Shown: positions 1-64,000 of the stretch, one piece after another
How the letters are laid out: each line of letters starts with the position of its first letter
Position numbering within the stretch: position 1 is the first letter of the stretch
Assembly (NCBI GenBank): GCA_018873225.1
Contig: JAEILZ010000002.1
Coordinates: forward strand, 620,001-684,000
Reading direction: 5' to 3'
DNA: 64,000 nucleotides
DNA from: [Phialemoniopsis] sp. UDSM-2020
Taxonomy: Eukaryota > Ascomycota > Sordariomycetes > Thyridiales > Thyridiaceae
Notes under the pieces: generated by a model
What the model was told of the DNA's origin: nothing
Databases searched by the model: none
The model's input: the letters and a program-made list of their open reading frames with translations, nothing else
Made by a program: the position numbers and the translations under genes

Positions 1-1
1 A

Positions 2-277
2 TTGGATGGAGCAATTGACGCCTTTCACACCGCGGCGGCAGGCAACCAGGAGACAGGCGCCTCACTGCTCTTGTGGGCTTCGTTTGTCAGTGGTCTCTCA
101 AATGTGGCAGGAAGAGACCGACCGTGGTTATTGCGATCCATTCGCGAAGCCTGTGATCGACTGGGCCTTTTCGACTGGCCGTCAGTGCGCCATGGACTGT
201 GTCGATTTCCCTGGATCCACACGCTGCACGACACCGCGGGCAAACACATATGGGAGATTGTCCAGGCCAACAAGTAG
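2..277 (+). CDS. C-terminal end of a probable fungal transcription factor (partial)
   Basis: The left window edge cuts this gene; only the last 91 codons are present, open from base 2 to the stop at 275-277. No start codon belongs to it here. The tail has the arrangement WLLRSIREAC, then RFPWIHTLHDTAGKHIWE, which resembles the end of the fungal-specific domain that follows Zn2Cys6 DNA-binding clusters (a short helix, then an F/LPW-D-x-x-G-x-x-xW block). The zinc cluster itself would lie off the window. Function is inferred from this short stretch only; another helical fungal protein is possible. Confidence 0.5.
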   Translation: MDGAIDAFHTAAAGNQETGASLLLWASFVSGLSNVAGRDRPWLLRSIREACDRLGLFDWPSVRHGLCRFPWIHTLHDTAGKHIWEIVQANK

Positions 278-489
278 CTCTTTGTTCCTGTTTCCGAATC
301 CTATTTGAAAAGTAGGATTATTTCCAGGCCGCCTCATCCTTTCTTGGTGTCTCTAAAGGCATCATCGCGGTCTTCACCGTACGATCACGTGCCGTCTCAG
401 CTTTCTCCACCAAACCAGGCAACGCCACTTCTTTGCCGCCAGATTACTCTCTCCTTCAAACCTTGACCAATACTCCTTGCTCTGTCGAG

Positions 490-1650
490 ATGGAGTTCTT
501 CAAACTGCCTCCAGAGTTACAAATCAAGGTCTTCGGATTTCTAGGCTCAGGGTATTTCCGCGAGGACACTCGCCGCCTTACGGTTTCGCGACAATGGCAC
601 GCCCTGGCAAGTGAGGCTCTTGTGTGGGACTTGCGCCTCGACACCCTTTCCTTGGTACGCTTCGGGACAAATGAACAACTCGTCGCGAGAAGCGCGCCTC
701 ACATGAGAAGCCTCGAAGTCAACCTAATCGACCTTGACGAGCTGATACCGGTGCATAATAGCGTCAAGATACAAATGGAGAGCCTATTTGGCGAGATCGG
801 AAAGACCTTTGTGCACAGCTGGACAACTTGGCTGACCTTATCGTTGGAGATACTGGCAGCTGCCTTGCGAGAAATCAAGAGCAAGGTATTCAAGTCTCTC
901 AAGATCACTAGCGACGCACCCGACCGCTCCGGTCATTATAGGTATCTGAAACCCCAAGGACTGTTGAAGATGCTCTCGCTGCCAAGCCTGACCAGCCTTG
1001 AGCTCGATACGGTCGGCGCCCACCAGCCCGACAGTTTCGACGCCAACGTGCACCTGTGCTCGGCGATCAATGCGCTATTGCCGTCCTTGCGACGCCTTCG
1101 ATGTCGCATTCCCGCCATGTGTGAAGTCATGCTCGACGTTTCAGAGCACAAGACACCACTCGACCTCGAAGAAGTCATCATCAATGTGTGTAATGCTGTA
1201 GAGCCGAGGGACACAATGGCACATCGGGATGTCATACATTGTCAAGATGGCAGTCTGGGCGAACCCGACTCGCCTGGCTATTCACCGAGCTCTCCGCTGC
1301 GCGAAGATATGAAGGACATCATGGAGGCGCAGGTCAAGAAGCTCGTACCGCATCTGAAGAAGCCGCGCATGGTGCGAGTTCTTTCAGTCGACCGCCCATC
1401 ATTCTTTCCGATAGAGGGCTTTGACGTCTTGCGGAATCGGCGTTATGGCCTCTATGACGACAAGGAGTGGGATGCTGATGGCAAAGGGTTTGACGAGATT
1501 GGCCCGGAGGATGACCTCTGGGGCAGACTGAGTCCTCCGATGGGCCCGCCTCTGTCGCCGGACTTTGCCGCTGGGGATGAGCCACAGAGTCCCGCTTCGG
1601 CTGATAGTCCATGGATGAATGACGAGTACAATAACTATGGCTACACTTGA
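490..1650 (+). CDS. F-box-like protein
   Basis: Single exon of 386 codons. The frame is open upstream to 433, but the first ATG is at 490, directly before FFKLPPELQIKVFGFLG, an F-box-type helix (residues about 2-45, with RRLTVSRQWHALASEAL after it). F-box proteins usually carry targets to an SCF ubiquitin ligase through Skp1. The middle is leucine-rich without clear repeats. The last 130 residues are acidic and proline/serine-rich (SPGYSPSSPL, SPPMGPPLSPD) and probably disordered. No enzymatic motif is visible. Substrate unknown; F-box assignment moderately secure. Confidence 0.72.
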   Translation: MEFFKLPPELQIKVFGFLGSGYFREDTRRLTVSRQWHALASEALVWDLRLDTLSLVRFGTNEQLVARSAPHMRSLEVNLIDLDELIPVHNSVKIQMESLFGEIGKTFVHSWTTWLTLSLEILAAALREIKSKVFKSLKITSDAPDRSGHYRYLKPQGLLKMLSLPSLTSLELDTVGAHQPDSFDANVHLCSAINALLPSLRRLRCRIPAMCEVMLDVSEHKTPLDLEEVIINVCNAVEPRDTMAHRDVIHCQDGSLGEPDSPGYSPSSPLREDMKDIMEAQVKKLVPHLKKPRMVRVLSVDRPSFFPIEGFDVLRNRRYGLYDDKEWDADGKGFDEIGPEDDLWGRLSPPMGPPLSPDFAAGDEPQSPASADSPWMNDEYNNYGYT

Positions 1651-2041
1651 CAATACGAAAGAACAGCTCTGCGTTCAGGAACACATTCTTCTGAGGCAGA
1701 TCCCAAAAACGATCAGCGAGAGTGACAACAGCACAAGACCTGCATCATCTAGCCAATACTATCGAGAACGATTGTCTTTATTAATTGTCTAACGAGTGAT
1801 TTGATATCTCAAATTGTTCAGCCCGCCATGTGGCAGTATAACCAAATTTCCAAAGAGTGTCGGTCTTAAATGTGCTGGAGGGAATCGTGTCGAAGGGCTG
1901 ATGCCATAGCTTTAATCCCAGATACCCTCCGCCTAGCCCCTGAACAGACCCGGAGTCTACCTTTCCCCGTAGTCAGTACTGACGAATAGAAATAAAAGCG
2001 ATCAAGACAGTGGGTTTAACTCACCTGCAAGCATAAACAAC
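1651..2041. other. intergenic, convergent 3' regions
   Basis: This stretch separates the 3' ends of the F-box-like gene and the small secreted protein gene. It is A/T-leaning and holds no frame I can support. It probably carries both 3' UTRs. Confidence 0.5.
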
Positions 2042-2443
2042 CTAGAAGCAAAGCCTGCCAGACTGCCAGTTCTTGCCCGTGTTGACGTTGTGGCAACCCG
2101 GCCCGTTGAAAGGGATGCTGAACACGCTGCCCGTGTTGCCGCACGTGCCCTCGTTGGCCTCGTAGCGGCCGCGCGGGCACCCGTCGGCGAGGCGGAACGA
2201 GTGGCACCCGTCAAAGGCGCGGCACGAGCGGCACCCGTCGACAACGTAGTCGTACGCGTACTTGGCGCCGCCGCTGCAGTCGCCGCTCGGGTACCCGTAG
2301 ATGACGCAGTTGGTCAGCGGGCTGGCCGTCGTGTTGCCGACGACGACGTCGCCGAACTCGCTGACCAGCTCGACCTCCGGGTTGGCGGAGACGGCGGCGG
2401 CGGCGGCGGTCAGCGCGGCGAGGATGAGGGATGTGAGCTGCAT
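2042..2443 (-). CDS. small cysteine-rich secreted protein
   Basis: Single exon, 133 residues. The first 20 residues (MQLTSLILAALTAAAAAVSA) form a classic signal peptide with an A-x-A type end. The mature part is about 113 residues with nine cysteines, including a C-x2-C-x4-C cluster near the middle and one in the final LCF. It has one N-glycosylation sequon (NTT). Size, export signal and cysteine content fit effector-like or antimicrobial-like small secreted fungal proteins, but I recognise no family. An odd number of cysteines leaves one unpaired or implies a dimer. A TATA-like box sits about 105 bp upstream. The opposite strand is also open here because codon use is very GC-rich; that frame is a shadow. 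Confidence 0.75.
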   Translation of the reverse strand: MQLTSLILAALTAAAAAVSANPEVELVSEFGDVVVGNTTASPLTNCVIYGYPSGDCSGGAKYAYDYVVDGCRSCRAFDGCHSFRLADGCPRGRYEANEGTCGNTGSVFSIPFNGPGCHNVNTGKNWQSGRLCF

Positions 2444-2545
2444 GGTGATAGATATGGTATAGAATAGCTGGCGTAATGCTATGAGAGTGTTTGAGTGGTT
2501 GCAGAAAGAGCTATATGGTTTGATATTGACGGCGGGAAGCAGGGA

Positions 2546-2553
2546 TTTATATA
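2546..2553 (-). promoter_or_regulatory. TATA box of the small secreted protein gene
   Basis: Reads TATATAAA on the minus strand, 103 bp before the ATG at 2443. Spacing fits a core promoter with a short leader. Confidence 0.45.
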
Positions 2554-5018
2554 GACAGACTCTTCATCCACTGAAAAGGAGATCTGGCTCGAGAGTAATC
2601 GTTGAAAAGAACTCAAAACTACATGCGGCCCAGCATTATGGGTCAGCAAGCTGTTTGCTCTCGAATTATGCATATCGTGATGTTGGTAAGCCGACAAATG
2701 GTACATCGAATACGTGGACATCTTACATCGCAATATCAACGTGCGTATTGACATGCGTATTAACGTGCATGCACTAGATTCTACATGCGCCTCGTGTAAC
2801 ACAGAATTGCGGTTGCTTCTACAGATACAGATTCCTGGCGACAGAGAAAAGAGTCCATCAAGATTGGTACAAGTTTAGAAAACAGTAAGGTTGGATGGGG
2901 TATCTTGAGGCAAGAGCGAGATGGCGAAGGTGGCTCAGACCTCAAATGCTCTTTCACTTCGAGAGGCGCGGCCGATGACTGCGTTCAATGATAAGACGGC
3001 TTGATATTACATGCCCCTATGCCAGGAGGTGCATTGGCTGTCTGCAGATATCTGGGTTAGACCTCAATGAAACCAGAGAGATAGGCTGGAAGGCGTTCGG
3101 CGGGAGGTGGGTACCTGGCCCTAGGCATGAAAGCCCGGCGAGAGCGTACTCATTCTCCGGAGAACTTTAAAGTTGCCTATACGCCGCCGCAAGTAGTATT
3201 GGAGAGTCATCTCAATATCCGGAATCGCCCCATTGTCTCCAAGGCGGGCTGTCAGCGTCACATTCAATGAGTGGTGGTCATGTCAGCGTTCCAGAACCTT
3301 GCAGACGAGTTGCTCTCAATGTAACCAATTGAAGCTGGGAGCTCCCCAGGCTCCTCGACAGTCTGGCTTCGAGGATGATATCGAAAATCTCTTCTTACTC
3401 GCTACGCAGGAGGGTTTGGGGACTGCTGGGGAAGTCAAAGGTATTTACCACGACTCGGCCCGCATTGGGAGAAACCCTTATTTAGAATGCGTGATCGAAT
3501 CACTTGGAATTCTGTAAAGCAAAGTAAGCTCGGCTCTGCGCGCTTAAATGATACCTCATATATTGTTGCTCATTCTTTTGATTGCAATTGTCATACCTGA
3601 TGTGTCCTGACCCGGGAAATGTCGTATATGCTTGGCATTTACCCGCCTCGTGTAACAATCCGTGCCGCTAGGCATGTGCATGTAATCGAATGATGCCTAG
3701 ACTCTGTGGATTCTAGCGGGCTCCTCTCGTCGTTCAATTACTGAATGGGCCTTCCCTTCACAATGCATGATCCGGCAAGCGGATCTGTCAGGACTGCTGT
3801 GGGGCTTACCCTACTATGGAGGCCTCAGTTCGAGATCTATTCAAGTGTCTGAAGTGGTCGAGTAGTCCAGACCGAAAACTCAAATGATGAAGAGTTTGAT
3901 GCCATGTCTGGTTTTCGGGGCAGACACTAGTATTCGGGCAATCGCTACTTGCCTAGCATCATTGTGGTTATAAGCGTATCGACTTCAAATTGGCGGACTG
4001 ACAAACGACCAGATCTCTAGATGGTCTCTTTGAGGCATGGACATGGTGGTTGTGAGGTTGGTTTTGCATTCATACGCAATCTTGACGCAACATGCTAGTA
4101 TCAATGGCGTTGACGATGTTCTGATGGAGCAGAATACCTCATTGAAATGGGAATTTGATATCGATCAATTATGCTGATGTAATGTTTCCACCTACCATTA
4201 AAAGCCTGAATCTGCTAGGGCTTTTTGAACCGTATACCAACAACCACAACAACTCAACCCATATTTTGACGAGAGAATCCGGACTGATGTTAGCGACTTT
4301 CTTGGGCAATCCATCCTCATTGCAACTGGGTTGACCTGTCGCTGATGTGTATGCGCGCGACTACCGAGATTCATGCACAGCGGACGCTCGGTAAATGAGC
4401 ATGCTGAGCTTCTTCTCAAGATCCGCCTGTGTCAGGTAACAGAAACGTTCTTTTACGCAAAAGGGATTTCCCGACATTGACTGGTGGTCAAATGCGGAGA
4501 AGCTCACCATCATGCGCGGGGAAGCCTGCCTCACTACGCTCTGCACATTGTCAATCCCGGGTTGCGGCGATGGCGTCTCTCGGCAATATTTTTGACATGC
4601 CAAGCTTCGTCGATCTCGCCCGTTTTGAAGCCGCCGAGCCCACTAACGTGCGTGATGCACTGCGACATCTCGTTACCATAGTTGCTAGAAGCGATCATTC
4701 TTTCCCGCGCGTGGACAAAAAGACCTGTCATTGTGTTGATCCTTCGCAACTCCCCGCACATCCCCAGATCCTCTTCCCCAGATTGAACTGTGCCAGCTAA
4801 ATCAGGCAGTTCCCGACGCGTTCGCGTTGGCGCGGCTTGCTCTCCCCGGCCTTGGCGCACCGTCAAGATGCAGAACGGATACGAAATAACATGCTCGGCC
4901 GGTGATTAAATGTGTGCAGCATCTCGACCCCGCGCTCGACCACTGTTTCTAGAACCGAGCCGAAAAGTTCTAATATCGTAATGGGTCACCACGTTGAATA
5001 GATGAAATGATGCAGGGT
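2554..5018. other. gene-poor stretch of about 2.5 kb
   Basis: No frame here shows a recognisable domain. Short open frames exist on both strands: 3233-3517 plus, 4429-4800 plus, and 4198-4419, 4361-4603 and 4534-4866 minus. The minus frames overlap head to tail, as an eroded gene might, but they match no family I know and have no convincing splice joins. I see no terminal repeats or transposase. Confidence 0.4.
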
Positions 5019-5025
5019 TATAAAT
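5019..5025 (+). promoter_or_regulatory. TATA box of the FAD oxidase gene
   Basis: TATAAAT, 90 bp before the ATG at 5115, correctly placed for a fungal core promoter. Confidence 0.45.
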
Positions 5026-5114
5026 GAGATGAGATGCTCCCCGAGCGTCACAGTCTCTGGCAGGTCACTGATAGCTTGGACTGGTAATTACTTGGACCGA
5101 AATCGTCCATAAAC

Positions 5115-7192
5115 ATGGTTATCCTTGCAGCCCTTCCCGCCCTCTTGGCGCTCGTGGTCCGTCCGGCGCACGGGGCAAGCTTTCCCTACGAGGCGATTCA
5201 GCTCACAGACGCCGACGTTGGCGACTTTGATGCCATCACCTTTGGAGATGCTTCTAAGCCTACCGGTCCCCTTATCACCGGCGATGCGCCATGCCGGCCG
5301 CTGCCCGGTCAGGTCGGGTGGCCTACTCCTGAGGAGTGGACACGCCTCAACTCCTCCCTTGGAGGTGCTCTTCTCCACCCTTCTCCTGCTGGTGCCGTTT
5401 GCTACCCCGACGAGCCTGAATACGATGCCGAGCGCTGCGAGTGGCTGATGACCAACGCCTCAAGCACGCGGTTCTACATCAATGACCCCCTGACCGTGCT
5501 CACGGCTTGGACAATGGGCGACACTTGCCCTCCTTTCCTGCCCGGGACGTCCTCACACACCAATGGAGAATGTGAGATGGGCGGCTTCCCCGAATATGTC
5601 ATCAACGCCACCACAGTGAAGCATGTGCAGATTGGTGTCAACTTTGCTCGAAACAAAGGGCTTAGGCTCATTGTCAAGTAAGTCTTTTTGTTGCGAAAGA
5701 AAATTCTACCAAAGGCTAAGATACAACTGTCTAGAAACACGGGTCATGACTTCAATGGTCGATCGGCTGGCAAAGGCGCTTTGAGCGTCTGGACACATCA
5801 TCTGAAGGATTTTGAGAACCTAGACTCGTACAAAGTACTAGACTATGACGGCACTGCAGCACGCGTCGGCTCAGGTCTCGAGGCTTTCGAGCTGTACGCT
5901 GCCATGGACAAGTACAACATGACTATCGTCGCTCCTGGGGGACAGACTGTTGGTGCCTATGGAGGTTGGATGGGCGGTGGTGGGCACTCTGTGCTTACCT
6001 CGGCCTTCGGCGTTGGGTCCGATCAGGTTTTGTCACTGCAAGCTGTGACAGCTGATGGCAGATTCGTAACGGCAGATCCTTTGACTAATCCTGATCTGTA
6101 TTATGCTATCCGTGGAGGTGGCCCAGGTACGTTGCTTTTGATGCCAGAGCCTCAGCAGCCAACCTAATCCTAACATTGCATTTTGCAGGCACATATGGCA
6201 TCGTCACCTCGGCGATCATCAAGACCTACCCTCCAGTCCACATCACCAGGACGACTCTGGCTTTCACCTTTCTCAACAGCACCACATACCCCCACGGCGG
6301 CGACACCAAGAACGGCTCTGTCACATTTGTTAACGATCCCGAGGTCTTCTGGCATGGCATCAACGAGTTCTACTACTTTGGCAAGTTTGTCGCCGACCGA
6401 GGCGGCATCACATACAACTACCTCACCCCGAACGGCACCAACCAAAACTACACCTTCACAAGCGAATTCGAGCTGCCCGGCTACACCCCGCAGGACATGA
6501 TCACTTTCCTCCAGCCCTTCTACAATCTCCTCCGCGACATCGGCATTCCAGCCCGCCTCAACACCCCGACGGTGGACATAAGCTGGGGCGCAGGCGCGCG
6601 CGTCGGCGAGGACGACGCCCCCGGCGGCGGCGACAAGCCGGGCGACTCGCGCTTCTCGTCGCGCCTCTGGCCCCTGCACACCTGGCGCGACAGGCCGCTC
6701 TTCGACAGGAGCATGGAAGCCGTGCGCGCACTTGTCGAGGCCGGCTACGTCTTCCACACGGTGCACATGGAGCCCTCGGAGGAGGTCGCGAAGCTGCCGG
6801 GCGGCATCGACAACGGGGTCAACCCGGCTTACCGCACGTGCTTCATGCACGCGACCATGTTTGACCGCATGCCGTGGCCGCCGGGGAGCCGGACGCCCGA
6901 GAACTTCAAGGCGCGGCACGCGCGGTTGAATCATTACGTGGACGGGATCCGCGAGGCGACGCGGGTCGATGGCGGGGCGTACATTAATGAGGCGGATGTG
7001 CAGGAGCCGGATTGGCAGCGGAGTTTCTTTGGGGATAAGTATGAGAGGCTGGTGAGCATCAAGAGGGCGCATGATCCGTGGGGATTGTTCTGGGTGCCTA
7101 CGACGCCTGGCAGTGAGAAATGGGTGGTGCGAGATGCGGATGGGCTGCCGACGCAGAATGGGCCGTTATGCAGAGCGACTTGTGCGGGCTGA
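5115..7192 (+). CDS. secreted FAD-linked oxidase (berberine-bridge / isoamyl alcohol oxidase type)
   Basis: Three exons: 5115-5677, 5735-6126, 6189-7192; 652 residues. A signal peptide covers about residues 1-20. The FAD-binding_4 domain follows; its NTGHDFNGRS motif spans the first splice join, and His192 is the expected covalent FAD attachment site. The glycine-rich block GGWMGGGGHS comes next. The second cysteine that bicovalent berberine-bridge enzymes use is not evident before it, so single covalent attachment is likely. The C-terminal BBE segment is clear (YINEADVQEPDWQ, then YERLVSIKRAHDPWGLFWV). Such enzymes oxidise alcohols, sugars or alkaloid-like substrates with O2, releasing H2O2, outside the cell. 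The N-terminal part, with CRPLPG and WPTPEEW, resembles fungal isoamyl alcohol oxidases. Substrate not deducible. Confidence 0.88.
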
Positions 7193-7354
7193 GGACCATG
7201 AAGGTGACACTTCAAGTTTAGGCAAAGGACGTCTTATCATATTTGTGGCTCGCAATGGTGTAGTACCCCTCTACACATCCTCGGCTTCTAGTTCCAAAGG
7301 TGAACAATCTTGATGAAATTGGTGTGAAAACCCCGTCACTTCTAACAACGGTCT

Positions 7355-9361
7355 TCAAGCAAGGTGAATAGTCTCCACAGGTGGACCCGTGTAAGTCTCC
7401 TTGCATGATCCGTCAGGGTTGATGTCCACGACTGCCTCGCCGTCCATGATGCCTTGCACAAAAGCCGTTCCGATGACGCGAAACTCTCCGGGACGCTCGG
7501 GGTTGGGCCTGAGAACAAGCGCTGCTGGGCATCCGAGCAGGATCCAGATCTCGTCTCCTGCCGTCACATCGCCACGGCAGCGGCCAATACGTCGGCAGTC
7601 CGTCCCAAAAAGCTTCATGGGCGTTGCCCAGGTCATCACGATCGCATTCAGTGCCAATCGAGCCGAGTTCTCCTCCCTAGACCGGCCCCCGAGAAAATCC
7701 ACATGCCGCTTAAAGGTCATCGCGCTATGGTCGCGCCGTAGACCGTAGTGTCTATCATCAAGTTCGCCAGTTGACCCCAAGCCGCATGTTGTGACCCTGC
7801 AGGTGTTGACAAGATCAAGGAGCAGTTCTTGACACCTTTCCAATGACGGAGTGTTACCTTCCGCAACTTTGGCAGCGAGAATGTGTACGTTGCCATCCAC
7901 GAGTAGACTGTAGATCTGTCTTTGCTCCGCGGAGCAGACAGTTGTATTGACAGCCCATGGCATGATGTTTCCTTGGACTTTCTCGATAAATGCCGGCCAA
8001 TCCTGGAGAGGCTTGTCGACAAGAGGCAACGTTGGAATTGGTGTGCCTGAGATCTTGTCTACCCGGATACCCGATGCTTGTACCCTGAAGTCTGAAGTAA
8101 TGATGCAATTCAAAGGCCTCAAAGATCCTGCTGCGTGGAAGATGGTATGTCTTAGCATGAGACTCTGCCAGTGTTGATTGAACGGCATCCACGACGGTAT
8201 CCTGCGTCCTTCCGCCTCTTCTGCGGGGGTCAAACGACGCTTTGCAGATCTTGGTATCCAGTCCCGGCACAGAAAAAATAGACTGTCGTGTTTTTGCAGA
8301 AACATCCGAAGTACCCGCATGTAGAGCTCTACAACTGAAATATCATATGAGACGGCGAGTTCATCCTCGTCACAGTCACTGGCAAGCCCAAGCACACCAT
8401 AGACTCGGTCCCTGGGATCGGTGGTCTCGAGGGACTGGGCTGTCAGCGAGAGGCTGAGGAGGCTGAGAGTGGGAAGACGGGTGATGGACGGGAGGTTCTG
8501 GAAAGACTGTTCTCGCTGTTTTGGCCTGGCCAATCGAGAATATTTCGCATCAGGCCATAACATGTTTGTTGGAACAAGAGTGACGAGAGGTGTGTTCAAG
8601 GCTTTCCATAGATCCCCTCTCAGGTCTGTGTAGAGAGCGAAGATTGCCTTCCCGTCGAGCACCCACTGCTTCAATGTCTGCTTCTCATTCCGATCGTCAG
8701 AGACTTGTGACTGTACGTAATGTACGTGAAATGCAGTTTCCTTGGCGAGCACAAGCTCTTGTTGCACCCACACCCTGGTCCAGTACGGAGATTTGAAGAA
8801 CCCGAAGAAAGACTTATAGGCCTCAATCTTCGACTCCAAGAATTCGACCTTTCGCCATTTACCTTCAGTCCCAAGCTCGAATAACAATCCAAAAATATGT
8901 GCTCGGTCCTCCCACGTCGCTTCATAGCCAGTCCAAGCTCTCACACAGGTCGCTTTACTGTAGATCCTTCGCATCAGGCAGACCTGCTGCTCCCGTTCTC
9001 TCATATCTGCCTGATTGATACAAACAGCATCTACCCAGAGCGTTCTGGGTCTGTCGTCGCATCTCACGGCTTGTAAGGTCTTGAAAAGGTTACTATTGAT
9101 CCTTAGAAATGCGTTGTCAAGCCGGAGGATATGCGTGTCGCGATCCTTGCCCCAGAGGTAGCTGACGGCATCGTATTCTGGGTCTTTGTCGAGGCAAGTT
9201 GTTGTAAGCCGGCCTGAAAGTTCATCTGATCCCGAACCCGGGTTCAAGGTCAAGAGGCGAATCTCGGGTGGGGAAGTTGAAAGAGCGCTGTATCGGAATG
9301 GCTCAGTTGTTGCATACGTAGCGGACAACGCGGGAGGCATCTCCTTGGCAGTTCTCTCCAT
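7355..9361 (-). CDS. HET-domain protein (heterokaryon incompatibility type)
   Basis: Single exon, 668 residues, starting at the first true ATG (9361); the frame extends six bases further only through a TTG. The HET domain runs over about residues 60-215, with YDAVSYLWG (63-71), LWVDAVCINQ (108-117), a SKATCVRAW strand and the YWTRVWVQQELVLAKE helix. HET domains are TIR-like modules that trigger regulated cell death when incompatible hyphae fuse. A long C-terminal region, carrying TDPRDRVYGVLGLA near residue 310, follows as in most members. No NACHT or WD40 region is attached. Whether it acts in incompatibility or in defence cannot be told from sequence. Confidence 0.9.
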   Translation of the reverse strand: MERTAKEMPPALSATYATTEPFRYSALSTSPPEIRLLTLNPGSGSDELSGRLTTTCLDKDPEYDAVSYLWGKDRDTHILRLDNAFLRINSNLFKTLQAVRCDDRPRTLWVDAVCINQADMREREQQVCLMRRIYSKATCVRAWTGYEATWEDRAHIFGLLFELGTEGKWRKVEFLESKIEAYKSFFGFFKSPYWTRVWVQQELVLAKETAFHVHYVQSQVSDDRNEKQTLKQWVLDGKAIFALYTDLRGDLWKALNTPLVTLVPTNMLWPDAKYSRLARPKQREQSFQNLPSITRLPTLSLLSLSLTAQSLETTDPRDRVYGVLGLASDCDEDELAVSYDISVVELYMRVLRMFLQKHDSLFFLCRDWIPRSAKRRLTPAEEAEGRRIPSWMPFNQHWQSLMLRHTIFHAAGSLRPLNCIITSDFRVQASGIRVDKISGTPIPTLPLVDKPLQDWPAFIEKVQGNIMPWAVNTTVCSAEQRQIYSLLVDGNVHILAAKVAEGNTPSLERCQELLLDLVNTCRVTTCGLGSTGELDDRHYGLRRDHSAMTFKRHVDFLGGRSREENSARLALNAIVMTWATPMKLFGTDCRRIGRCRGDVTAGDEIWILLGCPAALVLRPNPERPGEFRVIGTAFVQGIMDGEAVVDINPDGSCKETYTGPPVETIHLA

Positions 9362-9929
9362 TCTCAATCGCAGACGGGGGTATCAAGGGTAGTCGCGGTG
9401 CTTCGAAGATTGTGGGAAGAAGTGAAGGTTTTGCTTCGGCGCCTTGTGTGTGTGCAAGAGTGTGGCGGAACATGCGATGTCCCGTGACGACATGCAGGGA
9501 AGCAAGGCAGACTGGGCATCTCACTGGACATTGAGGCGATCACTCTTGGCAAATGGCGCGAGTGTGCTTCATTGGCGAATAATACAGGGGGGCTTAAACG
9601 CAGATCTCATCTATCATCTGGGCATTTATTTCGAGCGCTCTTCAGTGGACATATCTGCCTGCTGCCTCTGTCTTGTCTCTGGTCGGAAAATTGCACCACG
9701 TACGATGAAGTTGAGCTAGGTTCTCGATCATGGCGATCTTCGAGCGCGCGACTCGCAAGTTGTGGCGACAACCGCGCACTAAGACGCATGCATGCCTTTA
9801 ATCAGGTCTCAAAAGTCGCCGACGCCAACAAATGTGTCCGAGACGTATAACTAGAGCGCATCCCCGGGCCGCGCGCGCGCATGCCGTTCCATTTTCAGAC
9901 AGACAATTCTTCCATCCTCAGAAAACATC
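9362..9929. other. divergent intergenic region
   Basis: Shared upstream region of the HET gene (minus) and the NmrA-like gene (plus). Small open frames within it (9444-9719, 9572-9850) lack any recognisable domain. No clear regulatory element stands out. Confidence 0.4.
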
Positions 9930-10841
9930 ATGATCACGCGGAAAATCCTCATCGTCGGCGCGACCGGCCAGCAAGGCAAGGCCACCATCGCCGCACTGCA
10001 CACAGCCTCCGACCCCTCAATCCAGATCCTCGCCCTGACTCGCTCCGCCTCCGCGCCCAAGTCGCAGGCCCTCAAGGACTCTTTTCCCGAGATCACGCTC
10101 GTAGAAGGCGACACCAGGACGCCCGAGCCCATATTCCAGGCCCACCCGGACATCGCAGCCGTATTCCTCGTCACCGTGCCGCGCGACGAAGAAGCCCAAG
10201 CCCTCCCGCTCATCGACGCCGCCGTCGCCGAGGGCAGGAAAGTCGACCATATCGTCTTCAGCAGCGTCGACCGCGGCGGCAATGACGCGTCGTGGGACAG
10301 CCCGACCGACGTGCCGCACTTTGCGGCCAAGCACCGCATCGAGCTAAAGCTGAGGTCTGCGTGCGAGGGCAGCACGCGCGGCGTCCGGTGGACGATCCTG
10401 CGGCCGACGGGGTTCATGGACAACTACCAGCCCACCGGCTTCTTCGGGGCCATGATGGCGGCGCTGTGGAAGCAGGGTCTGCCGGCGGACAGGAAGATGC
10501 AGCTCGTCAGCACGCGCGACATCGGGATGTTTGCTGCCAAGGCGCTTTTGAGCCCGGCGAAGTTTGCAGGGAGGTGTGTCGGTCTCGCAGGCGACGAACT
10601 AACCTTCGGGGAGGCACGGGATGTTTTCAAGAAGGTCGTGAATAAAGACTTACCAGAGACATGGGGGATCGTGGCAAAAGCTGTGATGTGGACTGTTGAG
10701 GAGGCAAGAACTAGCTTCCATTGGTTTGACAAGGTCGGCTACGGGGTTGATATCGAGACCTTGAGGAAAGAGGAGCCGCGGATGCAGACCTTTGAGACGT
10801 GGCTGAGGGAGACAAGCAGGTGGAAAGATGAGGTTCAGTAA
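9930..10841 (+). CDS. NmrA-like NAD(P)-binding protein
   Basis: Single exon, 303 residues. The Rossmann fold is marked by KILIVGATGQQGKA at residues 5-18 (GxxGxxG form typical of atypical SDR/NmrA proteins). It is followed by VEGDTRTPEP, the VDHIVFSSVD strand and the RPTGFMDNY segment seen in NmrA-like proteins. These act as redox-sensing regulators or as isoflavone-reductase-like enzymes. The catalytic YxxxK of classical SDRs is absent, which favours the NmrA-like class. The gene is convergent with the OYE-type reductase, the stops being 76 bp apart. Confidence 0.85.
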   Translation: MITRKILIVGATGQQGKATIAALHTASDPSIQILALTRSASAPKSQALKDSFPEITLVEGDTRTPEPIFQAHPDIAAVFLVTVPRDEEAQALPLIDAAVAEGRKVDHIVFSSVDRGGNDASWDSPTDVPHFAAKHRIELKLRSACEGSTRGVRWTILRPTGFMDNYQPTGFFGAMMAALWKQGLPADRKMQLVSTRDIGMFAAKALLSPAKFAGRCVGLAGDELTFGEARDVFKKVVNKDLPETWGIVAKAVMWTVEEARTSFHWFDKVGYGVDIETLRKEEPRMQTFETWLRETSRWKDEVQ

Positions 10842-10916
10842 TCAATAGAAATTTGAATGCTTCGTTATATCTCAATATGTTAAAGTCTCATATCTTGTAC
10901 CTATGTCTGTCCAGCA

Positions 10917-12248
<1,332 letters not shown>

Positions 12249-12343
12249 GGCTTAGACACCTTGGCTCAATGAGCTTTCTCTTATCACTTGCAACATAACC
12301 AGTAATCGGTTCCTCTCTATGAAACGCATAAGGTTGATGTCCT

Positions 12344-12350
12344 TTTTATA
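12344..12350 (-). promoter_or_regulatory. TATA-like box of the OYE gene
   Basis: Reads TATAAAA on the minus strand about 95 bp before the ATG at 12248, inside the divergent region shared with the Zn2Cys6 gene. Confidence 0.4.
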
Positions 12351-12796
12351 TGCAGGACACTACCTCCCCCACCACGATCAATTTTTAGCCACCAGCACAC
12401 GTTGCTGAGCTGCATTTGTAATCCCAGGCCAGAAAATTGACATGTTGGCAATGCCCGGATGGTATGCCCGCCATTCGCCGGTGCAATCTGATGATGGAAT
12501 CAAGCAAGGACTTGACCCGGACCTGGATGGAGTCCACTTATTACGCCATTTCTGGCATCAGCCCCAGCAGCCCTTGGATCTCAAGTGGGGAGTGGGGAAA
12601 ATTAGACGAACAGGCGAATCATGTCAAAGTGTTTTGCAGGGCTAGCCAGACCACAATTCTGCGGGCACCCCGCCTTGGGCATGTTTGTCTCATCTCTGCT
12701 TCCCAACCTCCAGCCAGAATCCGATTCAAAGGCCTTCAGGGGCAAACTACCCCTTAGGACCTGTCAGACAAAGAGAAACGCACAGGAATGCAGCCA

Positions 12797-13612
12797 ATGG
12801 TGGGCGTGGGAGAAACCGGGATCGCCAAACCCAGTCATCAGAGGAAGAAGAGGTTCGCTCCCAGGGCGAGAACCGGATGCTCGACGTGCAGGTGCGTATC
12901 TTTATCGTGGCCTCACTTTCCCCCGCGCACGTTTATCTAATGCATATCCAGGATCCGAAAAATCAAATGCGATGAAGCTCGTCCATGCTGCCGCAAATGT
13001 ACTTCCACAGGACGGGCCTGCGACGGCTACTTAGCAGCGCGGCCAGCGGTACTGCCACAGCCCACCTTCCTGCCCCTTCCGGCGGACCAAGTTGACAGAG
13101 AGACCCTATACCTCTTCCGCACGAGAACTGCCATTCGGGTCTGTTCCGCTTTCGACGTTAGGTTCTGGGACCGCGACTTTCCCCAGATTGCCAACACCTA
13201 CGTCCCTGTTCGACATGCAGTCGCAGCACTAGTAGTGGCGCATAGCAACGCTCCTATCCCTGGAGAGCCGAAAGATCCTGCATACTGTCACTACGTTCTA
13301 TCGCATTACACAACGTCCATGAACATCTTACATGCGTGCCTGAGCAGAAAGATCGTCTGCTCGAAGACGGACCAAGTTGTCGTGCTGTTCCTCAACCAAT
13401 TGTTCTTCTATTTGTGCGGAATCGTCGGACTTGCATCAGAGGCCAATGTCCATCTTCGCAGTGGCTTAGCACTACTGCAAGAGTGGAAACTGGAGTACAA
13501 TGATGTGAATAGAGGGAAGTCCTCGGCAACGCCGATCGATTTCGTCTTGTCAGCCTATAAAAGACTCGAGATGGAAATAGGAATAAGGTCAACTCATCGT
13601 GATAATACATAA
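12797..13612 (+). CDS. short Zn2Cys6 transcription factor
   Basis: Two exons, 12797-12891 and 12952-13612; 251 residues. Splicing joins TGCSTCR to IRKIKCDEARPCCRKC, giving a complete zinc binuclear cluster (C-x2-C-x6-C-x6-C-x2-C-x6-C, from Cys28) preceded by basic residues KKRF. The rest contains YCHYVLSHYTTSMNIL and VVLFLNQLFFYLCGIVGL, matching the start of the fungal-specific helical domain of this class. It stops after about 220 residues of that region, far short of the usual 500-700. It may be truncated, or a further exon may be missed. Divergent to the OYE reductase, which could be its target. Confidence 0.72.
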
Positions 13613-13677
13613 TCATATTATAATCGATGTACAGGCCTAGGCAGCTTTACAGAAATAAAATACAGAGTAAATCATGA

Positions 13678-15763
13678 CTAAGAACGCACCCACCACCGGG
13701 GCATTTTACGTAGGTTAAGTATGCTATGTTTCACGACCTGCCCAAATTTAATGCCTTGATTTCCAACAGATAGCCACGCACTCGTTCCTGGATCCCAAAC
13801 CTCGATCGCGTTCTTTGTAGTTCCTACTGCAAGTCGCAACTTCGAATGCGACCAAGCCACTGCATTGAACTGATCTGACGTGCCCGGGGTCCTTAGTGTA
13901 AGTTCACACCTGCTTGTTGTCAAGTCAAAAATTTTCACCCATGCCTGACGCGCAGTACACACTGATGCAAACTTTGTCCCATCAGGTGACCAAACGAACT
14001 TAGGCCACCAAGCCTTTTGCGATTCCAGAAATTCGCGCAATATCCAGCGTCTCACCGCTGCATCCCATATCATTTCCACTCTCTCGTCATGTAGCAACTC
14101 GAAATGTATATTGTTGACCGTATAAAGGAGCGCCATATCATCGTCAGGATTGCACCTCCATATCTCTAGGCCCGTCGCGGTGTCCCAAACTTGTACTCGG
14201 CTATTCTTGTAGGTTAGGAGGCAAGTTCCATCATCCGACCAATCTATCGCTTTGATTATCTCACTCCAAGGCGACTGGGGCAGCCTTCCTTCGAGTGTTA
14301 GGAGGCTCTTGGCAGTCGCGATGTCCCAAATTCTGACAGTTCCGTCGCTATCCCCCGACGCGAGCCGGGCTTTATCTCGCGACCATGCTATACATGTTGG
14401 TGGTCGAGGGTTCTTCAGTACCGAAACAAGGTTGGCGCTCATCGTATTCCAGATCTTGATTTCCGGGGCTGCCGACGCGAGCAGCAGACCGTCATCAGCC
14501 CATTCTAAACGATACTGGTACGTAGGGCACTTGGGACAGTTCCCATGCTGAAACGATGATAGGCATAAGCCGGTCTGCGGATCCCAGATCTGAATCTTTC
14601 CCTGAATCGTCATTGTAGCAATCTTTCCAGGGTGGTTTGTGTGTTCTAGGGTACTTGGCCGATGCTCCTTGGAGGCTAACTCCGCTTCGTGCTTTCTCTG
14701 CTGCTCCTTCATCGCCGTCTCAAGCGTCGCGTATCGCTCGTTGTGCAGTGTTTCCATGCTCGTACGTAGGCTATCCTGCGCTGCTCTGATCTGGGCAAGC
14801 TCCTCGTTATACTCAGCGCGTATCTCCATCAAGTCAGCATCCTTCTTCTGAAGCGCCTCCCGCTGGTCAATTTCGAGGGCTCGCAGTTCCTTAGTAAGCC
14901 GTACAAGCTCTTCAGCCAGCTTTGCATCGACATTTCCGGCAGCAGCGGTTTTGTCAAGGTTTTTGCATTGATCCACCATCTCCTCCTGGATCTCCAGTGT
15001 CATTTTGCTGTCGGCCTCAACAAAGTGGCTAATGATGTTCACGGCCGATTGGCGTGTGTTGTCATGTCGGTAAGCGGTGCTCCCTCTAGAACGCATATAT
15101 CCCCAGAACTCCTTGGTTTCCAGCAGTTGTTTCTCTCGCGCGGCGCCGGCATGATCGTCAACCAAGTCCCACATTGTGGTTGCCAGCACGACATTCTTTA
15201 AAGCCTCATCGCCACAAAGCTCTTTGAACAACGTTATATTTCTCTTGGCCGAACCTTGCATGCGTGGTTGGTTGATACGGTGAAGATATATGATACCTGA
15301 TAGCCGGATCTTGCTAGCGTAGGTTGCGGTCAACCAGGCCGCTAGCTCTCGAAGGACCTCGGCATCGCTTCGGTTACTGTCGTCGAAACCCGGGGTGTCG
15401 ACGAGAATGATTCTCTTTTGTGGAGGGCCATCGTAGACAAAGGGATACGTGTCGACTAACTGTGTGCCTGTGTGTAGGAATACGTGGTGGATTAGCTAAC
15501 CCGAATGTCCGAAGAAGTAGGAGTGGCGAAATGCCATGTGCCCAACCTACACGACTCTAGATCATGTCCAATAGCCGGTTCCCTATCAGAACACAATGCA
15601 ATGAGGGAACTCTTTCCAGCCCCGGTCATGCCCATCAATGCGATTATGACATCGTTGGTACTAAAGACACTCAGTCACACATAAGTCATTGGGATCAATC
15701 CAGAGTTTGGAGGAAGACATGATACCTCGGGACGACTCCATCGGCAAAGAGTTCAGTAGTCAT
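13678..15763 (-). CDS. AIG1-like P-loop GTPase with coiled coil and C-terminal WD40 repeats
   Basis: Three exons, 15763-15726, 15660-15551 and 15467-13678; 645 residues. The first two tiny exons supply the start and Walker A. GMTGAGKSS is at residues 23-31, DTPGFDD (G3) at 73-79, and TTMWD is a G4-like block. About residues 240-350 form a charged coiled coil (EIRAEYNEELAQIRAAQDS and neighbours). The C-terminal half has at least five WD-type strands (GKIQIWDPQTG, PEIKIWN, GTVRIWDIATAKS, RVQVWDTATG, NAIEVWDPGTS) and should form a propeller. GTPases of this AIG1/septin-like class switch or oligomerise with GTP; the propeller suggests ligand recognition. It is divergent to a paralogue 504 bp away. 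Confidence 0.85.
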
Positions 15764-16267
15764 GATGCTGATCAGACTATCGCCGATTCCTAGACTTTGT
15801 GCGCCGGCAAGGTGTTGTCATCGACGACCTCTGTTAAAGCCACCAAGGAAAGTTCTGAGGCCTTGATGGAGTATGCGCAATGTTCCGCTAGTATGTTGGG
15901 GGAGTAGAAAAGAATAGGCGAGATGCAAATGGTACGGTTGTAGGGGAGGCCTCTCTGATCATAATCCTCAGCCTGATGGATGCCCGAGGCGCTTAGGTTG
16001 CAGGACGAGCAAGTGGCATGCATGGGTGGCCATCAATGATATCACGCCACGAGGCAGAATAAAACCTGCGCGTCCAGCAAATGTGTGCTCAGCCTGATGC
16101 GGAATTGCGAGATGCAGCTGCGGGGGTTCCAGGGTGAACGATCTAGGAATTCTCCCATCTTCGTTTCACTCTGGTCGAAGAATTCCACCTTATATCTGCA
16201 GGCCATTTTCCGCTTTTGAACTCGATTTCGCAAGAACTTCTGCACTTGCTTAACAGAGCGCATCACC
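15764..16267. promoter_or_regulatory. shared divergent promoter of the GTPase pair
   Basis: Only 504 bp separate the two start codons of the paralogous GTPase genes, so both promoters must lie here and co-expression is plausible. A minus-strand open frame (15790-16023) inside it has no domain. I see no clear TATA box. Confidence 0.5.
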
Positions 16268-18011
16268 ATGCCGTTCGAGACAGCTGTCCTTGAAGAAGAT
16301 GTGGACAACTTTCTACAGTTCGCAGGAGCTGCGCAACCTAAGTGAGACTTCCTTGCTCCAAGGCACCAGCCATGTACTTAAAGTATCATTAGACCGAACC
16401 CTGTCTTCATCGCGGTGATGGGTATACGGAATCCTGCTGCTTCTCCCAACCTGTATCGCTCTTAACATTTCATGCAGGCATGACGGGATCTGGAAAAAGC
16501 TCGTTTATCAGCGCAGTCACTGGCCGAGACGACGTCAAGATTGGCCACGAACTCTCATCTTGTAGGCATACCTGGGTGCTCTTCTCCATTATAACGCCTA
16601 CAGGCTGATTCAGTGGACCAGGCACCGATTCTGTTGGCATTTTTCACTACGAAGTGGAAGAGTATAACGTGTATTTCATAGACACGCCGGGCTTCGACGT
16701 CAGTTTTTGTGCTGAACTGGGGTTTGACCATGCTTCGAATCTAACCGGCATAGGATACGAATCGATCGGACTTGGAGATTCTCAAATCTATTTCACATTT
16801 CTTTTCTGTGGCTTATGCGAACAAGAATCACTTTCACGGGGTCATTTACCTGTACCCGATATCAGAACCACGGATCGGCAGATCAAGAAAGCTCAACATC
16901 GAGATGTTCAAAGCACTCTGTGGCGAAGACGCTTACTCCAACGTAGCTATACTGACGACTAGGTGGTCGACCGACACTTCCAGCAAGGAATATGATAAGC
17001 AGACTGCACGAGAACAGCAGCTGAAAGAGGAGTACCTCAGCGAGATTCTTGGTGCCGACGGTCTTCTACGTCGGTTGAAGAGTGAGGAACGCTCTACTGT
17101 TGACGTGGCATCCGCAAAGACCATCTTCCGAGAATTATTTGACTTGTGGAAAGACGACAAAGTAACCTTGTCCATTCAACACGAACTGGTCAACGGCCGT
17201 GTCTCTATCAATGAAACTGCTGCTGGGAAGGTGCTTGCCCGCCATATGAACGAGACAAGTGAGAATCTCAAGGCCAGCCTGATCAAGTTGAGCGAGGACA
17301 TCAAAGCAACCAGGGAAGCCAGCCAGGAATCAAGTTCTCAGCAAGACGAGGCCGAGGCTTTCTCACAAGGGCAACAAGCAGACTTCAAGCATTCCCTCGA
17401 CCAAATTCGCGCCGATCAAGAAGCCATGCACGTATCTCTACTAGAAGTCCACGTTCAGGAGAGGGAGCGTCTCACAGCGCAAGTGGAGGCAATGGAATCT
17501 CGATGGCGCCAGGAGCTTGCCTCAAAGGAGCGTGAACAAGTCCTCCGTGAAGAGCTACTCGCAGAGATGCGAGTTTCTGCGCTTCATAAAGATTCCACCA
17601 TCGCCGAATTGCGCGATCGGCAACGGCAAGTAGAGCTTCGGCGTCGGGAACAAGCACAGGTGCAAAGACAGCAACTGGCAGTCTCCTCACGAGAACAGCA
17701 ACGTAGGCAAGAATGGGAGGGGCGTTACCACGCAGAGCTGGTGCAGCAGGGGATGTGGCGCGAAGAGGGATATAAGGCGGAGCTAGCGAGGACGCGGTGG
17801 GAGCTAGAGAATATGCGAGCCGACTTTGAGAAGAGGATGGAGACGACAGACAAGGCGAAGCGGGCGTGGGTTGGACCGTTGCTTCAGGGAGTGGCGTCGG
17901 GTGGATTGGGTTTGGCAGCTTCATTGATCACGGCTGGTGAGTTGGCCTCTTTTGATACTCAATGTCCTTTGCGCTAACGTATTCATAGGAATGTTATGCA
18001 TCGTGCAGTGA
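16268..18011 (+). CDS. AIG1-like P-loop GTPase with long coiled coil and C-terminal hydrophobic segment
   Basis: Six exons: 16268-16341, 16393-16421, 16478-16561, 16622-16698, 16754-17936 and 17989-18011; 489 residues. Each join is supported by alignment to the paralogue: VMGMTGSGKSS (Walker A), IGHELSSCTDSV and DTPGFDDTNRSD are all created by splicing. The frame after residue 88 runs through HGVIYLYPISEPR and LTTRWS. A very charged coiled coil (QEQ/RE-rich) fills about residues 215-450. The end is GVASGGLGLAASLITAG plus a 23-nt last exon adding MLCIVQ, a glycine-rich hydrophobic helix that could insert in a membrane. It lacks the WD40 propeller of its neighbour. Probably a membrane-linked partner; the role is unknown. 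Confidence 0.82.
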
Positions 18012-18762
18012 ATGTAGAGCTTGACTTGGAGAGTCGTGCAACTACAGTAATGAGGAATTACTGGCACATGCCTACATCGTGAATGGAGGATACAACGGGG
18101 TATCGATGAGATAGTCTCCGGGAACGTTCGATAGTGTGTCCGGTCCAGTATACAGTAACCGTCATTAATTACCCGGGAGTCATCGGGTATGGACTGCACA
18201 ATGTGGTATGTGCCGTGAAAGATAGGTTGCTTGACCCGGGGGGCTGTGGACTACGCGACCTGTTTCAGGCCAAATATGCACGTTCTGCGCATCTGCACAG
18301 CATCTTCGTTAACACGGCCAGTTGTGGCGGTGCGAAACACTGAATGCGCGTCTCATTGGGTCTGGCATGCGATTTATGGGACGGCGCTTAGAAGGACCAA
18401 GCTGTCGGGTCGTCCCCTCATCGGATAGCTCCCTAATTGGTGCTATCCTGGGGCCTTTTGCACACCCATGCAGGGGTTTGTCGGAGGATCACACACGTTG
18501 GGAATCTTTTGCAGTCGTGCTGAAAGGCTCACAGCGCAAATGTCCAGGATTGAGACGTTTCCCCCTGTTCATCCGGGGAAGCCGGTCAGGGTGACTGCTT
18601 ACTACCACATATCTGATTCGAAAGGGCGCTTAAGACCGGCCAGTCTCCATTCGCGAGAAAGCACTCTTTATCCCATTCTGCACCTCTTTGACACCCTCTT
18701 CAAAGACAGAGGACTAGAACAAGGAGCTGCCGTCAACCGTACCGATTAACAGTACCGAGCCA
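18012..18762. other. intergenic, about 750 bp
   Basis: Lies between two genes in the same direction. Short plus-strand frames (18134-18343, 18322-18594, 18468-18749) have no recognisable features. It presumably holds the 3' end of the GTPase gene and the promoter of the ATPase gene. Confidence 0.4.
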
Positions 18763-21700
18763 ATGTCAGCGCCCGCTGACCGCGAAAGTGCAAGGAGGCT
18801 CGTTGAGTCGATCTGCAAGAGCCATGGATATCTTGGAGAGGACACACTTAGGAGGATGGAACCCGGTGTCCGCCTCGAAGTCGAAGAGGCGTTGATGCGG
18901 AAGGATGAATTGATCGGGGATACCGTCATAACGTGGGTTCCAGACAACTCTCGTCGCCCTGAAAGCATTTACTGTTACGCTAATTCCACCCAATAGACTC
19001 GCGAAGAACCTCTACACGAGCAAGGCTCGATTCGTTTTCGAATTGCTTCAGAATGCTGACGACAACCGCTACGACAGGGCAGCCGCGCTGGGTGATATAC
19101 CCTTCGTGTCCTTCCAAGTCTACCCTAACAAGATTGTGGTGGACTGCAACGAAGATGGGTTTACCAACGAGAATCTCACAGCCATTTGTGCTGTTGGCAA
19201 GAGCTCCAAAAAGGGAGCGCAGGGCTACATCGGCGAGAAAGGCATTGGGTTCAAGTCTGTTTTCATGGCAGCATGGAAAGTCCAGGTCTACTCGGGCGCC
19301 TTGTCATTCTGCTTCACACACAAGGAGGGCGAGTCGGGGATGGGGATGATATCCCCGGTATGGGAGAACACCTGGCCAGAACTGGACTCACCTCTGACGC
19401 GATTTGTCCTCCACCTGCATGACACTGGTGACCCAGATTCCCTCAAGAGGGCGTACGAAGCCATTCACGAGCAATTCCAGGAGCTCCAGGAAACCTTTCT
19501 CTTGTTTACCAAGAATTTGAAAGAGATTCAAGTTAGCTTCCACGAGAGGGATGGTCGGACTACATCCTACACGAGGTACTCTATTGACCCCCTGCGCGCC
19601 AATCTGGCCACTCTCCGAAGGGTGCGGAGATCCAACGGACCGCCAGTGGAGCGTGTGAGACGATTCCATGTCACCAAGCACGAAGCCACGAACCTCGCCA
19701 AGAACGAGAACCGGACGTACTCCAAAGATGAAGAAGTCTCTAGAGCATACTCAAGATCACAGGTGGTCATGGCTTTCCCGCTCTCGAATATCTACACTCC
19801 CATTGTTGAGCAGCAGGATCTCTTTGTATTTCTCCCCGTACGAGCTGTGGGTTTCAGCTTCCTTATCCAGGCCGACTTCGTTACCGATGCGAGTCGCCAA
19901 GATATTGTTCGGGATTCCCTACGCAACCTTGGCCTCCTTGACGGCATTGCCGAGGCTTTTGTCAAGGCCGTCGTCCAGCTTTGTCATCAAGAGGAGACCA
20001 AATGGACGTGGATGCGCTTCCTGCCGGATAGGAAAGCCAATCACTGGGGTCCGCTCTGGCAAGCCCTGATCCAGAAGATGGCTCTTTTGATGGCCAATAC
20101 ACCATTCTTGTACGGGAGATCAAAGGAGCACCCCCGTCTAATATCAGAACTGTTCCGTCTGCCGTCAACCTTCGTGGATGGCGACGGTACACCATTCCTC
20201 GAGGATGGAAATCCGGAAGAGATCATCTCTAACTGCTATGGGGCGGCCGACTTGAACCTTCTCGTTCCATATGGATTTCAGACCGCCCACTATGGCCATT
20301 TTATCAAGTGGCTACAGCTGGACCTGATGGGTGCCGTCAGCTCACGTATGACCTCCAGACAAACTTCTGATTCCTGGCATAGCCAGGTGGCGAAGATTCT
20401 TCAAATTCCATTTCAGAAGCAATGGCCTGACACCAAAAACCAGCTACTTTTGCTAAATCTCTTACCATTGCAAGATGGAACCTGGACCAATACGTCATCA
20501 CGCCCAGTCTACTTTGCACACGTGGACGGTCTTGAAATTCCCACAGACATTGGAATCCGCTTGATTCGCAGCGACATCACAAACCCGGAGCGGATCGCCC
20601 TATTTGGGTATCTTGGCGTCCAGAAGGCAAGTGCCACTCTTGTCAAAGACAAGATCCGCGAGAGATACAGTTCTGGAGTCGTGATCACCCTCGAGATTTC
20701 GAAGCGACACCTACGATTCTTCTACATGTCTTTTGAAGAAGGCCAACGTCCATCTGATCGCGCGCACTCATGTAACAACTTATACCTCTTGAACAGCAAG
20801 GGCACTTTGTTCAGACCTTCTTCAATAAGATGCTATATCGCGGATGAAGAGCCATACGGTGCTCAAGAGCTATTTCGTGAAACAGCCCCAGGTCCAAACC
20901 CTGGAGATGGTGCTCCCGGTTTTCAGGACGCCGTATTCGTCCACAAGGAATACTTTGTCGAACCTCCCCCGACTCCCTCACATGGCAAAACGTGGCTGGA
21001 GTGGTGCTACTCACACTTGCACATAGACTACCACGTCCGGTGCACTTCAGGAGGCTGGGAACTTGAAGACGCTGGCAAATACATTAAACAATACAGACCT
21101 GAGAAATTCTTGGGTAGTCTTCTTGTCGATTACGATAACTTCGGCTTCTTCTCAGAATCACTCATCGAACATTTCCTCGAAACCCAGGTTCTCTGCGTTA
21201 GAGGCCAGATGGTCGCCTTCAAGAAGACCTATTTCCCGACCCAAGGACTGATGCATCGCGTAGACCAGTACATGCCAAAAGGAGCATTCTTCCCTTGGCT
21301 GTGGCTGGATTCTTCTCTTGGTGCGTGTGAAACAATTCCGATTGGCTGGAGGAAAATGCTTGAAGCAGTAGGTGCGGGCATTCCTCGGAGTAACCTTGAG
21401 TTTGCGCTGGACATGCTCAGGCACTCCACCCTCAACATCACTGCTGAAGATGAAGCGCGGCTCTTCAGCCTCTACTTTCATATCTACAGCGAATGTATAA
21501 CATGGAGAGACAGGCAACGTGCCGGAAAACTGATAAGGTATGCTTGAAATCCCTTCGACGAGTCAGCCATTCTAATCTACAGTCAAGAGACACCTTTCTG
21601 GAGGCTCCCCGTATATATATCCCACGGAGCTGCGATGGTGATGAAATGGACCTCGTCCATCTATCCGAATGCGTTTGGGAAGCGCCACAGAGGTTGGAAA

Positions 21701-24224
21701 GCGTCTATGTTCTCAGTTTGATCTACGAGCCGATCTTCCGTGATGACAGCGCCTGGAGGTCACTGGCTCCCATTCTTTTCAAGGACATTCTGGGAGTTCG
21801 TCCTGTCTGTACATGGGAAATGTACCTTGCGGAACTCGAAAAGCTCCGCGAATTGGAATGTGACGACAGCGATATCATCACTGGCATCTACTTGGCACTG
21901 CACGGACTACATTTACGGCGGTCAATATTTGGTCTGAGCAAGGAACATCTCAGGTAGACATCCGACCAGGATTTACGGAGGATCAACCGCTAACTATCCT
22001 TTCTAGAAACACCTTTGCAAACAGTGCGCTCATCTACGCACCTGCGGATGATGGCAACAGCTGGCGTACTTCTTCGGAATGTGTTTGGTCCAGTGCGGCT
22101 CGTCTTCGCGGGAAGGTGTCATTGAACGATGACTACGAAGAGCTGGAAAAGCTGTTTGTGGATCTTATTGGGGTCAAACTTGTGGATCTATCAATGGCTA
22201 TTGATGAGCTCAAAGAGCTTGGCAACAACCCTTCTTCCTCCACAAAAACTCTGAAGGAGGCTATCATGACTGTCAACTCGCTACTGGTCACGGAGGATAA
22301 ACTTCCTGGCCCAGAGGATATCATCAGCGGAAAGATTTTCCCAGTCAAGAATCCCAACGGTATTGTTACAAGAGCTTTGATACACACGCAATTCTTCCTC
22401 GTCGACCGCGAGCCACTCAAAGCCGCGTTCGACGGCAAGGTCAAGTTTTTGGACTTCGAACTAGACCAGATTCGACAGCTACGACCTTTTATCGAATGGG
22501 CAACTCTTGAAGACAGATATGTGTCTCGTTGCGTCAAAGAAATAACCTCATTTCCGGGCGCGGGAGCTTGTCCGATCGTCAACCAAGACAGGCAGATTCA
22601 ACGTCGAGCATATGCACTGCTGAGGTAATGTCCATCATACTATAACCTAGTCCACTACCCAATCTACTAACCAGCCGTAGAATCGCTATGCATTACGACA
22701 GTCCGCGTACAAATTGCCAAGCCGACGCACAGGTCTTCTATGATGTTTTAAGGAACGCCGAAGTGTACGCAGCAGATGGAATTTCTTCGGATCTCGAACT
22801 AAGCCAGGACGGCAAAGAGCATATTGTTGAGGGCAAGCGAGCAACTCTCCATATCAACGAAGACGTTTCGGGTCTGAAAGTCTACGTTCCACGGAAGAAG
22901 AGGGATCAGGAGGCATTATTCGCACGGCTCCTGCCGGAAAAGCTGTTTGAGTGGATGATGACCTCCGCCACGACGCAGCAAATGAACGCGCGAGTCTTGG
23001 ATAAAGACGGCATCATCGCGACAATGAAGGTTCTAAGCGTCCCACGTTCGACGATGTCTGATACCTTGGAGGATCTGGGCATTGCGACGATTGATGTTGC
23101 GAACCTTGATGAGGAAGAATTGTCAGAGTCCGAGGACGACGAATCCGAGACACCGGAACGAGTGAGCGCTGGAAGCCCCGCGGACTCGGCAGCTGAAGAT
23201 GAATGGGATGACGAAACAGCTATTCGCGAGACTCCCATCTCATCGACAGCAAGTCCTTCGCCACACATCAGCATCGTCGCTGCTTCAAGTGCGCTCCGCG
23301 GGCCTGCACAAGCGAGGCCCCGCATGGCTTTAGGGGGTCCATTGATGTCGTCGACCCCACGACACAACGTTGTGCCAGTGGCACAGGCGCAGCCTGCTAG
23401 CCCGAGTGGTGCATATGCGACACTATTGAGGACCATTGTTACCGCAGCTCGAGGCGCGTCACTCCCCAGCATTGGCGTCTTTGACATGAGTCTTCTCCAT
23501 GAGAGTCTTCCCAACATCGATGATCTCGGCCCAGAGAGTCTGTCTGATCTGGGTGTTCGCTCGCAGGCCCAGATTGAAAGGGACTGCAAAGTGGGCGCTG
23601 CTGGAGAGCTTTATGTATGTTCAACCTGCTACTAGGTGTTCTGATGACTGTGCACACTACTGACATTCAGGTAACAGGTCTTCGAACTCCTCTCGCATCT
23701 TGACCCACGACTGCCAGGTTTCTCGAGGGCCAACTGGCCGAGTACCATGCGTCGCTACGTGACAGTGCATCCCGACTATGCCGACATGGAGCCGTGGTAC
23801 GGGCGAGAGACATCGGACATTACGTACACTGATGCCCAAAGCTCTTTGACTGAACAGTTCATCGATAAGGGGTACCTCAATGAGACCTGGAGGGGAAAGA
23901 AACCGCAGTACTTCATCGAGGTCAAGACATCGACTGCATGCTGCGAGACACCATTCTATGTTAGCAAGTCACAGTACCAAAGAGTGGGTCTAATGGGCTA
24001 TGTGATACCGTTGCTGAAGCTTCGACTAACAACCTGAGCAGATGAAAGACAGCGCGAGGCGCGCACTCGAGCACGAATGCATTTACGCCATCTTCCGCGT
24101 GTATAATCTCGGCCGGAATAACATGGGTCTTCGAATCTACATCAACCCGGAAGAGTTGCGAGAGTCGGGAGTTCTGAAGTTCAGGGAGGAGGGCTGGTCC
24201 GTCGTGCCGGGTAATGATGCTTGA
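18763..24224 (+). CDS. HSP90-like (sacsin/NO VEIN-type) ATPase with C-terminal nuclease-like DUF3883 domain
   Basis: Seven exons: 18763-18932, 18997-21537, 21588-21953, 22007-22624, 22681-23614, 23678-23983 and 24042-24224; 1705 residues. The N-terminal GHKL ATPase has ELLQNADDN (Glu72 general base, Asn76 for Mg), NEDGF with Asp110, and the lid loop GYIGEKGIGFKSVF (133-146), so it should bind ATP. A long alpha/beta middle follows, then an acidic low-complexity linker of about residues 1380-1480. The C-terminal part has GAAGELYVFELL, SDITYTD (Asp1590) and YFIEVKTS (Glu1624, Lys1626), the pattern of PD-(D/E)XK nuclease-like folds called DUF3883. Plant NO VEIN and animal sacsin share the ATPase; the fungal role is unknown. 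The exon 2/3 acceptor is AAG rather than the usual CAG or TAG, chosen because it restores LIRDTF, parallel to HLRNTF at the next join. Confidence 0.83.
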
Positions 24225-24795
24225 AAGTAGCACATGAACAAAGATTGCAAGGCCCGCTGTATTCAGAATGCCTCTACTTTGACAAGGAAAAGAAGAACGC
24301 ATTATTTGTTTGACTCTTAATAGCAATCGTGCTTTTTTGTTGATAATTGCAATGGAATTTGGAACTTGTTGATGTAAGCTGAGAAAGGCGACAATGCTAC
24401 AATTTTGGCGGGCCTCTTGCATAAAGCGCTCAGCATCAGTCTTCAAGTCTCGGGCTGTCGTGTAAAATAGGCTAGAATATGGAGATCCCTGTCATCTTTT
24501 ATTTCCCGACCGGGTCCTCGCGGTGGAGAAAACATCACAATCTCCCAATCAAACCTCTCACTTTTCTCTTGGCATCTGCTCAAGATTATTTTATTCTGCT
24601 GCCTGGAACCGCCCCTGGTTCTGACCACCAAGGCGCGCTGGCTCCTACACCACCAGCAATTGAGGCTCAAATGCGGCATACGTCAGATTGAACTACCTGT
24701 CTTCTCCTCCACCCGCCGTCACGATAATTCCGAGACTGCTGGAGTTGTCAGACGCGTTGTCGTCCTCCCTTCTAGGCCCTCCTGGGCCGGCGACC
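24225..24795. other. intergenic, promoter of the four-TM protein gene
   Basis: No supported gene. The frame of the next gene is open back to 24688, but only through a TTG, so this stretch is taken as 3' UTR plus promoter. Confidence 0.45.
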
Positions 24796-26092
24796 ATGCC
24801 TCAGACGCAGGACTCGTCGGGCCCTAATCAGCCTGCTCATGCGGGTGCGGCTCCGGCCATCCCGCTCCAGGACCTGAGCGGCCAAGCCTCGCCGGCCGCA
24901 GCGGAGGAGGCTGCTGACCCTGCAGTTGACCACGGTAAGCCCTTGGTCCTGTACCCCGAGTCGCCCGTCCGCCAGCGCAGCCTGCGCCATGTCGTCGCCA
25001 TCTATCTCCGCTTCGCGTCCCTTGTCTGCTCCATCATCGCCCTCGCTCTGCAGGGCTACAGCTATGCCAACACTCATGGTGGCAACCAAAATGACTTTGT
25101 CTTTCCGGTCGTCTTCTTCACGGTAAGCAACGTCCTGCCCTCTTCTGTCTTCCCGTCCTTGCCTACCTCAACGGGAGTTATGGCAGCCCGTTTTAGATGT
25201 CATAGACTTTCCCTTTGCTAACCCTCGACACGTCTGTCGCCGTCATAGCTTCCCGCGGTCATGATGATGAACCTCGCCGAGATCACGATGATCAACAGTC
25301 AACGAGGTCGCCGGGTTGCGGCTAGGAACCGCATACTGCGCGAGGTCCTCGCGCTTGTCTGTGCTGCCGCTGCCACCATCGCTGTCATCTATCAGTTGAC
25401 CAAGTACATGTACCGCAGCGGGGCACAATATGGCCCCGATAACTGGGAGGCGGGAACACGGGCCAACACGGCCTTTATGTGCATGGTCCTGTAGGTCACC
25501 CTTTTGTCTGCTGGTCTCAATTTTAGACGAGACTAACCCAGTCGCGACCAGTGTCATTCACGTTACCCTCTTCGTCTTCGCCTGCCTGGACAAGCGAGAC
25601 AACATCAATGCCAGGCCGAGAGTCCTATACTTGCCTACAGGTGCACCTGTCATCATCGTGCGCGAGCCAGCGCCCCCTCCGTCGAGTGCTAGAGCCACTC
25701 GTCAATCGTCGCACCATCCCTCTGCAACTACATCCCCGGCGCAGTCTATTCGGTCTCCGACGGCTGTCAAGTCCCGACCACCATCGTATGGTGATCCTTC
25801 CATGCGTCCCCCATCTCCAATAGGACCGATACCTACCCGCCAACAGATTGAGGCTACGGCTCGTGACATGGCGAATAATACGGCACTTGGCTCTGGTGCT
25901 ATGGCTGGCTCGTCAGGACATGAAGTCGGATCAGCCCAAGGGTCAGGTGCGGAACCGGGAGACCCGATAGTTGCGACTGCGAGTGCGGAGGAAGAGGTGG
26001 ATCCCAGAGTTGCCAGAGGCGAGAGCCAGGCGCAGAGGATGTCGCCCGAGGAGATGGCGTTGTACTATAACAGGGCGGATAATGTCAGGTAA
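24796..26092 (+). CDS. four-transmembrane protein with proline-rich tail
   Basis: Three exons, 24796-25122, 25249-25490 and 25552-26092; 369 residues from the first ATG. The N-terminal 60 residues are polar. Four hydrophobic segments follow: VVAIYLRFASLVCSIIALAL, DFVFPVVFFTLPAVMMM across the first join, VLALVCAAAATIAVIYQL, and TAFMCMVLVIHVTLFVFACL across the second. This spacing resembles MARVEL-like four-TM proteins of fungal plasma membranes. The remaining 170 residues are rich in P, S, A and T, and probably a disordered cytoplasmic tail. No catalytic motif. Family name not certain. Confidence 0.75.
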
Positions 26093-26172
26093 ACAAACGG
26101 GCTGTCCATGCGGGTTTCGAAATGGCTCGATTAAGGAGCTACATGGCGTTGGGGTTAGGCTAACGATGTATT

Positions 26173-26282
26173 CATGCGAAAACTTGCAAATTAAGCCCAA
26201 TCTGAATCAACTACAGCCCATCGTGTACATGCGAAAACTTGCAAATTAAGCCCAATCTGAATCAACTACAGCCCATCGTGTA
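26173..26282. repeat. tandem duplication of a 55-bp unit
   Basis: Two perfect head-to-tail copies of 55 bp (26173-26227 and 26228-26282), followed by the first seven bases of a third copy. It lies in the gap between convergent genes, just after the four-TM gene. Perfect identity suggests a recent event. Confidence 0.9.
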
Positions 26283-26414
26283 CATGCGAGGTAATAACTA
26301 CATGACGCAACGCCTCATGATCCTAACTCTTGCTACACCATCACCTCGCTAACGATTACAAGCACTATGCACGAAAGGCCAACCTCTAAGCTCTGCACGG
26401 TCTCATGTTAACAC

Positions 26415-28589
26415 TTATTTCTCGGACCCTTGCTTCTGTACCATGTTTTCCTCCGCGAATTCGTCGACCTTGGCTTGGTTGGCTTGGTCACGCTGCTCGG
26501 CCGTGTACAGCTCCTCGGCCTCGCGTTCAAGATCTAACAGTATAGCTCATGTTAGCAGGCCCGCCTCAATCTGTCTACATTCATTCCCTCCTAAAAAGGA
26601 AAAGAGTAAAACTCACATTTAGCATTGTCAATCTTGGACCGGTCCGTGTCGACCCAGTACAGTGTGAACACGCCGAGCAGGCCCATGGGGAAGAGGAACC
26701 AGTACGCCGCATTGGAGTCTCCGCCCGCCCTCTCGATGATGGCTGACGAGATGAAGGGGCCGATGAAACTCGACGTCTTACTCACCGTGTTGAACAGCGC
26801 AAAGAACATGAACAGCTTGGGGTGCGGTACAACTTCCGAGATCATGACGGTCTGGTACGAGCCCCAGGCAGCGGTCTGGAAGTTCCAGACCTGCAGGATC
26901 CAGAACTAGGAGTGGCAAGTAGCGTCAGCAGAGTTCAATATGTGTGTGTCTGGAAAGAGAGATTCCTTTTACCTCCCAGTGGTGGTGGTAGCCGATGGAC
27001 TTGGTGAAATAACCAATGGCGCCCCAGAGCGAGGGTCCCAAGGTCATGCACGCGCCGTAGAAGACAGCCTTCTTGACCGAGAATTTGTATCTCTTGTGCA
27101 GCAGAGCCATGAATACAGTGCCTAGGCCACCAGACAGGTCGGCGACAAGGAGCATGGCGCTGAGCTTGAGGGGGTTGTAGTGGAGGATTTCGTTTTGGAG
27201 GAGACCTGTCACCTGGCCTGTGGTACCGGAGCCTGGTCATGACGAAGATTGTCAGATCAACTGCTCTCACATTCACGCTATCAAGGGCAAATGAATTCAG
27301 ACTCACTCTCATGCAGCAAAAAATACGCGAGCAGATACAGCATGCACTGCTTCAGCTTGCGAGCCGACCTGAGCGCCGACCACACCTGCCTCGGCCCCGC
27401 AGTGAGCCAGCCCGCCCCGTGCGGCAGCTGCTGTCCGGGGCGGTGCTTGTGCACGAGGAAGAAGGGCACCGTGCACACGACGGTGATGGCGCCAAAGTAG
27501 CCCATGAGCACGTTGTAGCTGTGGATCAGCTTGGCGTCGGTGTCGAAGCCGATCCCGGCCGAGATGCCCACGGCGATGGCGTACGCGACGATGACGATGG
27601 CGGACCCCGTGATGTTGACGAGGTTGTACATCTTGGAGCGCTCGTACGAGTCGAGCTCGGCGTGGGCCTCGGGCGACTTTTCGCCCGACGCGACTTCGTG
27701 CTCGGACTGGATGATCTTGGGCAGGTCGCGCACGAGGGTGGGGAAGCAGGCGGCGTAGAACGAGCTGACGATGTTGGCAGCTATGGCGTGATGTCAGTAC
27801 TTAACATATTATCTGGTCCTAGGGCGGTTTCGGGATGAGCGCTAAGGTGCTTTTGGGCTATTTGTACTGACCTAGACAGCCGACCACGAAGATCGCGTTG
27901 GCTGCTTGCCACTGTCCTGGCTTGGTAATACCGCACAAGGAGAATTGCGCCACGTCTAGTGTCTGGTGATCAGCAAGAGTTTCTCGGTTTAGATCCTGAG
28001 GGACATCGTACAAAGAATGGATTGGCCGACGATCATGATCCACGGCCGCCAGTTTCCGTAGTCGGCGTACGGGCCGAGGATGAGAAGCAGACCGAGCTGA
28101 CACCCGAACATGATGCCGGTGATGTTGAGCAGGAAGCTGTTGACGGGGAGGACACGGCCCGCCCAGTGCACCTTGCCATCGGGGAACTGCTGGTTCACTA
28201 GCATCTGTCGAATCGCGCCTCCGTTGCCTCCAATCGGTGCTCCGTTGAGCGAGAAGTCTGCGCGAAGCAAAAGGTCAGTCAACTACATCGCACCGCAGCT
28301 TTGATGACGAAGAGAGCATCTTACAGAAGATGCAGAACGTGATGTACTCCCACTTGCTCGTGACGATGCGTTTACCCGTCGAGGGGATGACATGTCGCTG
28401 CTCAATTACGGCTAAACCCGCCTTGCCATGCTCAGTCTGTCCACCTCCGGCTGCCGCTGGCGCCGCCTGCTCGATATGAATCTCGTCATACTTCTCCGCT
28501 GTCGTCTGCCCTGGCGTCGACAACTCGTCATCGGCGTGTGAGACTTCGGAAGTATGAAGCGGCTCTGAAGGCTCTCTGTTGCCCGCCAT
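26415..28589 (-). CDS. UNC93-like major facilitator (DUF895-type) membrane protein
   Basis: Seven exons: 28589-28325, 28257-28012, 27955-27872, 27780-27307, 27232-26973, 26905-26617 and 26533-26415; 578 residues. All phases agree. The cytoplasmic N-terminus is acidic and polar to about residue 80. The following hydrophobic helices include FLLNITGIMFGCQLGLLLILGP, NIVSSFYAACFP, MLLVADLSGGLGTVFMALL and GLLGVFTLYWVDTDRSKI. The FSLNGAPIGGNGG block and the D-x-D-R-S-K-I ending after the last helix are typical of fungal UNC93-like proteins with an MFS fold. The transported substrate is unknown. The tail is charged and soluble. A TATA-like motif occurs near 28796 upstream. Confidence 0.85.
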
Positions 28590-30814
28590 TGTTCAGGTCG
28601 TCAAGGCAAAATGATCAAGTGTTCAATGGGCTTTAGCATCCAAGAAAGTGGCAATCGATCCCGCGTTTCAATAACACAGCGACAGTTCTTAGTACTAGAT
28701 AGCTTCGAACTGTCAATACGTATATCATGAGTTCGTGTATCCACGGACCTGGGTTCTTGCGAAAGCTGCAAGGAAAGGATGCGCACATGGCCTCCTTTAT
28801 AACCACCACATTTCCCGGAGCACCACGTGGAAGTGTCCGGACCAAAAGTCGCAGAGGCCCGGTAGCTGCGATATCCGACCCCCAAGAAGCACATGCCGCT
28901 CTGCTCTTTCCTTCGCACCTCCCTAATTCGATGGTAGCCATGTGGATATCTCGTCGAGATTCCCCCTCAATATGGGCGCACATCATCGCCGGTTCGCGAC
29001 TAACCACTCAATCCGCACGCTCGTTTCGACATGCGAGTGGCATGTGTTGGATGTAACCGCAGCGCAGTGGCACATGGCCGATCACACCCCGATTTCGGCG
29101 ATAGCAGGAGCGCTCATGGGTGCGCAAAGCAGGGTTTTAGGCGTGCGGGGGTTTGTCGCTCGCGATCCCCCGCATTCGAGTCGTTCTTGGCCCAGTCGTC
29201 AGTGGCGTCGTCTGACACTTTTCCCCGGGATCGACATTGCAGGTCCTCCCAAAAAGGCAGGTTGAACGGTGCTGCATAACAAGGGATTGGTGAGGAAGAT
29301 GCCGATGGCTGGGACCAATTGTTGGACACTTTTCGTGTGTGGTTCGATGTCGGAAAACTCGAAGCTCGGACTCGAACATCGCGAGCGACTCGGCGGAACA
29401 AACTCCGCCAGACGTTCCTTGAAGTTTCGCGCCAGTCAATCTGTAAACGAGCTTCCGATTCCTTGGCGACCTCATTTGAGAATAATTCATGCTATTACTG
29501 TCAAGCGCATGGGCATAAAGTCTGTTATAAAGTACCTACAGTTCGCTAGGAATGGTTGGATGGTATAGTGCAACGATTGTCTGCTTTTGCAGCCTAATTA
29601 TGTACTCCTCTGCGGTACACGCGATTGTCAAGCTCGAGCTTGGTACGGAGAAGGCATGCTTGATATTTGGCTTCCGAATGATGTGATCTTCTAAGTGAGC
29701 AAAGATCGTGTTGGGTGTTGAGGCACTCAACATTCTTGTCATTTCTCCATAATGCCACCCTGCAATACCCAGCAGGGCTGCTTGATCTCGTGATCTAGCT
29801 GAGAGCGGGATTCTGTGTCAAAGACATCAATGCAGCATTGCACCTTCTGCGCACAAGGAGAAAATAGTATAGGTGACATATTTGTGTGTCAGGCTCGCGC
29901 CACTGAGTGTCTGGAGAACTAGAGCTTGAAAATGCCCCCTGCTCGCCATGATGACAATATTCCCGATTTTCCTAAACGCGAAGACCTTAGCCGATGCGCA
30001 TCTTGATAATAGTTACAGCAAGCACGATGTCAACAGCAATGCATAAAGACACCATCTCGGCGTAATCTTCGACGATGAGAGACTGGAACTATATAGTGTT
30101 CACCGTCTTGGAAAAGCACGATAGTGCCTCTGTAGGAAGCAGTGTCATATGGACACGATCATAACAGTCTACTTTGATCTGACATGAAAGTCGTGTATGG
30201 GGCAGCACGGAAAACTAAGCTTGGACATATCAGCTTTCAAACAATATCCCGGATACAGAAGCGGAACAGGAAGTATTGAAGTAGAATTATCAACAATAGT
30301 CAAGGTTCCCCTCTTTGCCTCAGCAGAGGTAATTCCTGAATGATAATCGATTGATATGGTCACTTGAGCGTCTGTATTACTGATAGGGGTCTCATGGAAA
30401 ATTTCCCATTAGCCCTGGACAGCGTAGGACAGACACTGGAGTTAGAACAGAAGAGAATATTCAATGGCTGTCCAGTCTACTGACCTAGAATCAGTTGGGT
30501 GCTTCAGGGCCAGCAGGTTCACGGCGGATTCGAGGGCAACAACAAAACAGGCATCATCCGATATTTACGCGACAGGACCCCAAAAGACGCGTAGTAGAAT
30601 GGACCGTTCGAGCTTGAACACCCAACAAAATATTCAAGCGAGACGGAGTGCTGCATTTTTCTAAAGACAGCGTCACCTAACAAATTACATTCTACTTGCC
30701 CAGCTGCAGTTTTAGTGAATGTCGTCAGCCTCTCTGCGAACGAAGTCACCAGCATAGAGATCGCTCGTTCTCGTACTTCTTTTTTGTCAAACGGGCTCTC
30801 TCAGAGCTTCAAAG
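28590..30814. other. gene-poor stretch of about 2.2 kb
   Basis: No gene I can support. A plus-strand frame at about 29288-29549 has protein-like composition (GWDQLLDTFRVWFDVGK, then many R/K) and ends near a C-Y-Y-C-x3-G-H-x2-C stretch, but no start, no good splice partner and no family are evident; it may be an eroded exon. The 30.0-30.4 kb part is A/T-rich. Confidence 0.4.
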
Positions 30815-31893
30815 ATGCATCTCCCGTTCTTGGTCTTCACTGCGTGGCTCTGCATGATTGCACGAGCCACTGCGATTTCCGGCCTACAGATCGTCCACGA
30901 GCCTACCAACCCGACGATTGAGTAAGATGAAGAAGCCTTCCATAATCCCTTATGCTTGTCTGACATGTAACAACCGGTAGTATCGTCTTCGTCCACGGCT
31001 TCACTGGCGATTCCACTCAAACATGGACTTATCAACCGAGCTCCTGGGCTTCCTGGTTCCCCTCGTCTTCCGAGCAGGAGATCTTCTGGCCGGCAGACTT
31101 GCTCCCGACATTGATCCCTGATGCGCGCATCATCGTGTACGGCTACGATACAGCAATCAGCTCTCCTCTCATGGGCACCAGACAAAACAAACAGTCTCCC
31201 TACGATTTCGGAAAGAACCTTTTGAACAAGTTGGAAGATCTGCAGAAGCCAAACCCTGGTCGTCCCATGGTGTTCGTCGCCCACAGCCTGGGCGGCAATG
31301 TAGTCAAGGAGATGCTTATCCAAGCATCACATGCTCCCAAGAAGCATCAGCTTCGTCATAAGGTCTACGAGATGACAAAAGGCATCATCTTCTTCGGCAC
31401 GCCCCATTCCGGAGCCGATCTACCCTTGTTACACAAACTTGCCCAGAAGATCGTAACCTCTATTTGTCTGATCGGCATTAACAATCAAATTTTCGATTCT
31501 TTCATTGGTCGTAACGACTGGATGAAGAGGCTCAAGGACGGATTCCCTCCTCTGGTTTATGAACAACATTGGCCGATTCACTCCTTCCAGGAGTCTTATG
31601 GAAAGTGGTGGCTCTTCGGTTATCAGGTATGGCCTTTGGACAAGTCTCATGATCTCTCTCTGACAAAGGCTCAGGTGGTACCAGAGGAGTCGTCATCGTT
31701 GGGACTGGCTCCTTTCGAGAAGACGTGTCACCTGGAGGGTGATCACACAGAGATGTGCAAGTTCTCCGGCCTCGATGACCCCCAGTTTGAGCCAGTCAAG
31801 CATGCATTGATGGAAATCTGCAAGCCGTTCATGTCTGAGGAGAGCAAAGGCCTGATGTGCCCGAGAACAACGAACCTGGACGCCTTGAAATAA
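30815..31893 (+). CDS. SesB-like alpha/beta hydrolase (SERAC1/DUF676 type), solo
   Basis: Two exons, 30815-30921 and 30981-31893; 339 residues. The join gives PTIDIVFVHGFTGD, the typical start of SesB/SERAC1-like hydrolases, with the oxyanion HG. WPADLLPTLIPDARIIVYGYD follows. The nucleophile elbow is VAHSLGGN with Ser138. IIFFGTPHSG follows, and GDHTEMCKFSG near the end gives the likely catalytic His. In many fungal NLR-like (STAND) proteins this domain is the N-terminal effector in front of NACHT/NB-ARC; here it ends after the hydrolase. The first 20 residues are hydrophobic (FLVFTAWLCMIARATA), so export or membrane anchoring is possible. Confidence 0.85.
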
Positions 31894-31953
31894 GGCGATG
31901 AAGGGGGCCGGGCCAACCGCACCGACCTAACCTGTTTCAGACAGGACAATGAT

Positions 31954-32214
31954 ATGGATCGCGGTGCCGAACGCATCAGCAAATTGTGGTTAGACGTGGC
32001 TAGGAAGGATCTTTACTCACTGTACCGTCTTTTCGGCTCAGCCCGGGGTGTCTTGCGATCCTCCGAGTCCGGTGCCGGCCTTGAAGCCGCTCGACGGCAC
32101 AACGTGGAGGCATGGAAGGGACAGATCATGGTACTGAAGTTGATGGCTGCACTTGTACGAGTAGCGAGAGACTTTCGGAATTCATGTCATAGAGACCAAA
32201 ACACGTACTTGTAG
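31954..32214 (+). CDS. possible remnant downstream of the SesB-like gene
   Basis: An 86-codon frame starting 60 bp after the SesB-like stop, in a different frame. It reads as a helical, charged protein (RISKLWLDVARKDLYSLYRLF). SesB domains of NLR-like proteins are followed by a helical linker, so this could be the eroded continuation, but no splice donor connects the two. It could equally be chance. Confidence 0.22.
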   Translation: MDRGAERISKLWLDVARKDLYSLYRLFGSARGVLRSSESGAGLEAARRHNVEAWKGQIMVLKLMAALVRVARDFRNSCHRDQNTYL

Positions 32215-32918
32215 CGTGTCGCAAGTGTCTCCGACCACTCTCCAGCTGCATCAGCGCCAGCTTGGGGGCACTCGTGTTGGCCGCATGACGGCCTTCTTTT
32301 TGATTGACTAGCACTGTCTAGCGATGTACATGAGCGTCCATGATAGTCAGGTCATAAATACCCATTGTGTCAACTAAACTAAGGCCCATAGACTTCCCGG
32401 GGGATGATAGCAGATATTTGTTGAAAAGGATCGGTTTCTCGTGTGGATGACGTGCAGACGTAGGTGTCCTGGAGCCTTGGTCTCAGCATCGCGAGTTGCG
32501 AAATGTCTGCTTCACGTACTCTATGGGAGGCTGGTTGAGACATTTGTTGAAGTAAAATGGGAATACGTAGTTGATGTTCTGAGGGATTTCAGGTGGTCTG
32601 CTCCTATTGAAATTCTATGTCAAGGGAAATCTCTATGGACTGTTAAAGGTTTCGGTTATTGTCATACCTGAGAAATCGATGTCAAGTAGAAATATCATCA
32701 AAGCTGGTCGGACATCATGCTCTTTACTATTCTGCTTAGTCGATCTTCGTACACTGATATCAGTCAAAGGCGAGTAAGATTTAGGATACTAGATCATCTG
32801 GCAAACCCAGACAAGCAGTATTTGCAATCACTCTTTGCTAAAGCATATCAGGGGCGCGGAACCAATTCATGATCAGTTCAGGCGGGTGAGTTGTCTTGCA
32901 TGGTCGTATCGCTAAGTG
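32215..32918. other. intergenic, about 700 bp
   Basis: Lies between the SesB region and the 3' end of the Zn2Cys6 gene. One 76-codon frame (32441-32671) has no recognisable features. Confidence 0.4.
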
Positions 32919-34513
32919 TTAATATAAGAACCCGTGTCTACCCTTGTCTAAACTCTGGTCCCATTCTCGTATCCTCCCTATTTCGAACCCATGCCTGTCT
33001 GCAACAACCGAATTCATTATGCCCCGGACAAAGGTTAGACTGGTTTGACTGGTTCGCAAACAGAACCAGGCTATCTGAAGAGGATATATCAAGAAGAGTG
33101 CAAAGTTGGCGGATTCTTGCCCCTGAAGTGCTCTGTCCGCAAAGCGACATACTTCTAATGCAAGGAACTCGTTGACAAAATGGCTGCTCTTGGGGTCCTC
33201 CAATTTGGTACCTTTGCCCGGGATGAGCGAGACGTCTAGGAACTCGCAAGGCTGAGCGAGACATAAAAGCATAGCATAGGACAGTGCGAGTGCTACGCAG
33301 TCCATAGGATCGACTGACGAGAGTGCATTGGCGGTTTCGTGACCCAGAGTTGCGTCGCATGTCCAGGGTATGGATTCAAGCCAAGCGTGCAGGCGGTCAA
33401 TGAGGGTCTGTACCCGTTGGCGCAAGAACTTGGTCGCAGAGGAGTTTTTCGGGCGCTCTCGAAGTTGGTCCCAGTCGTGGACAATACCGGGACTCTGGGC
33501 AAAGATGTCGTAGAGAAGATCGATCTTCTCGGGTGCCTCTCCCTCTGGTAGACACTGGGTGCTCTGCCACTGTGGCTGATCTAGGAAGCAATGACGGCGT
33601 TGATGTCCTGCGGAGAGAATCTGCATCGAAGGTTAGTAGGTTGCACTTTGGCATCGTGCACCGGAGAAGGTGTTCGCTCACCGCAAAGTATCGTGCGAAG
33701 CGCAATACTTGTCTCTCGTCGGGATTGCGCCAGGCTTTGGGTCCCCGGGATTGCAGCTGAGGAAGTCAGAAAATGGAGTGAGCAGAGGGCGGCAGGGACC
33801 ACTTACAACCGTGCCAGCGCCTTCATAGTGCATGAGCCATGCAGTTGACTGCGAGAAGACGATGTTCTCAAATACACATAGACACAGCACACTCTTGATG
33901 GTTCCTAACAGAGCATCCGAGTTGTGGCCAGCGCTAATGTCGTTTCGAAGCTGTGTTAAGGCCTTCGAATAGAGCCCCAAGCTCTGGAGGCAGGTCTGCT
34001 CATCTCGATTGGTCCTCCCAAAATACGCTGTCACTACCGCTTGCACACAAAGCTGATGTAATGTAGAGTTGTTGCCGATCAACAGCGTCGGTAGGACCCC
34101 CGCTGGTACCGTTGCATCGTGGCGAGGGGCAGCTAGCGAAAGCTTCGACAAAGTGTACGGAAGAAATAGGGTATTTTTCTGCGGTAGAAGATCTCTGATC
34201 TGTAGGATCGGCCTGTCTTCGCGCTTGATGGCGGTGTTCACAGTGCTAGCCCGTGTAGGAGCAGCAGCCGTCGGATCTGGTCTACTCCGAGAGAAGCGGT
34301 CATTCTCATCGACATACTTCAGCTGACCGAGGTACCCGGAGCAAACGAGCCCCGCATTCTTACAGTGCTGGCAATGAGGTTGCTGTTGATCTATAATTAC
34401 CAATCAGCATCCAGTCCCTGCGCGTTGCCGACCAATTACCGAAACCCACCACACTTGACCCTGCGCTCAACACAGGTGCCGCATCTTCTAATACGCCGAC
34501 CGTGACGAACCAT
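32919..34513 (-). CDS. Zn2Cys6 transcription factor
   Basis: Four exons: 34513-34450, 34390-33807, 33756-33682 and 33620-32919; 474 residues. The first join completes the zinc cluster CGTCVERRVKC + DQQQPHCQHCKNAGLVC (C-x2-C-x6-C-x6-C-x2-C-x6-C, from Cys11). The start at 34513 puts the basic MVRHGRRIRR directly before it. The rest is the helical fungal-specific regulatory domain (LHQLCVQAVVTAYFGR, IKSVLCLCVFENIVF, then WRNPDERQVLRFARYFA from the 75-nt exon). Fungal regulators of this kind control nearby metabolic genes; the divergent MFS carrier 597 bp away is the obvious candidate. Somewhat shorter than many relatives, but complete in outline. Confidence 0.82.
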
Positions 34514-35019
34514 GTGGGTACCCTTGAGACATGAGGTGGGAGAGGCCGTTGTATGGGAATCGGGGTTGTGCTCAGGGCTGATTCGATGTTGCAGTTGTGT
34601 TGGAAATAGAGAAAATGCAGGACGGCAGTTGGGAGACGAATTTGGACGGGGGCCAAGCCATGAAATACCCTGTAGGGCAAAAGTAACTGGCGCTAAAATC
34701 CCGGTCGATGAATGGGGATAGCCTACTTGGTTAGCTTGGTGCGCCACGAGCGCCAATCTGACAGAGCTAAGCTCGCGGAGCCTCTTTACTAACCCATTTA
34801 GGCATTTCAAATGCATACCCCTGTTCACAACCCCGACGCGACGGGACCATCTTCTGTGGGGGCCGTTTTATGATCTGCGTCACAATCTCGGGCTTAGCAA
34901 AGCTTCGCAAGCGCAGCCCGCTCCATGCTAACTAATCAGGCTATCTACTTACATTGTTTAGAGGCAGATGGACTACACGGAATGGGGTCACTGGAGCTCA
35001 TCTATGACGGTGCTCTTGA

Positions 35020-35030
35020 ATATATATATC
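35020..35030 (+). promoter_or_regulatory. TATA-like repeat before the MFS gene
   Basis: An alternating ATATATATAT run about 80 bp before the ATG at 35110, suitably placed as a core promoter. It lies in the divergent region shared with the Zn2Cys6 gene. Confidence 0.4.
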
Positions 35031-35109
35031 CGCCGTTGGTATTTGCTAACATGATGGAGTTTAGATAGGTCCAACAGAGCAGACTGGACGCCGCCTTCGT
35101 CTGTGTATT

Positions 35110-36513
35110 ATGGCAGCCCACAACTACGAGATGGTATCCTCCAAGGACACAGAGAGGGAGAGAGGGGTATTTCGGTACTGGAAGTCTACTCCGGCAAGCC
35201 AGCAGCCACCGCCGGATGGCGGACTCACCGCGTGGCTCCAGGTCCTCGGCTCCTTCTTCATCAACCTGAACAATTTCGGCCTCGCCAACAGCTTTGGCGT
35301 CTTCCAGACATACTACGAGACGACTCTCCTCCCGGGACATTCCTCCTCCTCGATATCATGGATCGGGACACTCCAACTGTCCCTGATCCTCATCGTCGGT
35401 GTAGTCTCAGGCCCTCTGTTCGACCAGGGGCACTTCTATCCCATCTTGATCAGCTCGTCGCTCCTGCTCGTCTTTGCCCTCATGATGTTGAGCCTGGCTA
35501 CGCAATACTACCAAGTCATGTTGACATGGGGCGTGCTCGGAGGAATATGCACAGGGCTCTTGTACATTCCCAGCGTCGCCATGATTCCCCTTTACTTCAC
35601 CTCCCGACGCGGTCTCGCCCTCGGCTGTGCGACTGCTGGAGGATCCTTTGGCGGAGTCATCTATCCCCTCGTCGTCCGTCGTCTGTTAGATACTGGTGGC
35701 TTCGGTTGGGCCTGCCGAGCAATGGGATTCATTGCTCTCGTCACCCTAAGCATTGCCGCCCTCCTGATCAAGCCGAGCAGCAACAAGAAACCCGCGCGCA
35801 AGCTCTTCGACAAGTCCATCATCAAGGATCGGGCCTTCAGCCTCTTCGTCCTGGCTTCTGGGCTCGTATGGCTAGGCTTCCTCGTGCCTTATATCCTCAC
35901 TCCCTCCTTTGCTCTTATGGGCCTCGACCACCCTGTATCCGAGGACCTCGCATATTATATGCTTGCTGTTCCCAACGCCGCGCAGGCACTGGGCAGAATC
36001 ATCCCCGCAGCGATGGTAGATCACAAGATCCTGGGCGCAGAGGTTATCCTGCTGTTCAACATGGTCGTATCTGGCATCTTGGCGCTATGCTGGATTGGTG
36101 TTCACAACATCGGCGGCTTTGCTGTCTTTCTCGTCCTTTACGGATTCTTCTCTGGCGCCGTCACCACATTACCCGCGTTCATCATCCCATATCTGAGCCC
36201 ATCTCTGGCCGTCATCGGCACACGGATGGGCATCGTATATGGTGCCGCGGGCTTGGGCGCCCTGATCGGCGCCCCGGTGGCTTTGGCCGTCGACTCCAAC
36301 GACAGGAGCCTGAACGGCCGCGCATTTCTAGGAGCACAGCTGTGGAACGGGTTGACGACTCTCTTCGCGGCATGCTTTGTCGTCTACCCCATGTATGAAG
36401 CGAGGAAGCGAAGACTTGCCATGGAGGCGCGGGTCAAGGAGCAGGCTCGAGTAGAGGCATTAGCCTCTATCGATCCATTGAGTATTCAGGAACCTGCTGA
36501 GTCGCATAAATAG
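35110..36513 (+). CDS. MFS transporter, monocarboxylate transporter-like
   Basis: Single exon, 467 residues. The N-terminal motif PPDGGLTAWLQVLGSF is the MCT-family signature ahead of TM1. FGVFQTYYETTLL and SISWIGTLQ follow, then about twelve hydrophobic helices with a central loop around SNKKPARKLFDKSIIKDRAF. YFTSRRGLALGCATAGGSFGG between TM4 and TM5 is also typical. Fungal members carry monocarboxylates, riboflavin or unknown metabolites across the plasma membrane, and several sit in secondary-metabolite clusters. It neighbours a divergent Zn2Cys6 regulator and a downstream P450 in the same direction. Confidence 0.9.
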   Translation: MAAHNYEMVSSKDTERERGVFRYWKSTPASQQPPPDGGLTAWLQVLGSFFINLNNFGLANSFGVFQTYYETTLLPGHSSSSISWIGTLQLSLILIVGVVSGPLFDQGHFYPILISSSLLLVFALMMLSLATQYYQVMLTWGVLGGICTGLLYIPSVAMIPLYFTSRRGLALGCATAGGSFGGVIYPLVVRRLLDTGGFGWACRAMGFIALVTLSIAALLIKPSSNKKPARKLFDKSIIKDRAFSLFVLASGLVWLGFLVPYILTPSFALMGLDHPVSEDLAYYMLAVPNAAQALGRIIPAAMVDHKILGAEVILLFNMVVSGILALCWIGVHNIGGFAVFLVLYGFFSGAVTTLPAFIIPYLSPSLAVIGTRMGIVYGAAGLGALIGAPVALAVDSNDRSLNGRAFLGAQLWNGLTTLFAACFVVYPMYEARKRRLAMEARVKEQARVEALASIDPLSIQEPAESHK

Positions 36514-37162
36514 GTCTATGTTCTCTTCCTGTAGTGCCAGGGCATAATAATAGCACACATATGTACAACCTTGCAGCACCTCGGGTTCTCATGCGGTATT
36601 GAAACTGAATGGCTATCGGGGTTCCCCTACAACAAAAATTGCAGCTCTTGTATCGACCACGAAACCCTTCCTACAAAACTCGTGGTCCCCAGTTAGACTG
36701 GACTAAGGATACCAACTAAGCAGCATGCTGAATACCCGGCGGGGGACGTAGCTTGAGGATCCACACGGAGATTCGGGTGGACACAATCAGCCGAGTGCCG
36801 AGTGCGTCATCAATTTCTCAATTTCTCAGCACGCCAGCACTAAGATCGGCGTGGGGCTCTGCACAAGCTTTATTGCCAAATCCGATGGATGCGATACGGT
36901 AAGCCGGTAAGCATCTAGTATTCATACCCAAGTGGAAGTTGTCGTATTTTCGTCCGCCACTGACATCTTCAGGAATGACATGGTGTAGGTATTGCTATGG
37001 TCCACTCCTCCACAGTGACGATCACTTCCGGGGGCTAAGGGCCTCTACCCGCGCTCTTTGGTGCCAGCCCTCACCTGTAGCTGAATGGAAACTTGTTTTT
37101 AAGTCATCGCCGGTCACTGAGGTAAAGGGTCGCGGCAGTTAAGGCTGTTTCTCCGTTGTTCT
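36514..37162. other. intergenic, about 650 bp
   Basis: Downstream of the MFS gene and upstream of the P450 gene. One short frame (36939-37142) has no recognisable features. Confidence 0.4.
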
Positions 37163-38999
37163 ATGCTTTGTAGTGCTCTGAATGAAGTCTTCACAATGGC
37201 AAGTCCATGGCAAGTACTGCTTGCTGTCAGTGCTTTTATCGGGTGTCTGCTGTCCTTTTTGGACACAGAACGACAACGGACCGCTTTTTTGAAATGGTTC
37301 CTGATCACACTTTGTATGCAAGTCATTTGTCGGTGTCTCTACACAATCACCTTTCGCCCTTGGTTCTTCTCGCCTCTCCGTCATGTACCCACGCCGAGAG
37401 GCGCTCACTGGCTTTGGGGACATGGAATGCGACTGTACAAAGAGCCATATTGCTCGCCAGTGAGGGAATGGTATGTTTGATTTGACCATGGACAGCCGCT
37501 CGGTTCAGTTACATCCATCTAACCACACCAACGTCCTGTTTTTAGGACCAAGACCATCCCCAATGATGGACTACTGCGATATTTGGGATTCTTCAACGCG
37601 GAACGCATGGTCCTCACATCGCCCGAGGCACTGCACGAAGTCCTCGTGACCAAGAATTACTCCTTTCCGAAGCCAGCCAGCCTTCGAGAGACAGCAGGCC
37701 GGTTTCTGGGACTAGGTCTCATCCTGTCCGAAGGCGACGCGCACAAGACTCAGAGACGAGGCATGAACCCCGCGTTCGCGCCCCGGCACATCAAGGCGCT
37801 CTATCCGCTCTTTTGGGAGAAGACACGAGAGATGATCGAGACGATTACGGTGGACGACATTGAAAGAGACGATCGAACAATAGAGGTAGAAGGATGGGCC
37901 TCGAGAATCACGCTGGACCTCATCGGGGTCGCAGGATTGGGTCGGGACTTCGGCGCGATAAAGGACAAGGGCAATGGCCTGGTGCGGACATACAATGTGA
38001 TCTTCCAGCCGTCACACCAAGCTCGCATGCTGCACCTCATCGAGAGTTTGGTGCCTGCGTGGCTACTGACGGCGCTTCCAATCAAGCTCAATTCGGACAT
38101 CGCTGGGGCGGCTGCATCGATACGCGAGGTGTGCAGGAAGACGATCGAGGACAAACAGAGAAAGCTTGCCGAAAAGAAATTGGAGGACGTGGACATATTG
38201 TCCTCGACTGTGCGAGAGGGTCTATTCACCGACGACGGTCTCATCGATCAGGCAATGACGTTGCTTGCGGCTGGTATGTTGTCCTGGCTTGTTCTGTATA
38301 AGCGAGCCGACGAGGAGCTAACGAATAATCATAGGCCATGACACGACAGGAGCAGCATTCACATGGGGCATTTATCTGCTTGCACGGAATAGCGACGTTC
38401 AGGACAGACTGAGGCAAGAGATCCGAGAACGACTACCGCCATTGAGCGCGGCAAAGGAACAACCAATCTCGAGCGTCGACATAGACTCGATGCCTTATCT
38501 CCAGGCAGTGTGCAGCGAGGTGCTCCGGTTCTACGCTCCGGTTCCGCAGACTCTCCGCGAGGCAGCCCACGACACTACCATAGTCGGGCAGTTCATTCCC
38601 CAAGGCACCCGCATCGTCATCACGCCGTGGGCTACGAACCGCGATCCTGCTCTATGGGGACCAAATGCCGACATTTTCAACCCTGATCGGTGGCTGGGCG
38701 GCCCTGCCCAGGAAGACGATGCAGTGGACCGGGCCAGTTCCGGTAACTTCAGTGGGCAAGACGGCGGCCCGAGTAAATACAGGCTCTTGTCGTTTCTCCA
38801 CGGGCCGCGGGCATGCATAGGCCAGAATTTTGCCAGAGCGGAGCTGGCATGTCTACTGGCTGGGTGGGTTGGGAGTTTCGAGTTCGAGCTACGTGACAAG
38901 GAACTACTGGACGAGAACAATCTGGACGTCAAAGGTGGGCTGACAGCTCGTCCGGCGGATGGACTGCATGTAAAGGTCACTAGAGTTCCGGGGTGGTGA
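37163..38999 (+). CDS. cytochrome P450 monooxygenase
   Basis: Three exons, 37163-37470, 37546-38273 and 38335-38999; 566 residues, or 555 if the in-frame ATG at 37196 is used. An N-terminal anchor (WQVLLAVSAFIGCLLSFL, then FLITLCMQVICRCL) holds it in the ER membrane. The I-helix motif AGHDTTGAA is split by the second intron. EVLRFYAP holds the ExxR pair, FNPDRW is the PERF-like region, and FLHGPRACIGQNFARAEL carries the haem-ligand cysteine. All elements of an active P450 are present. The SEGDAHKTQRRGMNPAF block resembles the CYP52/CYP4-like shape of fungal P450s. Substrate unknown; it may work with the neighbouring hydrolase and MFS carrier. Confidence 0.92.
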
Positions 39000-39104
39000 T
39001 TAGACAAGAAGTAGATATGATTAGACTTCGTAAAGATCAAGCTACACGCATTCTTCAGGTCAAACCAAGCGTTCCCTCCCAGACAGTCTATGACTGCCCA
39101 GCCT

Positions 39105-40537
39105 CTACAAGCGAGCCTTGCTCTCACCCGCCATCTCAGTCAACCAATGTGCCACCAACTCCGTACACTCGTCCATATTCTCATATACGAGTTGGTGCGT
39201 CGTCTTCGACAGCCACCGTACCTTCGTACGTTGCTTCATCTTGCGCACGTCGGCTTCAAACATCTTGGGCGGCACCGCAAACGGCCTCGCCGGCATGATC
39301 GCGTGAAACGGGACACTGACGTCCGTCAGCCGATCGTAACACTCGGCTGGCGTCTGCTTGTCGTAATACAGAGCCCACTCGAGGCGCGGGTGGCCAGCCA
39401 GCCTGACCCCCTTGCCGTTCTCGTCCGGCACCACGCCGTGCTGAACAAACATCCGCACAGCCCGCTCGTGCCACCCGCGTGTGCGCTTATTCTTTCGGAG
39501 TTCTCTTTCGACAGCCGCGCGGTCGGGGTAGCGCTCTGGGAGGCCCAGCCCGAGGACCTCCTTGGGAAGCTTGGCCATGGCGTCTCTGATCTTGCCGGCG
39601 GGGATCATGGCTGGGTCCATGACTGTCAGACTCTCAAATATGTTTGGTGCATGGACGGATGCAAGGATGGCAGCTTGGGCTCCAAGGCTGTGCGCTACGA
39701 CGTGGAGTTTTTGTCGCGTGGGCTGCCGGGCTTGTGACGTCGGTTTGCGAAGCTGGAGATGCTGCGGTAATTCTTGGCCGGGGGCTAATGGCATATATGA
39801 TGTGATAAAGAGGAGCAGGTCGCGAGTGATGTCCTTCTCGTTAGCTGGTAAGGGTTAGCTGATATCCTTTGCGACAGTGAGGCATCGGGCCGAGGTGTAC
39901 CGACCGTATAAGTAGCTGATTGGATTGACTTTCGCTGTCTCGCCACTGAGTGGCATATCTACAGCCCAGACCTCTTCGACCTTGACACCGGACTTTCGTA
40001 GTCGAGAAAGCAAGTCCTCAAGCATGGGCTCAAACATCTGGTTGTCTATTAGCTATCTGGCACCTGACTGGCAGTGTGGAAGGTGCATCTTGCCTCCTTG
40101 GGCACTCCCATGCCGGTCAATGTGAGCAGTGTGATGCCCTGTCCCGCGCTCTCTGCTCCGCTTGTCGGAATGTAGCGCTTCGCAACCAGCTTTGGCGGCG
40201 GCACCTTTGAGGCTGCTGGGCTCTTCGTCTGGTCTGCATACAGCTTAAACTCTTTTGCAGTCCTAGCTTTAGCTTTGGCCGGATCATATGGGATATCGTA
40301 TGTTTCATCGCTGGGGATATCTGCAGGGTCGTCTCCGAATCTACTCGGAGGCCACGCGGCAGACTCGTCGCGGTCGTCGGTTCCCGTGAAGATGTGTGTC
40401 GAGGCGCGCCATGCCTGCGACTGTGAACACTTTGTGTCCCCAATAAGAGGTACCGGCCCTTGGCAATGGGAGCTGGCAGGTAGCACCAGTGGGCGCAGTA
40501 GTGGCTTTTCGTACGATGGTACAAGATCGAAACTCAT
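39105..40537 (-). CDS. alpha/beta hydrolase, possibly peroxisomal (toxin-biosynthesis-like family)
   Basis: Three exons, 40537-40094, 40037-39905 and 39844-39105; 438 residues. The first intron uses a GC donor (GCAAGA) instead of GT; no GT donor gives the join GVPKE to MFEPMLEDLL. The core has LTLTGMGVPKE, VEEVWAVDMPLSG and the nucleophile elbow VAHSLGAQ (Ser245), a VMDPAM acid strand and KTTHQLVYEN with the probable catalytic His. The last three residues, ARL, fit a type 1 peroxisomal signal. Related hydrolases are found in fungal specialised-metabolite pathways, some in peroxisomes. It is convergent with the P450 (stops 105 bp apart). Function is inferred from family only. Confidence 0.8.
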
Positions 40538-40967
40538 ATTGACTTCATGTAGTAGAGAGGTGTGAGATCATTGTCCTTCGAAAAGCGAGACTGTTGGATA
40601 TTGTCAAGAAAGTGTACTGGAACTACTACTGCCAGCACGGGGTAGGCATGCCCCGGAAGCGCGTGCTTGATCAAGTGGGTACTAATCGGTGTTACTGTCT
40701 CACTAGCTCCAGCATCAAAAGTACCCGCTCGAGAATCTAAATAAGCTATCTAGTGAACAAATCTGACTTCTGACATCATGAGCTTGCTCCCTTTGAAAGG
40801 GGGTCATTGTATGGAGAACCCCACAGCTGTGAATTGCGGGCCCTCCGACGACACGGTTGAAGTAGAAGCACCTCGGTATCGTTCCTCCACCCGGCCAGTG
40901 TCTTACTCCTCACACCAACTGGGCAGGGTGACGGACAATGCGGGCAACGATGGATGATCTCCTCTTT
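40538..40967. other. intergenic upstream of the hydrolase gene
   Basis: Promoter side of the alpha/beta hydrolase gene. No frame of interest. Confidence 0.4.
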
Positions 40968-41761
40968 TCAACCACTTTCAAACGCAAGATTCGATGCTCT
41001 ACCAGTACTAATGCCAAGATTCTCGTGAGAACTCGCATCCGGTCCTTCGAGGGGATGACTTTTATGAGGTTCGGCCCATTGCTCAGGGCTTTTCTCTAGT
41101 CGAATTATTGCCCATTGTCCTCGCGCCTTGAAGTATTCCCTGCCTTTTCCGTCTTCGATCACCCCATGAGTCATAAGAGAGTTCCCGTCATTCCCGATTT
41201 CTTCCAGTTGCACTGTAACCTGTATCACCGTTGGAGCATGCAAAAGTCATAGGGATTTCAACTTGGATCCCGCGCGTTGCTATTGAGTTCTTGGCGAGGT
41301 TGATCATCATTGGATTCTTCTCCGGTGACACTTGGTCGGGTAACTTTGACGGGAGCATGCTAGCTTGCAGTCGAGCGTTGATGATGCCTAGAAAACCCAT
41401 AACATCGTCTTGAAGAGTAGTCTGAATTTCGCCATGACATATATCGCCGAAACCGCAGAGTCCCTGACCTAGTGTATAGAATACGGAACAAGTAGTAACG
41501 GACAGCCAGTAACGCTTCAAGCAGACGTTTGCCATGGGTGGGAACGCGGAATAGGACGATGCGATGTGAGATGGTCGATGGGGTGTTGAGAGTCTGGCTG
41601 AAGAGCTTTACTGTACTGCCACCACCATCCTTTTCTTGATCCAAGCGTGGAAAGGCGACTGCTCCTTGCACTTGAAACTGGTCTCGACACCGCGGTAGAC
41701 GCATGTAATGCTCGGGTTCGCGCTCAGCGCCCGGCAGGACTATTGGGCTGGCCATATTCAT
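40968..41761 (-). pseudogene. run of overlapping open frames, possibly a decayed gene
   Basis: Three minus-strand frames overlap head to tail: 41761-41360, 41535-41188 and 41243-40968. Each looks protein-like (LFSQTLNTPSTISHRIVLFRV; GQGLCGFGDICHGEIQTTLQ; VTVQLEEIGNDGNSLMTHG), but the switches between them have no usable introns (one gap would need an intron of about 16 nt). Frameshift decay would explain this. I recognise no family. A further 73-codon frame starting with ATG lies just upstream (42068-41847, MSALELKKGSETGLRY). Confidence 0.3.
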
Positions 41762-42068
41762 GCAGCAATTTCAGCATTTTTCGCTATAGTTTTACTGAGA
41801 TAGCGAGCAGAGGATGACGATTTCTTTCCTTAAAGTCTGTTGTGTATCAATGCCAAAGACCGGCAACGAGGGGACAAAGCACGTGTGGAGTATCGGTCGA
41901 ATGGCAGTCCGAGGCCAGGGTGACTCTGACAGTATGTACCATGTGCTGACTATCGTCAAATAGGTACAACCACTCGGACCATCGCACGTCATCATTAACA
42001 GGAGTCGCTACAGTTCTTCTGTATCTCAGCCCCGTCTCAGACCCCTTCTTTAGCTCCAGGGCTGACAT

Positions 42069-43301
42069 GGTTGCGGGTTTGAACTGCCGAAAGGGGAAAC
42101 GGCCAGAGCCCACATCTCGCGCCAAAGGGCTAGCGCGATCACCGACCCGACGGCTCGAACAAGACCGATCATAATGATCGACAAAGGGTCAGCATCGTCA
42201 CAGAGCCAGACATGTGCAAGGAGCATCTGCAGTTTATATGTGGCCACGGCTTAAAACTATCGTTATGTATTTCCGTGTGAACACTTCTTGGGTTCATGTC
42301 GGATGACAGGATGAAGCACAGATGTCGCCCAGTTCGACACCAGTCCAGGGCTGCACGAACAGGTCCTTCCGGCTCAACATCACCTTCTTATGACATCTCC
42401 AGAAGACAAGGGACTCTACTTCATCTCTGGAAAGCCTTTCAACAATGTCCTATTTGGAAGGTCTTGACCGGGACTTACCCGCGTCTACAGGGAGCCGTAC
42501 CCGTCTTCTCCCACAAGGACAAAGTATCATGCGTCAGCCACTTTCCGCAACACCGCAAAATTCTCTTCTCCGCGTTGCTGCCCATTCTCGTGCATTAAGC
42601 GATGTTAAGCATAACCAGGTTGGAAAAGATGCCTACTGTGCTCGCATTACTTCTTTACCTTGATGCATATCGAGTCTCTGCACTCCATACAGGTTACGGC
42701 TTTCGGAAGCTGGCTCTCCAGGTCGGGTACTTTGATAGTGACGAGCACGGGACAGACAACTTCAGCACCAAAAACAATTCAAAGATCATCTGGTCTCTGG
42801 CCAAGACAGCTGCTGTCCGCACTGCCATGCCGATTCTGAAAGCCTTCAGCCCAGCAGACAGGCCAATCACAATGCCTGGGATCAGACTTGGGCTGACAAC
42901 TCGCAGTGGCTAGAGATGTTTAGGCGGGTTGATTAGCCGCCCACTTGGCGCAGGCAAGAATGCGTTGGTCGGACTCGATACTTCGTGAAGGATAACGGGA
43001 CACCTGATCAGAATTTGTAGTATATCACCTGCCTTGATTTGGCCTAGCGAGCTGCCACATCACTGCCGTCAAGGCTTGGTCATGTTGAGATGTTGAGCAA
43101 ATCGAAAAGTGAGTGGTAATCTTACTACCAAACTTTGGTCATGAGCTACGTTGAAGTTGTGGTCCCCGTACACAATGAACTACAGAAATCTCTCGCTTGC
43201 CGCTATAACAATCAAGAAACCTAAACACCCTCCGCTATCACAATAACGAAACACCCCTCCTCCACTCAGGTTCTACCCGCTATTCCTCATAATGTTTCTT
43301 T
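42069..43301. other. stretch without a supported gene
   Basis: Plus-strand frames at 42296-42598 and 42602-42913 are about 100 codons each. The second starts with a hydrophobic run (MPTVLALLLYLDAY) but has no family. No splice-supported gene was found. Confidence 0.35.
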
Positions 43302-45815
43302 TTAGGGTGCGTAGTGCAGCGACAGGTCATCAATCCTCAGACGCTGCATGTTGTTGTAGTCTTCACAACGCTCCCTTCCGTCCCAACAAAACGTGAGGCA
43401 ACTCCAGGAGATGCTGACCGGGATCTCGAGGAAGTAGTCGTCACCCTCGCGCGCACCGGGCCATGTGGTGTCGAATGGTCCGATGAGGAATGGCCCGGCT
43501 GCCTGCCAGGGCGAACTCTCAGTGCCGCCCGAGCCAATCGACATCAGGGACCAGGGCGGGAAGTAGATCTCGCCCTCATGTCCCGGCGGCATGATACCCA
43601 CGCTCAGGAAGCACCCGTTGGCGCCACTGCCGCCGACGGGGCGGTACTTGAAGTCGAGCTCGTAGGTCGTGTTAGGGCAGACGCGGAGGGTGGAGCTGAC
43701 GCCTGCTGACGCCTGGGTGTCATACGGTGCCTGCAGGAGCAGCGTCTTGCCGCCGTAGGCCGGGTCCGGAGAGCCGACGACCTGCAGGTGCTTGATCGCC
43801 GAATCGGTGACCGTCCACTCCGAGCTGTCGTCGAAGCCGCCGTTGCGGAAGGCGTCGACGGGGTAGCACTTATCAGGCTTGGCGGGCGGCGTGAAGCACG
43901 CGCCCTCCCAGCAGAAGCCCGAGGGGCAGGTGATGCCGCAGCCGCCGCAGTTCCTCGGGTGCGACTTGAAGTCGACGCAGAGGTTGCCGCAGCGGTTGTC
44001 GTTGCACTCGCACTTGGAGCCCTGGCAGTGCGTCTTGTACGGGCACGTGGCCCCGCAGGCGCCGCAGTTGTTGGGGTCGTTGTTGTTGGGCCCGTGGACA
44101 TCCTGGCAAGTCCTGCTGCCGTTACACATGTCAAAGTCTGGGTCGGCGCAGTGGCAGCCGCAGCGGTCCGAGGTGGCCGAGTTGATGGCCTTGACGCCCT
44201 CCTCGGTGCTGACAACCCAGGCGTAAAAGTCAGCCGCGGCATGGCACGCGGGGTATAGCTGTTGGGCTCGATGTTAATAACTATTTGTTGCCTTTGGTAC
44301 TATGAGGTCTTAGATAAGGAGGTGATGGACTGCTTACCCAGGACGAATACCAGTGAGATCTCAGATCATAGCACTTGCCCACCATGCACGAATGAAAGAC
44401 GTTGTTGCACCCTTCGAAGTACCCATTCTCGCAGTCGTCGAAGCACAGGTCGTGAGCGTTGCAGCACGAGCCAAAGTTGAGATTGGGGATCAACTTGGCC
44501 GCGACGCCGTTTGCGGGGCCGCACCCGTTGACCTCGGGACGCCTGGCGCCCGGTCTTTCGTTCCCAGCAACGTAGTTGGGCGGGTAGTTGGGGCACCGCG
44601 GGGCCTGGCCAAACTGGGCAAAGTTGGGCTGGGCGGCCCGGCGACGGCTGGTCGTGCCCGGCTCGGGATTGGGCGAGACGTTAAGGGGGGTGCGGAGGCT
44701 GTTTGGCAAGAGGTACATGCCATCATTGTCGGGCGTCCCCACGGTCGCAATGGTGCCGTCGTCGGTGGCCGTCCAGATATACGACGTGCCATCTAGCACG
44801 ACAGTGAGGTAGCCCTTGCAGGACACACCAAAGACGGTGGTGGCAAAGCCATCAACGGTGGCGGCCCCCGTCGAGGACGTCAAGAAGGTGAGATTGCCGC
44901 TAGCGGGCTGCAGAGCAATGTAGAATTCACCTGAGCTGTTGGTATGTACCAGATCGAAGACGCCCGCGGGCGCACCGGGGGCCTCTTTGAACTCGAAAGC
45001 CGGGGGATCAAAGGCAGCAAGCCAAGCCTCATACGCCTCAGCAGACTCCGGCTGGGAGCCAGGTCCAGGCTGGCCCGCATGATCAAAGATATAGCCACGT
45101 TCCTGGTCAATCAGGGAGAACGGAATCCCGGTGGGTGCGGCATCCATCATGCACACTGTTGTGGGCTCGGCAAATGTTGGGATCTGCGTGGCTTGGGTGT
45201 AGTCGAAGACGGGGATCGTTGCTTCGTAGTAGGTATATGTCTTTGTCCAGTCGTTGTTCTTGGGGAACTCCACCGGCCCGGGAGTGAGGTCGGGGCTGCG
45301 CCAGAGTGTCGTTGTCGAAGTCGAGGTGGTGGTGACGGTCGAGGTGACTGACGGAGTGGGCGCCGTCACGGTGGTCGTCTGAACGCCCCAGCACGCACAA
45401 GCACTGCTGTACCTCACCGACCCAGAACAGGCGCTTGCATAAGTAGGCACAGTCTTGGGCTTGTCTGCCGGGACGGTTGGGTCACGCTTGGCGAGCGGAT
45501 TCGTGGTCGCGATTGCTCCTTCGGTCTCTGTGACTAGGATGGTCCTGAGGGTCTTTGAGTCAGTCGATTTCGCACAGCGGCACAGGCACGATAAGACGGC
45601 ATTTCATACTTGGTCTCCGGAGTAAATGTCGCTTCAAAGAATGAAGAGCAGTCCTGCATACGGGCTGAATAGGTAGCCATCCCGAACCGAGTGGCGCTTA
45701 CGGCACGAGCGCAGTTGTCCGCATTGCATCCACGCTTCTCGCGTTGCAACCCAGCCTGGGCAACGCACGCAAAGCTGGCGGCCACGAGAGCGGCAGAGTG
45801 AAAAGGGATATGCAT
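43302..45815 (-). CDS. secreted mosaic protein: phospholipase A2-like domain, Cys-Gly repeats and a C-terminal beta-sandwich
   Basis: Three exons, 45815-45584, 45533-44338 and 44258-43302; 794 residues. The signal peptide is about residues 1-21 (AALVAASFACVAQA). A threonine-rich stretch (SVTSTVTTTSTSTTT) is likely O-glycosylated. The middle has NGCGPANG, then CCNAHDLCFDDC (434-445), the secretory phospholipase A2 pattern with His438 and Asp439, and further paired cysteines after the second join (YPACHAAADFYAWV). Next come two copies of an N-C-G-x-C-G-x-x-C-P module resembling Stig1-like cysteine repeats. The last 150 residues (FRNGGFDDSSEWTV, then CPNTTYELDFKYRP) resemble a carbohydrate-binding-type jelly roll. 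Activity of the PLA2-like part is unproven. Confidence 0.78.
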
Positions 45816-46386
45816 TTTCGAAGTGTCACAGTGGTCGAGCAACACACCATGGCTTCGCGGGTTGGGGGATTGACTGGCTTCATTGCCGACTTTATATGGT
45901 CTTTCGGCAGAGTCTACGCGGAGGACGCAGGAGGCCAACCGCCTGTCATTGTCCTAGTTGCCGAAACTACCATAGTCATTTGTGCCATGGCATGGAATTT
46001 CACGATGCTCTTTTGGGATGGGAATCTCTGGCGTCGCGAGTCTAGGCCCGGTAAGGACCGCAGTCTAGCGTGGCCCTTGGGCTCTAAGCGTCAATCCACA
46101 CCCTAGAAACAAGCTTATTTGAGCTTAGGTTGCGGCTGGCGGGCATTGACAGTGACAGCTGAACAGGCTATTGCTATGCGCTATTGATATCCCTGGCTTG
46201 GCACTGGCAGGAAAAGACCTTCTAGATTCCTGTGCCCGGCATTAAACCTAATAGTGGTTTTGTTGGCAGCCGCAGAAAGCATAGGGACGAAGCTAACCCT
46301 ACATGCAATTTTCCAGCTTTTCCTCCGGGTCTGATCCGTCCGGTCAGGCCACCGAGACGGAAGCCAGCATCCACTCGGCCGAGAGT
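45816..46386. other. intergenic, about 570 bp
   Basis: Upstream of the mosaic secreted protein gene. A plus-strand frame (45744-46106) overlaps that gene's first exon antisense and has one hydrophobic run; I do not accept it as a gene. Confidence 0.4.
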
Positions 46387-46908
46387 TCATCGCGAAGGCG
46401 GCAAATGTAACATTATCTTGTCACCCCAGGACGGTCCGCCTTGTGCTTCAGGCTTTGTGGTCTTGCGCGTCCTAACGATTCTGCCCATATCCGCATCGAT
46501 CACGGCGACTTTCTGGCCATCCACAACGGTCTCTCCCTCCGCGACGTTGACCTCTATCAGCGTGCCCGCCTCTGGCGCATGGATCGAAACATCAATCTTG
46601 TCGATTTCAACTGTGATAAGTTTTTCATCCATATCTACCCGGTCGCCAACTTTCTTGTGTAGCGACACTACCGTTCCGTTGAAAATTGCGTCGGCCATCT
46701 GCGGGACTCTGACTTCGATACGGGACTTGTTGGCAAAGCAAGTAGAGGACAGTTTTGACTGCCGGAGTCTCGCTGCCTTATAGTAAACTGTCGGCTTGTC
46801 CATGATCGAGTGATGAATCGTGCCGAAAGTATCGGACCCAGCTCGAGCTGAAGGGAGGGCTTTGGCGGCGGAGAGGCACGACTGCCGCCTTCGGAATACC
46901 GCGATCAT
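46387..46908 (-). CDS. solo lipoyl-domain protein related to 2-oxoglutarate dehydrogenase E2, probably mitochondrial
   Basis: Single exon, 173 residues. The N-terminus (MIAVFRRRQSCLSAAKALPSARAG) is rich in R/A/S without acids, like a mitochondrial targeting sequence. Residues about 64-140 form one complete lipoyl domain: RVPQMADAIFNGTV, VGDRVDMDEKLITVEIDKIDVSIHAPEAGT. Lys104 in the EIDKIDV turn is the lipoylation site. The order and wording match E2 of the 2-oxoglutarate dehydrogenase complex. The E1/E3-binding and acyltransferase domains are entirely absent; the frame ends about 30 residues after the domain, so this is not a full E2. It could be a functional carrier, a decoy or a truncated duplicate. 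Confidence 0.85.
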   Translation of the reverse strand: MIAVFRRRQSCLSAAKALPSARAGSDTFGTIHHSIMDKPTVYYKAARLRQSKLSSTCFANKSRIEVRVPQMADAIFNGTVVSLHKKVGDRVDMDEKLITVEIDKIDVSIHAPEAGTLIEVNVAEGETVVDGQKVAVIDADMGRIVRTRKTTKPEAQGGPSWGDKIMLHLPPSR

Positions 46909-48023
46909 TATGAAGACTGGAGGATAAAGTCACACTGAAGGGAGCGTTATATTCCGTTGTGGGTAAAGACAGGACAGGACTTTTGTAAGGTGGCGATCAA
47001 AGTGTAGAAGAATCATAGGTGTTTTCAAATAAAGCTTTTAGACAAAGCTCCTATTAGTCATCTGGGAACTAAAGATTTGAATCCCATGATTCGCAGTAAC
47101 AAAGGTTCGAAGTAAACCTGGTTGATGCTTTGACCAACAACCCTTGTGGGACCAACAACGAATGACATGGCTCGGTCGTCCGAAGACGCAGAGCCGAATA
47201 TCTCACAGTACGGGTCATGGAAAACTCCGCTGATTCAGCAGGAACCAACTTACCCGCACGGAAGGTTGTAGGTATGTATATCTAAGACCCAGAAGGTTTG
47301 CTTGACCATGATTCGCGGGCTGTGATTCGATTTGAGTACACACGAGGCCGGCCGGCGCGACGTTCTTCTCAGGTACATGAGTGCTAACACGTAGCTTCCG
47401 TGGGCTAACTGCTTCTCCAATCTTTTTTTCCCTTTCCAAATCCGAACAAGCAGTGCAGTGGAACTCTACGGCTATTTGGGCCTAACGCAGATTGTTTACT
47501 CTCGCCGCAGCAAAGACCACTGTTACTGATTCACGTCCCAAAAATAGACCCTTCGGCGTAAGAGTGCCAATGCTGCAGCTCCCCTCCGGGAGTACCCGTC
47601 CCCGCCAATACAGAGACCAGGATGTTCAGCATGGTAAACAGTTGCGTGTGGGGCCATTCGGACCCGAGCTCTTGTTGATATGTCATGTCCTCATGTAGAT
47701 ATGTTTCGCCTAGAGCAACAGTATCGACACTTGCACGAAGTCTTCTTTGCCTCATCATTCCCTCCTCGCCGTGCTGCATCGTAATACCTCAGCTCACCAA
47801 CCCTCCAACCGGAAGAGCCACCGACTTGTTTCCTGCCGTTGCTGACCGCCCTCGCCCGCGTTACGAGCAGCTGCAGCGAGCCTGAGAGATCCATCCCCCA
47901 ACACTTCTGATCCAACCTCCCTCACCAGCCTGCCATGCTGAAGTACTCGCAAGATTACCAGTGGTTATCTTGTGAAGGACCTTTAAGCATCCTCTGGAGC
48001 GTGAGCTACTGCCTCTGCTCAGA
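46909..48023. other. intergenic, about 1.1 kb
   Basis: Divergent region between the lipoyl-domain gene and the second HET gene. Frames of 60-80 codons (47215-47439, 47531-47779, 47691-47915) have no recognisable features. Confidence 0.4.
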
Positions 48024-49902
48024 ATGTGGCTCATCAACATCGCATCAATGAGGCTGGAGGAGTTTACCCCGCCCGATCTGCCCAAGTACGCCATCCTGTC
48101 CCACACCTGGGAGCAGGAGGAGGTGTCGTTCCAGGACTTTGCAGATATAAACCTAGCGAAAAAGAAAGCTGGGTTCTCAAAGATTAAAGAGTCGTGCGAC
48201 TTGGCTGTTGCCAAGAAGCTTCAGTATGTGTGGGTCGACACGTGCTGCATAGACAAGTCGTCCAGTGCGGAGCTCTCCGAGGCCATCAACTCCATGTTTG
48301 AATGGTACAAATTATCCACAGTCTGTTTCGCTTACCTATCGGATCTCAAACCTACTGCCCTCAAGAACTCACCGAATTTGTGGGTGAACGAGGAAAGGAG
48401 AACTGTGTGCCGCTGGTTCAGGCGCGGCTGGACGCTGCAAGAGCTCTTGGCCCCTTCGCGTCTGGAGTTTTATGACAGTGCGTGGAATTATAAAGGTCTC
48501 AAGACAGACTCGTTGGTGATGAAACAACTGTTTAAGATGACAGGAATCTACGAGTCGAGGGTGTTCTATAATAGCGACACGATACAAGAGATTGCAATCG
48601 GGGAAAGGATGTCTTGGGCCTCCAAGAGGGAAACAAAAAGACTGGAGGACATCGCGTACTGTCTGCTTGGTATTTTCCAAGGTAGATTGCTCCGACTTCT
48701 TTCATCAGAATCTGGACTGACTCAATGCCCAAGTCAACATGCCTATGCTGTACGGAGAGGGCATGCGCGCCTTTCAGCGTTTGCAGGAAGAGATCATCAA
48801 GACCAGCACTGACATGTCGATATTCTGCTGGAAGGCAAGGCACAGAGACAGGCGCTATCGTGGTCTGCTGGCGGAATCACCGGCCGAGTTTGCATCATAC
48901 TATGACACGGCTCGCGAATCTCAAAAGTCTATCAGTTGGAGCTCGGAAGGGTCGGAGAAAGAGTTTCTTGTCACTAACAAGGGAATTCGCATTGACGCTG
49001 AGCTGGTGAACACCCCACACGGGGTCGGGGGTCAAATGGTCACCGCGTTACGATGCAACTTGCGGCCCGACGATTACGTTGTCCTCATCCCAATCAGGCA
49101 TTTTCGAGACAACGTCTACGTGAGGCAGATGCCATACATGATTGTGGCTTCCGACTCGGCCGAAGTCGAAAATAAGGTTGTTTACATTGCCAAGAACATT
49201 GACCGGCGGATGAACCATGACCTCACCGAGCACCTAGACCCGACGTTATCCTTTGTTATCTCCCCTACGCCTAGCGCTTTCCAGTTGGCGCACGTGAGAA
49301 GCTGGCCAGCAGACCAGTGGAAAGCTAGCTTTCAGCAATTCCAGCTAACGAGCGCCAAGATCTGTACCTGCATCGTTGTGTATCAACTCAGGCACCAGGG
49401 CCAAGCAAGGGGTGAATTTGCTGCCATTTGCCAGAGAAACGCCTCAGCAGCTCAGTCACTACGTTATGCTTTGGTGGATATGAAGGAGGCCGGCTACATC
49501 CTGGAAATGCTGGAAGGGAAAATCGAAGAAAGGATTGCCGCCCTTGCGTTGATGGAGAAGTTCATCGTCGCTGGAAGACAGACAGTCGAGGTCGAATCCG
49601 AGGGTCGACTCATCAATTTATTTGTCTCGAGGTATGCGCCCGACAACCGGAAGCAACTTAATACTCTTTACATATCACTCGCCACTACCGACGACCTTGT
49701 TGTGTCCAAGAGGAATAAAGAAATGGGACCTTCTGCAGAAGCCGTCAAAAGATCCAAGAACTTGGAAGATTTGGCCCCAGAAGAGCTGGTTCCCGCTGTG
49801 AAGAAAGCTGAGGCGCCAACAGACCCTGGGCCGCGGCTGATCGAAATTGAGTCGGTCGAGCAAGTGAAGTCGGTTAATGACTTGGATCACCTGCATACTT
49901 AG
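48024..49902 (+). CDS. HET-domain protein (HET-D/HET-E-like N-terminal type)
   Basis: Two exons, 48024-48681 and 48734-49902; 608 residues. The HET domain occupies about residues 1-230. MWLINIASMRLEEF starts it, YAILSHTWE is at 22-30, YVWVDTCCIDKSSSAELSEAINSMFEWY follows, then RRGWTLQELLAPSRLEFYD. Splicing yields GIFQVNMPMLYGEG, a motif at the end of this HET subclass. This is the version found at the N-terminus of HET-D/E-like NLR proteins, but here no NACHT or WD40 repeats follow. The C-terminal 350 residues are a fungal-specific region with no motif I know, ending in a charged tail. Predicted to trigger cell death on non-self recognition. Confidence 0.9.
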
Positions 49903-50331
49903 GGTGTCCGGAATTTCCTGCGTATATATCACTTCAAGCCTTGTTAGGTAGTTAAAATTTGGCCACTTTGCATACGGCACACACCTTCGAATCTCTCGTC
50001 AGAAACCTCAATGGTGAAACACATGCGGCGAGATACCAGAAAACGGACGGCCGTCTATCATGTGCCTCTTTCTTTAATCTTATCGAATCCCCTAGGATCT
50101 GAAGTATAACGGAGCAATGCAAGGGACATTGGATCATCAAGCAATGAACCTCGCTTACCACGGTGGATGGACGTGAACACAACCTTAACTAATTTATTAT
50201 CTGATTAATAATATTGTAGCTCGCATCATTCAAATTCATCATAACCCTTCAATCTTGATAATCATCCCAATCCCCAACCACATCCACCTATTTGCATTCC
50301 TTATCCGTCTTACTTCAACTCTACATATTGC
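49903..50331. other. convergent intergenic region
   Basis: About 430 bp of A/T-rich sequence between the stops of the HET and WSC genes. It likely holds both 3' UTRs. No gene seen. Confidence 0.45.
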
Positions 50332-52983
50332 TTACAGGAGCAAGACAAAAGCACCAACAGCAACCATGGCAGAGCTTAGGTATCCAGCCAACTTGCTAGC
50401 CCCAGCAACAACAACCACAATACCAGTGCCGTTGGCAGGAACAGTGCCCGTCACGACAGTAGTGTTGGTCACGACAGTCTTCTCAAAGGACACACCGCCA
50501 GCACAGCTAGTGCATGTCTGCGCCTGGTAGACGGTGTTGTTCTCGCCGCCGGTGTACGGCACAGCGCGGTACACGACCAGCGAGCCACAGGAAGTGCCGT
50601 CACAGCCCGCAGGCGCCCAACGCCAGCCACCTGCGCAGCTACAAGCCTGGATGACGAAGACGGCCTCACCGGGTCGTGGACCGCCCTCGCACAGCTCGAA
50701 GATGTAGCCGCCAGCGTGGCAGAAGCCGGTGGCGCAGCCTGAGGCGGGGGCGTTGGGGTTCGGTCCAGCAGTGACGGTGGCCATGGCGGTGATGATAGCG
50801 GTAGCCGTGGTGGTGATCTGGTCAACCGGGATAGGGGTAGCCGGGACCGGAATCGGGGCCGTGGTCGAGAGGGGCGAGAATTCGTAGATAGCGAGCAGGG
50901 CGTTGGCAGGGACGGGTCCGGCACCAGCCTGGCGGCGCTTGACGCCGCCGCAGCTGGAGTCGCGGCGCTGCAGGGTAGTGGTGCTGTTGGCGCGGTAGCC
51001 GCCGCAGTTCTCGAGGGGGTTGCCCGGGCACGGCACGCTGCAGAGGTCCTTGGCGACCATCTGGACGGCGTCGTACTGGTCGGAGCAGTAGCAGTCGCGG
51101 ACGTGGATGCCGGCGTACCGGCGGCCGGCGCAGCCCGAGATGCACATCTCGAGGTCCATGTCGTCGCTCGAGAACATGAAGCTGAACGAGGGGTAGTTCT
51201 GGGTCGAGCCCGTGCAGGCCTTGAAGACGAACGAGTTCAGACGTGCGGGGAGAGGGTCGTTCGTCTGCACTGGGGCGCCTGAGGAGGTAGGGGAGCTGGA
51301 TGGGACTGAGGAGGACTGCGAGGCCGGCGAGGAAGTTGCTGGAGTCGAAGTCACAGGCCGAGAAGTTGTGGTGAGCGTGTTTGTCGTGGTAGTGGCGCTG
51401 GTAGTGGTACTCTCATCGGCAGCCTTGCAGGAGCCGTCCTCGTTCCTGCCGTAGACGCATTTGCAGTCCTTGCAAAGATCAGACGATCCCTCACACTCCT
51501 CGCCAACCTCCTGTTCACCATTGCCGCAGACAGGGATGGGGTTGCAAACGCCAGGAGTTGCCGACAGCCCGTAGATGCACAAACATTTCTCTGAGCAGAT
51601 ACCGTCAGACACGGCCGGATCGTAGGCACGTCCGTCGAGGCCACGACGTCCTGTGTTCTGTTGCGGTTTCGGTTCACACTCCTCGCCATTCTCTACCTCA
51701 AAGTTGCCACAAAAAGGCGCTCGTTTGCAGAATCCAGCGGTCTCAGTCTTTCCGTATACACATTTACATGTATCAGAACAGATGTCGCTTCCCTTGGGGC
51801 CGGCATCGCATTCCTCGGTGGCCTCCTCGAAGACTCCGTTGCCACAGCCAGGAGCCTTGCACTTGCCAGTGGTCGAGTCGAGGGTGAACTTGCACTTGCA
51901 TTCTGTGGTGCAGGTAGCGCTGCCCGTAATGCCATCGTCACACTCCTCATCGGGCTCACCGTTGGTCTGATCCTTCTCGATGAAGTTGTTACCGCAGCCG
52001 GCGAAGGGGAGACAGGTGTTGGTGTTAGTGTTTAATCCAAATTTGCACTGGCACTCGCTCGTACAGATGGGATCGGTGCTGGATTGCGGTTCGCACTGCT
52101 CGTTGAAGGCCGAGTCGACTCTCCCATTCCCGCAGGTGGACTGAGCCGATGGTTGCCGGCCCATGATGTACGGCTTACCCGGTACGAGAGTGGCCTGGTC
52201 AACGACGTCTTGGTCTTGGATGAAGTTGACATAGTTTCCTGGCCATATGTAAAAGACTGAAAGGGCGGCGCAGCCCCACGCTTGGAGGTCGGCCTCAGTC
52301 GTACCTGGGAACACCAGGGCTCCCTTGTCGCCGTATTTGACGTTGGAGCTGCAATCAGGGGGGCTCGTCGAAGCGCTACGCATTTGGAAGTCCCCAAAGT
52401 TCGTCAGAGCCTGGACATAGGTGCCGGGACCAGATTCCGGCTGGTAGTAGCAGCTAAGCGAGATGTAAAGCGACTGCGAGTTGGCTTGGAACAGAATGTT
52501 CATCCCGCTCTCGAACAGTTGGTAGACGTCAGTATCAGTCCTGCTGTGGGCTTTGCGGTACTGGACCTCCTTGGTGAGACTGGTGCCGGTGAAGATGTGA
52601 ACGCCCGACGCCACAGTGGCTAGCTTGAGCGTTGTCGCGCCGTCAAGGAAGCTGATGTCATTTGGATCACAAGTGCCTAGATCTGCGATGACGATGGCGT
52701 TGTACGCTCCAAAGTCTGGGATCTCCATGGCTTGAAACTGGGCCTTGGTCACACCGGTCACTGGTACAATTCTGTTAGCCCTCAAGCTCGTTCACTGACC
52801 ACCAGCAACATGACCCCTTTGCTTACCGGTATATTTGTCCGGCAAGCTTCGAAGGTAGGTGTTCTCGGCACTCGAGTCGAACTCGGTGATGACGAGCACC
52901 TTCTTAGGTGTCGTGTCCGCGGGATCTGCATGGGCAAAGCCCAGCAACCCGGCCGCGGCTAGGGCGAGACGAGAGAAACGCAT
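50332..52983 (-). CDS. large GPI-type cell-surface protein with EGF-like Cys repeats and a WSC domain
   Basis: Two exons, 52983-52827 and 52760-50332; 861 residues. A signal peptide covers about 1-19. An N-terminal domain of about 190 residues (KKVLVITEFDSSAENTYLRSL, then AIVIADLGTCDPNDISFL) has no family I know. Five cysteine repeats follow, of the form CGNG-x-x-E-x-GEEC-D/E, each trailed by C-x-C-x-Y/F-G; they resemble DUF4215/Myxococcus-type Cys repeats. A long S/T-rich stalk leads to a WSC domain (ISGCAGRRYAGIHVRDCYCSD, then CPGNPLENCGGY). The end is a hydrophobic GPI-type signal (LAGYLSSAMVAVGAFVLLL). The layout fits a glycosylated wall sensor or adhesin. Convergent with the HET gene. 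Confidence 0.85.
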
Positions 52984-54463
52984 GATTTAGGGTGATTACG
53001 ATAGGGAACGAACGGTCACAAGTGACCAAGAAGGAAGAAAAGAGCGACGTAGTCGAATCCTCACGGGATGACAATATTTGCAGAACCAGAAGGGAGCCAA
53101 GAGAAGGGGCTGGCTGGGTTGGGGGATGACCTCTCTCATGTATGAACACCATCACGAACTTGGACGACCCTAATCAGCCGGCGCCCTACTGGCGTCTCGG
53201 CCGAGCGCATTTGCTAAGACGAAACGACATGTTTTGCACAGCGAGCTAGACCGGCCGGCAAACTCGGACCCTTGATAGTAAAGATTGTCTGCAAAAAGCA
53301 GTCAATTTGCAGGTTGGGCTGGCACGAAGCATGGCACAGGAATGGGAACTATGCGTCTTGGCAGCTACTCAAAATGCTAAGCTTAACTCGGTCCAGCCAA
53401 GTGGGAGTGCCACCATTCCAGTGACAGCCCTTCAGCCCAATCATCAGTCGAAATCCACACAACTCACATGGCTGGCACTCGGGCGAGGCGCGGCGAAGCA
53501 ATAAGTATTGCCAGAATATTTTGCCGAATTTTTCACTCCGGCATGCCAAAGTTGGACGAGAGGGCAGCTCTAGGCCTTTTGAACGAGAGCCACCGGACCT
53601 TTGCGACTGGCTGGCCCTACGAGGACTAGCAGGTCTTTTTGCTGTCTGGCTAATTAGCATTCCATACATTTCCTAAACCAGCTCTTCGAGCGACAAAAAG
53701 TGAGTTGCCAGCCGCCGATCGTGCCGAGCAAGCCAAGGGTGCCCGCCACGCGACGCCAGCCACGCCGCCGGCGAGCGTCCCGTGACATCGGGTCTGCCAC
53801 AGTTTTTGACGCTCTCTGGCAGGCTTGCGCTAACGCGCGCTGCTTGGTGCGGTGTACGGCCGGCCTGTCAGTGATTGGCGTGCCTGCCCGGCCCCCGAAC
53901 CCCCTGCCACCAGCTTGACTGACCTGGGTCAGTGCGATACCTTCTCTCTCGGTGCGCAAATATCCTCATCTTTTCCTATCCAGTAGGGTTGCTGTATCAG
54001 TCTTTTGTACTGTGCATTCGAGTCAGCGTAGGGTCGTGGTAGATGTTTTGACGTATTGTAAGCAGCAAAGCTGTGACGCGACGAGACGCGTCGCGCGTTG
54101 CGGGGTCCAGTTGATGCTCCCAACGTATGAAATGGCAGCAGCATAAGCACATACATATCGAAAATCGCTACAACTCGCAAAGCTAGACCCTATGCATTCG
54201 AATTTGCAGGCTAGAACAAGCAATGAACTCGCGAGATGTCTTTTTGTGTTGACATTTTGTTGTCAGCCCTAAAGGGTGTAACGGAGGTTCCAGGCGGGCG
54301 CTCAGCCAATTAGTCAGCCGCCCCAAAATAGTGTTTCGAGGTTACATCATCGAGTTGCGATTTCTGGGAGTGACTTGCACATCCCGTAGCAGTCTCTTCA
54401 GCAGCTTGATAACGCTCATGACGGGACATCAACGTTGAACTGGTCCTGTATTGACTGTCCGCC
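52984..54463. other. divergent intergenic region of about 1.5 kb
   Basis: Promoter region between the WSC gene (minus) and the SDR gene (plus). Short frames, including a GC-rich one at 53700-53918, show no domain. No tRNA or repeat found. Confidence 0.4.
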
Positions 54464-55454
54464 ATGACTTACGCAAGAATAGGAGTTGTGACCGGCGCCA
54501 ACAAAGGTGTCGGCAAGGCAATTGGTAAGCGTGTCTTCGACAGTGGCGTTATGCTGAACCTTGGTTGACTGGTCTCTGTTGCGACTAGTTCGACAACTGG
54601 CCTTGCAGTATCCCAAGTCGCACCTCAACTCTGGCCCATTGCTGATATACCTGACCGCCCGCGACCAGACGAGGGGCGAGGAGGCCTTGAAGAGTATGCA
54701 GGATGACCCTCAGCTTGCTAAAGTTGGGGCGCTTGCTTCTGCCGGCGGTCTTTCAGACATCAAGTTTCACTCGCTCGACATTGCCAGTTCTCAAAGCATC
54801 AAAGACTTTGGGGAGTTCATAAAGAAAGAGCATCCAGATGGCATTGACTTTTTGATCAACAATGCCGGCATCGCGATGGAAGGCTTTAGTATGTCTACTT
54901 CCATCGACCCTGTACAATAACAAGTCTAATGCTTCCCTATAGATGAAGATGTGGTCAAGACAACTCTACGATGCAACTACTACGGCACACTGGAGATGGT
55001 CAACGCCTTCGTGCCGCTCATGAAGCCGGTCCCGACCAGCCGCATCGTTAACGTGGCGTCCATCTCCGGCGCCCTGACCAAGTACCCACCTCAGCTCGCC
55101 GAGCGGTTCCGGTCCGTACGCACCGTCGCGGACTCGACGTCGCTGATGGAAGACTTCACTGACGCGGTCCGCCGCGGTATGGAGAGAGATGAGGGATGGC
55201 AGAGCGCGGCTTATGCTACGTCCAAGGCCGGCGTCATCGCCATGACCCAGGCGATCGCCACCGCCGAAAAGCAAAACGACAAGGGGGTGATCATCAACTC
55301 GTGCTGTCCCGGCTGGGTTGTCACGGACATGACCAAAGGCCGAGGCGCCAAGACCCCGGATCAGGGCGCGCAGACGCCCGTCATGCTGGCGTTTGGTGAC
55401 GATGGAGGCAAGACGGGGCTGTTCTGGAGGGATGAGAAGGTGCTAGATTGGTAG
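54464..55454 (+). CDS. short-chain dehydrogenase/reductase, carbonyl reductase-like
   Basis: Three exons, 54464-54524, 54589-54888 and 54943-55454; 290 residues. TGANKGVGKAIVRQLA at the N-terminus is the TGxxxGxG cofactor site, completed by the first join. FLINNAGIA is the NNAG motif. VNVASISG and AAYATSKAG supply Ser and the YxxxK pair, so catalytic residues are intact. The order matches CBR1-type carbonyl reductases, which reduce quinones and aldehydes with NADPH. The insertion between the NVAS and YxxxK motifs, about 50 residues, is typical of CBR1. No local operon-like partner. Confidence 0.9.
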
Positions 55455-56013
55455 ATGAAGTCCGGCATCGCTTTGTCATGTACTCAACCTCGATCGTGAC
55501 AGTATTGCGTTTTGCTTGATCTTGGCAGTGGCTGGTCTGAATGGTCTGGGCGTGTGCTCTGATTGGGCCTGCTGGGTGGGCGGATATTGACATCCGCGCG
55601 ACGAAGAACCACGCAGGCCGCCGGCGCCGGAAGTTTACAGTCAACACAGAGCAGCAGCCGGCCCCTTGACCCAAAAGCCGATTGGACTCCATGTCTGATT
55701 CGCCCCTATTACCAAGTGCATAATGAATCTGCCAGGTGTCAAAGCGCCAGTAGTCCCTCGCTATGGGCTCGAAGTGGGCACACCTCCCCGTAGTTTCATG
55801 ATGTCAGGGACATTGCAATGAATCCACACTCCACACTAGCAATGCTCCATGTGGATATCGCCTTGACGTATGCTCTTAAAGAGCTCAGCTCCCTTCATGA
55901 CCTGATCGTAGCTGAAATCCATCCGGGTCAGAACTTTATTGCTCCTCGATACTGTACAGCCAACCAAACACACACTCACCACGTAACCCAAACACCATCA
56001 CGAAACAGCCATC
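55455..56013. other. intergenic, about 560 bp
   Basis: Between the SDR and MAPEG genes, both on the plus strand. No supported gene; presumably the 3' UTR of one and the promoter of the other. Confidence 0.4.
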
Positions 56014-56549
56014 ATGTCCGCTTCTCCCGTCGGCTTCACCACCATGCCCAAGCTCCTCCGTAAGTACCGACACCCTTCAGCTCCGCGGGCCCCGCTCGGC
56101 AGTACAACCGGCTAACCCCCCTCCTTCGCCCAGCCGTGACGGGCTCCTTCGCCCTCCCCTTCACCGCCTACTTCGCCCTGCTCTCCCTGCGCGTCATCCG
56201 CCAGCGCCTCAGCAAAAAGTGCTACCTCGGCGAGTCCTCCGACAAGGCCTCCGAGCCGGCCTCCGACGCCCTCTACGTCGCGAGCCGCGCGCACGCCAAC
56301 TTTGCCGAGGGCGTGCCCCTCGCGCTCGTCCTCGCCGCGTTCGCCGAGCTCAACGGCGCGAACCGAAAGGCCCTGACGGCGGCGCTGAGCGCCCTGCTCG
56401 TCTTCCGCGTGATCCACGCCGAGGCGGGCCTGTTCCTCAAGAACGCCATGGGTAACGGGCGCCCGCTGGGGTACTTTGGGGGGCTTGGTGTGACCACGGG
56501 GTTGGCTGGATATGCTGCTTATCTTGTTAAGGGATACTGGGGATTCTAA
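56014..56549 (+). CDS. MAPEG-family membrane protein
   Basis: Two exons, 56014-56059 and 56134-56549; 153 residues. Four hydrophobic helices: ALPFTAYFALLSLRVI, ANFAEGVPLALVLAAFAEL, ALTAALSALLVFRVIHAEAGLF and the C-terminal GYFGGLGVTTGLAGYAAYL. The ASRAHANFAEGVPLAL block is the MAPEG signature (R-x-x-x-N-x-x-E-x-x-P), which contributes to glutathione binding in microsomal glutathione S-transferases. Bacterial/fungal-type members are about this length. Likely in ER or plasma membrane with glutathione transferase or peroxidase activity. The convergent neighbour is an epoxide hydrolase, another detoxifying class. Confidence 0.88.
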
Positions 56550-56795
56550 GCGCATAGAATGATAAAAGAAGTGCATATTGGTAGAGTGGTAGAAAGATAA
56601 ATGAAATGCTATCAAATTAGCTACCCAAATCTAAATAGATCACCCAAGTCCTCTACAAAAGTATCAGGAGATCGAGAGACAACGAGAGAAGACTCAGAGT
56701 ATTTATGCAACTTCCCCGCCCAACATAGTCAAGAAGCGCAGATCTAGTCTTCGTTTCTGTCTCGGTGCGGGAGTCTCCGTTTCCGAATCGTTCTT

Positions 56796-58173
56796 TTATC
56801 CTTGCAAAGACGCGAAGAAGTTTCGGACATCCTGCATGTAGAGACCCGGCTGGTGCTCAGCAGGGAAATGACCACCGAAATCACGGCGGACAAGGAATGT
56901 GAGGTTGCTGAGACGCTCAATCCAGCTTCGAGGCTATACAAGAGTCAGACTTATTAAATGCTTTTGGCATGCCACAGCATGGAAGATCTTACCGCAAGAG
57001 GGAACATTTTGATCGAATCGAAAATGCCATTTATGCTCCCCCACTCACTCACTCCCGTGGGAACATTTGTCTTTGGAAAGGCCATGGCTCCGGGCTTTTC
57101 ATTAGGACTCTTGTCAGTTCTGCGCCATTATTGAAAAGTAGGGCTCGGACTGCGCTCCATACCTTCAAGTACTCGGTGTAAATCCTCATGTGGCCATACA
57201 CACCCGGGATCCAAAGCAGCATCGTCCGCGTGATGATCTCCTTGAACGTGTACGCGTACCCGTCGCTGCAGAACTGCATGTGGTGCCAGAGCCACCCGGC
57301 CAGCCCGACGGGGCTGTCGGTCAGCGCCTGCGCCGCCTTGAGCGGGTTCTGGCCCTGGATGGCCATGTAGGCGGCGAAGCCGTTCTCAAACGCCAGCGCC
57401 GCCGAGATGTACGTCGTCTCCTCCGCGTCCGTCTGGTTGTTGGCGAAGCGCTCGAGGTCGGTGGCGTTGGGCTGCGCAAAGTAGAAGTCGGTGAAGTGGC
57501 CGATCAGGTTGTCGGCCTCGTCTTCGACCATCCACATGCCGGCGTACCAGCCGGCGTCGGTGGTGGCGATGCCGTACTTGGCGTAGCCCAGTGCGCGCAT
57601 GAGGTTGCCAAAGATGCGGCTGTGTTCACGTGGACCCATGCCTTGGAAGCGCGATGCGGGGCTGAAGCCGAAGCCGGGGAAGTCGGGTGCCACTACGTGG
57701 AAGGCCGGAGCGCTTTCGTTTGCTGGTGATGCGAGGGACTTCGTGACCTCGGCCCATTCGTAGGATGTGGATGGCCACCCGTGGAGCATGAGCAATGGGA
57801 CAGCGTCCGGTCGGGCGGAGCGTTCGTGGACGAAATGCAACGGCACGGAGTGGTTGTAATTCAAGCCTCCGTCTACCGTGACATAGTAGTGGTTATTGTC
57901 GGCGTTGAGCTCGTTCTGGAATTGGAACCAGTCGAACTCTTCGGCCCAGTACTTTGCCAAGTCTGTCATATTCTGGGCAGGAGGTCCTTCAATCCATGTT
58001 TGAATGGTAGCATCCTCCAAGTCGATTGACGGCCGATAGAGGCCTGCCTTGGTCTTGGATTGTTCAATCAGCTTGGGGTCAACCGAGATGTTGAAGGGCA
58101 CTGGCTTGGTGCAACCCGCATAGCCGAGGAGCGCGAAGTTGCCTACTGCTAGGAGCAAGGATTGAGGCAGCAT
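56796..58173 (-). CDS. epoxide hydrolase-like alpha/beta hydrolase, secreted or anchored
   Basis: Three exons, 58173-57163, 57070-56993 and 56933-56796; 408 residues. The joins give YLK-TNVPTGV and FPLA-PRSWIERL, as expected for this family; without the first intron the frame would end wrongly. A signal-like N-terminus (LLLAVGNFALLGYAGC) precedes the EHN domain (PFNISVDPKLIEQSK, then WFQFQNELN). LLMLHGWPSTSYEW is the oxyanion region. The nucleophile Asp sits in ATTDAGWYAG, where relatives usually have GGDWG; a lid tyrosine region follows (ETTYISAALAFENGFAAYM). FGGHFPAEHQP holds the catalytic His. The start at 58173 is preferred because a TATA-like box overlaps the next upstream in-frame ATG. 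Confidence 0.85.
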
Positions 58174-58969
58174 AATGGTAGTGCAAAGAGGCAAGAAGAT
58201 CGACAGTTGTGCTCGGTATATCGACCCAACCCAAGGGACGATTGGGCGCATTTATATGAGCGGACTGCTCACATCAGCTTGATTGATAATCACCGTTTGC
58301 GCTCTAGATGGAGGATCGTTGGGTAGCCCGAGTGGACCGCTTGAGTACTTGGTAGTCAACTCTTGGACGATGCTGAAGAGTACCAATCAGGGACCTCCTG
58401 ACCAGATAGAGATCATCAGACACAATGTCGGTGCTATGAGGTCTAGAGTGGTAAACAGTCTGTGACGGTGTGTGCGGATGTAAGCGGGTCCTCGGCCAAA
58501 TTGCCGGACTGGGGAACCCTCCATCCAGCCTCTCGACATGTCAAGCTAGTCGATCAGCTGCCAGGGTTTAGTCCGTTTCTAAATGGACAAAAGCCACAGT
58601 TTACATCAAAATGAAGTTAGCTTTAACGCAAGATGTGGTTAGACCAGGGTAGCAGTTCTTATTGTTACGCCCGGCGATGTCAAAGATGGGTTGGGGTAAG
58701 CTCGCCGAAAGTTGCCAGTGATGGGGCCGCACGGGAACTTCGGTGAGCCCAGATCAACGCTAGCATTGGGTCAAGCGATGCCCCACTGCGGTGCTGCCTT
58801 TGCCATGGGGATTCTCACTCTGCTTACCGATATATGCAAGATGACTAAGGAGATCTGGGTAATGGCAAGTCTTGTGCATGTTACAACGTCAGGGGTGTCT
58901 AGGTCCACACTTGACATCGTCAGAGACAACTCTTCATCCAGGAAAGCACTGTCGTCGTCCATACTTTAA
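58174..58969. other. intergenic, about 800 bp
   Basis: Promoter of the epoxide hydrolase gene plus the 3' side of the kinase-like gene. A TATA-like ATATAAA (minus strand, 58251-58257) lies 78 bp before the epoxide hydrolase ATG. No other gene seen. Confidence 0.45.
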
Positions 58970-60278
58970 CTACGTACTAATTATCTGGCCTGTCGAGAGA
59001 ACATGCGTCCCTTCGTCTATGACTTTCTGGGGCGGCCGTTGCCAATTCAAAACTTTACCATCCCGAGCAATTACCTTTTGCCGTCTCTCATACATCTGAT
59101 CCACAGTCAGAAAGACTGGTTCTCCTTGTGGATTCTTGAACTGAACAGTCTTCTGGGGCAACTTGGGTCTGAGAGGCCAGTCAATGGCCTCTAGGCAATC
59201 CCCTGGCCATACACGGACCTGGTGTTCTTTCCTTCGATTCTGCCATTCTTGCAATACTATCCGATATGTCGCCACTGGGTGGTCAAGCTGGACGTCGGGG
59301 TGCTTCGTCCACTCTTTACTGACGTCTTCCAGCCGTTGCTCTTCGTGGGGCTGATCCCGAAGACTTGAGTCTCGAGTGATGATCTCATACATGGTGAAAA
59401 TAACACCCTTAACATCGCTGCGGTTCTCGTCGTAGCTCTCGCCCTCGTCAGGCGAAGGTCGATTGATGCGGGCCGCAAAGTTGAAATCGAAGAGCATAAT
59501 GCAATCTGCTGAGCTATCAACAAGGAGATTCCTCGGAGCGATGTCCTGGTGAGCGATCCCGTATCGGAGGTTCAAGTCATCGACAGCGTTGATGAGCTGG
59601 TTTAGCCACTCCAGCTTGAAGACACGCGACTTGTTCTCCTCCAGACTGCCGCCGGATACAAATCTGTTGGTGAACCCGACTACACGACTCTCGAACTCGT
59701 CAACAACGATTCTGTCGAAACCCACAATGTTTGGGTGGCGCGGCAAACGCATCCATACGTTCATTTCTTTCCACGAGGCCAGCGCATACTGCCAAAGCCA
59801 GTAGTATTTGAACACAACCTAGGATAACATTAGCACCGTTGCTTGGCATATTCTAGAACAAAACACATACTCTTTTCGCAGATTCACCTGAGTGTGGCGG
59901 ATATGCGACAAGATCTGCATCGGGTCCCAGTCGTTCAAGTTCCTCAAGCTCGTCACGGCGGACGGTTCGAATGCCTTCAGGGACCTGAACATCCTGGAGA
60001 AGTGGATAGTGCACGCAATACGTCTGGTCATCTTCCGCGTCGGTATGAATCGAGATGATCGCACCGGTATGCGATACGTAGATCCTGTATACGTCAGATG
60101 AGAGCTGGTCGCTATGACGGCGGAGATGTTCACTCGCGACATTGTCATCGTCCTGTTCTCCGTCCATGGTGACCGACACCACTCTTCTCTGGTCCCAATC
60201 GATTACATGCCAAGTAGTCGGTCCGCCGACGGGGATATCGCCGCTCAAACAGAAGTACTGGGAATCCTTGTCAATCAT
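58970..60278 (-). CDS. protein kinase-like protein with atypical motifs
   Basis: Two exons, 60278-59871 and 59818-58970; 418 residues. The first 130 residues form a fungal-specific N-terminal part (GPTTWHVIDWDQRRVV). The kinase domain starts at the join: VVFKYYW gives the beta-3 lysine (Lys140), SWKEMNVW the helix-C glutamate (Glu154), HPNIVGFD a following strand. HQDIAPRNLLVD (226-237) is the catalytic loop with Asp228 and Asn233, and LFDFNFA holds Asp247 in a DFN instead of DFG. No glycine-rich loop is evident before Lys140. Substrates unknown; activity is plausible since the key K, D, N and D are kept. The C-terminal tail (QMYERRQKVIARDGKVLNWQ) is outside the domain. Confidence 0.8.
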
Positions 60279-60993
60279 TATGAGTGGTGAATACAGTGGG
60301 AGTTACGAAGCGCAAGTTTAGACAGATAGATAGCGACTTGAACAGAAAAAAGCCAGGTGAAGAGCATGGAGTTCAAATCCATCCAACAAGACCGGGAAGA
60401 TCCCCACCAAGCCGCATTAGTGGCTGATCCAACTCACAGATCAGCTCTTTTGAAAAGCTTTTTTCACTTTGACCAAATACCAATATAAATCTTTTCGAGG
60501 GCCGTCGCAAAACGCCTGAAAGCGTTGCAGAACTCTTCCGATCCTTCATCGGCATCGTCGCTTATTGCTTTCTTGGTCAAACGACTGAAGCCCCCAAGGA
60601 CGCTCCCACGGTTTCTCAAAGACGAGCAAGAAAATCTGGACAAATATCGAACCAATTGGGCAATTGGTGACTTACGTGTACAAAATATTCTGAATGTATT
60701 ATGTGTAATGAGATGAAGAGATTCCCGGAACAATCTCGACTAGTTGCGATTTGAATCACCATTGTCGCGGGACGCTTTGCCTGTGCTCCAAGTCTACACA
60801 CAACTCCCTACAACTATGGCAGTACACCTGATTCTCGCTACGAGGGTCAGCTGTACTTGCCTCGGACTATAAGCGTCGGGATGCCATAAATGGGGGGTAG
60901 ACGGGACTGTCACGGCTGTGGCAGAACTAGAATATGAAACGCCATGTCTAATTCCTACTCTATGCTACAGAATCCCGTTCTTCACAGCATTCG
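60279..60993. other. intergenic, about 715 bp
   Basis: Between the kinase-like gene's start and the 3' end of the hydroxyacid dehydrogenase gene. Short frames only (60464-60733 minus, 60525-60716 plus). A GTTCAAATCC stretch near 60371 looks like a tRNA B box, but no cloverleaf forms. Confidence 0.4.
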
Positions 60994-62212
60994 CTAGTAC
61001 CCAAGCGCCTTGTCAATGTGATTGATAAGAGGCTTGCCGTCTCGCATCCGCTCAAAGTTGGCCTTCATGATCTGCAGGATCCGCTGGCTGTACTTTGTCG
61101 AGTTGCCGCTGACGTGCGGCGTGATGATGACGTTCTTGGCCTTCCACAGCGCGTGGTCCTGCGGCAGCGGCTCAGGGTCCGTGACATCGAGCGCCGCGCC
61201 GCGGATCTGGCCCTCGTTCAGGGCCGTGATGAGGTCGTCCGCCTTGACGATGGGTCCGCGCGCAATGTTGCTGACGAAAGTGCGGCGCTTGCTCATAATC
61301 TTGAACTGCTCGGCGCCGATCATTCCTTCAGTCTTTTTCGTGAGGGGCAGTGTGATGATGAGCAGATCGATGTCGGCGAGGAATTCGTTGATCTGGTCGG
61401 CGCCGTGGAACCAGCGCGACGGGAATTCGCCCTCCGGGTCACCGAGGCCGGGCTCGGCGTAGGCTTCGTCGCGGCGCGACTCCGGCGTCGGGCGCTCGTG
61501 TAGGGTGTAGGCGTGGACGTCCATGCCGAAGGCGCGGGCGACGCGTGCGCACTGGCGGCCTATGGCGCCGTAGCCGAGGATGCCACTGCCAGTGTGTTAG
61601 GTGGGTGTCTGCGACAGGCTGTGGGTAGGACTCACGCTCGAAGGCCGACTGCATCTTCAGTGTCGACGTCCGACTCGGGCATCGTCCACCGGCCGACCTT
61701 TTGGTCGTCGAGGTATGCCGGGACTAAAAAGGAAATCAGTCGGTTGCCCATTGAGTGATACATTTGCTTCGTCCACTTACTCTTATGCTGGTGTGCGAGA
61801 AACGTGGAGAATACCCATTCCGCTATTTGCGGTCTACCATTACATCAGTCCATGCTGTCGTAGCTAGGGTATGGAGAACAAACCCATGGATGCCATTTGC
61901 GGTGCAGAATTTGATATCGCTCTTCTCTTCAAACAGTGGCAGGCCTTGAATCTGATTGCAGCCGGCGCTGGTGAGCTGCACGTATTTCAAGTTCGGAACC
62001 TGGTCACGCGTGGGGAAGATGTTCCACGACAGGATCGCCGTGGCCGACTTGAGCAGCTCCTTGTCGACATCCTCGGGCAAGGACTTGTCGTACACCTTGT
62101 TACCGATCGGTGCGACCTTGATGCCGGGGCTGACGGTGTCGAGGGTTGCGCGGAATTCCTCAATGGGAATGTAGGGCATGAGAATGAGGAGGACATCCTT
62201 TTGTTGAGACAT
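60994..62212 (-). CDS. D-isomer-specific 2-hydroxyacid dehydrogenase
   Basis: Four exons: 62212-61884, 61833-61781, 61723-61636 and 61585-60994; 353 residues. Joins restore NGIHGPQIAEWVFSTFLAHQHK and LRAGILGYGAIGRQCARVARAFGM, the latter being the GxGxxG NAD(P) site. Catalytic residues are in place: Arg in NIARGPIV, Glu in DVTDPEPLP and His in ITPHVSGNS. The LQLTSAGCNQ-like region (YVQLTSAGCNQI) is the substrate-binding loop. Family members interconvert 2-oxo and D-2-hydroxy acids such as glyoxylate or phenylpyruvate. The 53-nt second exon is easily missed by simple frame calls. The protein is complete, with no targeting sequence seen. Confidence 0.9.
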
Positions 62213-62745
62213 CTTGCTGAAGGACGGCTGTAAGCCGATGAGAACGATGAGTGTGGCACGGGTTCGGGGTTATAGTAAGTTACTTTGTCCACGGTCGCGT
62301 GTGTGCGGAGGGATGTGACGTTGATGTGGTCCGGGGCCGGAGGAGGAACGTCGGGAGGCGGCTCAAGCTTTTGAGGGGTTTGTCGGGTCTCAAGCAAGAG
62401 TCACAGTAACCCCACAGCGGCCAAGAAAGAAGTGCTCAATTCCGAGTTTAGCAGTTTATCCCGCGCGGGCACGCCAGCGATAACAATGTTTATCTCATCG
62501 CTTCTGCGCTCGATTGGTTATTTAGATAAACATGGTCGCCAGACTGAGGAGACGGCGCCCTCTGGGAACATAGCACTAAGCCCAAAAGCGCCTAAACGTC
62601 TCCATTTGGAGGCGGCCATGGGTGTTCGGTTCCGCCCGAGATGATTCACAATCGGAACGCAACTCCGGCAAGGGTCCTAAACGCTGTGACAATAATCGCT
62701 ATCGATGAATTCAATGGATTCTACTTTTGTAATCCTATGCAGATC
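62213..62745. other. intergenic, about 530 bp
   Basis: Promoter of the hydroxyacid dehydrogenase gene and 3' side of the MFS gene. No supported frame. Confidence 0.4.
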
Positions 62746-64000
62746 CTAGACCTTCGCCCACATCTTTCCGCGACTTAAGTACATCCTCGCCGCGATATAG
62801 AACCCAGACCCGGCAAAGAGCATTGCGCCCGTAAACGCCTGCAGCTTGTAGTACTCGCCCCCGTCGGCCGACACCAGCGCGCCGCCGATCGGACCGCCGG
62901 CAAGCGACGCCACCGCTACAAACAAGTTCATGCTGCCCGTCCGGGATCCCACCTCGCGGATATCGGAGATCTGCGCCACGATGGCCGGCGTCAGCGACGT
63001 GAAGGCGCCCGAGTTGTAGCCGAATAGCGCCGCAAACACGAAAGCCGCGGCCTCACCGCGCGTCGGCAGCCATACGCCCAGGACCATGACGCCCGTCAAC
63101 GCGGCCGCCGTCAGCGACAGATTGAAGTTCCCGCACCGGTCGGCCGCCCAGCCCATGCTGACGCGGCCGAACGCGCTGCCAGCGTTGAACACCGAGGCCA
63201 GCGCGCTCGCCAAGATGGGCCGCATGCCGATGTAGGACCCGTAGGCAATCAGAAAAGTGATGACGACGAAGATGCCGAGCGCGAAGAAGAGCGACGCCGT
63301 GGCCGTGAGGACGAACTCTGGGTCGCCGAACGGCCGGACGAACGACATGAGGGCGAAGCCGCGCGGGTGCGGCGGGATGCGGGACTTCACCGTCAGGTTG
63401 ACGAACACGAGAAGGCCGAGGAAGATGAAGGCGCAGACGCGCATGGTCCAGCCGAAGCCGATGGTCGGCATGAGACGCTCGACCATGAGCGGGAGGATGA
63501 CTCCCGCGAGGCTGGACCCGGCGGCCGTGATGCCCATGGCCACGGCGCGGCGCTGCTCGAACCACGTCGCCACGCAGCTGAAGCTCGGGTAGAGGATCAT
63601 GCTCGAGCCGATGGGGCTGCAAAAGCCCTGCGCGAGGACAATCTGGTAGTATTCTGTCGAGATGGAGGCCATCATGATGCCAAACACGTGCATGAAGGAG
63701 CCGAGAAGGAGGAGGTACCGAGGACCATAATTATCGAAGAGTCGCCCGACGATAGGACCCTGCGGCTTGTTAGGGGGCGCATTCGGTTTGGCAGACGCCA
63801 GGTCCGACTTACAGAGACGGATATCATGCATCCCATCAGCCCGGGGATCCATGCCACGGTACTCGGACTGTAATTGCTAAGCTGATGGGTCTGATAATAT
63901 GCCTGGAAAACACCCGAGCCTGCATTTCATATAGGTTAGCTGCGAAGTCCTCTGTGGCGATCCCATATCAAATAGGTGACTCACAATTGGTCCATCCGAA
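62746..64000 (-). CDS. MFS transporter, monocarboxylate transporter-like (5' end off the window)
   Basis: Right-edge partial. Visible exons: 64000-63985, 63919-63813 and 63759-62746; 378 residues. The splice chain reads FGWTNCSGVFQAYYQTHQL, a version of the NSFGVFQ..Y motif after TM1 of MCT-like carriers. SNYSPSTVAWIPGLMGC and GPIVGRLFDNYGPRYLLLLG follow, and nine or more further hydrophobic helices with WFEQRRAVAMGITAAGSSLAG between TM4 and TM5. Missing are the N-terminus with the DGG motif and most of TM1. It ends KMWAKV. A distant relative of the MCT-like carrier at 35-36.5 kb. Substrate unknown. Confidence 0.88.

Follow-up and report, generated by a model that had tools for sequence, protein, structure and literature searches.

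In the window, i.e. the 64,000-nucleotide stretch of [Phialemoniopsis] sp. UDSM-2020 that was analysed, two divergently oriented genes, A and B, encode GTPases of the GIMAP/AIG1 kind. Our tentative reading, to which we give a probability of roughly 0.45, is that they form a GIMAP-like two-protein switch, in which A would be the soluble, sensing protein and B its partner on the membrane, attached there by prenylation. The anatomy of the pair, the linkage and co-variation of A and B wherever both were found, the asymmetric divergence, the CaaX end and the conserved arginine are read from the sequences. The gene models were derived from the window sequence as spliced models, and the features are as follows (window positions):

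13678..15763, minus strand: gene A, a GIMAP/AIG1-like GTPase with coiled coil and WD40 beta-propeller (spliced model, Pfam)
15763-15726, 15660-15551 and 15467-13678, minus strand: the three exons of gene A (645 aa)
13681..14661, minus strand: segment of gene A that codes for the propeller (residues 319-645 in the per-segment identity comparison), a putative sensor (Pfam, per-segment identity)
15764..16267, no strand: A/B intergenic region of 504 bp between the start codons, a presumed bidirectional promoter
16268..18011, plus strand: gene B, a GIMAP/AIG1-like GTPase with long coiled coil and Gly-rich hydrophobic tail (spliced model, Pfam AIG1)
16268-16341, 16393-16421, 16478-16561, 16622-16698, 16754-17936 and 17989-18011, plus strand: the six exons of gene B (489 aa)
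17997..18008, plus strand: CaaX box at the end of gene B, encoding C-I-V-Q just ahead of the stop codon, in the 23-bp last exon (orthologue tails)
18763..24224, plus strand: gene C (1705 aa, seven exons in the model from the window sequence), sacsin/NO VEIN-type, with HSP90-like (GHKL) ATPase N-terminus and PD-(D/E)xK-like NOV_C tail

The 504-bp gap that the earlier note had placed between A and B agrees with the start codons of our models, its coordinates being correct, and the WD40 propeller which it saw at the end of A is matched by Pfam. In the promoter comparison the spacer showed short direct and inverted repeats and nothing more, and the window had no match to Rfam (gathering threshold) and none in a tRNA scan. 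Gene B matched MMR_HSR1 and AIG1 (PF04548, 30.8 bits; cut-off 27), while gene A, whose P-loop is at residue 23, matched MMR_HSR1 and WD40; AIG1 was not among its matches at E 0.01 (25 of 30 families listed). The description of both GTPases as AIG1-like is thus borne out at the Pfam level for B, but for A only as MMR_HSR1 among the families listed. NACHT and NB-ARC, the switch domains by which a fungal NLR is recognised, were likewise absent at E 0.01 (A, 25 of 30 families listed; B, 6 of 6 families). No HET match was found for A or B among the Pfam families listed.

The GIMAP affinity is based on fold and sequence. With a model of the B orthologue P0129, Foldseek ranks 1-25 were GIMAP1/2/5/7 or Toc33/34, the sole exception being rank 20 (7e58, GBP2), and the target-normalised TM-scores were 0.50-0.63, rank 20 aside. 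The best solved folds were GIMAP7, GIMAP1, Toc33/34 and GIMAP2/5. GIMAP4 and GIMAP7 were also among the top matches of the sequence profile, where GBP2 was weaker (E 0.0067). By alignment, the residue corresponding to GIMAP7 chain position 108 was Arg in 222 of 234 sequences and Lys in 11, with Arg in 17/17 A-clade and 27/27 B-clade proteins. We take this position to be Arg103 of GIMAP7, a numbering deduced via the L100Q variant in a PDB title; Arg103 has a catalytic role. R-fingers occur in AIG1/GIMAP and TOC34 according to extracts of PMC11238149. The fungal G4 motif is T-[M]-W-x, with Trp in 240/240 sequences, and its last residue is Asp in 18/18 A-clade and 1/33 B-clade proteins. Gene B of the window is without this aspartate and without one of two nearby arginines. 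The usual GIMAP G4 base-recognition motif, which differs from T-x-W-x, was not found in these GTPases. Because their G4 departs from it, we regard them as GIMAP-like members of a separate fungal branch.

The CaaX end of gene B is new here and was absent from the earlier note. The C-terminus, CIVQ, follows the Cys-aliphatic-aliphatic-X pattern, a motif by which prenylation is predicted. Cysteine at position -4 combined with Gln at -1 was found in 19 of 33 B-clade proteins, gene B itself included, and in 12 of the remaining 14 the tail can still be recognised, although it is annotated to end differently. P0125 ends in CEIQ, which lies outside the strict CaaX pattern used. A cysteine at -4 was found in one of 18 A-clade proteins (CVNT, apparently truncated) and in one of 120 proteins of the NOV-family control. 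In the wider fungal GTPase family it was present in 61 of 235 homologues, which provides a cheap and general prediction. The mean identity of the B tail was 72 % compared to 52 % for the B G domain, in a set of 16 B proteins picked for a complete annotated tail. The coiled coil and the Gly-rich hydrophobic tail noticed earlier were both confirmed, but the helical state assumed for the tail is unproven, its pLDDT being below 50 in the predicted fold of P0129.

The adjacency of A and B in other genomes, a check that had been suggested, was upheld in the cases found. Homologues of both lay on one contig in 9/9 assemblies where both were listed (typed by hand), a shared contig giving linkage and not orientation. 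The gene tags of the two are consecutive in Thyridium curvatum (E0L32_002349/002350) and likewise in Sporothrix curviconia (000490/000489); a further pair was found on a metagenome contig of just 7,896 bp. Among the matches listed, 23 of 32 database B-clade proteins were without a same-contig A partner, as were 9 of 17 database A-clade proteins without a B partner. Pairing is evident for a minority of B relatives; the missing partners do not imply absence, because the lists hold the best 120 matches of about 8,000 candidates scored.

Both clades were well separated in the trees. Support for the A-clade was 0.997 with FastTree, 100 UFBoot on 73 selected sequences and 98.7 SH-aLRT on 227, and for the B-clade 0.928, 100 and 98.3, respectively. 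The two clades split into the same two lineages (UFBoot 99/100 for A, 100/99 for B), and the distance matrices of A and B for nine pairs (our own and eight others) were correlated with r = 0.94 (Mantel p = 0.0004). In both matrices the Hypoxylon pair (Xylariales) was nearer to the Sporothrix and Thyridium pairs (Sordariomycetidae) than to the Xylaria pairs (Xylariales). Judged by these distances, the lineage split of the pairs departs from species relationships. Both lineage types occur in Hypoxylon, in different species (A proteins P0251 and P0242).

The two proteins diverge in opposite ways at their C-termini. The propeller is the fastest-evolving segment of A, with a mean identity of 22 % compared to 60 % for the A G domain. 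With a structure model of the A relative P0244, the 50 matches listed were to propeller proteins (WD40). Tandem repeats were looked for in the propeller at the DNA level and none were found.

In the GIMAP-like switch that we favour, A and B would work together as GTPases of the GIMAP/AIG1 (paraseptin) kind, their genes staying side by side in divergent orientation. B would be tethered to a membrane by the hydrophobic tail and by prenylation of the CaaX cysteine, while A would be soluble and bind a variable ligand with its rapidly evolving propeller. The G domains of A and B could pair face to face over the nucleotide, with arginines swapped into the active sites. Ligand on the propeller would then alter the GTP turnover or membrane assembly of B, and this change could trigger a membrane-localised response. 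Prenylation, heterodimerisation, ligand sensing and an output in defence, allorecognition or other nonself recognition are what we infer. The sensor and membrane partner proposed in the earlier note thus stand as a hypothesis, favoured by the linkage, co-variation, fast propeller, slow tail and CaaX box, but without gene C as a third component.

It is also possible, if somewhat unlikely, that the pair is a GIMAP/Toc-like switch serving routine functions of membranes or of organelles such as lipid droplets, vesicles or the vacuole, involved in no recognition, with a propeller that binds a cargo protein and varies under weak constraint. GIMAP2 is found on lipid droplets and membrane GIMAPs on organelles (extracts of PMC8201404), Toc33/34 are among the nearest folds, and the propeller is without the DNA-level tandem repeats of HNWD sensors. 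Its divergence may indeed reflect relaxed constraint. On the other hand, the G domain and propeller were 97 % and 71 % identical in the closest Xylaria comparison, and 65-81 % and 24-44 % in four others; the lineage types cut across species, and the C-termini of A-like proteins vary between loci of one genome. These points speak against such a housekeeping function and are not decisive.

A second divergent pair of this genome was found on contig C11. Its B member falls within the B-clade (98 and 98.4 in the two IQ-TREE runs) and ends in CTIM, as read off the last exon. Its A member has Lys at the arginine position and was sister to the A-clade on the 73 selected sequences (99), a placement not recovered on all 227 sequences, nor by FastTree. 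Descent of the whole C11 pair from the ancestor of the A-B pair was not accepted, as only the B side holds on the 227 sequences and with FastTree. The C-terminus of the A-like partner differs by locus, being a propeller here and Cys-rich repeats on C11. In a third divergent pair, C1, the B-like member was outside the B-clade in both IQ-TREE runs and had no CaaX; FastTree placed it near the B group (0.64), IQ-TREE did not, and the pair was not counted as the same kind. None of these GTPase loci was listed in a PF01926 search of the genome, presumably because introns split the domain; they were found with protein queries. Near the GTPases of C6 and C10 there are HSPA12-like Hsp70 genes (named by eye), which a PF00012 genome search did not list, and an HSP90-like gene lies near the pair here. 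The idea that such GTPases regularly have a chaperone-type ATPase beside them was considered and not retained.

A broader claim, which we consider unlikely, is that filamentous fungi own non-NLR innate receptors of a split GIMAP-like type, encoded by divergent pairs, in which a soluble GTPase bearing an exchangeable, rapidly evolving sensor would control, in trans, a prenylated membrane GTPase via mutual arginine fingers. The exchangeable sensor would be the propeller here and the Cys-rich repeats at the second locus. At least one NLR survey discarded such GTPase families as non-NLR P-loop proteins.

The departure from the species tree could also suggest that the locus is selfish or mobile, made up of two genes that act like a toxin and antidote or a killer, one product restraining the other, and fungal incompatibility systems often consist of two genes in tight linkage (extracts of PMC12881547). 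We find this improbable: A and B both look like intact GTPases, and the two lineage types of Hypoxylon fit ancient duplication and loss equally well as transfer. Hardly probable, too, is that the linkage is a mere relic of an ancient inverted duplication that left both genes under one promoter, the genes being co-expressed with no joint action. A and B are paralogues with a short common intergenic region, and many B relatives have no A partner among the matches listed, but their clades are old, separate and mirrored over two lineage types, and their C-termini diverge in opposite patterns.

Gene C was described correctly in the earlier note as a GHKL ATPase of 1705 residues with a nuclease-like tail. 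It scored 41 bits for the SACS domain, over the cut-off of 32.8, while its tail reached 19.8 bits against NOV_C PF13020, below the cut-off of 22.1. In the alignment of C and 120 homologues, gaps left out, the GHKL motifs were conserved (E72 119/119, N76 119/119, G141 118/118), as were the catalytic-type tail residues E1541, D1590, E1624 and K1626 in 97-99 % of rows (E1624 116/119, K1626 115/117, D1590 113/115). GHKL motifs together with a PD-(D/E)xK-like tail identify C as a sacsin/NO VEIN-type protein. Its homologues were on another contig than A/B in 8/8 same-tag assemblies, one of these C contigs being of 10.8 kb and barely informative, and in two further species with a tag missing on one side. 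The two other C-type matches of this genome are at least 272 kb from GTPase matches, and the GTPase profile gave no match among the 120 C homologues, although P0042 is listed with a Dynamin_N domain. That A, B and C form one defence module, with C as effector ATPase-nuclease, is highly improbable and was rejected because C is unlinked from A/B in the compared assemblies, failing the adjacency test proposed with it, even though C is the next gene after B and runs in the same direction, with 751 bp separating the coding regions, and retains GHKL and PD-(D/E)xK-like residues. DUF3883 has been described as a new REase domain of R-M operons in bacteria (extracts of PMC3710099). Gene C looks like a neighbour and not a component.

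The HET and SesB-like flanks described earlier are present but looser than implied, with other genes between. The HET gene (7358-9382) is separated from A by 4.3 kb that contain a short frame and two genes named by Pfam. The SesB-like hydrolase (30964-31890, DUF676 match) follows 6.7 kb after C, and another exon with a HET domain lies at 47976-48809. HET occurred within about 5 kb of two of six GTPase loci (a set of five to which C5 was added), with a post hoc probability of about 0.03. With at least 151 HET matches in the genome, this neighbourhood was set aside as too weak to serve as evidence. Of the 72 NACHT matches listed for the genome, none was inside the window.

Should A and B prove to be a recognition switch, fungi would share a GTPase clade used by plant and vertebrate immunity, and fungal nonself recognition would reach beyond HET and NLR genes. 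The two-gene format would make the sensor and the membrane partner testable separately, in a genetically simple system for the soluble-membrane GIMAP-type interplay, which is still hypothetical according to extracts of the review PMC8201404. Fungi are nowhere mentioned in that review. A literature search, taking the best matches only, gave no report of fungal AIG1/GIMAP pairs or their CaaX; fungal AIG1-Hint proteins are mentioned in extracts of PMC8778642.

Among known systems, sacsin and plant NO VEIN resemble gene C in the HSP90-like N-terminus and NOV_C tail, and many fungal homologues are so named, but the fungal family has about 1,700 residues and the NOV_C match of C itself is under the Pfam cut-off. 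GBP1 is an immune GTPase with helical stalk and CaaX box and is farnesylated (extracts of PMC10897159), whereas GBPs are dynamin-type large GTPases and matched more weakly here. The HET-E/HNWD NLRs are like A in combining a nucleotide switch with a C-terminal WD40 sensor that holds the specificity (extracts of PMC12881547). They carry a NACHT switch and a HET effector in one protein, domains absent from the matches listed for A and B, and the A propeller does not share their repeats. Arabidopsis AIG1 (IAN8) is like B a GTPase with an AIG1 domain; it is listed as prenylated and linked to immunity in extracts of PMC6866125, which describe no paired propeller partner, and is a plant protein. Vertebrate GIMAPs differ from the fungal pair in the G4 motif, with T-x-W-x in the fungi, and in the WD40 propeller of A, the CaaX of B and the divergent two-gene locus. 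They are the nearest in fold, have the aligned arginine and combine soluble and membrane-anchored paralogues (GIMAP7 cytosolic, GIMAP2/5 membrane), of which GIMAP7 stimulates GTP hydrolysis by GIMAP2 (extracts of PMC8201404).

Genes A, B and C were each modelled as spliced genes from the window sequence (G000:C4:620001-684000, in a genome of 44.18 Mb and 11 contigs). The models reproduced the coordinates of the earlier note, its 504-bp gap between A and B, the WD40 part of A (also recognised by Pfam), B's coiled coil and the 1705-residue length of C.

13678..15763, minus strand: A, GIMAP/AIG1-like GTPase (645 residues) with coiled coil and WD40 propeller
16268..18011, plus strand: B, GIMAP/AIG1-like GTPase (489 residues) with coiled coil and Gly-rich hydrophobic tail
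18763..24224, plus strand: C, sacsin/NO VEIN-type ATPase (1705 residues)
12941-13612, plus strand: short frame whose start resembles Zn2Cys6 (by eye), ending just short of the 3' end of A
10917-12251, minus strand: old yellow enzyme (Oxidored_FMN) gene, broken across two adjoining reading frames

Pfam assigned MMR_HSR1 and WD40 to A, MMR_HSR1 and AIG1 to B, and SACS to C; it gave no match for the frame at 12941-13612, which looks like a truncated transcription factor. The P-loop is at residue 23 in A and at 22-23 in four relatives (P0241-P0244). Parahypoxylon, Biscogniauxia, Hypoxylon and Thyridium were among the closest named protein relatives in the matches listed.

Homologues of A and B share a contig in nine cases, hand-typed from the best 120 of about 8,000 scored candidates in each search: Thyridium curvatum and Sporothrix curviconia (both with consecutive gene tags), Hypoxylon sp. 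NC1633, H. cercidicola (A known only as the propeller fragment P0318), a metagenome contig of 7,896 bp, and Xylaria flabelliformis, X. bambusicola, X. venustula and X. arbuscula. Among the matches listed, no assembly in which both could be assigned had them apart (Sporothrix stenoceras was not assignable); X. venustula has an additional B homologue on a separate contig. No same-contig partner was listed for 23 of the 32 database proteins in the tree group containing B (B-clade) and 9 of the 17 in that containing A (A-clade). These unpaired relatives may reflect real absence or search loss, the latter because only the best 120 were taken and WD40 words possibly crowded the A search.

The inclusion of C in a three-gene module, as proposed earlier, did not hold in the assemblies compared. 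C is a member of a NO VEIN/sacsin family that is widespread in fungi (1,447 matches at E <= 0.001 among 7,992 scored) with conserved GHKL and PD-(D/E)xK-like residues. By eye, its homologue lay off the contig of the A or B homologue in all eight tag-matched assemblies: Xylaria sp. FL1777, Nemania abortiva, X. castorea, X. flabelliformis, X. bambusicola, X. venustula, X. arbuscula NPX13 (contig of only 10.8 kb) and X. grammica EKO27. This comparison covered the best 120 of the 1,447 homologues, and a linked paralogue beyond them may be missed. C was also separate in Nemania sp. NC0429 and Ustulina deusta, where the tag is missing on one side.

In a FastTree of 241 G domains the A-clade has 18 members (support 0.997) and the B-clade 33 (0.928). 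Both clades were recovered by IQ-TREE, with Thyridium and Sporothrix B models left out as too short: 15 A and 19 B members each had 100 UFBoot on 73 hand-selected sequences, and a fast run on 227 gave SH-aLRT of 98.7 for A and 98.3 for B. The two clades split into the same two lineages, and the FastTree distance matrices of nine pairs (the window pair and eight others) were correlated (r = 0.94, Mantel p = 0.0004). In both matrices the Hypoxylon pair lies farther from Xylaria than from Sporothrix and Thyridium, contradicting taxonomy. Given that one Hypoxylon A protein, P0251, groups within the Xylaria lineage, ancient duplication with loss would be as likely an origin of this pattern as transfer.

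A feature of B overlooked in the earlier note is its C-terminus, ...GGLGLAASLITAGMLCIVQ, where the final CIVQ, encoded in a 23-bp last exon, is by its motif a predicted CaaX prenylation box. Cys at -4 and Gln at -1 occur in 19 of the 33 proteins of the FastTree B-clade, B itself counted (13 CCVQ, two CIVQ, and one each of CIIQ, CCIQ, CVVQ and CEIQ; matches listed). Twelve of the other 14 have a recognisable form of the tail with another annotated end, and it is absent in P0138 and P0148. In five of the twelve (P0121, P0126, P0127, P0145, P0146) ITA is immediately followed by GE or GK, the reading that an unspliced donor would give. Cys stands at -4 in 61 of the 235 listed fungal AIG1-like GTPase homologues, and 53 conform to a strict CaaX pattern, compared with 1 and 0 of the best 120 listed in the NOV family; in the A-clade Cys at -4 occurs in 1/18, in an apparently truncated model. 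Some Cys -4 ends of the 235 directly follow Gly/Ala-rich hydrophobic segments and others coiled coils. The membrane helix in the tail of B is putative, because the predicted structure of the orthologue P0129 is confident for G domain and coil and has pLDDT <50 in the tail. P0247-P0250 (868-898 residues) also have a CaaX end, and P0247, the one scanned, contains two G-domain stretches in a single chain; such a protein could be a GTPase pair in fused form.

The two proteins diverge asymmetrically. For B against 16 B-clade proteins, chosen for complete annotated tails, mean identity was highest over the last 30 residues (72%), followed by the G domain (52%) and the coil (31%). For A against nine A-clade proteins in which the propeller part is long, it was 60, 31 and 22% in G domain, coil and propeller, respectively. 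The Xylaria A proteins P0254 and P0257 are 71% identical in the propeller and 97% in the G domain; four other Xylaria A comparisons gave 24-44% and 65-81%. One Xylaria B protein, in six comparisons with relatives, was 75-90% identical in the G domain and 70-90% in the tail. A sensor (A) with a fixed membrane part (B) would look like this; it is possible that relaxed constraint lies behind the asymmetry instead. The G4 motif is unusual: Trp is invariant (240/240), and the final position is Asp in 18/18 A and 1/33 B proteins, a second way in which the two partners are asymmetric.

GTPase relatives were found elsewhere in the genome on contigs C1, C5, C6, C10 and C11, and divergent pairs at three loci, the window (C4), C11 and C1.

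C11: divergent pair, start codons 2545646 and about 2546607
C11, 2547372-2548358, plus strand (L033): C11 A, its C-terminus some 110 residues of Cys-rich repeats (CNNCRDCYGC-like), no propeller
C1: divergent pair, start codons 4902556 and between 4903154 and 4903366
C10, about 3215640, plus strand (L031): HSPA12-like Hsp70 gene near GTPase relatives (by eye)
C6, 4222080, plus strand (L032): HSPA12-like Hsp70 gene near GTPase relatives (by eye)

Both IQ-TREE runs placed C11 B within the B-clade (98 on 73 selected sequences, 98.4 on 227), and it ends in CTIM, its last exon read by eye. On the 73, C11 A came out as sister of the A-clade (99), but all 227 placed it elsewhere; in the larger tree the A members of the three pairs share one 96-member group (99.4), which is free of their B members. 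The C1 pair is laid out in the same way, one member with a C-terminal domain of uncharacterised type and the other with a Gly-rich hydrophobic stretch; this B-like member lies outside the B-clade and has no CaaX box. For the first C10 GTPase, the P-loop exon was not found at the spot where the Hsp70-like gene starts, and the second has a degenerate P-loop.

The closest solved structures by Foldseek were, among the matches listed, GIMAP7, GIMAP1, Toc33/34, GIMAP2 and GIMAP5; sequence profiles ranked GIMAP4 first and GIMAP7 fourth. The residue aligned to GIMAP7 chain position 108 is Arg in 222/234 sequences (A 17/17, B 27/27). This position is Arg103, which we take to be the catalytic finger, if Gln at 105 is the L100Q of the PDB title. 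R-fingers in AIG1/GIMAP are stated in PMC11238149, and according to PMC8201404 the GTP hydrolysis of GIMAP2, which is membrane-bound, is promoted by GIMAP7. No DNA-level tandem repeats were found by TRF within A, B or C, in contrast to HNWD repeats, described as strongly conserved internally in PMC12881547. In that review, on regulated cell death in fungi, 'GTPase' occurs 0 times and 'GTP-binding' four times. AIG-type effector GTPases are found in bacterial conflict systems (PMC7159879), Arabidopsis AIG1 is listed among prenylated proteins (PMC6866125), GBP1 is farnesylated (PMC10897159) and AIG1-Hint proteins are present in Glomeromycotina (PMC8778642). AIG1-like GTPases and CaaX boxes in their family are therefore already known; the novelty is the linked divergent pair of GTPases, of which one has a propeller and the other a conserved CaaX tail.
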